Assembly: GCA_016932595.1 (NCBI GenBank)
Contig: JAFGCP010000309.1
Coordinates: 1-39,555 of the forward strand
Origin: Deltaproteobacteria bacterium
Lineage (GTDB): Bacteria; Desulfobacterota; WTBG01; CAIYCZ01; CAIRTM01
Direction: 5' to 3'
Length of the DNA: 39,555 nucleotides
Position numbers and translations under genes: made by a program. A model generated the notes under the pieces. It was not told where the DNA came from. It saw only the letters and a program-made list of their open reading frames with translations, and did not search any database. Numbering within the stretch: the first letter of the stretch is position 1; every line of letters begins with the position of its first letter. Positions 1 through 39,555 of the stretch are shown here, piece by piece.

Positions 1-588
1 AACGGCAGTTTTGACGAGGGCTCGGCAGGGCCGTTTGCCACCTACTACTATGATAGAGACGGCGACGGCTATGGTTCCCAGTCCTTCACAACGGTCTGCA
101 CCGGTCATGTGCCCGAACACTATGTGTCCGACAATTCCGACTGCAATGATTACAATGCCAGCACCAGGGACAACACCTATTACCACGATGAGGACGGCGA
201 CGGGTACGGTGATGCCGATACAGTGATGCTGGCCTGCGAAGCACCGGCGGGTTTTGTGACCGATAATTCTGACGTTGACGATACCGATCCTTTTTACACC
301 GACTTCATGCCGACTTGCGCAATAAAAATAATTCCCCGCATACTTGGCAGGCTCATTGGCGATAGAGAAAGGACCAGATCCCTGCTTATCATTGGTGAGA
401 GGGGCACGGAATTTGGCGAAACCCCGGCTGTAAAATGGGAATCCGATGCAATTGGCGTTTTAAGAACGCGCGTTTTTTTCAAGCGGTTCATGTTCATGCG
501 GGCGATGTTCAACGGTGAGCCCCTTGCTACACAAGAGTATCGAGTGCTTGTTGACGCTTGCGAGGGCTCGATCTCATGGGTGAAATGA
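1..588 (+). CDS. C-terminal part of a secreted/surface protein with MopE-like putative metal-binding repeats (5' end outside the window)
   Basis: Frame 1 is open from base 1: two repeats of YYxDxDGDGYG...C..P..YV.DNSDCND(Y)NAS, followed by a distinct ~90-aa C-terminal region. Confidence 0.75.
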   Translation, partial: NGSFDEGSAGPFATYYYDRDGDGYGSQSFTTVCTGHVPEHYVSDNSDCNDYNASTRDNTYYHDEDGDGYGDADTVMLACEAPAGFVTDNSDVDDTDPFYTDFMPTCAIKIIPRILGRLIGDRERTRSLLIIGERGTEFGETPAVKWESDAIGVLRTRVFFKRFMFMRAMFNGEPLATQEYRVLVDACEGSISWVK

Positions 589-640
589 GTGCAGGCAGCG
601 CCTGCTGATGCATTAAGCTGCTTCCACACAAGAATATATG

Positions 641-682
641 CCCCGTTCATCTGTTGAACCATCAGGGTGAACGGGGTTTTTT
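641..682 (+). terminator. Rho-independent terminator downstream of the MopE-repeat gene
   Basis: CCCCGTTCA ... TGAACGGGG followed by TTTTTT. Confidence 0.75.
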
Positions 683-910
683 ATGCAGAGTGACATAAAA
701 AAGCAGATACCGCCGTTCTTTATATGGTAGTCAACGTGCATCAGAAAAAACCCGTAGTATGAGATGATTGTACAATAGTAACGGTGCCAAAGTCGCGCTG
801 ATATCATGGTAGTTTTTTTATAGACTGCTGTGCATGCTGCAGTTGTATTTTTTATCGCCTTTACCCTACTGACCTTTTTCTTCATGAGAGGGTCATGTAA
901 TTCAAAATAA

Positions 911-944
911 AAAAGCACTCAGCCGGTAATGGCAGAGTGCTTTT
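911..944 (-). terminator. Terminator downstream of tRNA-Glu
   Basis: AAAAGCACTC ... GAGTGCTTTT hairpin; T-rich tract on the minus strand immediately after it. Confidence 0.65.
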
Positions 945-953
945 AATTTTTAC

Positions 954-1025
<72 letters not shown>

Positions 1026-1107
1026 TTGTTGTTAATTATCAAAAGAAAATAGCATACTAATTATTGAGAGGCAAGGATTTTATGGGCAGTTGCGGTAAAA
1101 AATGGCA

Positions 1108-1731
1108 CTAAAAACCAGTATCTTCCGATGAGCTGTCGTGTTTGGCAGCATCAGTGGCTGCCGTATGGAAGCGGTTCATTGCGGCTGCGACGCCCTGTGT
1201 GAGCAGCATTTCCAGACACTCATGCACCTTTGCTGTGAGGAGATCCAGTTGATTGAGCTCCTGGGTGGAAAATGGTTCAAGTACATAGTCTTGGCCTAAG
1301 ATATCATCGGAGGGAGGGCGCCCTATGCCGATGCGCAGGCGTACAAAGGCGTCGGTGCAGAGCTGGTCAATAAGTGATGCGATACCGCGGTGGCCGGCGC
1401 TGCCGCCGCGGACTTTTATTTTGATGCTGCCAAATGCCACATCCATGTCATCGTGTATGACGATTATATCCTCTGCAGCAATGCAGAAGGATTCTGCGAG
1501 GGCGCTGATTGCCTCGCCGCTGCGATTCATGAATGTCTGGGGCTTGGCGATAATGACCCCCTGTTCGCACCAGGTGCCGTGACCGAGCAGGGAATGAAAT
1601 TTCATTGTGTTCAGGGCAATGCCTGTTTCCTTCGCGATGCGATCTGCCGCCATGAACCCGATATTGTGTCTGGTCAGGCTGTAGGCATCGCCGGGATTGC
1701 CAAGACCTGCTATGAGCTTCACGGGACGCAT
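1108..1731 (-). CDS. pth: Peptidyl-tRNA hydrolase
   Basis: MRPVKLIAGLGNPGDAYSLTRHNIGFMAAD...KPQTFMNRSGEA...IVIHDDMD motifs. Confidence 0.96.
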   Translation of the reverse strand: MRPVKLIAGLGNPGDAYSLTRHNIGFMAADRIAKETGIALNTMKFHSLLGHGTWCEQGVIIAKPQTFMNRSGEAISALAESFCIAAEDIIVIHDDMDVAFGSIKIKVRGGSAGHRGIASLIDQLCTDAFVRLRIGIGRPPSDDILGQDYVLEPFSTQELNQLDLLTAKVHECLEMLLTQGVAAAMNRFHTAATDAAKHDSSSEDTGF

Positions 1732-1745
1732 ATCATGCTTTTATG

Positions 1746-1785
1746 CGGCAGGCAGTTATGAGCAACAATCATTGGCTGCCTGCCG
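1746..1785. other. Intergenic hairpin between rplY and pth, no U-tract
   Basis: CGGCAGGCAG ... CTGCCTGCCG, 10-bp perfect arms, ~20-nt loop. Confidence 0.5.
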
Positions 1786-1792
1786 GACGGCA

Positions 1793-2497
1793 TTACTTTT
1801 TGGCAGGAGCTGCTTTGGCAGCCGCAGGCTTGGCTGCAGCCGCAGGAGCTGCTTTGGCAGCCGCGGGCTTGGCCGCCGCCGCCGCCGGAGCACCTTCACC
1901 TTCAGTCTTTTCTTCTTTGGCAACGATGGGCGCCATGATGTTGACAACGCCCGCTTCCGCATCGGTGAGAATCTGGACACTTGCCGGAACATGCAAATCT
2001 TTTACATGCACGGAATCGCCGATTTCCATTGCGGTCACATCAATATCAATATGCGGCGGTACATCAGCCGGGAGGCTCTTGACCTTGATTTCATGCAGGA
2101 GATGGCGCAGGATGCCGCCATTTTTGACGCCAATGGCCTTGCCCATGATACGCACATGCACGGGGGCTATGATCTTTTCATCCATGCGTACGGCAAAAAA
2201 GTCGATGTGCCGGATTCTATCTTTGATCGGGTCGCGCTGGATGTCTTTAATCACGACCATGGTTTCTTTTTCATCCGCTGCATTGACAATCAGTTTGTAG
2301 AGCTGGTAGTCCTGCATATCCTCGTGGCCCGGACGGAACAGTTTATCCATTTCAGTGGCATTGACGCTGAGTGAAAGGGCGTCATAATGATGACCGTACA
2401 CAACCGCCGGTATGAGTCCTTGTGCGCGCAGTTTGCGGTTAACGCCTTTGCCTGCGCCCTCGCGGGATGTTGCGGTGATGGTAATTGTCTGACTCAT
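1793..2497 (-). CDS. rplY: 50S ribosomal protein L25/general stress protein Ctc with Ala/Pro/Lys-rich C-terminal tail
   Basis: N-terminal REGAGKGVNRKLRAQGLIPAVVYG and long CTC-type C-terminal domain; in context pth-rplY-prs-ispE. Confidence 0.93.
   Translation of the reverse strand: MSQTITITATSREGAGKGVNRKLRAQGLIPAVVYGHHYDALSLSVNATEMDKLFRPGHEDMQDYQLYKLIVNAADEKETMVVIKDIQRDPIKDRIRHIDFFAVRMDEKIIAPVHVRIMGKAIGVKNGGILRHLLHEIKVKSLPADVPPHIDIDVTAMEIGDSVHVKDLHVPASVQILTDAEAGVVNIMAPIVAKEEKTEGEGAPAAAAAKPAAAKAAPAAAAKPAAAKAAPAKK
1803..1880. repeat. Two tandem 39-bp units encoding the Ala/Pro/Lys tail of L25
   Basis: GCAGGAGCTGCTTTGGCAGCCGC[A/G]GGCTTGGC[T/C]GC[A/C]GCC repeated at 1803 and 1842. Confidence 0.8.
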
Positions 2498-2541
2498 GGT
2501 GCCTCCTTACAACTGTTGGTATAGGGTAACTATATATGTGT

Positions 2542-3483
2542 TTATATGAAAAGCGAGCTTACCGAGTCGTTGTTATGAATGCGCTTGATGGCAACGGAAA
2601 AAAGTTCGGCAATGGACAGCACTTTTATTTTATTCGACGCCGCGCCTTCAGCGGTGAGCGGAACCGTATCGGTCACAACAATTTCTTCGAGACATGATGC
2701 ATTGATTTTTTCCAGGGCTGTACCCGAAAGCACGGGATGCGTGCAGCAGGCGGCAACCGACAGAGCCCCTCGCGAACAGACCGCGTCTGCAGCCTTAGTA
2801 AGCGTTCCTGCAGTGTCAACCATATCGTCAAGCACCAGAGCATGCTTGCCGTCTATATCGCCGATGATATTCATGACCTCGGCTTCATTTGCCCGCAGGC
2901 GCCTTTTATCGATAATGGCAATTGTTGCGCCAATGCGTTTTGCCATGCTGCGGGCCCGCTCGACCCCACCGGCATCGGGTGAAACAATGACAACTTCCTT
3001 GCCGGCGTATTTTTCCTTCAGGTACTGGTAGATAATCGGCGAAGCGAAAAGATTGTCAACAGGGATGCTGAAAAAGCCCTGTATCTGGCCGGCATGCAGG
3101 TCGATAGTCAGTACGCGGTCGGCACCTGCCGTGGTCAGCAGATCGGCAATCAGTTTTGCCGTTATCGGCACCCGGGGTGCGACCTTGCGATCCTGGCGGG
3201 CATATCCGTAGTAGGGGATAACTGCGGTAATTCTTTCAGCCGATGCCCGTTTCAAAGCATCCATCATAATCAGGAGTTCCATCAGGTGGGTGTTGACGGG
3301 ATTGCAGGTTGACTGCACAACAAAAACATCCATGCCGCGCACGTTTTCCTGCACTTCGACCATGGTCTCGCCGTCGCTGAAGGCGCCTACTTTGGCTGCC
3401 CCCAGAGGCTGATTGAAATATTTGCAGATTTCATTGGCCAGGGCCGGGTTTGCATTGCCTGAAAAGATTTTAAGATTATTCAC
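2542..3483 (-). CDS. prs: Ribose-phosphate pyrophosphokinase
   Basis: MNNLKIFSGNANPALANEIC...IPYYGYARQDRK...VIVSPDAGGVERAR...ALVLDDMVDTAGT. Confidence 0.97.
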   Translation of the reverse strand: MNNLKIFSGNANPALANEICKYFNQPLGAAKVGAFSDGETMVEVQENVRGMDVFVVQSTCNPVNTHLMELLIMMDALKRASAERITAVIPYYGYARQDRKVAPRVPITAKLIADLLTTAGADRVLTIDLHAGQIQGFFSIPVDNLFASPIIYQYLKEKYAGKEVVIVSPDAGGVERARSMAKRIGATIAIIDKRRLRANEAEVMNIIGDIDGKHALVLDDMVDTAGTLTKAADAVCSRGALSVAACCTHPVLSGTALEKINASCLEEIVVTDTVPLTAEGAASNKIKVLSIAELFSVAIKRIHNNDSVSSLFI

Positions 3484-3593
3484 GAGAGACTCCTTTTGTA
3501 TGCTCCTGACACAGAAGCGCAGGACAAAGTATTATAGGACATTGCTGAGCAATGGGTTCCTGCGTTGTCTCTGTATGCGCTTGAAGCTCGATC

Positions 3594-4460
3594 TTATTCC
3601 TGGCAAAGACCCGGGGCCATGAAAATGTCGCCGCTCAGGCTTTTCGCGAGCTGCACAACAGCTTTGTCGCAGACCTCGCGGTTTTTAAAAACGCCAAAAA
3701 CCGATGAGCCGCTGCCGCTCAGCAGTGCGCCTTCGGCACCCGCCTGTATAAGACTTTTTTGTATAGCGGCAATTTCGGGATGCCTGGGTATAACCACCTG
3801 CTCAAAGTCATTATGCAGAAGCGTAAGCACCTGTGCAAGGTCATCAATAGAATTCGGTAAAATACTATTTTTTTGTTGATTTGTCAATATGATATCTTTG
3901 CTGTAGGTTGCGTACGCCCATGCCGTTGATATGCTGAAACGGGGGAAAACAATGATAAACCAGAGCTCAGTGCGCAGGTTGACCTGCTGCAGGATTTCAC
4001 CGATACCGTCGGCGCTGGCTGTTGGCCAGGGTGAAAGAAAAAAAGGCACGTCAGCTCCAAGACTGATGGCATGCTGCTGGAGATCGTGCAGTGAAAGACC
4101 CAGGTCAAACAGCCTGTTAAGGCCTTGAAGCGCAGCCGCCGCATCGCTGCTGCCGCCGCCAAGACCTGCCCCGGCAGGTATCCGTTTGTGCAGCTTGATG
4201 TTTATGCCCCAAACTCCTTCGCGGCGTCTCATCAGGAGCTCTGCTGCCCGGTACACGAGATTTGTACAATCTGATGGAACGGCCGGGTTGTTAACAGTAA
4301 GACATATACCGGGAACAGCTGATTTTTCCAGTGTCAGTTCATCGAAAAGGCCTATTTTTTGGAATATGGTGCTTATTTCATGATAGCCATCCGGCCGTTT
4401 TTTGATGATTTTCAGGCACAGATTGACCTTTGCAGGGGCTTTGATGACAAGTGATTCCAT
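3594..4460 (-). CDS. ispE: 4-diphosphocytidyl-2-C-methyl-D-erythritol kinase
   Basis: APAKVNLCLKIIKKRPDGYHE...KRIPAGAGLGGGSSDAAAAL GHMP-kinase motif. Confidence 0.96.
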   Translation of the reverse strand: MESLVIKAPAKVNLCLKIIKKRPDGYHEISTIFQKIGLFDELTLEKSAVPGICLTVNNPAVPSDCTNLVYRAAELLMRRREGVWGINIKLHKRIPAGAGLGGGSSDAAAALQGLNRLFDLGLSLHDLQQHAISLGADVPFFLSPWPTASADGIGEILQQVNLRTELWFIIVFPRFSISTAWAYATYSKDIILTNQQKNSILPNSIDDLAQVLTLLHNDFEQVVIPRHPEIAAIQKSLIQAGAEGALLSGSGSSVFGVFKNREVCDKAVVQLAKSLSGDIFMAPGLCQE

Positions 4461-4468
4461 GGCTGAAT

Positions 4469-4897
4469 TTACTGGGCGTCTTTTTTCAGTTCTGCCACGT
4501 ACCGCATGCGCAGGTCATACAGCAGGGTTTCCAGCAGTTGGCTCTCATCCCGTGCAAGGTTTCCGACGGTTTTTTCCTTTAAAAGTCCAAGTATATCTAT
4601 CGTCTGCTTGGCAAGGGGCAGGTTGCGCTGCGTCTGGTTTGTTGCCGGATCAGGAATATCTCCCAGATGGAAAAGTGCGGATGAACTAAGGGATATGATA
4701 AAAGAGGAGAAATTAATTTCAGGCAGGTCTTTTGCGCTCATGCGATCATGAGAGGCGTTTTTTTTACTTTCGCCTGCTGTTTCCTCCTGCCCTGCTTTTT
4801 TCATTGTTTCGTCCTGCGCGCAAACCTCTTTGTCTTTAAAAGTAAAGCCATTTCCCTGTTTTTCTTCCATACAGGCCTCCCTCGTCATTTCATGCAT
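4469..4897 (-). CDS. DUF1844 domain-containing protein
   Basis: NFSSFIISLSSSALFHLGDIPDPATNQTQRNLPLAKQTIDILGLLKEKTVGNLARDESQLLETLLYDLRMRYV. Confidence 0.85.
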   Translation of the reverse strand: MHEMTREACMEEKQGNGFTFKDKEVCAQDETMKKAGQEETAGESKKNASHDRMSAKDLPEINFSSFIISLSSSALFHLGDIPDPATNQTQRNLPLAKQTIDILGLLKEKTVGNLARDESQLLETLLYDLRMRYVAELKKDAQ

Positions 4898-4910
4898 ACA
4901 TGAGTTTTTA

Positions 4911-5489
4911 TTATTTCTGTGTTTGTTTCCATGTGTAATAGATCCGTTGCAGTACGGTTACATGCGTCAATATCGCAAGGGCCAGAAAAACGGGCTTCAT
5001 AAGATCGAAGTAGCAGCCGGCAACGATAAGAAGAATTCTTTCGGCGCGTTCCATGATGCCTATATTGCATATGGGGATGATTGTTTCAGCACGCGCACGC
5101 GTATAGGGGATCAGCACGCACCCCACGCAGGTGACTGCGCAGAGACTCACCATGAAGATGTCGGTATGCATTGAATAGTAAATGATAAAGGCAAGAAGTA
5201 TAGCCATGTCAGAGTACCGGTCAACAACGGAATCAATGAATCCCCCAAAGAGGGACGTTTTATTCATGGTTCTAGCGCTTGCGCCGTCAAGCATGTCGAA
5301 CAGACCGGCAACAAGAATGAGAATGGCGGCTGTTTTCCACCATCCGGGGATAATGAAACCTGTTGCTATCAAGTTGACCAGGAGCCCGGTAAGAGTGAGG
5401 GCCGTCGGGCTGATTTTTGCCAGAGGCCCCCTTTTGATGAGTCGGGAAAGCGGGCTGTCCAGTCTGTGTCCAAGCTTTTCACTGAGCAT
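4911..5489 (-). CDS. CDP-alcohol phosphatidyltransferase family membrane protein (ATG start at 5489 preferred; the listed 5531 start is TTG and lies in the dnaK terminator)
   Basis: DMLDGASARTMNKTSLFGGFIDSVVDRYSD = DGxxAR..(8-9)..GxxxDxxxD motif; several hydrophobic segments. Confidence 0.88.
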   Translation of the reverse strand: MLSEKLGHRLDSPLSRLIKRGPLAKISPTALTLTGLLVNLIATGFIIPGWWKTAAILILVAGLFDMLDGASARTMNKTSLFGGFIDSVVDRYSDMAILLAFIIYYSMHTDIFMVSLCAVTCVGCVLIPYTRARAETIIPICNIGIMERAERILLIVAGCYFDLMKPVFLALAILTHVTVLQRIYYTWKQTQK

Positions 5490-5530
5490 GAAAATTTTAA
5501 ATCCCTTAGAGTTTTTGTGGGCGGTACTCA

Positions 5531-5566
5531 AAAAAAGAGGATGAAACTGTATGCTTCATCCTCTTT
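5531..5566 (-). terminator. Rho-independent terminator of dnaK
   Basis: AAAGAGGATGAA/TTCATCCTCTTT arms followed by a T-run on the minus strand. Confidence 0.8.
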
Positions 5567-5604
5567 ATTTGATTTAGAGAGTCTTTTGTCAAGAAAAAAC
5601 CTGT

Positions 5605-7509
5605 TTATTTATCTGTTTCTTCGAATTCCGCATCAACAACATCGCTCTGCCCTGACGGGCCCGTGCTCTGGGCGCCAGGGCTGTCTGCTCCAGGCTGCGC
5701 ATCGGCCGCTGATGCCTTCTTGTACATGGCTTCGGCCAAGCGGTGAGAGGCAGTGTTCAGTGCCTCCATGCGTGCCTTGATTTCTTCCGTATTTCCCTTT
5801 TCTATGGCCTCACGCGTTGCCTTGAGCGCGTCTTCAACTGCTTTAGCGTCTGCCTCTGAGACTTTATCACGGTTATCCTTCAGGACTTTTTCTGTTGCGT
5901 AGACAAGGCTGTCTGCCTGATTGCGCACTTCAATTTCTTCTCGACGCTTTTTGTCTTCGTCTGCATGCGACTGGGCATCCTTGACCATTTTATCAATATC
6001 GTCTTTATTGAGACCGCTGGATGCCGTTATGGTTATTTTCTGTTCCTTCCCGGTTCCGAGATCTTTTGCCGATACGTTCACGATGCCGTTGGCATCAATG
6101 TCGAAGGTTACTTCAACCTGGGGAACGCCGCGCGGCGCCGGCGGAAGGCCTACAAGCTGAAACCGGCCAAGGGTGCGGTTATCGCGCGCCATATCGCGCT
6201 CACCCTGCAGCACGTGGATTTCAACGCTTGTCTGGTTGTCGGCAGCCGTTGTGAATATTTCACTCTTGCGTGTCGGTATTGTCGTATTGCGCTCGATGAG
6301 CTTGGTCGTGACGCCGCCCAGGGTTTCTATGCCGAGGGACAGGGGCGTAACGTCAAGCAGAAGCACATCTTTGACCTCGCCTGCAAGAACGCCCGCCTGT
6401 ACGGATGCTCCCAGCGCGACAACCTCATCAGGATTTACGCCCTTATGCGGCTCTTTGCCAAAAATTTTGCGCACCATTTCCTGCACTTTGGGTATGCGTG
6501 TCGAGCCGCCGACAAGTATGGCCTCGTTTATCTGGCTGGGCTGCAATCCGGCATCCTGGAGGGCCTTTTCGCAGGGAATGTGGGAGCGCTCTATGAGATC
6601 GTCGATCATCTGCTCGAATTTTGCCCGGCTCAGGCGGCAGTTGAGATGCTTTGGCCCCGATGCGTCAGCCGTAATAAACGGCAGGTTTATTTCTGTTTCA
6701 ACCGTTGAAGACAGCTCGATTTTTGCCTTCTCCGCAGCCTCTTTGAGGCGCTGCAGGCCCATTTTGTCCTGACTGAGGTCTATGCCCTGATCTTTTCTGA
6801 ATTCTGCAACAAGCCAGTCGATAATGCGCTGATCCAGGTTGTCGCCGCCAAGATGCGTGTCGCCGTTTGTTGATTTGACCTCAATGACATTGTCGCCGAC
6901 TTCGAGTATGGAAATATCAAAAGTTCCGCCGCCGAAGTCATAGACTGCAACTGTTTCCTCCTTTTGCTTATCCAGGCCATAGGCAAGGGCAGAGGCTGTC
7001 GGCTCGTTGATTATTCGCAGTACATTCAGGCCGGCTATCGTGCCTGCGTCTTTGGTTGCCTGACGCTGGCTGTCATTAAAGTAGGCCGGCACGGTGATCA
7101 CCGCATCTTTTATTTCGGTGCCGAGATATGCTTCAGCCGATTTTTTAAGCTTCTGCAGCGTTTTGGCTGAAATCTCCTGCGGTGAATATTGCTTGCCGCG
7201 CACTTCGATCCGCACATCACCATTGGCACCCTCGAGTACTTTGTAGGGCACCATTTTCATTTCTTCACTTACTTCATTGTACTTGCGTCCCATGAAGCGC
7301 TTGATTGAATAAATTGTGTTTTCAGGATTGGTGATTGCCTGCCGCTTTGCAACCTGACCAACCAGAATTTCCCCGTCTTTGGTAAATGCAACAACAGAAG
7401 GGGTTAGCCTGCTGCCTTCCTCGTTAATGATAACCGTTGGCTCCCCACCCTCCATGACTGCAACAACAGAGTTGGTGGTTCCTAAATCTATACCTATTGC
7501 TTTTGCCAT
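5605..7509 (-). CDS. dnaK: Molecular chaperone DnaK (Hsp70)
   Basis: [27 protein letters not shown]...; full-length 634 aa, C-terminal DVVDAEFEE. Confidence 0.99.
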
Positions 7510-7600
7510 ACTTGCCTCCTTAAATTTTTTCAGAATAGCTGATTTTTATTTTAAATATTAATATAATCTATAAACTAATATAGCTTTTTTCTTCTTGTGA

Positions 7601-7629
7601 AAGATAACCACGAACTGAGGGCGAGTCAA
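7601..7629 (-). promoter_or_regulatory. Possible sigma70-type promoter upstream of dnaK
   Basis: Minus strand TTGACT-17 nt-TATCTT; eye inspection only. Confidence 0.25.
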
Positions 7630-7786
7630 TGGCAGGACTGAAAAAATATACAATTTATTTCAAAGGGTTATGAATTCTGTAGCGCTTTTTTACAGTACAA
7701 CAGCAGTGCTGTTCCGTGATTCCAGGATAGGTGTTCGCGGGGTGACGCTTGTGTGGCTTTGAGAATATAAGCAAAGGCGGATAGAG

Positions 7787-9142
7787 CTAGATGGGCATTA
7801 TGTCTCTGTAGGAATAATTCTCAAAACGGGTATATTCATTGATGAAAGCAAGTTGTACTTCGCCGGTTGGACCATTGCGCTGCTTGCCGATAATCACCTC
7901 GGCTTTGCCCTTTGATTCCTCGGAATCGGGATGGTAGACTTCATCGCGGTATATGAACAGGATAACGTCAGCATCCTGTTCAATGGCCCCCGATTCGCGC
8001 AAATCGGCCATATGGGGGCGTTTATCAACGCGGTCCTCTACTTTGCGATTGAGCTGGGAGAGTGCGATGACCGGCACATGGAGTTCCTTTGCAAGCCCCT
8101 TAAGTGATCGGGAAATTTCGGATATTTCCTGCTCGCGGCTGTCTGAGCGGTTTTTTGATCCGGCCATGAGCTGAAGATAATCAACAATGATCATGCCCAG
8201 AGCACCCTGTTCGGCTTTGAGTTTGCGGGCTTTGGTGCGCATTTCAAAGACATTTATCCCTGGTGTATCATCGATATACATTTTTGAATCGGCAAGTCTG
8301 CCTGCTGCCATGGATAGCTTGCCCCAGTCTGTTTCTGCGATGTTGCCGGTGCGCAGTTTATGGTTGTCGACGCGGGCTTCACTGCACAGCATGCGCAGCG
8401 CAAGCTGTTCTTTTGACATTTCCAGGGAAAAGAGTGCTATGGGAATATTGGTTTCCAGCGATGCAAACTGAGCGACATTGAGGCAGAATGCTGTTTTGCC
8501 CATGCTGGGACGTCCTGCAATGATAATGAGGTCGGAGGGCTGGAAACCTGATGTTTTTGCATCGAGATCTGCAAACCCCGATGGCACGCCGGTGATAAGC
8601 TGTTTTTTTTCATACAGCCGCTCAATATCCTTGAATGTTGACTTGAGTATCGTTTTAAGGGGATAAAAAGAAGGTTTTATCTGGTATTCTGAAATCTGGA
8701 AGATGGTTTTTTCTGAAAAATCGAGAATATCCTCGACATTTTCTTCGGCCGTTGTTGCCTTTGAGACGATTTCGGTCGCAGAGTAGATAAGACTGCGCAG
8801 TATTGACTTTTGCCGGATAATTTTGGCATAGTACTCAATATTGGCGGCGGTCGGGATTTTTTCAAGCAGGTCGGCGAGATAGGAAGCCCCTCCGACTTCA
8901 TCGAGCTTATTTTTTCTTTTCAGTACTTCGGTGACGGTGATAAGATCGGCGGGCTCGTTTTTTTCATACAGATCAAGCATCGCCTGATAAATCTGGCGAT
9001 GCGACTCGCGGTAGAAATCATCGGTTTTGATTATTTCAAGAGCCTTGAACAGCGCTTCATTTTCCAGCAGGACTGAGCCTAGAAGCGATTGCTCTGCTTC
9101 CAGGTTCTGCGGGGGTACGTTCTGGAGAGAGCTGCTGCCCAT
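7787..9142 (-). CDS. dnaB: Replicative DNA helicase DnaB (ATG at 9142 after GGGGAAG preferred; the ORF track extends to a TTG at 9175)
   Basis: LQNVPPQNLEAEQSLLGSVL...IIAGRPSMGKTAFCLN...IIVDYLQLM...QLNRKVEDR. Confidence 0.97.
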   Translation of the reverse strand: MGSSSLQNVPPQNLEAEQSLLGSVLLENEALFKALEIIKTDDFYRESHRQIYQAMLDLYEKNEPADLITVTEVLKRKNKLDEVGGASYLADLLEKIPTAANIEYYAKIIRQKSILRSLIYSATEIVSKATTAEENVEDILDFSEKTIFQISEYQIKPSFYPLKTILKSTFKDIERLYEKKQLITGVPSGFADLDAKTSGFQPSDLIIIAGRPSMGKTAFCLNVAQFASLETNIPIALFSLEMSKEQLALRMLCSEARVDNHKLRTGNIAETDWGKLSMAAGRLADSKMYIDDTPGINVFEMRTKARKLKAEQGALGMIIVDYLQLMAGSKNRSDSREQEISEISRSLKGLAKELHVPVIALSQLNRKVEDRVDKRPHMADLRESGAIEQDADVILFIYRDEVYHPDSEESKGKAEVIIGKQRNGPTGEVQLAFINEYTRFENYSYRDIMPI

Positions 9143-9161
9143 GAAGCTTCCCCGATGCTCC

Positions 9162-9605
9162 TTATTCTTTGACAACCCATACTTTCAGATTGGCTGTTAT
9201 ATCAGAATGTACTTTAATCGGCACGGTGAAAATGCCAAGGCTTTTGATCGGCTCATCAAGCAGTATTTTCTTTTTGTCGACTTCAATGCCTTCATTTTTG
9301 AGGCTGGCGTAAATGTCGGCTGAGGTGACGGAACCGAAGAGCTTATCCTCTTCGCCGGCAGCGCGAATTATCGTACAGGAGATGCCCTCGATTTTTTTTG
9401 CAACGCCTTCGGATTCTTTTTTCAGTTTGTTCAGCTTTGCCTGGATCTGGCGCTTCTGGTGCTCAAGCTGCTTGACATTTTCAGTTGTTGCAATTATTGC
9501 CATGCCGTTTGGTATCAAGAAATTTCTGGCATAGCCGTCCTTAACTTTCAGCATGTCGCCTGCGGAACCGCGATGCGCTACATCTTCAGTCAAAATAACC
9601 TTCAT
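9162..9605 (-). CDS. rplI: 50S ribosomal protein L9
   Basis: MKVILTEDVAHRGSAGDMLKVKDGYARNFLIPNGMAI. Confidence 0.97.
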   Translation of the reverse strand: MKVILTEDVAHRGSAGDMLKVKDGYARNFLIPNGMAIIATTENVKQLEHQKRQIQAKLNKLKKESEGVAKKIEGISCTIIRAAGEEDKLFGSVTSADIYASLKNEGIEVDKKKILLDEPIKSLGIFTVPIKVHSDITANLKVWVVKE

Positions 9606-9639
9606 TGTTGAGGCCCCTTACCTGATACGTGGGTTAAAA

Positions 9640-9891
9640 TTAAAAGGATGTTACGGAAAAAGGCATGATCGAAAGCACGCGGGCGCGCTTTATTGCCCTT
9701 GCCAGTTCCCGCTGATGCTTGGCACAGTTTCCGGAAATTCTGCGGGGAATTATTTTTCCGCGTTCGGTGATGAAGTGCCGCAATGTGTTGTAGTCTTTAT
9801 AGGCTATATCAAGGTTGCTGTCCGAGCAGAATCGGCAGATTTTGCGCTTGGTATAAAATGGTTTTCTTTTTTGTGTTCTCCGTTTAATCAA
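9640..9891 (-). CDS. rpsR: 30S ribosomal protein S18
   Basis: [64 protein letters not shown]. Confidence 0.97.
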
Positions 9892-9960
9892 CTTGACCTC
9901 CTACCGGTGACTGTATGTTCAAAAGGCTGTGAGCTGTTTGGTTGTATGGTTACGGCGCTT

Positions 9961-10356
9961 TTACGCTTCTGCTGTTGTTGCAGCGGGTTCGGCTGCCTCT
10001 ACAAGAGCTTCAGCAGGTATTGAGGCCTCAGCAGCAGCCAGTTCGCCTTCACTGCCGGCATGGCTGAAGTTTTTTTCGAGCTTAAGCACGGTATAGCGAA
10101 TAACCTGTTCATTGTAGCGCACCGTGCGGTCAATGTCTTTGAGCGTTTCAGCCGTACCGGTAAAGAAAAGGAAGCAGAAATTGCCTTTTGTATGCTTTTT
10201 GATGGCATATTTCAAATTGCGCTTGCCCCATTTTTCGGTTTTAAGCATAGAGCCGTTATGTTTAGCAACGACTGCTCCAAGGGCGCTGAACAATTCATCC
10301 ATGACGGAATCGCTTGACTCCGGCTGGAAGATTATGCAGAGTTCGTATCCTTTCAA
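9961..10356 (-). CDS. rpsF: 30S ribosomal protein S6
   Basis: MKGYELCIIFQPESSDSVMDELF...KWGKRNLKYAIKKHTKGNFCFLFF; adjacent to rpsR and rplI. Confidence 0.95.
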   Translation of the reverse strand: MKGYELCIIFQPESSDSVMDELFSALGAVVAKHNGSMLKTEKWGKRNLKYAIKKHTKGNFCFLFFTGTAETLKDIDRTVRYNEQVIRYTVLKLEKNFSHAGSEGELAAAEASIPAEALVEAAEPAATTAEA

Positions 10357-10388
10357 AATACATCCTCCTGATAAGAATGGTTTGGATA

Positions 10389-10706
10389 TTATAAGCTAAT
10401 ATCCTTTATGGTTACTTCGGTAAGCAGCTGACGGTGGCCGGTTTTTTTGCGATAGCCTTTTCGCCGTTTTGACTTGAAGATAATGACCTTCCTGCCTTTT
10501 GTCTGACGTTTGATTTCTGCTGATACTTTGGCGTTTGCAACAATCGGTGTGCCAATGTGAATGTCTTTTCCGTTTTCCGGAGCAACCATGAGCACGTCAG
10601 TGAACTCGATAGAGGAGCCCGGTTCACCTTCAAGCTTTTCAATCAATAGGCTGTCGCCAGGGGCGACCCGATACTGCTTACCACCCGTTTTCACGATGGC
10701 GTACAT
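10389..10706 (-). CDS. rplU: 50S ribosomal protein L21
   Basis: MYAIVKTGGKQYRVAPGDSLLIEKLEGEPG...FKSKRRKGYRKKTGHRQ. Confidence 0.97.
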   Translation of the reverse strand: MYAIVKTGGKQYRVAPGDSLLIEKLEGEPGSSIEFTDVLMVAPENGKDIHIGTPIVANAKVSAEIKRQTKGRKVIIFKSKRRKGYRKKTGHRQLLTEVTIKDISL

Positions 10707-10979
10707 AAATACACTCCTTGCAGGTTACGTGTTGAGCCGGTTAAGCTACTGCGCGTTAGCGCATCTGTCGCTTTGATAATTTCTCCCCGAGCCGTAGAGT
10801 TTTTGGGGATGATGTTATCTTTGATAATTAAAGAAGTGATAATTAGTTCATTTTTTTCTTTTTGTCAAGCAATTAATTTTACGCTTTTAGCTCAAACCTT
10901 TACAAGGCCTTCTTTTTTTAATTCAATCTTGCACGGCGCACAGCGGTTGTGCTAGTAGTATGTCTGATCATGATTGATA

Positions 10980-11000
10980 CCCCCTGCAGGCTGCAGGGGG
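10980..11000. promoter_or_regulatory. 21-bp perfect palindrome upstream of the sigma54-dependent response regulator
   Basis: CCCCCTGCAG G CTGCAGGGGG, ending 26 bp before the ATG at 11027. Confidence 0.5.
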
Positions 11001-11026
11001 CAACTCAGTGCCGCTCGCCTAAGATT

Positions 11027-12379
11027 ATGAAAAAGCAGCATATTTTATTGATTGATGATGATGAGTCGACGCTCAGCATGCTGTCGAAATTTTTTCTCAG
11101 GCAGAGTGCGTTTGTCCTGGAAGAAAGCGATGGCACGCACGCGCTGCAGATATTGCAGGAGGATGTTTTCGATGTTGTGATAACCGACCTTATGCTTGGT
11201 TCTGTAACCGGCATCGATATACTGAAAAAAGTCAAAGAAGTGGCTCCTCATACCGAGGTGATTATAATAACCGGCAACAGTTCGGTTGACTCTGCGGTGC
11301 AGGCAATGAAGCAGGGGGCCTTTGATTATATCACGAAGCCTATAGACCTGACTGAGCTCAATCTTGTGGTGCAGAAGGCCTATGAGCGGCAGCGCCTTGT
11401 CGCCGAAGTCAAGAATTTGAGAAGCCAGGTTAATGACCTGTTCAAATTCGACAATATTGTTGCAACAAGTCCGGCAATGCAGAAACTTCTCGCTATGGTA
11501 AGGCGCGTGGCCAGGTCCACCTCAACGGTGCTCATTGAGGGCGAAAGCGGCACCGGCAAAGAGGTTATCGCACATGCCATTTACAATTACAGCCTTCGAA
11601 GCGACGGCCCGTTTGTGGCAATCAATTGCGGGGCACTGCCTGAAACCCTGCTTGAAAGCGAGCTTTTCGGCTATGTCAAGGGAGCATTCACCGGCGCCAA
11701 TCTCACGAAAAAAGGTCTTTTCGAAGAGGCCCATGGAGGCACCATATTTCTAGATGAAATCGGGGAAACCAGCCCGGCTTTTCAGGTGAAGCTGCTGCGT
11801 GTTCTTCAGGAAAATGAAATTCGGCGCGTCGGGGATACCAAGGATATCGTCATCGACGTCCGCGTGCTTGCTTCAAGCAATGTGCCGATCAAGCAGCTGG
11901 TGGACGAGGGGCGCTTCCGTCAGGACCTGTATTTCAGGCTCAATGTGATTCCTCTGTATATTCCGCCTATCGCGGAGCGCCGTGAGGATATTCTGCCGCT
12001 TGCCCTTTTTTTTGTAGAGCGATACTGCAAGCGGACAAACAGGAGCTTAATCGGGCTGTCCAGAGACGCGATGCACAAGCTTGAGTTGTACGACTGGCCC
12101 GGCAATGTGCGGGAGCTTGAAAATACTATCGAGCGGGCCATGATTCTTGCGGAGACGGATGAGGTCACAGCCGATGATATATTGCTTGAAAACTATAATG
12201 GCAAAAAAGCGCAGTCGTATAATTTCTCGCACATGACTCTGCGTGACCTTGAGCGCCGCCATATAGAGGAAATGCTTATTCACTGCGGATGGAATCAGCG
12301 CGAGGCTGCCAAAAGGCTCAGCATCGGCTATAATACGCTCTGGCGTAAAATTAAAGAGTATGGCCTTGAACGCGCATAA
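11027..12379 (+). CDS. Sigma54-dependent response regulator (NtrC/AtoC family: receiver, AAA+, Fis HTH)
   Basis: [29 protein letters not shown] Walker [25 protein letters not shown] Walker [29 protein letters not shown]; the track start 10949 is upstream of the receiver. Confidence 0.95.
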
Positions 12380-12459
12380 GGCGCTTGGTTGAAGCGTCAC
12401 GCGGGGGGCAGCTTCATCTGATCGGTCCCGGTTTTTTGAGATGCCTGTCACTCCTGCAT

Positions 12460-13836
12460 TCAATTGACCAGAAAAGGCCTTAAAACTTCCGAGCAGGACG
12501 ACGCTTTTATTCTCTGCAGAGCCGTTGTTTCAATCTGACGAACGCGCTCGCGTGAAATACCGAATTTTTCACCAATTTCTTCCAGTGTATGCTCTCCGTC
12601 GACGCCAAGCCCAAACCGCATGCGAAGAATTCTTTCGTCCCGGGGGGACAGACATTTGAGCATTTCTTCGGTTTCATGCTCCAGCTGATACTTGAGTACA
12701 TGCTCAATCGGCGACTGCGGCATGGTTGCCGCTATGCATTCATGCAGGTTGCTGCCATCTTCTCCAAAGGGTGTTTCCAGGGAGAGAGGATCACGTGTAA
12801 TCTGAAGAGCAAAATGAACATTGACCGTTTCATTATCGGGACCCACCACAGCGCTTTCTGCGGGCACGCGCTGCTCATCGTTTTTTGTTTCATGCAGCAG
12901 CTTTTTGATTTTATCGTTTATATACACGGGAATTCGGATCGTTGACGACTTGTCTTCTATTGCCCTGATTATGGTCTGGCGTATCCACCAGCTTGCATAG
13001 GTGCTCAGGCGGTTGCCCAGCCGGTAATCAAATTTCTCCACGGCCCTCATAAGCCCTATATTGCCTTCCTGAATCAAATCCGAAAGGGGAAGCCCTCGGG
13101 CTGCATATTTTTTTGCTATACCAACCACAAGGCGAAGATTTGCCCCTACCAGTTCATTTTTCGCTTTTTTTGCAGCTCGGTCGGCCTTCAGATACTGGCG
13201 CAGAAGCGACAGAATATTTTTTCTAGCTTTGTTTATCTTGGCGGGATTTATAAAGGGGTAGAGCTTTTTAACAGCTCCGGATTTGTACGTGCGCAGTAAA
13301 TCAAAATGCATGCACATATCATCCGTCTCAAGTACCGCTACCGCTTTTTCCCTGCAGAGCTTTTTGCTTTTGTAGTAGGTGTGTTTTTCATTTTCAAGGG
13401 TAGCCTCTACCGCCATGACGGTGCGGTGAGCCCTTTGTATTTTTTGCAGCAGATCAAGGAATTTCGTGGTGTTTTTGTCATGCGGCCCCTGTTTTGCTGA
13501 AGCGGGCGTTTTTTTCCAGTCTATAATCGTAGAAAAATTTACAGCCCACTGCCTGATGAGAGAGCGTTTTTTTTTGTCTGCTTCAGCATAAGCAATAGCC
13601 AGATCCATCTCCTTATCGCGCGACACGACAGGCCATGTTTTAATCTCATTGAGGTAGGCAGTTATAACATTTCCATGTGAGCTTTTATCGTGCAAATCCG
13701 AACCCACGGATTCTTCCGGCGCCTCTTTCTCGGTTGCACTGCACTCCTCATTCTCCACACATTCAGTTGCATCCAGCAGCATATCTTCAAAATCTTCGCC
13801 GTGTATAGCAATCTGTTTTGTATTCATAACATACAC
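12460..13836 (-). CDS. Sigma-70 family RNA polymerase sigma factor (group 1/2-like, RpoD/RpoS family) with an insertion between regions 1.2 and 2
   Basis: Region 2 [61 protein letters not shown]; region 4 [16 protein letters not shown]...[20 protein letters not shown]. Confidence 0.92.
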
Positions 13837-14039
13837 CTTTCCTTTACTGTTCGGTCTATAAATGAAGCAAATAGCGTGCCGCTGTATTTTTTTTATAAAA
13901 AATTTTAACTATTCGTAATTGCAGTGTTTTTTTTAATTTAATGTGGGGTTTGGCAGGCACTGTTGTTCCAAAATGGAATAAGTGTGGCTGTATTGGAATA
14001 CTAGGATCTTTTTTTTCGAGCATTTAACTTTTTTCCCCA

Positions 14040-14161
14040 GCCGTATGCGTCGTGAAGCTTTTGGTTCGTTAGCCCGTGCTATATTTTTGCAGGCTACGCC
14101 GGTACTGGTGGTCCACCAAAGGCTCGAACCGCACTGGTTGCCTCACCAAAAGCTTTCAGGT
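14040..14161. repeat. Large imperfect inverted repeat
   Basis: Outer arms share AAGCTTTTGGT/ACCAAAAGCTT; inner GTTCGttaGCC/GGCTCGAAC; TGGTGG-T-CCACCA near the inner part. Confidence 0.45.
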
Positions 14162-14193
14162 CTCCGCATGGTTACAATATTTTGTTAAATGCC

Positions 14194-14349
14194 CAGCAGG
14201 CTGTTGAAAAACGCCCATCTGCTGCGTTGCACTCATCATGCTTCACTGCGGCCTACGAAAAGTACGCCTCATTTCTCATGATTTCGCGCGCCTTGCATCT
14301 GAGCATTTTTGAACAGTATGCCTTAACTGACTTTTTCAACAACCTGCTA
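14194..14349. repeat. ~156-bp palindromic MITE/REP-like intergenic element with ~18-bp terminal inverted repeats
   Basis: CAGCAGGCTGTTGAAAAA (14194-14211) versus TTTTTCAACAACCTGCTA (14332-14349), 16/18 complementary; subterminal and central segments also partly self-complementary. Confidence 0.7.
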
Positions 14350-14484
14350 GCAGAAAGTCAGCAACGTTAAAGCATAAAAACAGGTGTTTATTGTCTCAAG
14401 AAAACGATTGCCTGTGGCGATGGGTGCTGAAGCCGGCAGTTCAAATACTGCGTTTTTTTTGATTTTGTTTGCGGTGGGGCACAA

Positions 14485-14516
14485 AAAAAACCCATCCTTA
14501 TCTGGATGGGCTTTTT
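14485..14516 (-). terminator. Rho-independent terminator of the por/nuo-like operon
   Basis: Minus strand GCCCATCC AGATAA GGATGGG followed by TTTTTTTT. Confidence 0.85.
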
Positions 14517-14533
14517 CAATTGCGAGCGGTAGG

Positions 14534-16228
14534 TTATTTTATATATGCGACGTAGTCATCGCGGAAATGTTTCAGCGATGAGAGAACAGGTATGGGAGCT
14601 GTTTTTCCCAGTGCGCATGCTGAGGCGCTAATTATGGTTTCAGACATGTCCTGCAGCAGGGACAGGTCGTGAGCCGTTCCGCGGCCTGCAATAATTTCGT
14701 CGAGCATGGCGCACATTCTACATACACCTTCCCGGCAGGGGACGCATTTTCCGCATGATTCCTGAACGAAAAAGTCGGTCAGGTAGCGCGCTATTTTCAC
14801 CATATCCGTTGTTTCATCCATAATAACCATGCCGCCTGAACCAAGCATCGTTCCCGCGCTTTTGAGCGAATCATAGTCAACGGTGAGAGTTTCCAGGCTT
14901 GCTGGAATGACGCCTCCTGACGGGCCGCCGGTTTGTATGCTTTTGAGCTTTTTGCCGCCGTCGATACCGCCGCCGATTGTGTGTACAACATCTTTGAGCG
15001 AGGTGCCCATGGCCACTTCAATCATGCCTGCCCGGGTTATATTGCCCGAAAGGGACAGTACTTTGGTTCCTTTGCTTTTATCGCTTCCGATTTTTTTGTA
15101 CCATGCGCTGCCCTTGGCAATAATTACCGGCACATTGGCCCAGGTTTCAACATTGTTGATGCAGGTCGGCCTGGAAAAAAGGCCCTTTTCAACGGGGAAA
15201 GGAGGCCTCTGGCAGGGCTCGCCAATACGGCCCTCGATGCAGGCGATGAGCGCGGTTTCTTCTCCGCAGACAAAACGCCCGCCGCCTTCTTTAACTTTAA
15301 CCGCCATGCTGAAGGATGTTCCAAGAATATTGTCGCCGAGCAGTCCCAGTTCAGTGGCATCAGCTATGGCCTTTTGGAAGCGCTTCAGGGCTATGCGGTA
15401 ATTATCGCGGATGTACACATAGGCGGTACTGGCGCCGATGGCAAAGCCGCCGATAATGAGCCCTTCAAGCACAGAGTGCGGATCTGATTCAAGGTAGCTG
15501 CGATGCATGCCGATGCCGGGTTCTCCTTCACTGACATTGCAGATGAGGTATTTTTCCGGGCCGGCAGACTCGCGGCAGGCTTTCCACTTGAGGCCTGCAG
15601 GGAAGCCGCCGCCGCCGCGGCCGCGCAGCCCCGCATCAATAATATCCTTGATGATTGCTTCCGGCTTCATGGCAAGGGCCCTGGCAAGAGCTGCATAGCC
15701 ATCGCGAGCTATATATTCATAAATGTTTTCAGGATTGATGCTGCCGGCATTGCGCAGGATAACTTTGCGCTGCGCCTTCAGGAATTCGATATCATTGACT
15801 GACCTGACTGAAGCGCAGCCGCCTTCGTCAGCGCTGTACTGATACTTTATTTCACCCACAAGCGCATGGTCTTCACTGTCGACGCGCGCGAAAGCCATAT
15901 CCTCAACCACGCTGCCTGCTGCGACAGCATCAAGCAGCCGGTGTATATCCTGTTCTTTGACATTGCCATAAATGATTTTGGATTTGCCAGGCTGCTGAAT
16001 TTCAACGGTCGGCTCCATATGGCACAGGCCGGTGCAGCCGACTTTTGCTAGCTCGGCATTCATGTTCCGTGATTTCAGTCCGTACTCAAGCGCGCTGAGC
16101 ACCACGTCTGCGCCTTTTGCAATGCAGCAGGTTGACATGCCGACATTAATGCGCACTGTGCCGGGGAAGAGCGTTTTATTACCCTGTTCCTTTGCCTTTA
16201 CCAAATCTTCTGCCGTCTGTATTTTCAT
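14534..16228 (-). CDS. NuoF/HndC-like NADH-binding subunit with N-terminal thioredoxin-like [2Fe-2S] domain and no C-terminal ferredoxin domain
   Basis: GLRGRGGGGFPAGLKWKACRES...YLICNVSEGEPG...GGGRFVCGEETALIACIEG...ESCGKCVPCREG; ends at FRDDYVAYIK. Confidence 0.93.
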   Translation of the reverse strand: MKIQTAEDLVKAKEQGNKTLFPGTVRINVGMSTCCIAKGADVVLSALEYGLKSRNMNAELAKVGCTGLCHMEPTVEIQQPGKSKIIYGNVKEQDIHRLLDAVAAGSVVEDMAFARVDSEDHALVGEIKYQYSADEGGCASVRSVNDIEFLKAQRKVILRNAGSINPENIYEYIARDGYAALARALAMKPEAIIKDIIDAGLRGRGGGGFPAGLKWKACRESAGPEKYLICNVSEGEPGIGMHRSYLESDPHSVLEGLIIGGFAIGASTAYVYIRDNYRIALKRFQKAIADATELGLLGDNILGTSFSMAVKVKEGGGRFVCGEETALIACIEGRIGEPCQRPPFPVEKGLFSRPTCINNVETWANVPVIIAKGSAWYKKIGSDKSKGTKVLSLSGNITRAGMIEVAMGTSLKDVVHTIGGGIDGGKKLKSIQTGGPSGGVIPASLETLTVDYDSLKSAGTMLGSGGMVIMDETTDMVKIARYLTDFFVQESCGKCVPCREGVCRMCAMLDEIIAGRGTAHDLSLLQDMSETIISASACALGKTAPIPVLSSLKHFRDDYVAYIK

Positions 16229-16260
16229 TGTATTCCTCGTCAGTAACGCGGTTAATGCTC

Positions 16261-16920
16261 TTATGCAAGTGCCTCAATTTTGGCTTTTGCCTCGTCGCCC
16301 GTGTAGATTCTTCCGTCGATTTCAACGGCGGGGGAGCAGTCGCAGCAGCCCATGCACAGGGTTTTTTCCATGCTGACGGCCGGCGAAGCAGTCACTTTTT
16401 CTTCGATCTGCCGCGCAATGCCGTTTTTGTCATTGAGGTGGCAGGCCGTGCCGCAGCAGACTTTTACATGATGGCTTCCCGGGCGGGTGAGTCTGAAGGT
16501 TTTATAGAATGTCGCAACATTGTAGATGGTGCTCAAACTGATCCCTGTTTTGTTGCTTACGGCGCGCAGTGCTTCAACAGGCACATAGCCCACTTCATCC
16601 TGTATATCGTGCAGAATATACATGAGCTTATCCTGCGACGTGCCGTGCTTTTTGATGATCTCATCGATGACTTTTATGTCAAAATCGCCCAGTTCCTTGA
16701 ATTTTTTGAGAATGGCGGTTTTGAACGGATCAGGTACTATCTCCGCGACCACGGCTTTAACATGTTCCTCAAGAGCAGGGCCGCCCTGGGCTTTCTGTGC
16801 GATCACGGCAGACAGTTTTCCGCGGAATACTCCCCTCATCGCTTCAGGGACTTCGCCGAGCATGATTTCAAACATGGCTTCGCTTTTGCCTGACCAGGTT
16901 ATAGCTGTTGCCTCTGACAT
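16261..16920 (-). CDS. NuoE/HndA-like [2Fe-2S] subunit with an extra N-terminal helical domain
   Basis: LMYILHDIQDEVGYVPVEALRAVSNKTGISLSTIYNVATFYKTF...VKVCCGTACHL...CMGCCDCSPAVEI. Confidence 0.93.
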   Translation of the reverse strand: MSEATAITWSGKSEAMFEIMLGEVPEAMRGVFRGKLSAVIAQKAQGGPALEEHVKAVVAEIVPDPFKTAILKKFKELGDFDIKVIDEIIKKHGTSQDKLMYILHDIQDEVGYVPVEALRAVSNKTGISLSTIYNVATFYKTFRLTRPGSHHVKVCCGTACHLNDKNGIARQIEEKVTASPAVSMEKTLCMGCCDCSPAVEIDGRIYTGDEAKAKIEALA

Positions 16921-16965
16921 ATGAAACTCCCTAGTAGTGAATTATTTTGTTTCCGCGCCTTTTGC

Positions 16966-17688
16966 TCAGAGCGTTTTTTGAGTTTTGCTTTTCAGAAGTT
17001 CAAGGTTTGCGTTGACTTCTTCCTTCAAGGCAATGATTTTTTTTGCGCTCCAGCCGGCAAAGCGGGTCTGCGCCTTCACATAGCCCTCAACCGGCTGCGG
17101 GTTCGGGTCTTCACAGGTGATTTTATAGTATCCCTGGGCTATTTCATAGAGCGGGAAAACACGGCTTTCAACAGCTTTTCTCCCGACCTTCACCGTGTTT
17201 TCAGCCTCGAATCCCCATCCTACCGGGCAGGGGCAGAGGATATGCACAAAGGCTGATCCGGCGCAGTCCCAGGCTTTGCGAATTTTATCCACAAGGTCAA
17301 AGGGATGGCTCGGGCATGCTGTAGCGCTATAGTCGCAACCGCTTGCGCTTGCCACTGCCGGAAGTTTTTTCAGCATAACGGCCGTGTCAACCCTGCCGCC
17401 TGTGCATTCATTGTCGAAACAGATATGAAGAGCGCCCTCTTTTTTAGCAATGCTCAGCAGCGCAGGCTGTGAGCCTGCCGCAATGGCGCCGGAGTTAACA
17501 ATGATGCTTTCCTCCCACGGTATCTGCCATTTGGCCTGCTCTATATTCGCGCCGCTGCCTTCCAGCGCTTTGTAGACCTGACGTACGGCAAGTGCTACGC
17601 CGCAGCCTTTGCAGGCATTGTGACCTTTGGGCCCGAAATGCTCCTTGAAAGGCAGAAACTGTGCTGCATAAAGCGTGTATGTATCCAT
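16966..17688 (-). CDS. 2-oxoacid:ferredoxin oxidoreductase beta-subunit-like protein, short form (240 aa)
   Basis: GHNACKGCGVALAVRQVYKAL...CFDNECTGG...SHPFDLVDKIRKAW...HILCPCPVGWGFE...FPLYEIAQGYYKIT...VEGYVKAQTRF match PorB; GDG segment not seen. Confidence 0.85.
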   Translation of the reverse strand: MDTYTLYAAQFLPFKEHFGPKGHNACKGCGVALAVRQVYKALEGSGANIEQAKWQIPWEESIIVNSGAIAAGSQPALLSIAKKEGALHICFDNECTGGRVDTAVMLKKLPAVASASGCDYSATACPSHPFDLVDKIRKAWDCAGSAFVHILCPCPVGWGFEAENTVKVGRKAVESRVFPLYEIAQGYYKITCEDPNPQPVEGYVKAQTRFAGWSAKKIIALKEEVNANLELLKSKTQKTL

Positions 17689-18005
17689 TATTCAACCTCC
17701 TGCATGCTGACGGCGCCGAACCAGCACTCGCGATGACAGATGCCGCATCCTTTGCACAATTTGATATCAACATCATAAAACCCGTCTTCCTGCCGACTGA
17801 TGGCTGCGTCCGGGCAGTAAATATAGCAGAGTGCGCAACGCACGCACAATGTCTTGTCCCATACAGGGCCAAATTGCGGTTTGGTTCCCGGCGTATAAGG
17901 CTGCGCTTGCCCTGCTTCCAGCAATTGACAGCCCACTTTTTCCTGCTTGAATGTTTTGCTGATCAAAGTTGGGTCTCCTTTGCGATTTTGATTGTAATTA
18001 TGCAA
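17688..18005 (-). CDS. 2x[4Fe-4S] ferredoxin, PorD (delta subunit)-like
   Basis: CVRCALCYIYCPDAAI and CKGCGICHRECWFGAV; PorD-like DGFYDVDIKLCKGCGIC linker. Confidence 0.9.
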   Translation of the reverse strand: MHNYNQNRKGDPTLISKTFKQEKVGCQLLEAGQAQPYTPGTKPQFGPVWDKTLCVRCALCYIYCPDAAISRQEDGFYDVDIKLCKGCGICHRECWFGAVSMQEVE

Positions 18006-18076
18006 AATTATAGTTAATGAATGTGCTATGGCAAAGTATAAAATTAGATTGTAAGCTTATATTTTACCCCTTTAAT

Positions 18077-18082
18077 TGTCAA
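18077..18082 (-). promoter_or_regulatory. Possible -35 element (TTGACA) for the por/nuo-like operon
   Basis: Perfect TTGACA on the minus strand; the -10 is poorly defined (TATAAG at 15-nt spacing). Confidence 0.25.
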
Positions 18083-18200
18083 GCCATTTTTGGGTTGTTT
18101 TATCCGGTGCAGGAGACTGTGCCGTAATTAAAATGAACGTTGATTCTGGTGCGTCGCCCGCGCTCCGCCACGGCTGAAAGAAGGTTGCTTGTTTTTTTAA

Positions 18201-18238
18201 ACAGCGCAGAAGCGAATGGTCATTTGCCCCTGCGCTGT
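18201..18238. other. Hairpin in the divergent intergenic region upstream of panE
   Basis: ACAGCGCAG ... CTGCGCTGT, 9-bp perfect arms. Confidence 0.5.
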
Positions 18239-18353
18239 ATCAGAACTGCCTGGGCTCATTCAGCATGGGCAAAGATTATATACCTGCGATACAATCTCCT
18301 GTGACGGGTGTGATGGCCTTGAATAAAGAAACATTTTTCTGCCTGGGAGGTAT

Positions 18354-19277
18354 ATGAAAATAGTCATTGCAGGCGCCGGAGCCATGGGGTGTTTGTTCGC
18401 AGGCTTGCTTGCGGGATCCAGGCATGAGCTGTGGCTGCTTGAAAAGGATGCCGGGAAGGTGGATGCGATACGCTCTGCAGGGCTCAGCATAGAAATCAGC
18501 GGCGCTGAGCCGGCAGTCTCAATGCCCTCTATAACGGCATATGCGGGTGATGCAGGCATTGCTGATGTGCTCGTGCTGCTCGTGAAAGCATATGATACCG
18601 CAGCTGCAGTACAGGCAGCCCTGCCGGTAATCGGCCCACAGACAACGGTACTGACGCTGCAGAACGGCCTGGGCAATATCGAGGCAATCACGCGCGCTGT
18701 GCCGCAGACTTTGCTGCTTGCAGGAACCACGGCACAGGGGGCAACACTTCTTGGCAATGGCAGGGTGCGGCATGCAGGCAGGGGCGAAACGGTTATCGGG
18801 CCCCTTGTGCCGGAAGGGGCCGTGAGGGCCCATGCCGTGCAGGAGATTTTTCAGAGCGCAGGCATTCCCGCAACAGTGGCTGAAGATATTCAGCCGGTTC
18901 TTTGGGGGAAACTGCTGGTAAATGCCGGCATCAACGCGCTGACTGCAATCATGCGGGTAAAAAACGGCAGGGTAGGGGATATGGAGCCTCTGCAGGCTGT
19001 TATGCGGCGGGCTGTTGCCGAGGGGGCTGCTGTGGCGCAACGGCTGGGAATATCTTTGCCCTATCCCGATCCGGTCGTTCGAACGACGGAAATCTGTTGC
19101 GCCACGGCTGAAAATTTTTCTTCCATGTATCAGGATATCAGCTTGGGCCGGCGTACTGAAATCGATAGCATCAACGGCGTTATTGTGGAATACGCCAATC
19201 GTCTTGGCCTTCCAGTGCCGGTCAACTGCATGCTGACCCGCATGGTGCACGCTCTTGAATGCCCTTCTGTAAGCTGA
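18354..19277 (+). CDS. panE: 2-dehydropantoate 2-reductase (ketopantoate reductase family)
   Basis: MKIVIAGAGAMGCLFAGLLAG...VLVLLVKAYDTAAA...LTLQNGLGN...LWGKLLVNAGINALTA. Confidence 0.92.
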   Translation: MKIVIAGAGAMGCLFAGLLAGSRHELWLLEKDAGKVDAIRSAGLSIEISGAEPAVSMPSITAYAGDAGIADVLVLLVKAYDTAAAVQAALPVIGPQTTVLTLQNGLGNIEAITRAVPQTLLLAGTTAQGATLLGNGRVRHAGRGETVIGPLVPEGAVRAHAVQEIFQSAGIPATVAEDIQPVLWGKLLVNAGINALTAIMRVKNGRVGDMEPLQAVMRRAVAEGAAVAQRLGISLPYPDPVVRTTEICCATAENFSSMYQDISLGRRTEIDSINGVIVEYANRLGLPVPVNCMLTRMVHALECPSVS

Positions 19278-19499
19278 ATTTGCAGATACCCGCAACTTTT
19301 TTTCGGTGGTATGTGCCTGCCCCATAGCAGATGCAATCGGGAATTTTTCAGGAGCATTGCAGCGGGTGCTGTGGTGTGAATTGGGCAATGCATGCAGCCT
19401 TTTACGAAGGAGGTGCCGGGAGAATGTAAGGCTGCGACAGGATAGTGCGAGGCAGATATGATTGTTGTGCAGCAGGCGGCACAGGGCAGGCCCGGCGCA

Positions 19500-20882
19500 T
19501 CATTTTCCAATGCAGAAACGGCTGAAAATGACATCGAGAATATCCTCAGCAGTGGTCCTGCCGGTAATCTCTCCGAGAGCAGCAAGTGCGGCATGCAGAT
19601 CTATGGACACGAGCTCAGGGGCCCGTTCGCACAGCAAACCCGCGGCCGCCTGTCCGAGTGCCTCCCGTGTTTTTTCCAGGGCCGAGCGGTGCCGCGCATT
19701 GGCGATGAGGATATCTGAAGGGGAAATGCCGCCATGGGCGCCGACCATATGGGCAATGGCCTGTTTGAGCTGCTCGATGCCGGTATGGTTCATGGCTGAA
19801 ACGGCGACGGTGCCGGCTGAAGGCAGCAGCGAGGCGAGCTTTTCCGGCCCCCAGGCAGAGGGTAAATCTGTTTTGTTCATGACGGCGATGAAATTTTTAT
19901 GTGCAAGAAGCCCCGCCACCGCATGATCGGCTTGATCAAGGGGCAGGCTTGCATCAAGCACCAGCAGGACAATATCGGCATGCTCTATTTTTACGCGTGC
20001 CCGCTCCATGCCCGCAACCTCAATTTCCTGATCGCTGTTGTCCAGGCCGGCTGTATCGATAAGATGTATCGGCATGCCGCCGATGGTCATGGTTTCCTGA
20101 ATGATATCCCGTGTCGTGCCGGGAATGGCGGTCACGATGGCACGCTCATCACCCAGCAGCGCATTCAGGATGCTGGACTTGCCGACATTTGGCTTTCCGG
20201 TAATAACCGCCTGTACGCCGCTTGCATACAGACAGCCGTCGTGGAATGTCGCGATCAGCCTGCCTGCGGCTTCCCGGACAGCTTGTATCTGTACGGCCAG
20301 CGTCGATGACGCAGCAGCAAGAATATCATCTTCAGGGAAGTCAATGGCTGCCTCAACTTCGGCCGTAATGCTCAGAAGACTGTCGTACAGATGATCTATC
20401 CGCTGCGCGAGCTTTCCTGTCAGCTGGCGCGAGGCTATTTTGAGCCCGATCTCCGACTTTGCCTCAATGACATCAATGACCGCCTCGGCCTGTGTAAGAT
20501 CCATCCGCCCGTTGAGAAAGCCGCGGCGGGTGAACTCACCTGCCCCGGCGAGCCGTGCTCCGGCGTCTATCGTCATGCGCAATATTTTTTCAAGCAGAAC
20601 GATGCCGCTGTGGCAGTTGATTTCAACGACATCCTCTCCGGTATAGGAGCGCGGGGCCTGCATGTAGGAGATAAGGGCTTCATCAAGATCGCTTCCGTCC
20701 TGCGGGTCGATGATGGTGCCGAAGTACAGGCTGTGCGAGCGGAGCGCTTCGGGATTGAAGTTTTTTGATTTAAAAAATTTTGCGACAATGCGGCAGGCTG
20801 CAGGGCCGCTCAGGCGAATGATGCCTATGCCGCCGGCGCCAACTGGTGTTGCGATGGCTGTAATTGTGTCGTGGTGCTGCAT
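19500..20882 (-). CDS. mnmE: tRNA uridine-5-carboxymethylaminomethyl(34) synthesis GTPase MnmE
   Basis: DTITAIATPVGAGGIGIIRLSG...GKPNVGKSSILNALLGDERAIVTAIPGTTRDII...C-terminal FSRFCIGK. Confidence 0.98.
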   Translation of the reverse strand: MQHHDTITAIATPVGAGGIGIIRLSGPAACRIVAKFFKSKNFNPEALRSHSLYFGTIIDPQDGSDLDEALISYMQAPRSYTGEDVVEINCHSGIVLLEKILRMTIDAGARLAGAGEFTRRGFLNGRMDLTQAEAVIDVIEAKSEIGLKIASRQLTGKLAQRIDHLYDSLLSITAEVEAAIDFPEDDILAAASSTLAVQIQAVREAAGRLIATFHDGCLYASGVQAVITGKPNVGKSSILNALLGDERAIVTAIPGTTRDIIQETMTIGGMPIHLIDTAGLDNSDQEIEVAGMERARVKIEHADIVLLVLDASLPLDQADHAVAGLLAHKNFIAVMNKTDLPSAWGPEKLASLLPSAGTVAVSAMNHTGIEQLKQAIAHMVGAHGGISPSDILIANARHRSALEKTREALGQAAAGLLCERAPELVSIDLHAALAALGEITGRTTAEDILDVIFSRFCIGK

Positions 20883-20917
20883 TGTTCAACCAAAGAAGAA
20901 ATTGATTGCGGCAGGTT

Positions 20918-22441
20918 TTATGGGTATATCAGCAGAGATTTTTTAATTGTTTCATCAATTTTGCTGAACAAAGGGCCGGTTGGCTCCTGTCTGCAGTTTT
21001 CGCAGGTGATTTGGATTGAGATTATTTTTTGATGCCCGACAAGCGTATAGAAATGTGTCATGCACAGGGATGCATTTATCGTTTCCGCCGCTGTTATTTT
21101 GTACCCCTGCCCCCCGCCCATGGTTATAAGGCCATGGGACTCGATTGATGCCCAGGTCCTGTCTGATTTCCCATCCTGAAATCCGCCGATTTTTTTATAC
21201 ATTTCATCTTCGGCATTCCACTGCCCGAACCAGCGCTGAGCTTCGATTGAGACGGTAACCCGTGCCTTATATGAGGCTGTGATTTTTGATTTTCGGGGGC
21301 CGGATGTCTCCTGATGGGCAAAGCCCGCAGGCAGGTTCAGAAAAAAGAAGGCATTTTTGTCCTGCAGGGACTGTACCTCAGGCAGGGTTTTTTCAGGCTG
21401 TTTTATTTCCTCCGCCGGTTTAACTGCCGTCTGCTGTGGTACTGCAGGAGGCGTAAAGGTTGTGCGAATCAAGTCCTGCAGGGATCCTTTTTTGTAAAGG
21501 AAAAAAGCTCCGGCAGCGATGGAGCACAGGACTATGATACCAAGGGCGATACTGAAGAAACGAGTTCTTGTCCGGGGCCCTTCTCCGAGCTCAACTTCAA
21601 GAGTTTCGTTGACAGGAGGCCTTTTTTTCTGCTGCTGGCCGGATACATCAGGGACAATTTTTCCCTGAGAAATTTTCAATGAAGGATCGGCCGCAGCCGA
21701 CTGTGCCTGATCCGCAGTAAGCGACAGATCAATTTTTTCCTGAACATCTATTATGCCCGCTGACAAAAGGGTGTACAGAGCCTTGACGACGGTGAATTCA
21801 TCGTAGCCGCTCTGGTATATGATTTCTTTTATAGTGTTTATGCCGTTTACCAAACGCAGAACGGCATTTTCCTGGTGGTTGAGCGTTGTTTGCCTGTTTG
21901 CCGAAGCAGCATCGGCCGTATAGCGCAGGACCTGATTCCTTGCCGGTATTTGTTTTTCCAGCACGGACATCTCATCCACCCTGCGGGAAGCCTCCAGAAT
22001 TAATTCCATGGTTTCAAACTGCGTGTCTGCTTCGTCCGTTGCTGAAACAGCGCATTCTTCAAACCGGAATTTACCCTGTATCCAGTGAAAAAGGGTGTAG
22101 AGTATATTTTCTACCTGCATGCGGACGAATCTGTCCAGCTCGTCTTTTGAAATGAAGCATTCATCAACCAGCACTTTGCCGAGCCGCTCTTTGCGGTTTT
22201 TGGCTATCTGAAGAGTTTTTTCAAGTTCAATGGAGCCGATGACGCCTTCGCTTCGAAGCAGGTATCCCAGGTGTTTTTCATTGTCGGTGCTGGTGGCGGA
22301 AACTATGGTGCCCTCGCAGAAGTGGACGGTGACCACATCGTCGTCATGAGTAATGCGCAATTTCCCCGTCTTTTTATCATTGGACAGCAGTTGGAAAAGA
22401 CTGGAGAGATAAAAGGTTTCTAGATTGCCTTCAAGTGCCAT
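20918..22441 (-). CDS. DUF4388 domain protein with a transmembrane segment
   Basis: MALEGNLETFYLSSLFQLLSNDKKTGKLRITHDDDVVTVHFCEGTIVSA; TM helix FFSIALGIIVLCSIAAGAFFLY. Confidence 0.8.
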   Translation of the reverse strand: MALEGNLETFYLSSLFQLLSNDKKTGKLRITHDDDVVTVHFCEGTIVSATSTDNEKHLGYLLRSEGVIGSIELEKTLQIAKNRKERLGKVLVDECFISKDELDRFVRMQVENILYTLFHWIQGKFRFEECAVSATDEADTQFETMELILEASRRVDEMSVLEKQIPARNQVLRYTADAASANRQTTLNHQENAVLRLVNGINTIKEIIYQSGYDEFTVVKALYTLLSAGIIDVQEKIDLSLTADQAQSAAADPSLKISQGKIVPDVSGQQQKKRPPVNETLEVELGEGPRTRTRFFSIALGIIVLCSIAAGAFFLYKKGSLQDLIRTTFTPPAVPQQTAVKPAEEIKQPEKTLPEVQSLQDKNAFFFLNLPAGFAHQETSGPRKSKITASYKARVTVSIEAQRWFGQWNAEDEMYKKIGGFQDGKSDRTWASIESHGLITMGGGQGYKITAAETINASLCMTHFYTLVGHQKIISIQITCENCRQEPTGPLFSKIDETIKKSLLIYP

Positions 22442-22662
22442 AGCGGTATACGAGTAGTTTTTATTTATATTTAATCAAAAAAAAATGATTTTTACAATCA
22501 ATTCTTTTGCAGTCGCGCTGGCAATGCTTTGACCCGTGCGCCACACGGTCATCCGGCCAAATTCTGCATAAACTGCTGTGCTACGGGGTTTTCTGCTTTG
22601 ATGTGCCGGGGAGCGGTGCCGGGCACTGCTGAAATGTCATAGGAAACGGTGCGCCTGCATGT

Positions 22663-22703
22663 ACAAAGACGGAAGGGTAATCCAGGCCTTGTGCCGTCTT
22701 TGT
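22663..22703. other. Hairpin downstream of jag, no U-tract
   Basis: ACAAAGACGG ... CCGTCTTTGT, 10-bp perfect arms. Confidence 0.5.
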
Positions 22704-22714
22704 CAGAATCAGGC

Positions 22715-23371
22715 TTACTGCCGGGGAGCTATGATAACCTTGCGCATGATGCCGTCTCCCCTGCTCCAAGTCGTCAGTTCCGTATCCTGTTTCAGTGTCA
22801 TATGAATGATACGGCGGTCTGCAGCATTCAACGGGGGCGTGGTGACGGTACCCCCTTTTGTTTTTGCTTTTTTACTCAGGCGCATGGCCAGGCCCTCGAG
22901 GTTTTCAACATGGCGGGAGCGGTATCCCTCGGAATCAACGAGAATGTGCGGCATGTCTGCGGCCTGCCTGGCCCGTATTTTATTGAGCAGGTACTGCAGA
23001 GCCTCAAGGGTCTGCCCTTTTTTTCCGATAAAAATGCCGCTGCCGTCACCGATGATGTTAAACACAACTTCATCATGGCTGGAAGCTGTTTCGATGCGCG
23101 CCGCCGGGTCTATGCGCCGGACGATACGATCAAAGAGAGTTTTTAAAGTATCAAGAGCCTCCTGTGCCGTGCTGCACCTGGCTGCCTGCAGCGGTGCTTG
23201 TTTCAGGGCCGCGCGAATTTTTGCCTTCCTCGAGGAGAAGATGGAAAGAAATCTGCCGGGGGTCGGCTCAAGCACCTCAATGTCAAGATTGTCTTCAGTG
23301 GTATGCAGCTGCTGTCCGGCTAGCGCGACTGCTTCTTCAACTGTTTTGGCTTCGACTTCGATGGATTGCAT
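22715..23371 (-). CDS. jag: Jag/KhpB RNA-binding protein (Jag-N, KH, R3H)
   Basis: MQSIEVEAKTVEEAVALA...IGDGSGIFIGKKGQTLEALQYLLNKI...LNAADRRIIHMTL; downstream of yidC. Confidence 0.95.
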   Translation of the reverse strand: MQSIEVEAKTVEEAVALAGQQLHTTEDNLDIEVLEPTPGRFLSIFSSRKAKIRAALKQAPLQAARCSTAQEALDTLKTLFDRIVRRIDPAARIETASSHDEVVFNIIGDGSGIFIGKKGQTLEALQYLLNKIRARQAADMPHILVDSEGYRSRHVENLEGLAMRLSKKAKTKGGTVTTPPLNAADRRIIHMTLKQDTELTTWSRGDGIMRKVIIAPRQ

Positions 23372-25098
23372 TCTTTTCCTCCTGCGGAGCTGATTTTGTT
23401 GTTGATGTAGTATTGCTGAACAATGGATATGACATTATTGACAAGCCAGTAGATGACAAGCCCCGAAGGAAAACTGAGAAACATGAACGTAAATACCAGG
23501 GGCATGAAAAGCATCATTTTTGCCTGCATCGGATCCATGCTTGCCGACGGCGTCATTTTTTGCTGCAGAAACTGCGACAGGCCCATGACAATCGGTGCGA
23601 TATAGGTCGGATCCTTTGCCGAGAGGTCGTTGATCCAGAATGAAACGAAGCTTGCATGCCGCAGCTCGATGGAGTACATCAGCGCATTGTAAAGCGCAAT
23701 GAAGACAGGTATTTGAATCAATATGGGCAGACAGCCGCTCAGCGGGTTTACATTGTATTTTTTGTAGAGCGAAAGCTGCTGGCGGGCGAATTCCTCCTTG
23801 TTGTCTTTGTATTTTTCCTTAAGAGCGGTCAGCTCAGGCTGAATCTTCTGCATGCCCTTCATGGATTCAAAACTTTTATGCGTGAGGGGCCAGAAGAGAA
23901 TTTTTATGATAATGGTCAGCAGGATAATCGCAAGGCCGTAATTGCCGAGAAAACCATAGAAGAATTTGACGCACATGAGCAGCGGCTTTGCGATAATGTC
24001 GAACCAGCCGAAGTCAAGGGTCTTTTCAAGGTGGCTTCCCTGCCGAGCCAGTATGTCCATGTCTTTGGGCCCCATGTAGAGCTGCAGCGGGTACTGTGCT
24101 TCCTGTCCGGGCTGTATGGTAATGGCCGGGAAGAACACCTGATAGGTTACTGCACCATCGGCGGTTTTGCTTATGCGCACCTGTGCGGGCTTCTGATCCT
24201 GCATGAGCAGGGCCGATATGAAATATTTTTCCTCGATGGCGGTCCAGAGAATATCGCCCTCGATAGGTGTTTCTTCCTTTACCTTTTCAATATCCTGCTT
24301 GACGACCTTGTCTTTGAGAAAATAGGTGAATTGTGCCACATCTGCCGTATTGCCGCTGAAGAATCCGCCGGCCTGCTGGGCTGGAACATGAGCCTTCCAT
24401 TCAATGACCGGCGTGCCCATACGGGCGGTTGAGCCGTCATTGCGCAGGGTCAGGGTGAGGCCGAAATTGTAGTCCCTGTCAGTGAACGCGAACTGCTTCG
24501 AGAGTTTCAGCCCCTGCTGGTCATCCTGCGAAAACGTTATGGCGCCCTGTTGCCCGGAATTTCGCAGTCGAAGGCTCTCTTTATCGGCCTGCCACGGCGC
24601 AGTGCCAAGAACGGTTGAGCCGGCATCGATAAAGAGCGTGCGCAGGGGGAGTTCCTGAGCGGAACGCCCATGGAGAAGTTGCTTGTCCTGCTGGCCTGCA
24701 TCTGCCGGAAAGTCGGGCCCGATGTTGAAAAGTTTTTTCATCAGGCGTTCCGCAGCCGTCGGCGCGAGGCTTTCCTTGTACTTGTGGAGCGTGAAGCTGC
24801 CGGGCCCTCCGGTTGCCCGCACAAAAAGTGCGGTAAAAAGGCCTGTTTCGACAGTAATGTCCCGGCCTTCATCAATGATGGGCGTCTGGGGAAGCAGAGC
24901 GATTTTTGGCGCATCATGTATTGTTTGAGGCTGAGCAACTACCGCTGTGGAGGGCGTGGGGATTTGCGCTTTTTCAGCTGTCGCGACAGCCGGAGTGTCG
25001 GCCTTTTTGGCGGGGGGAGGGGTGAACAGGTACTGATAGCTGAAAAGTACGGCAATGGACAGCGCAACAGCCAGAAGAATTCTTTTTTCATTATCCAT
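23320..25098 (-). CDS. yidC: Membrane protein insertase YidC
   Basis: MDNEKRILLAVALSIAVLFSYQYLF...NYGLAIILLTIIIKILFWPLTHKSFESMKGMQKIQPELTALKEKYK...NPLSGCLPILIQIPVFIALYNAL. Confidence 0.98.
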   Translation of the reverse strand: MDNEKRILLAVALSIAVLFSYQYLFTPPPAKKADTPAVATAEKAQIPTPSTAVVAQPQTIHDAPKIALLPQTPIIDEGRDITVETGLFTALFVRATGGPGSFTLHKYKESLAPTAAERLMKKLFNIGPDFPADAGQQDKQLLHGRSAQELPLRTLFIDAGSTVLGTAPWQADKESLRLRNSGQQGAITFSQDDQQGLKLSKQFAFTDRDYNFGLTLTLRNDGSTARMGTPVIEWKAHVPAQQAGGFFSGNTADVAQFTYFLKDKVVKQDIEKVKEETPIEGDILWTAIEEKYFISALLMQDQKPAQVRISKTADGAVTYQVFFPAITIQPGQEAQYPLQLYMGPKDMDILARQGSHLEKTLDFGWFDIIAKPLLMCVKFFYGFLGNYGLAIILLTIIIKILFWPLTHKSFESMKGMQKIQPELTALKEKYKDNKEEFARQQLSLYKKYNVNPLSGCLPILIQIPVFIALYNALMYSIELRHASFVSFWINDLSAKDPTYIAPIVMGLSQFLQQKMTPSASMDPMQAKMMLFMPLVFTFMFLSFPSGLVIYWLVNNVISIVQQYYINNKISSAGGKECNPSKSKPKQLKKQSR

Positions 25099-25193
25099 GA
25101 ACGGTTCCTTATTTAAGGATTTATTGCATGGAGTCAGCAGACATGCTGAATCCCGAGTCGCTTTTGTTGTGTCGTGTGGCAGCAGTAACAGGC

Positions 25194-25445
25194 TTAGACC
25201 GGATCATAGCCACCCGGATGAAGCGGATGGCATTTGAGCAGACGGCAGCATGTGAGTCGGCATGCTTTAAAAAAAGGGTACTTTGCAAAGGCCTCTATGG
25301 CATAATTGGAGCAGGTGGGGATAAAACGGCAGTGAGAACCCAAAACGGGGGATACCAGCACCTGATAACAGCGTATGAGAAATATGGAGAGCCTGTTAAT
25401 CCGGCTGTCGGGCTCCGATACAGAACAAAGTAATTGTTTATTCAT
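25194..25445 (-). CDS. yidD: Membrane protein insertion efficiency factor YidD
   Basis: IRCYQVLVSPVLGSHCRFIPTCSNYAIEAFAKY...KCHPLHPGGYDPV. Confidence 0.95.
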   Translation of the reverse strand: MNKQLLCSVSEPDSRINRLSIFLIRCYQVLVSPVLGSHCRFIPTCSNYAIEAFAKYPFFKACRLTCCRLLKCHPLHPGGYDPV

Positions 25446-25806
25446 TCAAATGCGATTCGGGTTCGTGAGCATGTGCATCAAATAACCGGTCGATTTCGCT
25501 GGCGATGCCCGCATAGAGCAGACGGTCTGCGCCTGTTTTTGCAGTGAAAACAATATCGCTTGAAGCTGGAAGCAATGCTTTATGCAGCCTGAAATATTCC
25601 CGTATACGGCGCTTTACATGATTGCGCTGTACCGAGTTGCCGATCTTTTTGCCGACGGTTATCCCCAAACGGCTCCATGAAAGGTTGTTTCCCAAAATTG
25701 CAACCTTGAAGTGCCGCGACTCTTTCCTTGCTCCTTTTCGATATATAATTATGAATTCAGCGCTTTTTTTTATTCTTTCTGCACGCTTTAAGGAGAAGTT
25801 GGACAT
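25438..25806 (-). CDS. rnpA: Ribonuclease P protein component
   Basis: SLKRAERIKKSAEF...LGITVGKKIGNSVQRNHVKRRIREYFR. Confidence 0.95.
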   Translation of the reverse strand: MSNFSLKRAERIKKSAEFIIIYRKGARKESRHFKVAILGNNLSWSRLGITVGKKIGNSVQRNHVKRRIREYFRLHKALLPASSDIVFTAKTGADRLLYAGIASEIDRLFDAHAHEPESHLNE

Positions 25807-25818
25807 ATGCTTTTGGCG

Positions 25819-25953
25819 CTAAGCGCTCAGTGTTTTTCTGCCTTTTCGCCGTCTTCTTTTGATGACGTTCTGTCCGGACTTTGTGCTCATGCGCTCAAGA
25901 AAACCATGAGTTCTTTTGCGTTTTAATATGCTTGGCTGGAATGTCTGTTTCAA
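25819..25953 (-). CDS. rpmH: 50S ribosomal protein L34 (TTG start; missing from the ORF track)
   Basis: Translated by eye: (M)[43 protein letters not shown]; directly upstream of rnpA. Confidence 0.96.
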
Positions 25954-26264
25954 GATAGTCTCCCTGTGTGCTTATGGCTACTGCTTTTGATTAATGTGTT
26001 TTGTACTGCTACTGGTTGAACTGTATGGACTTCCTCGAAGTTCAAGTATATAAAAAAACATAATTCAACTGCATTGTCAAGGTTATTCATATCATTTTAT
26101 ACTGCAGCAGGCGCTAAAAATTCTCATGGAACATGTTGTTTTGCCGGCAGCCCCCCCTAAATGCTGTTTGCCGCAGCCGGGATGCCTGTATTTTAAGATA
26201 TGCAACTCAAAGCCAATATGTGGTATGTTTAAACACATACAGCACTCTCAAGGATAGAGCTACC

Positions 26265-28556
26265 ATGGCTAGAGAAGATGACAGGCTCCAGCGCCAGATG
26301 CGTGAGGAGCAGAAGCGGCGCAAGCGGGAACAGAGTATTATTTTCATTGCCATACCGCTTGTCATTGCCCTTACGTCGCTGTTGATGTATGTGACCGGTC
26401 GCAGCGGCGAGGCTCTTCTGCCGCAGAATATTCTTGTATTCAGCCTCATCAATCTGAATGCTATTTTGCTGCTGCTGCTGCTTTTTCTTGTCGTGCGCAA
26501 TGTTGTGAAACTTTTTTTCGAGCGCAGAAGGGGCATTTTGGGGTCGAAGCTGCGCACAAAGCTGGTCATAGCTTTTGTGGGCCTGTCACTGGTGCCGACC
26601 ATGCTTCTTTTCTGGGTGTCCATCAGTTTCATAACCAATACGATTGAAAACTGGTTCAGCTTTAAAGTTGAGAATTCTCTGGAAGAGTCCCTCACGGTCG
26701 TTGATGCCTATTACCGGAACTCGTCCTCAAAAGCGCTTCACTACGCCCACCAGATTGCAGGAAGCATCGCAGCAAAAAAAATGCTCGGCGAGCGCGCCTC
26801 GGAGCCCTTATGGACTCTGGTTGCTGAAAAACAGTCCGAGTACGACCTTGGCGTGGTCGAGATATTTTCAGCCAGCGGAGCGCAGCTGGTCAAGGTTGCC
26901 CGTGCCGATGTGCCCGAAAAGGATTTTATAGGATCAGATGCGGCGCTTGTGCAGCTGGCTCTTGAAGGCAAGGAGGTTACCCGCATTCAGCCGGTTAACG
27001 ACGGAGATATCGTTCGGGGCGTTGTCCCGGTGCGGACTGCTGGCGGCAGGCAGGAAATAATCGGCGCCGTTATTGTAAATTTTTATAATCCCAAGAGCCT
27101 TGTCATCAAAATGGACGGGATCAACCGGGCGTATCAGGAATATAAACAGCTTAAAATATCCAAGGGACCCATCAAGGGAATTTATATTATTCTGCTGTCT
27201 GCAGTGACGCTGCTGATTATTTTTTCTGCTACGTGGTTCGGATTTCACCTTTCAAAGGTTATATCCGTTCCCATCAGTTCACTCGCGACTGCGACGCAGC
27301 AGATAGCTCAGGGGAATCTGGATGTTGTGATAGAGCCGTCGTCAGACGACGAAATCGGCAGCCTGATACAGTCGTTCAATAAAATGACCCATGACCTGAA
27401 AGCCAGCACGCAGCAGGTTGAATCAACAACCGGCAACCTGCGGGAAACCATTCGCGAGCTTGAGCACCGGCGGCTGTATATGGAGGTTTTGCTTGATAAT
27501 GTCGCCTCGGTCGTTGTTTCTACCGATCAGGACGGCGTCATAACGGCATTTAATAATTCAGCGGAGCGCATGTTCGCTACCACCTTTGCGCAGGCCGTCA
27601 ACCGCCCGTACGGTGAAGTGTTTGCCCATGAAGAGCTTGCGCCGCTGCGGGATTTTATAAGCGAGGTTCTTTCCTGCCGGCTTCGATCCGTCGAGCAGCA
27701 GATAGCCCTGTCGCTTGCCGACAGGATGGTGTTTTTGTACGTGCGCTCCAATATGTTTTTTGACGCCGACGGCACAAGCATGGGGCTTGTTCTGGTTGCC
27801 GAAGACCTCACCCAGCTGCAGCAGGCGCAGCGGGCATTTGCCTGGAAGGAAGTCGCTCGCAGGATCGCCCATGAGGTGAAGAACCCGCTGACGCCGATCA
27901 AGCTTTCAGCGCAGCGTTTGAAGAAGAAGTTTCAGCATCAGATATCCTCTGACGCGGGGGTGTTTGATGAATGCACAACGGTTATCATCAATCAGGTCGA
28001 TGAACTCAAGACCATGGTCAATGAGTTTTCAAGTTTTGCCCGCATGCCGGCAACCAATCCTCTGCCCAATGAGCTCAATGAAGTAGTTGAAGAGACCCTT
28101 GCATTGTACCGTGAAGCGCATAAAACCATTGTGTTCAGCGCCGTGCGAGAACTGGAGGCAATACGGTTTAATTTTGACCGGGACCAGATCAAGCGGGTGC
28201 TTATCAATCTGCTTGACAATGCGCTGCACTCCATGGAAAATGGCGGGACAGTAACGGTCAAGACAGCATATAATCAGGCCCTTGACGTGGTGATTATCGA
28301 GGTTGCGGACACCGGCAGCGGCATCCCGCCTGCGCTTAAAACCAAAATTTTTGATCCTTATTTTTCAACAAAAAAGGCCGGCACCGGCCTTGGCCTGGCG
28401 ATCGTCAATACGATAGTGTCAGATCACAATGGATTTATTCGCGTGCGCGACAATCATCCCAACGGCGCCTGCTTCATTATTCAGCTGCCGGTGTCACCGG
28501 TTATAAGTTTCAGAAGGGAAACATATAATGAAAAATTTAACAATACTGCTGGTTGA
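26265..28556 (+). CDS. NtrY-like membrane histidine kinase (TM, HAMP, PAS, HisKA, HATPase)
   Basis: MAREDDRLQRQMREEQ; TM segments; HAMP KVISVPISSLATATQQIAQGNLDVVIE; AWKEVARRIAHEVKNPLTPIKLSAQRL; NLLDNALHSM; GTGLGLAIVNTIVSDHNG. Confidence 0.94.
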   Translation: MAREDDRLQRQMREEQKRRKREQSIIFIAIPLVIALTSLLMYVTGRSGEALLPQNILVFSLINLNAILLLLLLFLVVRNVVKLFFERRRGILGSKLRTKLVIAFVGLSLVPTMLLFWVSISFITNTIENWFSFKVENSLEESLTVVDAYYRNSSSKALHYAHQIAGSIAAKKMLGERASEPLWTLVAEKQSEYDLGVVEIFSASGAQLVKVARADVPEKDFIGSDAALVQLALEGKEVTRIQPVNDGDIVRGVVPVRTAGGRQEIIGAVIVNFYNPKSLVIKMDGINRAYQEYKQLKISKGPIKGIYIILLSAVTLLIIFSATWFGFHLSKVISVPISSLATATQQIAQGNLDVVIEPSSDDEIGSLIQSFNKMTHDLKASTQQVESTTGNLRETIRELEHRRLYMEVLLDNVASVVVSTDQDGVITAFNNSAERMFATTFAQAVNRPYGEVFAHEELAPLRDFISEVLSCRLRSVEQQIALSLADRMVFLYVRSNMFFDADGTSMGLVLVAEDLTQLQQAQRAFAWKEVARRIAHEVKNPLTPIKLSAQRLKKKFQHQISSDAGVFDECTTVIINQVDELKTMVNEFSSFARMPATNPLPNELNEVVEETLALYREAHKTIVFSAVRELEAIRFNFDRDQIKRVLINLLDNALHSMENGGTVTVKTAYNQALDVVIIEVADTGSGIPPALKTKIFDPYFSTKKAGTGLGLAIVNTIVSDHNGFIRVRDNHPNGACFIIQLPVSPVISFRRETYNEKFNNTAG

Positions 28557-30690
28557 CGATGAACCTTCCATTGTGAATTCGCTTCGCGGCAGTCTTGAGG
28601 ACGAAGGGCATATACTGCTTACGGCTTCTGACGGCACCCGAGCCCTCGAGATCGTGCAATCTCATCCCGTGGACATTATTTTTCTCGATATCTGGCTTCC
28701 CGGGATGGACGGCATTCAAACCCTCAAAGCTGTCAGGGATTTTGACAGTGCTATAGAAGTTGTTATGATGACCGGTCACGGCACGGTGAACACGGCGGTT
28801 CAGGCCGTCAAGCACGGCGCCTTCGATTTTCTTGAAAAACCTTTTTCGTTTGATGCTGTTGTCGATGTAATAAGAAAAATAAAAGAAAAGCAGCAGGTGT
28901 CCGGTAAAGGCTCAGCAGGATCGAAAGCAGCGGACAGCAGCGGAGAACTGCCTGATTTGTCCGGAGAGAGCGATGCCATTTTAAGGGTTATGGACCAGAT
29001 CAAAAGCGCTGCATCCGGCACAGGGCATATTCTGCTTTTGGGAGAGATCGGGACGGGTAAGGAGCATGCGGCCCAGCTGATCCACAGCGGAGCGGGATTT
29101 AAGAAAAAAACCTTTACGAAGATCAACTGCGCTTTTTTGACGCCTGCTGAGCTCGAGGCAAAACTGTTCGGCGAAAACCAGCCCGGCAGGCAGGGCCTGC
29201 TGACCGGAGGGCTTTCAGGTGTGCTTTTCCTGCAGGCGCTTGATACTGCCCCGCCCGACATGCACAAGCGGCTTGCCGACCAGCTCGGCCAGCTGCTGCA
29301 GACGGGAGAAGGCGGGCTGCGTGTCGTCGCAGCGACGATTAAAACAGCGCCTTACGGAGTTTTGAAAAAGGCCCTTGCCGAGAGCTTTCAGCATACGATA
29401 CTGCTGCCGCCCCTGCGCGAGCGCCGCAGCGATATACCCGTTATGCTCAATTCATTTCTCGCCCGGTTTTGCAGGGAATATGGCTGCAGGGAAAAGCACT
29501 TTGCTGACGAGGCTCTTGAACTTCTGGTAAACTATGATTGGCCGGGCAATGTTAAGGAACTGAAGAACCTCACTGAAAAAATGATTGTTTCGGTGCCGAC
29601 AATAACCATTTCAGCCCAGGATTTGCCCTCGACGATACGCGAAGAGGCCCATCCTGTCTTCTCCCGCTCCTATGAGCACTTCTCAAGCATGGCAGAGGCG
29701 GAAGTTGCCTGGCGCAAAAATTATCTGCTGCATCATTTGCGCAAAAACGATCGCAATCTGTCAAGGACAGCTGCCGCAATACATATCAGGGAGAAGGAGC
29801 TGAAAAAATTAATCAAAGAATACGGCATTGCTTTTGCGAAAGAAAATCCGTCAGGTAAACGCTTTCAGAGAACGCTCAAACGGGCCATGGTGGTGAGCGG
29901 GCAGGGGCTGCATTCGGGAGACAAAACAGGGCTTATTTTAACGCCGCTGCCTCCCGGCAGCGGCATAGTATTCGGCAATATTTCAAGCGAAGATACGATT
30001 CCGGCATCCATTGAGTATGTGGTGTCGACCGACTATTCAACGTGTCTGCAGAATACCAACTCAACAGCCCGCACGATAGAGCATTGCCTCGCAACGCTGC
30101 ATTCCTATCGCATCACAAATCTTATGATCAAGATCAATAATGAAGTGCCCATCATGGACGGTTCTGCCGTTGATTTTTGTAAGATGATTGAGGATGCGGG
30201 TATTGAAGAGCAGGATGCTCCTGCCGATGACATCGTCCTTACCGAAAAATTTGTTATCGGTGACGTCGATGGCTCTAAAAAATACATGATAGTCGAGCCG
30301 GCGGAGCGATTTTCAATTCATTATATGCTGCAGTACCCAAAACCGGTCGGCCGGCAGGAATACACCTTTATCATGAACGACGAGGAATCCTTTAAGAAGG
30401 AGATTGCTCCGGCGCGCACATTCGGCTTTTTACGCGATATTGAGGCGCTTCAGGAGCGGGGGTTGGCAAGCGGCGGCAAGCTCAATAATTTTATTCTTAT
30501 CGACAATGAGAAGATTGTGAACACCGAGCTCCGGTTTCCCGATGAATTTGTGCGGCATAAAATTCTAGACATGATAGGAGACTTTTATTTGCTGGGCCGC
30601 CCCATCCGCGCACGGATAACTGCAAATATGACAGGGCATACCGACAATACAACGATGGTTCGTATGATTCGAGACCGCATGCATCTCTGA
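28528..30690 (+). CDS. Fusion protein: NtrX-like response regulator (receiver, degenerate sigma54 AAA+, Fis HTH) joined to LpxC UDP-3-O-acyl-N-acetylglucosamine deacetylase
   Basis: Receiver LLVDDEP...FLDIWLPGMDG(D54)...TGHG...EKPF; GEIGTGKE (172-179); HTH NLSRTAAAIHIREKELKKLIKEYGI; LpxC from ~residue 445: RTLKRAMVVSGQGLHSG...RTIEHCLA...VPIMDGSAVDF...ARTFGFLRDIEALQERGLASGG...LRFPDEFVRHKILDMIGDFYLLG...TGHTDN. Confidence 0.95.
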   Translation: MKNLTILLVDDEPSIVNSLRGSLEDEGHILLTASDGTRALEIVQSHPVDIIFLDIWLPGMDGIQTLKAVRDFDSAIEVVMMTGHGTVNTAVQAVKHGAFDFLEKPFSFDAVVDVIRKIKEKQQVSGKGSAGSKAADSSGELPDLSGESDAILRVMDQIKSAASGTGHILLLGEIGTGKEHAAQLIHSGAGFKKKTFTKINCAFLTPAELEAKLFGENQPGRQGLLTGGLSGVLFLQALDTAPPDMHKRLADQLGQLLQTGEGGLRVVAATIKTAPYGVLKKALAESFQHTILLPPLRERRSDIPVMLNSFLARFCREYGCREKHFADEALELLVNYDWPGNVKELKNLTEKMIVSVPTITISAQDLPSTIREEAHPVFSRSYEHFSSMAEAEVAWRKNYLLHHLRKNDRNLSRTAAAIHIREKELKKLIKEYGIAFAKENPSGKRFQRTLKRAMVVSGQGLHSGDKTGLILTPLPPGSGIVFGNISSEDTIPASIEYVVSTDYSTCLQNTNSTARTIEHCLATLHSYRITNLMIKINNEVPIMDGSAVDFCKMIEDAGIEEQDAPADDIVLTEKFVIGDVDGSKKYMIVEPAERFSIHYMLQYPKPVGRQEYTFIMNDEESFKKEIAPARTFGFLRDIEALQERGLASGGKLNNFILIDNEKIVNTELRFPDEFVRHKILDMIGDFYLLGRPIRARITANMTGHTDNTTMVRMIRDRMHL

Positions 30691-30773
30691 TGCTGTGCCT
30701 CAGCCTGCGCGGTGCTTGTATCCGCGAGTTTGTTTGCTGTAAAACCCCCTGTTTTTTATCATACTGAGCACAC

Positions 30774-31463
30774 ATGAGCAATTCCCTGAATGTTGAGAAG
30801 AGCAGCGCAGCGGGTCCGGGTTCTTCTTCACGCCGCGAGCCTGACCAGATGGGCGCCGGCCGTACCCGCCTCTACCTTGCGCGGCATGGCGAGCTTGTCA
30901 CCTCCCATGAATGGCGGTATGTGGGCCATTTGGATGTAGCGCTCAATGATAAAGGACGGGCGCAGATAGCCCGCCTTGCCCGCAGGCTGAGCATGGAAAA
31001 AATAGATGTACTGCTGTCAAGCGACCTTATGCGCACGGTCGAGTCCGCCTGGATCATCGGCGCAGCCATCGGTCTTGAGCCGGCTGCTGAGCCTGCTTTC
31101 AGGGAGATACATCTTGGCCAGTGGGAGGGCTTGACGCGCGAGGAGATTACGGAGCGTTTTACGCAGGAGTTTGATCTTCGTTCCGCCGATATAGCCGGCT
31201 ACAGGATACAGGGCGGGGAGAGCTTTGCCGACCTGCGCGACCGCGTCATACCGCGGCTGACAGCCTGCCTTGATGAGCACCAGGGCAGGAATGTGCTGCT
31301 GGTGGCCCATGGAGGAGTGAACCGCATTATTCTGTGTCATGCCCTTGGGCTTGATTTAAACATGCTGCCCCGCATCGATCAGGCATATGGCTGCCTGAAT
31401 ATCATAGATTTTTTTGACGGCGTCCCGGTCGTTCACCTGATGAATGAAACGCCGTTTGATTGA
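30774..31463 (+). CDS. Histidine phosphatase (phosphoglycerate mutase-like) family protein
   Basis: TRLYLARHGELVTSHEWRYVGHLDVALNDKGRAQIARLARRL...LLSSDLMRTVESA...FREIHLGQWEGLT...VLLVAHGGVNRIIL. Confidence 0.93.
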   Translation: MSNSLNVEKSSAAGPGSSSRREPDQMGAGRTRLYLARHGELVTSHEWRYVGHLDVALNDKGRAQIARLARRLSMEKIDVLLSSDLMRTVESAWIIGAAIGLEPAAEPAFREIHLGQWEGLTREEITERFTQEFDLRSADIAGYRIQGGESFADLRDRVIPRLTACLDEHQGRNVLLVAHGGVNRIILCHALGLDLNMLPRIDQAYGCLNIIDFFDGVPVVHLMNETPFD

Positions 31464-32358
31464 CTGGCTGCCGCCTGCGTATGCCTTGCCGCGGGGAGCG
31501 GGTTCGGCTGCCCGCGGTTCTGTAGCGGAAGATGCTCGTGGCAGCCTCTTGGGACACTGTATGGAACAGGCCGTTTATATACACTGCAGCGATCAGCTGC
31601 GCTACCTGAGTGATGATTTTACGCGGCTGTATTTCGGAGCGGAATTTTGTGAGCGCCTGATACCGCCGCGGCTTGAGCTTCAAACGGCGCTGCGCAGCGC
31701 CCGCGAAAGATCACTCGGCTTTACCTTTATGACCCCGTTTGTGACAAACCGGGGACTTGAGCAGCTCGAAGAGCTGCTGGCCGTGCTTGAGCAGAGCCTG
31801 CCTGATGCTGAAGTTGTTGTGAATGACTGGGGGGTGCTTCAGCTGCTGCGCAGCGAGCATCCCCGGCTCAGGCCCGTGCTCGGTCGGCTGCTCAACAAGA
31901 GCAAGCGCGGTCCGCGCCTTATGAATATTTTCGAGCAGCTTCCCGCCGAAACAAAGAGCTACTTTCAGGGCTCCAACCTTGACGTGCCGGCAGCCGTCCG
32001 CTTTCTGGCGCAGCAGGGCATCAGCCGCGTGGAGTTTGACAATCTTCTGCAGGGCCTGAACCTTGAGGGCACGGATGCAGGCCTTCACAAGTCGCTCTAT
32101 GTACCGTTTGCTTTTATTTCCGCAACCCGCTTCTGCCTGAGCGCCAACTGCGATGATCCGGTAAAGATGGGCTCAATCGGCATTTTTCCCTGCGGCAGAG
32201 AATGCCTGAAGTACAGCTTCAACCTGTATAATCCGGTCATGACCCTGCCGCTTATACGGCGCGGCAATGCTGTTTTTTTTATACATGAAACCATACCCGA
32301 TGCTGTTACCAGGCATCAGGTCGACCGGATTGTCGTGCAGCCGGAGCTGCCGGTCTGA
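31444..32358 (+). CDS. Peptidase U32-related/UbiV-like protein, putative Fe-S
   Basis: VVNDWGVLQLLRS; RFCLSANC...FPCGREC four-Cys pattern reminiscent of UbiV; adjacent to a U32 protein. Confidence 0.6.
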   Translation: MKRRLIDWLPPAYALPRGAGSAARGSVAEDARGSLLGHCMEQAVYIHCSDQLRYLSDDFTRLYFGAEFCERLIPPRLELQTALRSARERSLGFTFMTPFVTNRGLEQLEELLAVLEQSLPDAEVVVNDWGVLQLLRSEHPRLRPVLGRLLNKSKRGPRLMNIFEQLPAETKSYFQGSNLDVPAAVRFLAQQGISRVEFDNLLQGLNLEGTDAGLHKSLYVPFAFISATRFCLSANCDDPVKMGSIGIFPCGRECLKYSFNLYNPVMTLPLIRRGNAVFFIHETIPDAVTRHQVDRIVVQPELPV

Positions 32359-32360
32359 GC

Positions 32361-33368
32361 ATGAAGAAAATGAAGATACTCTCTCCGCTTGACAGCATCG
32401 AAGAAGTCGACAGTCTTGCAAGGGCCGGGGCAGGAGAATTTTTCTGCGGAGTCCTGGAAGACAGCTGGTATGAGAAATATCCGGTCATTTCCATCAACAG
32501 GCGGCCTGCGGGCAAAGGGCATTTCCGGCGCTTTGATGATTTGAAAGAAGCGGTCGCAAAAGCTCACGGTCTCGGCATACCCGTATATTTTACGCTCAAT
32601 GAGCATTATTACACGCAGGCGCAATACGATTTAATCAGGCGGTATCTTGACGGGGCGACAGGCGCAGGTGTCGATGCTTTTATCCTTACCGATTTCGGGC
32701 TTCTGCAGTTTATAAAAGAACAGCGCTATCCGGCGGCCATGCATATCAGCACCGGCGGAACGGTGTTCAACTGGCGCTCCGCAGCTTTTTTCAAACAGCT
32801 GGGCGCCTCCAATATTACCTTCCCGCGCCATCTCTCGATTGCGGAAATAGAGACTATTACGGCAAAGATGCCGCCTGTGGACACAACGGTTTTTGTGCTC
32901 AATTCCCGCTGCATAAACATCGACGGCTTTTGTACGTTTCAGCACGGGCTGGCGCGCAAAGAAGTGCCGCCCATGTTCAAAAACGCCTGCATGCTGCCTT
33001 TTGAGGTGCAGGTGTGCTCCAGCGATCAGAGCCTTCCTTTCATGCGGCAGGCATGCATGATAGAGCGGCAGCGCATATGGGAGCGGGTGCATGTTGATGA
33101 CCATCCCTGCGGCGCCTGCGCCCTGTGGGAATTTAAAAAGCTCGGCATCGGCAGCCTGAAAGTCGTCGGCCGCGGCAACCCCATTGAGCGCAAGCTGTGC
33201 GATGTGAATTTTTTAAAAACCCTTTTGGCCAGGCTTGATGAAAGCCCGGGGCAGGCTGAATTCCGCTCATCCGCCCGCATGCTGTATACGGCAACCTATA
33301 AGCGCGCGTGCAGAGCCGCTATGTGCTATTATCCCGAAGTGATGGCTGCACAGCAGGAGGGATCGTGA
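32361..33368 (+). CDS. U32 family (UbiU-like) protein
   Basis: MKILSPLDSIEEVDSLARAGAGEFFCGV...INRRP...FDDLKEAVAKAHGLGIPVYFTLNEHYY...ILTDFGLLQFIKE...SRCINIDGFCTF...NACMLPFE. Confidence 0.78.
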   Translation: MKKMKILSPLDSIEEVDSLARAGAGEFFCGVLEDSWYEKYPVISINRRPAGKGHFRRFDDLKEAVAKAHGLGIPVYFTLNEHYYTQAQYDLIRRYLDGATGAGVDAFILTDFGLLQFIKEQRYPAAMHISTGGTVFNWRSAAFFKQLGASNITFPRHLSIAEIETITAKMPPVDTTVFVLNSRCINIDGFCTFQHGLARKEVPPMFKNACMLPFEVQVCSSDQSLPFMRQACMIERQRIWERVHVDDHPCGACALWEFKKLGIGSLKVVGRGNPIERKLCDVNFLKTLLARLDESPGQAEFRSSARMLYTATYKRACRAAMCYYPEVMAAQQEGS

Positions 33369-34471
33369 AGCCAGATTACTACAGGGTGCTCGGCGTCGAC
33401 CGCAGGGCAAGCGCGGCCTCTATCAAGAAAGCCTACCGAAGCCTTGCCATGAACTATCACCCGGATAGAAATTTTGGCGATGAGCTGGCTGAAGAGAAAT
33501 TCAAGCTTGTGAATGAGGCCTATGCTGTCATCGGCAATGCCGGGAAGCGCAGCGATTATGATGTTTTTTTAAACCGTCAGGCTGCTGAGTCCAGGCGCCG
33601 CGAAACAACCCCACCGCCGCGCAATGATTTTTATATGCCCCGAGATGAAATGCTGCGTGATTTTTATGAGGGGTTTTATTTTCGACAGGACGTGCCCAAA
33701 AACCGGGGCAAAAAGGGGCAGGATCTGCGCCGGAATCTGAAGGTGAGCTTCAGGGATGCAGCCCTCGGAGGCGCCGCCGAGATACATATCCCCTTTTTGG
33801 GCGCCTGCCAGCAGTGCCGGGGCACAGGCATACGGGCCGGCTCGAAAACGGTTATCTGCCAGCAGTGCCGTGGCAGGGGGCAGGTGAACGACCGGCGCGG
33901 TGCGCAGCAGCAATGCCCATCCTGTAAGGGAGCGGGCAAAACAGCCACAGCGCTGTGCCCGCGGTGCACAGGCAAAGGCACTGCCTGGTCTGAGCGGCCG
34001 ATTCAGATACGCATTCCCCCTGGTGTTGAAACCGGAGCACGGCTTCAGGTCCGCGGCATGGGGTTGCAGGGCAGGGATGGCGGCGCAGCAGGGGATTTTA
34101 TGATTGTAGTGCATGTTGAAAAGCACCCTTTTTTCGAGCGTGACGGGCTGGATATTATCTGTGCTGTTCCCCTATCATTCTATCAGGCCATGCTGGGGGG
34201 ATATGTTTCTGTGCCTGCCCTGAAAGGGGTAAAAAAGATAAAGATTTCAAAAGGGTTACAGAACGGGGCTGAGATTCGGGTTCAGGGCGGGGGTGCCGTG
34301 TCGGAGGCTCACAACAGGCACGGAGATATGGTGTACCGCTTTCATATTGAAATGCCCAAAAAGATCTCTCTCATGGAAAAAAAGCTTTTGCGGCAGCTTG
34401 CAGAACTGCCGGTCCATGACGGGTACCGGCTTTTGTCCGCCTTCAGCAAAAAACTGCTGAAACATGGCTAA
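33365..34471 (+). CDS. DnaJ-family chaperone (type I: J domain, four CxxCxGxG, C-terminal domains); GTG start overlapping the upstream stop
   Basis: DYYRVLGVDRRASAASIKKAYRSLAMNYHPDRN; CQQCRGTG, CQQCRGRG, CPSCKGAG, CPRCTGKG. Confidence 0.95.
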   Translation: MKPDYYRVLGVDRRASAASIKKAYRSLAMNYHPDRNFGDELAEEKFKLVNEAYAVIGNAGKRSDYDVFLNRQAAESRRRETTPPPRNDFYMPRDEMLRDFYEGFYFRQDVPKNRGKKGQDLRRNLKVSFRDAALGGAAEIHIPFLGACQQCRGTGIRAGSKTVICQQCRGRGQVNDRRGAQQQCPSCKGAGKTATALCPRCTGKGTAWSERPIQIRIPPGVETGARLQVRGMGLQGRDGGAAGDFMIVVHVEKHPFFERDGLDIICAVPLSFYQAMLGGYVSVPALKGVKKIKISKGLQNGAEIRVQGGGAVSEAHNRHGDMVYRFHIEMPKKISLMEKKLLRQLAELPVHDGYRLLSAFSKKLLKHG

Positions 34472-35208
34472 TCAATCTCAGGTTCCTTTTTTTTCTCAAA
34501 AAAACGCACTGCAACAATACTCAGCTCGTATAAAATCAGCATTGGCACAGCCATCAGCAATTGATTGACCGCATCGGGCGTGGGAGTCAGTATTGCCGCC
34601 GCGATGAAAATACCGATAATGACCATCTTGCGGTATTTTTTCAAATGGCTGTGCTTAATGATACCCAGGCGGGCCAGGCAGATGATAAACACCGGCAGCT
34701 CGAAGACGATTCCGAATCCCAGCAGGAAAATGCAGCTGAAGGAAAGGTATTCGCCGATGGACGGCATTATTTTGACATACTGGGTATTATAGCCCATGAA
34801 AAACTTGAAGGCTTGCGGGAAGACGGCGAAATAGGCGAAAGCCGTGCCGCCGATAAAAAATAGTACCCCCAGGAGCACAAAAGGCATGATGCTCTTACGT
34901 TCCGTATCATACAGGCCAGGAGCGACAAAGGCCCAGATTTGATAAATGATAACCGGGCTTGCGACAAAAATGCCGGCAAAAAAGGCAAGCTTCAAATAGG
35001 TAAAAAAGGCTTCGGTAACGCCGGTGAAAATAAATGAGCTGCCCTCGGGCATTGCTTTGATCAGCGGCTCTGAAAGCAGCAAAAACAGCCGCTCAGAGAG
35101 ACCGTAACAGGCAATGAAACCGATGCCCGTAGCAATAAGGCTTATGACAAGGCGTCTGCGCAGCTCTTCCAGATGCGATGTCAGGGGGAGTTTTTCTTCT
35201 TCCATCAC
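34468..35208 (-). CDS. tatC: Sec-independent protein translocase TatC
   Basis: LTSHLEELRRRLVISLIA...FIFTGVTEAFFTYLKLAFFAGIFVASPVIIYQIWAFVAPGLYDTERK. Confidence 0.97.
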   Translation of the reverse strand: MMEEEKLPLTSHLEELRRRLVISLIATGIGFIACYGLSERLFLLLSEPLIKAMPEGSSFIFTGVTEAFFTYLKLAFFAGIFVASPVIIYQIWAFVAPGLYDTERKSIMPFVLLGVLFFIGGTAFAYFAVFPQAFKFFMGYNTQYVKIMPSIGEYLSFSCIFLLGFGIVFELPVFIICLARLGIIKHSHLKKYRKMVIIGIFIAAAILTPTPDAVNQLLMAVPMLILYELSIVAVRFFEKKKEPEID

Positions 35209-35456
35209 AGGTTTTCTTTGTGATCTGGTATTTGCGCTTCGCTGTCACCTGGGGGAGTTTTTTTTGCCGGGGGAGGGGGTTCTTCCCGGGTCAGCGCATC
35301 AAGATCAAAATTCTGTTTAATGTCGTCTGTGGCATGCTTGAATTCACGAAAGGCTTTGCCCAGCGATTTTGCCAGATCAGGCAGCTTGCGGGGCCCGATA
35401 ATAAGCAGAGCAACAACCAGAATAATAATAATTTCCTGAAATCCCAAGCCGAACAT
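35205..35456 (-). CDS. tatA: Twin-arginine translocase subunit TatA/TatB family
   Basis: MFGLGFQEIIIILVVALLIIGPRKLPDLAKSLGKAFREFK; overlaps tatC. Confidence 0.93.
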   Translation of the reverse strand: MFGLGFQEIIIILVVALLIIGPRKLPDLAKSLGKAFREFKHATDDIKQNFDLDALTREEPPPPAKKTPPGDSEAQIPDHKENL

Positions 35457-35570
35457 GGTAATATAGCCCGTTTTTGTAGCGGAATTATATAATCTTTTTG
35501 TTGTTTGTAGCCGCTTTTTACAGTATTGTCAACCTAACATCCGGAATAAATAGTAGTACGGAGAAAAGCC

Positions 35571-36635
35571 ATGGGAAGAACGGTTGTTTTGAAGGACACA
35601 TGCTTTCTGGGCCATGTAACCCAGCATGGCCATCCGGAAAGTCCCGAGCGTCTGGAGGCAATTTATGCCATGCTTCAGAATGCTGATATGGCAGGATGTG
35701 TCGAAGAGATTTCCCCGCGCCGGGCGGCAAAAGCCGAGATTGCTCTGAATCACTCACCGGCCTATATTGATCGTATTGCCGCCACGGCAGGCAGGCCTCC
35801 CCTGAGCCTTGATCCCGATACCGGCACGTCTGAAGGTTCCTGGAATGCAGCTGCACATGCTGTGGGCGCGGTGCTGGACGGTATAGACAGGATACTTTCA
35901 GGGGCGGCTGATAATGCTTTTGCCCTGGTTCGGCCTCCGGGGCATCATGCCGAATACAGCCAAGCAATGGGCTTTTGCCTGTTTAATAATATAGCTATCG
36001 GTGCCCGCTATTTGCTTGAGAAGCACAACATGCAGCGGGTTCTGATTTTTGACTGGGATATTCATCACGGCAATGGAACGCAGCACTCTTTTTATGCCAA
36101 CCCTCAGGTACTGTATGTGTCAACTCACCAGTATCCCTACTATCCGGGAACGGGTGCTTTTGAAGAGACGGGGGACAATGCGGGCAGGGGGTTTACCGTC
36201 AATGTTCCTCTGTCGGGGGGGCAGGGCGACAGTGATTATGCCTGCATTTTACGTGAGATACTTGTGCCCCTTGCCCTTGAATACCAGCCCGAATTCGTGC
36301 TGGTGTCGGCAGGTTTCGACATTTACCAGCATGACCCGCTCGGCACTATGGAGGTAACCCCGCAGGGTTTTTATGCCATGACAGACATTATCAGAGAACT
36401 GGCCGATACGGTCTGCGGCGGCAGGCTGCTGCTTGTTCTTGAGGGCGGCTATCATGTGCTGGGCATAGCAGAAGCAGTGAAGCAGACCCTGCGTGCATTG
36501 AGCAGCACCTGCGGTTCACCGGTCAAAAAACCTGTCTGTTCGGGGGAGGATGCCCGGATTCTGCCTGCAACCCGTGCGAGCATGGATAAAGTAAAAAAAC
36601 TGCATTCGGCTGCCTGGAAGGTTTTTCGTCAGTGA
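35571..36635 (+). CDS. Histone deacetylase superfamily (AcuC/acetylpolyamine amidohydrolase-like) protein
   Basis: HPESPERLEAIYAML...VRPPGHHAEYSQAMGFCLFNNIAIGARYL...VLIFDWDIHHGNGTQHSFY...VLVSAGFDIYQHDPLG...LVLEGGYH. Confidence 0.95.
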   Translation: MGRTVVLKDTCFLGHVTQHGHPESPERLEAIYAMLQNADMAGCVEEISPRRAAKAEIALNHSPAYIDRIAATAGRPPLSLDPDTGTSEGSWNAAAHAVGAVLDGIDRILSGAADNAFALVRPPGHHAEYSQAMGFCLFNNIAIGARYLLEKHNMQRVLIFDWDIHHGNGTQHSFYANPQVLYVSTHQYPYYPGTGAFEETGDNAGRGFTVNVPLSGGQGDSDYACILREILVPLALEYQPEFVLVSAGFDIYQHDPLGTMEVTPQGFYAMTDIIRELADTVCGGRLLLVLEGGYHVLGIAEAVKQTLRALSSTCGSPVKKPVCSGEDARILPATRASMDKVKKLHSAAWKVFRQ

Positions 36636-36913
36636 AAAATGTTTGAACAAAAAGTCGTTTTTGTATCAGATGGAGCCCGAAACAAATTGTTCCGTCCCGT
36701 AAAATAAAACACTAAAAACAAATGGTTGCTATGAAATTTCAAGCTGCTGGCAAAGGTAAAAAATCCATGTTTCAGGGTTTTATGACAGCCCTTTACTGCA
36801 AAGCTTTTTTATGCTTATGGCAGGCTGATTTATCTAAGAAACAGCTTGACTTTTAGCATATAACCTTTTAACTTAACTGGCAAAATATTAATTTTAATCG
36901 CTTGAGGTTATGG

Positions 36914-37141
36914 ATGGATACTCTGAATGCATTTGATACGCTTGCGCAGAAGGTGGAACTGATTATTGAAAAGTATGAAACAGTTGTAAAAGAAAAAGAG
37001 GCAATTGAGAAGCAGATAGCCGAGCGAGCGCAGGACCGCGACCAGATGATCAAAAAGATCGATGAGTTTACCAGTGAGCGCGGTGCAGTCAGTCAGCGTA
37101 TAGACGCACTGCTGGCTAAAATCGAGGAGCTCGGCATATAA
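36914..37141 (+). CDS. Small coiled-coil protein, ZapB-like, upstream of zapA
   Basis: MDTLNAFDTLAQKVELIIEKYETVVKEKEAIEKQIAERAQDRDQMIKKIDEFTSERGAVSQRIDALLAKIEELGI; ATG at 36914 preferred to TTG at 36902. Confidence 0.75.
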   Translation: MDTLNAFDTLAQKVELIIEKYETVVKEKEAIEKQIAERAQDRDQMIKKIDEFTSERGAVSQRIDALLAKIEELGI

Positions 37142-37158
37142 CAACAAGGCAGGCCTGG

Positions 37159-37437
37159 ATGGGGGAAAGTTTTCAAATAACGGTAATGGGGCAGACCTAT
37201 CTGCTCAAGGGCACGCATGACGCAGCGTATGTGGCGCGCGTCGAAAATTTCCTCAATGAACAGATCGAACAGGCCCGCAAAACAGGGGCAACGGCCGATA
37301 CGTTCAACCTTATGGTTCTGGTTGCTTTAAATCTTGCGGACGACTGCATTAAAAAAGATGATGCACTGAAAAAGCTGGCCGGAAGTATCGAGGCGGATTC
37401 CGAGCGGCTTGTAAAACTGATTGATTCGCGCTTGTGA
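37159..37437 (+). CDS. zapA: Cell division protein ZapA
   Basis: ESFQITVMGQTYLLKGTHDAAYVARVENFLNEQIEQAR...NLMVLVALNLADD. Confidence 0.9.
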   Translation: MGESFQITVMGQTYLLKGTHDAAYVARVENFLNEQIEQARKTGATADTFNLMVLVALNLADDCIKKDDALKKLAGSIEADSERLVKLIDSRL

Positions 37438-37933
37438 ATTATGTATACTCGTTTTTACCTATAAGGTTAAATTACATATTTTACATAAAATTTTTCTTGG
37501 AGGGATTTGGTTTTTTACTAGAGGGCTTTGAAAAGTCCTTATGTATAGATTGTCAGACAGAACGGTGAATGAAAGCATAGCGGAGCAAAAGAAGCTAGAA
37601 AAAGGTTGCTACGGCCTTTAAACATTTATACAGAGTAACCACATGGCATATACTGTTTTTTCATTGCATGCCTGTTCATTCAGTGGGATGTGTTTGTAAC
37701 TGCTGTCATACATCCGCATACTGTTTTAGTGTAGAAAAATTTCTGTTGCCCGCCTTTCGTTTCGTTCACTGATCTGCAAAGCCCGAGAATTTTTTCAATG
37801 CCTGTGCTGCTCAGAAGCCTCACGCTGATGAATGCAGGAGTGATGGATGTATCGGTATGCCCGTATCGATAAAACGGCCGCCGCAGAGCATGGCGGCTGT
37901 ACTATATAATAATCAGATAAAGGAGGAACAACT

Positions 37934-39496
37934 TTGGACCCGATATACATAGCGCTGGCTGGTATCTCCGGTGTCGTAGCCGGAATTGTAGCAGGATTTT
38001 TTCTTAGAAAAAAAATTATTGAAAATAAAATATCTTCCGCTGAAGAGACGGTCGGCAAGCTTATAAATGAAGCGAAAAAAGAAGCTGATACGATAGTGAA
38101 GGAGGCCCGGCTTCAGGCCAAGGAAGAGCTGTACCGCACAAAGGCCGAGTTTGAAAAGGAGTCGCGCAACAAGAAGTTTGAAATGCAAAAGCAGGAAAAG
38201 CGGCTCGCGCAGAGGGAGGAAAACCTCGAAAAAAAGGTCGGCCTGGTCGATCAGAAGGAAATTACCATTGCAAAGCGCGAAAAGACCCTTGCGGCGCAGG
38301 AAAAGGCCGTGAAGGAGATGGAGGACCAGTACACGCAGTCCCTTGAGGAGCAGAAGCGAAAGCTTGAGCGCATATCGGGCATGACCTCAGAGGAGGCAAA
38401 AAAACTTCTGATGCAGAACCTTGAAAATGAGGCCAAGCATGATTCTGCGCGAACCATACGCAGGATCGAGGAGGAAACCAAGGAGAATGCCGATAAGATT
38501 GCCCGCAATATCATTGCCATAGCCATACAGCGCTACAGCGCCGATTATGTCGCAGAGAAGACCGTATCCGTGGTGGCCCTTCCCAATGATGAGATGAAGG
38601 GGCGCATTATCGGCCGCGAAGGCCGCAACATCCGAGCCATTGAGCAGATTACCGGCGTTGACCTGATCATCGACGATACGCCTGAAACAATACTGATATC
38701 CTCCTTTGACCCGATTCGGCGGGAGGTTGCGCGCATCGCTCTGGAGAAGCTGATTACCGATGGCCGCATTCACCCCTCGCGGATCGAGGAGATTGTCGAG
38801 AAGGTCAGGGGTGAGGTTGACAACACCATTCGGGAAGCCGGAGAGCAGGTGACCTTTGATGTGGGCATTCAGAAAATAAATCCCGAGCTTCTGCGCCTGC
38901 TGGGGCGTTTGAAATTCCGCACCAGCTATGATCAGAATGTGCTCCAGCACTCTCTGGAGGTCTCCTACCTGTGCGGCATGATGGCATCCGAGCTGGGCAT
39001 CAATGTCAAGTCCGCCAAGCGCGCAGGACTTCTGCATGATATCGGCAAAGCCGTTGATCATGAAGTGGAAGGGTCCCATGCCCTGATCGGCGCCGACCTG
39101 GCAAAGAAGCATGGCGAGGCGGAAGAGATTATTCACGCCATTGCGGCCCATCATGACGATGTCAAGGCACAGACCGTGCTTGCGGTGCTTGTGCAGGCTG
39201 CGGATGCCCTGTCCGCAGCCAGGCCGGGGGCGCGGCGCGAAATGCTGATGACCTATGTCAAGCATCTGCGTGACCTTGAGGATATTGCCAATGCCTTTAA
39301 GGGTGTCAGCAAGTCCTATGCCGTCCAGGCGGGCCGCGAAATACGCGTCATGGTGGAAAGCGGCGACATAAACGATGATGGCGCGGTGGTGCTTTCAAAG
39401 GACCTTGCCAAGAAGATAGAGGAGTCCCTCACCTATCCCGGGCAGATAAAGGTGACCGTCATACGTGAAACACGCGCAATAGATTACGCAAAGTAG
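37934..39496 (+). CDS. rny: Ribonuclease Y (TTG start with AAAGGAGGA SD)
   Basis: N-terminal TM, coiled-coil, [53 protein letters not shown] domain [21 protein letters not shown]. Confidence 0.98.
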
Positions 39497-39555
39497 TGGT
39501 TTTACCCGTATAGGAGCGTTTGCATAGGGTATACTCAGGTGGACGCAGCCCAGCC

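Follow-up and report, generated by a model that had tools for sequence, protein, structure and literature searches.

The closest described system is Por-Bfu, a gene cluster for a proposed pyruvate oxidoreductase coupled to NAD and ferredoxin; it was named by Schut et al. (PMC9304861), who proposed that it carries out electron bifurcation. These authors define the BfuBC core by clusters B1–B5 and C1; in A. mobile HydB, the B2 ligands are C438, C/T476, H525, C531 and C536. They report that B2–B5 are absent from non-bifurcating homologues. Clusters of the form PorG-PorD-PorA-PorB-NuoE-NuoF-NuoG in Dehalococcoidia and Deltaproteobacteria contain, in unchanged relative order, the four genes that form an operon of their own in the locus described here. 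We analyzed a stretch of 39,555 nucleotides (the window) from an uncultured deltaproteobacterium of sediment, a single contig of a 3.87-Mb genome that comprises 460 contigs and is 76% complete; as with its relatives, this genome was probably assembled from a metagenome. All four open reading frames, PorD, a short PorB, NuoE and NuoF, are present in this order on the minus strand, together with the following features:

18007..18034, minus strand: candidate sigma-70-like promoter TTGCCA-16-TATAAT, by consensus match only (11/12)
17688..17966, minus strand: PorD-like 2x[4Fe-4S] ferredoxin of about 92 residues (TIGR02179; ribosome-binding site and promoter placement)
16966..17688, minus strand: short PorB-like subunit of 240 residues (homology to PorB models; AlphaFold model)
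16261..16920, minus strand: NuoE/BfuC-like [2Fe-2S] subunit (PF01257)
14534..16228, minus strand: NuoF/BfuB-like FMN subunit (PF01512, PF10589, PF01257)
14483..14510, minus strand: intrinsic terminator of the operon, 7-bp stem and T8 (from sequence)

The original prediction of a co-directional four-gene operon closed by a terminator agrees with the reading frames, the family matches, the intergenic gaps of -1, 45 and 32 bases, and the minus-strand stem CCCATCC/GGATGGG at 14510–14491, which lies 3' of NuoF and is followed by T8. Neither PorA nor PorG is encoded in the operon, again as predicted. The start of PorD, previously placed at 18005, had to be revised: there is an AGGAGA site in front of TTG 17966, and the promoter-like element ends at 18007, two bases ahead of 18005, so the start is probably TTG 17966. 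An rpoD-like gene lies downstream of the operon and a divergent apbA/panE gene upstream.

The operon shares with Por-Bfu the genes for PorD, PorB, NuoE/BfuC and NuoF/BfuB in equal order, and its PorB is approximately 40–45% identical to the Por-Bfu protein over the C-terminal half. Complete clusters of the Por-Bfu type are also found in the genus of the window (L153) and in its order (L158, L159). By contrast, the window operon has no PorA, PorG or BfuA/NuoG, its PorB has no TPP site, and its NuoF has no B2, B3 or B4 and an altered NADH/FMN loop. Phenylglyoxylate dehydrogenase, PadEFGHI, is similar in having delta and beta subunits of the Por type alongside an NADH-linked partner, and weak matches to the PadF and PadI models were obtained; Pad, however, possesses a catalytic alpha subunit, and the match of the window PorB to the PadI model is limited to its last third (305–438 of 443). 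The top structural matches of the short PorB are the oxalate oxidoreductase beta subunit (5c4i, 5exe) and PFOR, from which it differs by the absence of about 70 residues, including TPP and cluster ligands. We found no description of a PorA-less Por or of a GGR-linked Bfu (GGR, geranylgeranyl reductase) in the literature searched. The PorA-less form thus appears to be undescribed, as expected, but the complex is less isolated than first thought, as the related complete architecture has already been named. The sequence comparisons leave both the relationship to Por-Bfu and the losses well supported.

The survey of gene neighbourhoods that had been suggested for the PorA-less set found the four-gene operon conserved in every one of the 11 genomes examined from the window's order. 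It is one of three paralogous operon types: T1, the window type, consists of PorD-PorBs-NuoE-NuoF alone; T2 has the order small Fd-PorD-PorBs-NuoE-NuoF-NuoG-GGR-like; and T3 the order (GGR)n-PorD-decayed PorB (about 300 residues)-NuoE-NuoF-NuoG-Fd-GGR. The T1 operons of the order form a single group in both trees (SH-aLRT 96 for PorB, 100 for NuoF). Comparison of the window with L053, the nearest relative, gives dN/dS values (NG86) of 0.07–0.13 for PorB, NuoE and NuoF, so all three are maintained by selection, even the degenerate PorB; recurrence throughout the order and purifying selection make the operon more than a chance arrangement. A second short-PorB set, T2 or a relative of it, occurs in ten of the 11 genomes, the exception being the window's own incomplete genome; in one of these ten (L068) the set belongs to a basal subgroup together with L071. 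T3 is present in several genomes; in the window's genome, what appear to be its two halves lie on contigs C15 and C39. T3 operons of the same class resemble the window operon in their core, in having no PorA and in a PorB without the TPP motif, but their NuoF has the full bifurcation ligand set, and NuoG and GGR-like flavoenzymes are encoded in cis. The only widely recurring neighbours of T1 are rpoD, which lies downstream in 5 loci, and apbA, which lies upstream in 7; both are absent from the T2 and T3 neighbourhoods, and we therefore read them as shared synteny and rejected them as functional partners.

Across the class, the short PorB is present in 14 of 17 genomes, and the three genomes without it belong to one family. 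In a phylum-wide sample, full-length matches to the short PorB are confined to the window's own family and order. An alignment-based scan of the genomes of 84,980 species recovered the short form from 14 genomes, including relatives missed by a single-sequence scan of genome contigs with the short PorB, which returned none; a plasmid search returned distant full-length PorBs only.

Both T2 and T3 operons begin or end with genes for geranylgeranyl-reductase-like (GGR-like) flavoenzymes. Such genes number 8–24 per genome in all 14 class members with the short PorB and are missing from all three without it, a co-occurrence confounded by clade, since the negatives are that same single family. The GGR-like flavoenzyme scores below the cut-off of the geranylgeranyl reductase superfamily model; its predicted structure best matches 3oz2, a GGR-like protein, with the GGRs 3atq and 4opl among the top matches. 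In a natural fusion (L174), a GltD-like NAD(P)H module is joined to a GGR-like domain, which suggests that GGR-like enzymes can be fed from NAD(P)H. The characterized archaeal GGR of Methanosarcina depends on its own ferredoxin, whose gene is close by (PMC10821996). As there is no GGR-like gene in T1, these flavoenzymes are its most likely partner by association only. The operons draw attention to an unstudied expansion of GGR-like flavoenzymes in sediment bacteria and to their likely electron supply.

The GGR-like genes of T2 and T3, their co-occurrence with the short PorB, the fusion and the ferredoxin requirement in Methanosarcina lead us to propose that electrons pass from NADH through NuoEF and PorD to GGR-like enzymes. 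NADH would be oxidized at the FMN of NuoF, from which electrons would leave through the N3/B1 cluster of NuoF and the [2Fe-2S] clusters of NuoE and NuoF, and then pass to the two [4Fe-4S] clusters of PorD. PorD would be seated on the short PorB, which, having lost 2-oxoacid catalysis, would act as its docking scaffold. PorD would in turn reduce enzymes encoded elsewhere, the likeliest candidates being the GGR-like flavoenzymes that sister operons hold in cis. About half of our confidence goes to this reading of T1, a non-bifurcating NADH-to-PorD electron-transfer complex related to Por-Bfu and most likely serving GGR-like flavoenzymes. We infer from the gene content and motifs the formation of a complex, the path from NuoEF to PorD, NADH as the donor, the direction of flow, the partner and the substrate. 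In the absence of bifurcation, NADH (about -280 mV) is a poor electron source for a low-potential ferredoxin, which counts against the step from NADH to PorD.

The main rival has the same anatomy working in reverse: a partner flavoenzyme or ferredoxin would deliver electrons through PorD and NuoEF to NAD+, the complex acting as a ferredoxin:NAD+ oxidoreductase that re-oxidizes a reduced pool. Flow from PorD to NAD+ would be downhill, and in the window's order genes for GlcD-like FAD dehydrogenases are located near the GGR arrays, which suggests oxidative catabolism. GGR-like enzymes, on the other hand, are known as reductases, and direction is not readable from sequence; we regard reverse flow as rather unlikely, while giving it serious weight.

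The FMN motifs of NuoF and the N3, PorD and NuoE clusters are intact. PorD matches the PorD/KorD delta family (TIGR02179, PorD_KorD) with 71.6 bits against a curated cut-off of 60.05, and its cluster motifs CVRCALCYIYCP and CKGCGICHREC are preserved. NuoE matches PF01257 with 115 bits over residues 85–216 and has the [2Fe-2S] cysteines of cluster C1 of the Bfu core, CCGTAC and CMGCC; it also bears an extra N-terminal helical repeat. NuoF combines PF01512 and PF10589 with an N-terminal 2Fe-2S thioredoxin domain (PF01257) and retains the motifs GRGGxGF (as GRGGGGFP) and CGEETAL and the N3/B1 cysteines ESCGKCVPC, and with them the FMN and B1 features of the Bfu core. In all T1 and T2 NuoF the NADH/FMN loop has changed from CNADEGDPGAYMDR to CNVSEGEPGIGMHR, the form found in the window, or to close variants; this could reflect changed nucleotide binding and is a point against the NADH-to-PorD reading. 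The altered loop, the clear pseudo-subunit character of PorB and the NuoE helical repeats, which suggest docking, are the points in favour of a regulatory or assembly pseudoenzyme complex with no catalytic redox role, for example a sensor of the NADH/NAD+ ratio. We consider this improbable, given FMN motifs and N3, PorD and NuoE clusters that are intact under purifying selection.

Less probable again is a bifurcating or confurcating complex in which PorD takes the place of the missing ferredoxin domain of NuoF. A bifurcating ancestor is probable, since all Bfu ligands are retained in T3 paralogues and Por-Bfu, and PorD supplies two [4Fe-4S] clusters. The best PDB relatives of the window NuoF are NfnB (9n5u) and the bifurcating HydB (7t2r), and it scores 463.7 bits against the complex I NuoF model TIGR01959, below the equivalog cut-off of 558.65. 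As originally noted, it has no C-terminal ferredoxin domain: the tail after the N3 motif measures 63 residues, compared with 132–134 in full-length Por-linked and T3 NuoF, and the sequence stops at a point equivalent to residue 527 of 7t2r_B, without the 2x[4Fe-4S] domain of B3 and B4. The positions of the B2 ligands C438, C/T476 and H525 are occupied by Asp, Ile and Tyr, and those of C531 and C536 are absent. C438 is lost in every T1 and T2 NuoF that covers the position (replaced by Asp, or by Asn in L063), H525 remains in only two of these proteins, and the C-terminal ferredoxin domain is missing from all that are full length. All six T3 NuoF, including the one from the window's own genome (L169), and every Por-Bfu NuoF of sufficient length for the comparison keep C438, C/T476 and H525; the full-length members of both also keep a C-terminal CPAGVC-type motif and the 2x[4Fe-4S] domain. 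With the B2–B4 clusters and the ferredoxin domain gone, bifurcation of the Bfu type would not be expected of T1 or T2, in keeping with the non-bifurcating homologues reported by Schut et al. (PMC9304861), and the earlier description of the window operon as a possibly bifurcating module is not supported.

In a NuoF tree with HydB (7t2r) and NfnB (9n5u) as the outgroup, T1 and T2 stand apart from T3 and Por-Bfu, so the loss of B2–B4 is most simply regarded as a derived state. L071, in which the NADH loop is altered yet the bifurcation ligands are kept, looks like an intermediate form. The NuoF of T1–T3 forms a group apart from that of Por-Bfu; direct descent from Por-Bfu NuoF is not supported by the trees, where the groups are separate and their joint support is weak. 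We tentatively envisage, with clearly less than even confidence, a stepwise remodelling of a class-wide family related to Por-Bfu. PorA and the TPP site would have been lost and a GGR-like enzyme would have become the third-substrate enzyme (T3, still bifurcating and reducing unactivated C=C bonds); the bifurcation clusters would have been lost later (T2, T1), leaving T1 as an electron hub for the 8–24 flavoenzymes of each genome and PorB as a ferredoxin-docking scaffold. One lineage offers before and after versions: complete Por-Bfu, T3 without oxoacid catalysis but with the ligands kept, and T1 and T2 with the ligands lost too. Paralogues from a single genome make the proposed requirement of B2–B4 for Bfu-type bifurcation directly testable.

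The short PorB is homologous to the PorB and OxalOxredbeta models over residues 107–237 only, approximately its last 130 residues, and matches no Pfam family, the TPP domain included. Its AlphaFold model (pLDDT 83.5) has oxalate oxidoreductase beta and PFOR as best PDB matches. Aligned to full-length homologues, the window PorB keeps the CxGC and PCP motifs but is missing NATGC, GDGxxxDIG and, within DNEAYMNTG, the MNTG segment. Three of the four cluster cysteines (C26, C29, C154) are kept and that of NATGC is deleted; most short-PorB members likewise retain three ligands, and C29 is replaced by Ser in two relatives, which makes a normal [4Fe-4S] cluster doubtful. All 33 PorA-less homologues have lost both the TPP motif and the third cluster cysteine, and all 62 PorA-linked ones keep both, a clean pattern among 95 homologues that share ancestry and are not 95 independent events. 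The alpha subunit (PF01855) is encoded neither in the operon nor in any of the 33 PorA-less loci, and the marks of OFOR membership, alpha, the TPP/Mg motif and a four-cysteine proximal cluster, are all missing from the operon. The predicted incapacity of the short PorB for 2-oxoacid chemistry is therefore supported by the motif losses, and a thiamine-enzyme subunit appears to have been kept as a scaffold. Annotation by homology carries a risk here: a short PorB called pyruvate synthase beta would be a false sign of pyruvate:ferredoxin metabolism.

That the short PorB joins a PorA or PorG encoded elsewhere to form an active 2-oxoacid oxidoreductase is strongly disfavoured and very improbable: such genes exist in the window's genome, but no member of the short-PorB group retains the TPP motif or the third cysteine, and the other alphas, apart from one KorA at a contig edge, have betas of their own. 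An orphan PorA or PorG elsewhere had been named as the finding that could overturn the original prediction. The alphas on C357 (PorGDAB), C238 and C232 of the window's genome are clustered with their betas, and Ior-type alphas lie on C378 and on C68, where the contig edge cuts the gene. A KorA at the edge of C152 is the sole exception to this pattern; a PorG on C191, also at a contig edge, follows the end of a beta, and neither gene was accepted as an orphan. G133, a genome of 100% completeness, resembles that of the relative G104 (96% complete) except for a 589-residue alpha on C157 without an assigned beta. G104 itself has no unpaired alpha: its four comprise one single-chain PFOR, two alphas that share a contig with a beta, and an IorA-like protein that itself contains a TPP domain. 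This genome retains both T1 and T2 and has no four-subunit Por like the one on C357.

Several NuoF proteins of the paralogous operon (small ferredoxin-PorD-short PorB-NuoE-NuoF-NuoG-GGR-like) have also lost cysteines of the N-terminal [2Fe-2S] domain (loci L039, L041, L072, L073, L074, L077 and L078), for example with GSNGMSW where GCxGxC is expected, which amounts to a greater loss of cofactor sites than in the window-type operon (PorD-short PorB-NuoE-NuoF). One of these loci, L074, lies in Prado146, a genome named Myxococcota: either the operon was transferred, or a related deltaproteobacterium carries that NCBI name. An apparent evolutionary intermediate, L071 (G202:C571), combines a short PorB and an altered NuoF NADH loop (SEGDPGIGMHK) with retained bifurcation ligands and C-terminal ferredoxin domain.

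NuoE of both operon types bears one or two N-terminal repeats of ~70 aa (N-terminus of 16261-16920 in the window and NuoE of relatives), as do some NuoF of the paralogous operon (L039, L041, L072). By eye, these repeats resemble PCP_red, with a single, sub-threshold Pfam match.

Geranylgeranyl-reductase-like (GGR-like) flavoenzymes, the proposed electron-acceptor partners of PorD, also occur in tandem arrays and in a fusion protein, and a ketopantoate reductase gene lies upstream of the window-type operon:

L052:344-7229 (C15 of the window's own genome), tandem array of GGR-like FAD enzymes with MarR-like regulators
L178, L179 and L180, arrays of the same kind
L174:698-3568 (G205), protein of 957 aa in which a GltD-like NAD(P)H module is fused to a GGR-like flavoenzyme domain
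Window 18354-19277, divergent apbA/panE-like ketopantoate reductase gene upstream of the operon

Each array holds five or six GGR-like genes. Genes for DUF1329, YCF48-like and GlcD-like FAD dehydrogenase proteins adjoin some of them, which suggests the catabolism of some compound. The divergent apbA/panE-like gene precedes the window-type operon in seven genomes; it is not in every case the immediate neighbour, and the arrangement probably reflects shared synteny.

Follow-up and report, generated by a model that had tools for sequence, protein, structure and literature searches.

The half-site for TPP in an ancient central enzyme lies on PorB. The gene order PorG-PorD-PorA-PorB-NuoE-NuoF matches the Por-Bfu clusters of Schut et al. 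2022 (PMC9304861). The definition of Bfu enzymes includes the C-terminal part of BfuB, which holds the B5 Cys and the B3/B4 ferredoxin domain IPR017896 (PMC9304861); Type 4 members (Rub-Bfu) are without BfuA, and keep all BfuB clusters (PMC9304861). Here we analyse a stretch of 39,555 nucleotides of deltaproteobacterial contig JAFGCP010000309.1, hereafter the window, in which four genes form an operon:

17966 to 17688, minus strand: PorD-like 2x[4Fe-4S] ferredoxin, 92 aa, above the cut-off of PorD_KorD TIGR02179
17688 to 16966, minus strand: short TPP-less PorB-like subunit, 240 aa, one continuous open reading frame
16920 to 16261, minus strand: NuoE/HydC-like [2Fe-2S] subunit, 219 aa, PF01257 with E 2.7e-33
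16228 to 14534, minus strand: NuoF/BfuB-like FMN subunit, 564 aa, with PF01257, PF01512 and PF10589

A sequence-only reading had drawn attention to the frame at 16966-17688. Its coordinates hold, but the strand is the minus strand, and the neighbourhood is corrected: the NuoE-like and NuoF-like genes lie downstream, and PorD upstream. The frame is continuous and 240 aa long, and NCBIfam PorB models match it: residues 107-234, the C-terminal part, align with positions 165-298 of the model (E 8.8e-38), and the N-terminal stretch matches more weakly. A PDB sequence search with the short PorB leads to the oxalate oxidoreductase beta subunit and to an archaeal PorB.

As read from the sequence, the ATG of the short PorB overlaps the stop codon of PorD (TAATG). 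The start of PorD is taken to be a TTG with AAAGGAG upstream, on the basis of the sequence and of relatives of 92-93 aa; the mechanical reading frame begins at 18005. All 8 cluster cysteines of PorD are present, but it has lost TGDWRS, a motif conserved in the catalytic PorDs that belong to complete Por operons. An apparent giant frame on PorD at locus L038 proved to be a run of N and was rejected.

The NuoF of the window has an N-terminal thioredoxin-like 2Fe-2S domain, an FMN/NAD domain, an SLBB domain and an N3-type 4Fe-4S domain, and stops at DDYVAYIK, before the C-terminal CPAGVC and 2x[4Fe-4S] domain of BfuB. The best PDB matches of the window NuoE are Bfu HydC/NfnC subunits. At every short-PorB locus that was fetched, provided that the contig is long enough, the order is PorD, short PorB, NuoE, NuoF; PorA and PorG are absent from all of these loci, and the window operon holds no BfuA or other third-substrate subunit.

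The NuoE also carries a helical N-terminal domain of about 70 aa, which is single in the window and tandem in several relatives; it was noted in the window and at L038, L053, L060 and L062. Some clade-2 NuoFs bear the same domain N-terminally, with a score that none of 500 shuffles reaches. Downstream of the operon, at 12460-13836 on the minus strand, lies a gene for a sigma-70 factor, confirmed at L038 and L043; frames of the same size occupy the same position at L037, L039 and L042.

The closest described system is Por-Bfu (PMC9304861), with which the operon shares the order PorD...PorB-NuoE-NuoF, homologous PorD, PorB, BfuC and BfuB, and a neighbouring position in the NuoF tree, but from which it differs in having no PorG, no PorA, no PorB TPP site, no BfuB C-terminal ferredoxin domain and no BfuA. 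The short PorB shares with the PFOR beta subunit (9bt4_C; oxalate oxidoreductase beta, 5c4i) a common fold, the C-terminal half and cluster cysteines 1, 2 and 4; unlike it, the short PorB is without the third cluster cysteine, the GDG block and the NTG loop. The FMN/NAD domain, the N3-type cluster domain and the NuoE 2Fe-2S domain are all those of HydBC/NuoEF modules, yet here the module is tied to PorD and the short PorB rather than to a hydrogenase or NuoG, and its NuoE bears the extra helical domain. With Type 4 Bfu enzymes the operon has in common a BfuB/BfuC-like pair and the presence of other subunits instead of BfuA; it differs by the absence of B3-B5, and PorD and the short PorB are extra subunits.

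The N-terminal 2Fe-2S, FMN and B1 domains of BfuB are thus found in the window NuoF, and BfuC, the NuoE-like 2Fe-2S subunit, in the operon. Since the NuoF is without clusters B3-B5, the complex cannot, by the definition of PMC9304861, be classified as a Bfu enzyme; and since TPP, PorA and PorG are missing, it cannot be classified as a 2-oxoacid oxidoreductase. The operon fits neither the Por nor the Bfu definition in full. In the open-access literature searched, Bfu papers included, we found no description of a truncated or TPP-less PorB associated with NuoEF.

The alignment of 36 TPP-less with 55 full-length proteins locates what has been lost. The short PorB has lost three segments: the region of the third cluster cysteine, the block that contains GDG, and the loop YMNTGxQRSSxTPxGA that follows DNE. 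The first two had been recognised in the sequence-only reading and are borne out by the alignment; the third was missing from its list. The Asp of GDG is present in 55/55 full-length proteins and in none of the 36 others, and so is the Asn of the NTG loop. Nor is a GDG-type motif recovered elsewhere in the short PorB. Pfam TPP_enzyme_C (PF02775) finds no match in it even at E <= 10, and none at E 10 in any of the seven TPP-less proteins tested (7/7), whereas the controls, a full-length PorB of the same genome and a Por-Bfu PorB, match at E 9e-23 and E 3e-22.

The proximal 4Fe-4S ligand set of PFOR PorB, which counts four cysteines, is incomplete: ligand 3, found in 55/55 full-length proteins, appears in 1/36 TPP-less ones, and that one is a poorly aligned row. 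Ligands 1, 2 and 4 are retained in 36/36, 34/36 and 36/36 of them, respectively, and 24/36 have an extra cysteine two positions ahead of ligand 4, at a site occupied by Ser, Ala or Val in full-length proteins. As for other candidate ligands, Cys90 (in CFDNE) was rejected as a compensating one because full-length proteins have this cysteine as well (55/55), and Cys95, Cys118 and Cys142 because their conservation is too low. Two short PorBs, L045 (G008) and L046 (G007), have Ser for Cys29 (CAGSG) and offer a natural test of the need for a cluster.

The AF2 structure, predicted with only the short family as input (pLDDT 82, pTM 0.84), finds as its top Foldseek matches in the PDB the PorB 9bt4, the oxalate oxidoreductase beta subunit 5exe and the PFOR 6cin, with a best E of 1.6e-11. 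In this model, the short PorB retains the PorB fold; the region of Cys26 and Cys29 has low confidence.

We consider it probable that the short PorB is a catalytically gutted PorB of Por-Bfu descent that now serves as a putative Fe-S relay or docking arm. Its most likely role is that of a non-catalytic subunit, relay or dock, between the clusters of PorD and the NAD(H)/FMN module. A purely structural role, in which the cluster is lost and the protein is a scaffold that holds PorD against NuoE/NuoF, seems to us unlikely. A scaffold would agree with the disappearance of the third cysteine from effectively all 36 proteins, with the Ser at Cys29 in two genomes and with the uncertainty of the N-terminal cysteine region in the model; it is harder to reconcile with ligands 1 and 4 remaining invariant, and ligand 2 nearly so, across wide divergence, or with the additional cysteine that two thirds of the proteins place near ligand 4.

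The descent of the operon can be read from its relatives. Most of the closest full-length PorBs come from Dehalococcoidia and deltaproteobacteria; these closest relatives are commonly encoded in PorG-PorD-PorA-PorB-NuoE-NuoF operons, and complete operons of this type are also found in the same order (L159, L161) and class (L117). In a PorB tree built without two doubtful rows, a branch (96/91) divides all TPP-less forms from the other sequences, the root between TPP-less and full-length forms being set by one distant outgroup row. The NuoFs of the TPP-less loci cluster (95*) beside the Por-Bfu NuoFs. Because its closest full-length relatives belong to Por-Bfu operons, the operon of the window resembles a Por-Bfu stripped of every 2-oxoacid and TPP part.

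Two other TPP-less clades (L147/L149/L151, and L156/L157 with L036) encode longer PorB-like proteins (275-313 aa), and in some of these a degenerate remnant, AGESGSFDDG, stands at the position of GDG in full-length proteins. Wherever the contig shows it, their NuoFs retain the C-terminal CPAGVC and two 4Fe-4S domain, which is lost in the clade of the window and in its sister clade; among loci with a short PorB, L059 keeps the ferredoxin domain, and L057 only the motif CPSGVC. The losses were stepwise, since the longer TPP-less sister clades still have the NuoF C-terminal domain, which together with the remnants at GDG puts the losses in order. Sister operons additionally encode a BfuA-like Fe-S protein together with a flavoprotein of the geranylgeranyl-reductase (GGR) family, both without counterpart in the clade of the window. 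Operons with NuoE, NuoF, the BfuA-like protein and the GGR-family flavoprotein were seen at L147, L149, L151, L156, L157, L164, L050 and L053; they occur with or without PorD and the TPP-less PorB, and are possibly an undescribed Bfu type.

The sequences themselves show the loss of the TPP site, conservation, a fixed operon, descent beside Por-Bfu and the loss of the BfuB C-terminal ferredoxin domain. The ancestor would have been an operon of Por-Bfu type, in which an NAD(H)/ferredoxin core is coupled to a 2-oxoacid oxidoreductase. From it, PorG and PorA would have disappeared, along with the TPP site of PorB; what remained would be PorD, a PorB scaffold that keeps three of the four cluster cysteines, and the NAD(H)/FMN module of NuoE-NuoF. 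PorD and the short PorB may then form an Fe-S relay or docking arm for NuoE-NuoF, without 2-oxoacid chemistry, in a complex of PorD, short PorB, NuoE and NuoF that we infer from gene order only. The arm would sit where 2-oxoacid oxidation, or the ferredoxin arm of BfuB, once was, and would carry electrons between FMN/NAD(H) on one side and a low-potential carrier or a partner protein on the other.

A stronger form of this explanation has the complex perform flavin-based electron bifurcation, with PorD in place of the lost ferredoxin arm of BfuB and the short PorB in place of the substrate-side subunit. The structures closest to the window NuoF are indeed bifurcating BfuBs (NfnB 9n5u, NiFe-Bfu 7t2r), PorD has two 4Fe-4S clusters like the missing BfuB domain, and sister operons hold the BfuA-like subunit and the GGR-family flavoprotein. 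However, all true bifurcating members have the B3-B5 clusters (PMC9304861) that this NuoF does not have, and the operon is without a third-substrate subunit; we hold bifurcation to be rather improbable, slightly more so than a bare scaffold.

There is also the conjecture that the short PorB is active in a TPP enzyme with PorA and PorG encoded elsewhere in the genome. Such genes exist (G000 C357), but they adjoin their own full-length PorB, the TPP domain escapes detection in the short PorB, and the GDG and NTG loops are gone in 36/36 proteins: with the TPP motifs missing, this conjecture was rejected as very improbable.

The short form is present in 13 related genomes of four families. End-to-end orthologues were found in a congener (80% identity), in 7 more genomes of the family, in 2 of the order and in 3 more of the class: the sister taxa, where full-length orthologues would have spoken for recent decay or an assembly error, have short ones instead. 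A search of the genome contigs with the single protein returned nothing, and an alignment-based scan was required. Among 396 genomes of the phylum, the contiguous short form is confined to those families, the other strong matches being partial or spanning about 800-920 bases, like longer PorBs; one further MAG, labelled Myxococcota (L089), came from a collection spanning 85,462 species, and a scan of viral contigs came back empty. TPP-less PorB paralogues are multiple, and the genome of the window itself has a second copy (L036).

Between the window and the congener, the dN/dS of the short PorB is about 0.13 (Nei-Gojobori), and it is 0.06-0.13 for three other pairs by the same method; NuoE gives 0.07 and NuoF 0.09. 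By these ratios, the short PorB is under purifying selection. The sequence-only reading had left a choice between a repurposed non-TPP subunit and a decayed enzyme: conservation and the fixed operon favour the former, and a dN/dS of about 0.13 speaks against the latter. Although its deletions are in-frame relative to known PorBs, a decayed or misassembled gene is the least credible explanation of all and was rejected on the short orthologues kept in related genomes and on these ratios, besides which the operon is intact and there are several paralogues.

An uncultured deltaproteobacterial group has kept, multiplied and selectively protected a TPP-less PorB, apparently put to new use as iron-sulfur wiring within a complex that resembles NADH dehydrogenase. 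The maintenance of several PorB copies minus their TPP site sets the role of the PFOR chassis in electron wiring apart from its chemistry. The series is readable, from the complete Por-Bfu, through TPP-less PorBs some 300 aa long that are accompanied by a full NuoF, to the short PorB with a trimmed NuoF, and it lets both the assembly of bifurcating complexes from modules and their reduction to modules be tested. More tentatively, and as a possibility that we would not yet favour, these operons may encode a separate class of NAD(H)-linked electron-transfer complexes, perhaps bifurcating ones. A PFOR module without TPP, made up of PorD and the short PorB, would there take the place of both the 2-oxoacid catalyst and the ferredoxin arm of BfuB, and in sister clades would feed a flavoprotein of the GGR family, a reductant of carbon-carbon double bonds. 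For annotation, the presence of PorB-like and PorD genes in such MAGs is no proof of pyruvate oxidation.

Elsewhere in the window, a 720-aa frame at 28528-30690, on the plus strand, links two parts, an NtrC-type response regulator, with a receiver and a sigma-54 AAA domain that matches weakly, and a complete LpxC deacetylase (residues 447-714, PF03331 with E 4e-84): a possible fusion of a two-component regulator with a lipid A enzyme.

Follow-up and report, generated by a model that had tools for sequence, protein, structure and literature searches.

The analysed window, a 39,555-nucleotide stretch of a deltaproteobacterial contig (JAFGCP010000309.1, assembly GCA_016932595.1), carries a gene in which an NtrX-type regulator is joined to the lipid A enzyme LpxC, and directly upstream a gene for a membrane histidine kinase (Table 1). 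The two genes overlap by 29 bases. The fusion gene starts with ATG and is free of stop codons, which confirmed the single polypeptide of an NtrX-like regulator and LpxC described in the sequence-only reading.

Table 1. Features of the kinase and fusion genes in the window
Feature	Position	Strand	Basis or remark
NtrY-type membrane histidine kinase	26133..28556	+	Pfam NtrY_N, HAMP, PAS, HisKA, HATPase_c
Receiver - degenerate AAA+ - HTH remnant - LpxC fusion gene	28528..30690	+	720 aa
NtrX-type receiver, residues 6-115	28543..28872	+	Pfam E 2e-30; phospho-acceptor D54 at 28687-28689
Degenerate sigma54-activator AAA+ region, residues 145-375	28960..29652	+	Walker A kept, GAFTGA deleted, Walker B DE -> QA
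Fis-type HTH remnant, residues ~390-436	29695..29835	+	Alignment to HTH of unfused NtrX
Flexible linker, residues 437-446	29836..29865	+	pLDDT <50 at 437-442; start-codon scan
LpxC catalytic domain, residues 447-714	29866..30669	+	Pfam E 4e-84

The Pfam search of the 720-aa protein recovered the proposed Response_reg and LpxC domains and, weakly, Sigma54_activat (residues 145-253, E 3e-15), together with AAA_lid_14 (residues 297-375). The AAA+ part proved to be degenerate, and HTH_8 gave no match in this protein, the HTH-like stretch being found by alignment to NtrX. The LpxC module was present at the C-terminus as described, but starts at about residue 447 and not at about 445. The earlier remark that no ATG lies between the HTH and the LpxC domain also held, and a scan of the junction found no usable internal start. 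The only start-like codons nearby were a TTG at residue 404 and an ATG/GTG/GTG run at residues 454-456, which lies within the first LpxC strand and is not preceded by a Shine-Dalgarno sequence. The in-frame junction recurs in independent assemblies (G001-G010, G012, G017, G019), and the only stop among these is in the receiver of G007.

The LpxC domain scored 265.6 bits with TIGR00325 (cut-off 187), and its fold was matched by Foldseek to Aquifex LpxC 1p42 (TMt 0.93, rmsd 1.9). The zinc-ligand and catalytic residues (E. coli LpxC E78, H79, T191, H238, K239, D242, D246 and H265) were invariant in 116/116 fused proteins, with T or S at the T191 position. The numbering given earlier for the window (E518, H519, H677, D681, D685 and H704) was right. 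About ten residues are specific to the fused clade, among them T467, G468, H525, K535, C551, P604 and Y687; at the position of K535 most stand-alone LpxC proteins have Glu. The fused proteins end a median of 16 residues after H265, compared with a median of 42 in 64 stand-alone LpxC proteins and 40 in E. coli. In E. coli LpxC the FtsH degron is located in the C-terminal tail; a tail of this kind would measure some 20 residues or more, and the fused LpxC has none. The loss of the tail is circumstantial support for the proposal that phospho-control may stand in place of FtsH-type control. A clear LapB was detected in 3/14 fusion-free genomes and 0/19 genomes with a fusion, which agrees with lost proteolytic control, the numbers being too few to count.

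A search for the same architecture in other genomes yielded 116 distinct receiver-LpxC fusions in Desulfobacterota, Nitrospinota, Nitrospirota, Acidobacteriota, Binatota and SAR324. In the LpxC tree the LpxC domains of these proteins fall into a single clade (SH-aLRT 100). The fusion is real. Two points went beyond what the sequence-only reading could notice, namely that it is widespread in several phyla and that the AAA+/HTH part is gone from the majority of its members: 74 short forms are without any of it, and 33 are long forms. The short forms lie near the base of the LpxC tree, and the long receivers are one clade in the receiver tree; seven changes between long and short architecture are needed, which may have run in either direction. 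In the source genome the fusion was the only LpxC detected, and the suggested search for a second, stand-alone lpxC found none in this 76% complete assembly; more complete relatives have one LpxC each. As 16/20 other genomes have no LpxC but the fusion, and Nitrospinota yielded no other kind, the fusion must be the working enzyme. LpxA was present in 20/22 genomes, and the sole-LpxC status beside LpxA indirectly supports a deacetylase role of the fused protein.

Some larger candidate frames were rejected. Apparent single HK-receiver-LpxC chains (L052 and L053, frames of 934-1354 aa) have NtrY in another, overlapping frame, and in the 1093-aa frame of L131 Pfam found only a receiver and LpxC. 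The long LpxC frames of Acidobacteriota (G192, G271, G235, G228, G222) contain no N-terminal domain and are probably high-GC open frames. Since such frames upstream of LpxC carry no domain, open frames alone do not yield receivers.

The receiver contains the acidic pair D10 and D11, the phospho-acceptor D54, T82 at the T/S position and K104. These residues are invariant in the set, D10, D11, D54 and K104 in 103/103 fused receivers. Its assignment as NtrX-like was borne out. Among solved structures, residues 5-434 were best matched by Brucella NtrX 5m7n, and the best regulator model in NCBIfam was NtrX (NF051870) with 246.7 bits, below the 600-bit cut-off, which was built on other lineages and is also missed by unfused relatives (451-533 bits). 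In the receiver tree the fused receivers cluster with NtrX, apart from other NtrC-type regulators. The overlapping upstream kinase is the only NtrY_N match in the source genome and is likely the cognate kinase of the fusion protein. NtrY lies directly upstream of the fusion in 39 loci. Where NtrY is encoded elsewhere, it is an orphan with no adjoining regulator in 12/13 regions, and for the majority of the short forms no NtrY is nearby. With the NtrX model, fusion-free genomes (n=6) reached 451-533 bits and genomes with both LpxC types (n=2) 478-492 bits, while the best scores in fusion-only genomes (n=16) were 379-431 bits, which is the paralogue background. A stand-alone NtrX was undetectable with this model in the 16 fusion-only genomes tested.

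The region between receiver and LpxC is less well preserved. GAFTGA was found in 0/33 long forms compared with 9/9 unfused regulators, and the Walker B DE in 0/33 compared with 8/9, while Walker A was retained in 32/33. A sigma54 activator would be expected to have all three motifs, and at the sequence level those needed for sigma54 promoter activation are lost from the AAA+/HTH part. The HTH itself is absent from about half of the long fusions. In comparison with a sister genome, dN/dS was 0.046 for the receiver and 0.043 for LpxC, while that of the AAA+ region was three times higher than in these flanking domains (0.140); the value of 0.088 for the HTH indicated still some constraint. Because of this value and the Walker A motif in 32/33 long forms, the middle region is more than junk in the source lineage.

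The structure predicted for the 720-aa protein had a pTM of 0.46, which is too low to fix the domain arrangement. For a two-domain member the model reached a pTM of 0.86 despite a disordered linker, and LpxC alone covers only a TM of 0.60, so a fixed place of the receiver on LpxC is predicted. The pTM is the basis for this putative interface.

The explanation that we consider probable is that NtrX gave up its role as a transcription factor and became a built-in phospho-switch of LpxC, which probably replaces a proteolytic brake. The product would be a response regulator with LpxC itself as its output. Membrane-bound NtrY, produced from the overlapping upstream gene, would phosphorylate D54 of the receiver, and the phosphorylated and unphosphorylated receiver may pack differently on the LpxC of the same chain and thereby shift deacetylase activity. 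The intervening AAA+/HTH part would be a decaying relic of NtrX, dropped by most clade members. The fused LpxC lacks the E. coli-type degron tail, which makes it probable that the switch took over from proteolytic removal of LpxC. The comparative data suggest that a sensor kinase may directly turn outer-membrane synthesis up or down in carriers of the fusion. Our guess is that the control would act as a brake, given the toxicity of surplus LpxC in E. coli and the lowering of lpxC expression by NtrYX in Alphaproteobacteria. The proposed tie of a two-component phosphorelay to LpxC by fusion, put forward earlier from the window alone, has strong comparative support in the single clade, the conserved phospho-site, the kinase linkage and the loss of a separate NtrX and of the transcription-activator motifs.

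Receivers of the NtrX family commonly work through dimerisation, and the receiver might set the location or assembly of LpxC and not its catalysis, with NtrY docking or phospho-driven dimerisation leading to membrane recruitment or an altered lifetime. Although NtrY is a membrane kinase encoded next door and the short forms make do with a receiver and LpxC, we regard this as unlikely, since the model of the two-domain member predicts a fixed position for the receiver on the LpxC of its own chain and many genomes encode NtrY elsewhere. It is very improbable that the protein is a trigger enzyme, that is, still an NtrX transcription factor whose LpxC domain reports substrate supply to a promoter. 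The 720-aa protein retains Walker A, the AAA+ lid and an HTH-like stretch, but GAFTGA and Walker B are lost in 33/33 long forms, the HTH is gone from about half of these, the short forms have neither region, and selection on the AAA+ part is relaxed. A slim chance at most is left for a passive fusion, in which the chain is shared for co-expression only or the domains are parted by internal initiation or cleavage; the linkers are disordered and weakly conserved, but the phospho-site is retained in all 103 receivers across several phyla, the separate NtrX is lost, and no internal start is preceded by a ribosome site. An assembly or frameshift artefact, conceivable in a fragmented metagenome assembly, was ruled out by the identical in-frame junction in many independent assemblies and dozens of other genomes, and dN/dS is low on either side of the junction.

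LpxC, a prime target for antibacterial drugs, is essential and, in E. coli, toxic in excess. Its control is understood chiefly as proteolysis in Enterobacteria. With a receiver built into LpxC, the question of LPS balance in other phyla can be addressed directly through a single protein and its kinase. In present-day genomes, an intact NtrX beside lpxC, the fusion with a crippled AAA+ region and the receiver-LpxC protein alone look like stages from a transcription factor to an enzyme-control domain. For the fusion-bearing phyla, the customary view of NtrYX as a nitrogen or redox system may have to be revised.

No description of a fusion of LpxC with a receiver or NtrX was found in the open-access literature. 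CheB, REC-GGDEF, REC-EAL and HD-GYP proteins are response regulators whose receiver controls an enzyme in cis; we know of none with an essential lipid A biosynthetic enzyme as output. With LpxC (TIGR00325, PF03331; E. coli b0096, Aquifex 1p42) the fusion shares the fold, the zinc and catalytic residues, the QRTLK start and the status as sole lpxC, but it has an additional N-terminal NtrX-type receiver and clade-specific residues and no C-terminal tail. With NtrX (NF051870; 5m7n) it shares the DIW-motif receiver, the order of AAA+ lid and HTH and the adjoining NtrY, but it lacks GAFTGA and Walker B, its HTH is decaying or gone, and LpxC was gained as output. NtrYX lowers lpxC expression in Rhodobacter and Caulobacter (PMC7240162, PMC12444477), and lpxC is the single target of DVU2934 in Desulfovibrio (PMC3333781). 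These are two-component controls of LpxC as well, but transcriptional and exerted by separate proteins, whereas the fusion is one chain. LpxC-FabZ (PRK13188, model NF009667) is a known LpxC fusion of two lipid enzymes without a signalling domain. The FtsH-LapB-YejM system of E. coli would set LpxC activity from the envelope side, as the fusion likewise would, but acts by degradation via the C-terminal tail that is absent from fused LpxC.

The gene that the sequence-only reading had taken for an NtrX-like response regulator fused to LpxC consisted of 720 unbroken codons with Pfam domains at both ends (table), so that the single-frame fusion was confirmed, as was the residue numbering assigned to it. 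The protein clearly exceeded the cut-off of TIGR00325 (lpxC), and NtrX was the top-scoring regulator model. The closest solved protein was Brucella NtrX (5m7n) for residues 5-434 and LpxC for residues 447-714, and the predicted model (mean pLDDT 86) matched LpxC (TMt 0.93) and NtrX structures. In a start-codon scan, none of the candidate starts near the HTH/LpxC junction was preceded by a ribosome site. The same in-frame fusion was present in 10 of 10 sampled genomes of the genus, family and order, and also in several genomes from other classes; an assembly artefact was ruled out by this shared junction in related genomes. The fusions of the relatives were 46-84% identical to that of the window, and a stop codon occurred in only one of them (genome G007), within the receiver.

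Features of the window and domains of the fusion protein
Feature	Position	Strand	Source or remark
Receiver-LpxC fusion gene	28528-30690	+	
Receiver	residues 6-115	+	Pfam
Sigma54-activator, weak match	residues 145-253	+	Pfam
AAA+ lid	residues 297-375	+	Pfam
LpxC	residues 447-714	+	Pfam
NtrY-type kinase (NtrY_N, HAMP, PAS, HisKA, HATPase_c)			29-base overlap with the fusion gene
Intact NtrC-family regulator	10949-12379	+	GAFTGA and Walker B present; in-genome contrast to the fusion
304-aa ORF	31444-32358	+	between histidine phosphatase-type and peptidase U32-type genes; no Pfam or NCBIfam match
Histone deacetylase-family protein	35571-36635	+	Pfam

The receiver-LpxC fusion is not rare. When 84,980 species genomes were scanned with 22 fused LpxC domains as queries, 78 of the 80 best loci returned had this architecture. 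According to record titles, the carriers included Desulfobacterota, Nitrospinota, Nitrospirota, Acidobacteriota, Binatota and SAR324/Lambdaproteobacteria. LpxC was also surveyed in whole genomes using PF03331. An even draw of 158 genomes from the window's phylum gave 146 with LpxC, of which 36 encoded it inside a frame of at least 410 aa; all 22 sequences fetched among these were receiver fusions. Among Nitrospinota, 53 of 55 LpxC matches belonged to complete frames 460-797 aa long, with the remaining two broken by contig ends, and no surveyed genome had a stand-alone LpxC by PF03331. About ten of 92 Nitrospirota carried the fusion, and in the even draw of Acidobacteriota it was rare (verified in genomes G170, G204 and G272). 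The fusion was the sole LpxC in 16 of 20 carriers checked, and no second LpxC was found in the window's assembly, which is 76% complete. LpxA occurred in 20 of 22 genomes tested, and these cells therefore make lipid A. Five genomes (G062, G170, G179, G183 and G189) contained both a stand-alone and a fused LpxC, two of them (G183 and G189) also retaining NtrX; such genomes may be intermediate or recipient states.

The 116 distinct fusions comprised 42 long forms, in which an AAA+ remnant, in some cases followed by an HTH, lies between receiver and LpxC, and 74 short forms, in which a linker of about 28-72 residues joins the two. Fused domains formed one clade on a long branch (SH-aLRT 100) in a tree built from 181 LpxC domains; the clade's sole other member was a fragment broken by a contig end. 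In a receiver tree, the fused receivers grouped with NtrX proteins adjoining NtrY and were separated from the remaining NtrC-type regulators (95), and the tryptophan of the DIW motif was invariant. Short forms were basal in the LpxC tree, and long-form receivers were one clade in the receiver tree. Three short fusions (L070, L102 and L105) had an LpxC placed beside Nitrospinota long forms and a receiver closer to an unfused NtrX (L203); their receivers were perhaps swapped or replaced.

Receiver residues D10, D11, D54 and K104 were invariant in 103 of 103 sequences, with T/S82 in 102, and all LpxC catalytic residues were invariant in the 116 fusions. The GAFTGA loop was found in none of 33 long forms versus nine of nine unfused regulators, and the Walker B DE in none of 33 versus eight of nine; Walker A was present in 32 of 33, and the HTH was absent from about half. 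Between the window and a sister genome, dN/dS was similar in the receiver (0.046) and LpxC (0.043) but higher in the HTH (0.088) and AAA+ (0.140), values from one genome pair with dS near saturation in places. A median of 16 residues followed the equivalent of E. coli H265 in fused LpxC, compared with 42 in stand-alone LpxC and 40 in E. coli, where the C-terminal tail is the site of the FtsH degron (PMC12444477). Many stand-alone LpxC proteins outside Enterobacteria (loci such as L022-L048) had Ala/Val-rich tails resembling this degron, a hint that proteolysis through the tail may occur widely. Residues 467-468, 525, 535, 551, 603-604, 666 and 687 (window 29926-30588) were near-fixed among the fused domains and seldom found in stand-alone LpxC; K535 occurred in 116 of 116 fused domains, while most others had Glu. 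These clade-specific residues are candidate contact sites for the receiver.

At 39 fusion loci the gene immediately upstream, in the same orientation, encoded NtrY. Fusion-free relatives showed the gene order lpxC-ntrY-ntrX (loci L057-L059), and NtrY followed within 1.5 kb downstream at 22 stand-alone lpxC loci; the partners of the fusion were therefore probably already adjacent when it arose. Where the fusion was away from NtrY, the kinase was still found in nearly all genomes tested, and in 12 of 13 such NtrY regions read it had no adjoining regulator, the exception being Desulfopila (G183), with an intact NtrY-NtrX pair plus a stand-alone LpxC. Against the NtrX model, six fusion-free genomes had best scores of 451-533 bits, and two genomes carrying fused as well as stand-alone LpxC scored 478 and 492 bits; the 16 fusion-only genomes reached at most 379-431 bits, the level of paralogues. 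Judged by this fall in score, stand-alone NtrX disappears from genomes whose LpxC carries the receiver.

In sequence terms, a single chain combines an intact receiver and enzyme with broken transcription-activator parts, and its kinase is retained. NtrY would phosphorylate D54, and the receiver would alter LpxC in cis. The comparative evidence for the proposed tie of a two-component phosphorelay to LpxC is strong, and the proposal stands as a supported hypothesis. For L074, a two-domain member, the model reached a pTM of 0.86 despite a disordered linker (pLDDT below 50), and LpxC alone covered only TM 0.60; the receiver is therefore predicted to dock in a defined position on LpxC. The model of the window's own protein (pTM 0.46) gives no domain arrangement.

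No description of a receiver-LpxC fusion was found in the largely open-access literature searched. Receiver and LpxC are each of known kinds; what is new is the combination, a response regulator whose output domain is LpxC. A two-component link to the LpxC pathway has precedent at the transcriptional level, since in Rhodobacter and Caulobacter NtrYX reduces the level of lpxC transcripts (PMC7240162, PMC12444477) and lpxC is the single target of DVU2934, a sigma54-type regulator of Desulfovibrio (PMC3333781). Whereas those systems act on lpxC transcription, regulator and enzyme are one chain in the window's fusion.
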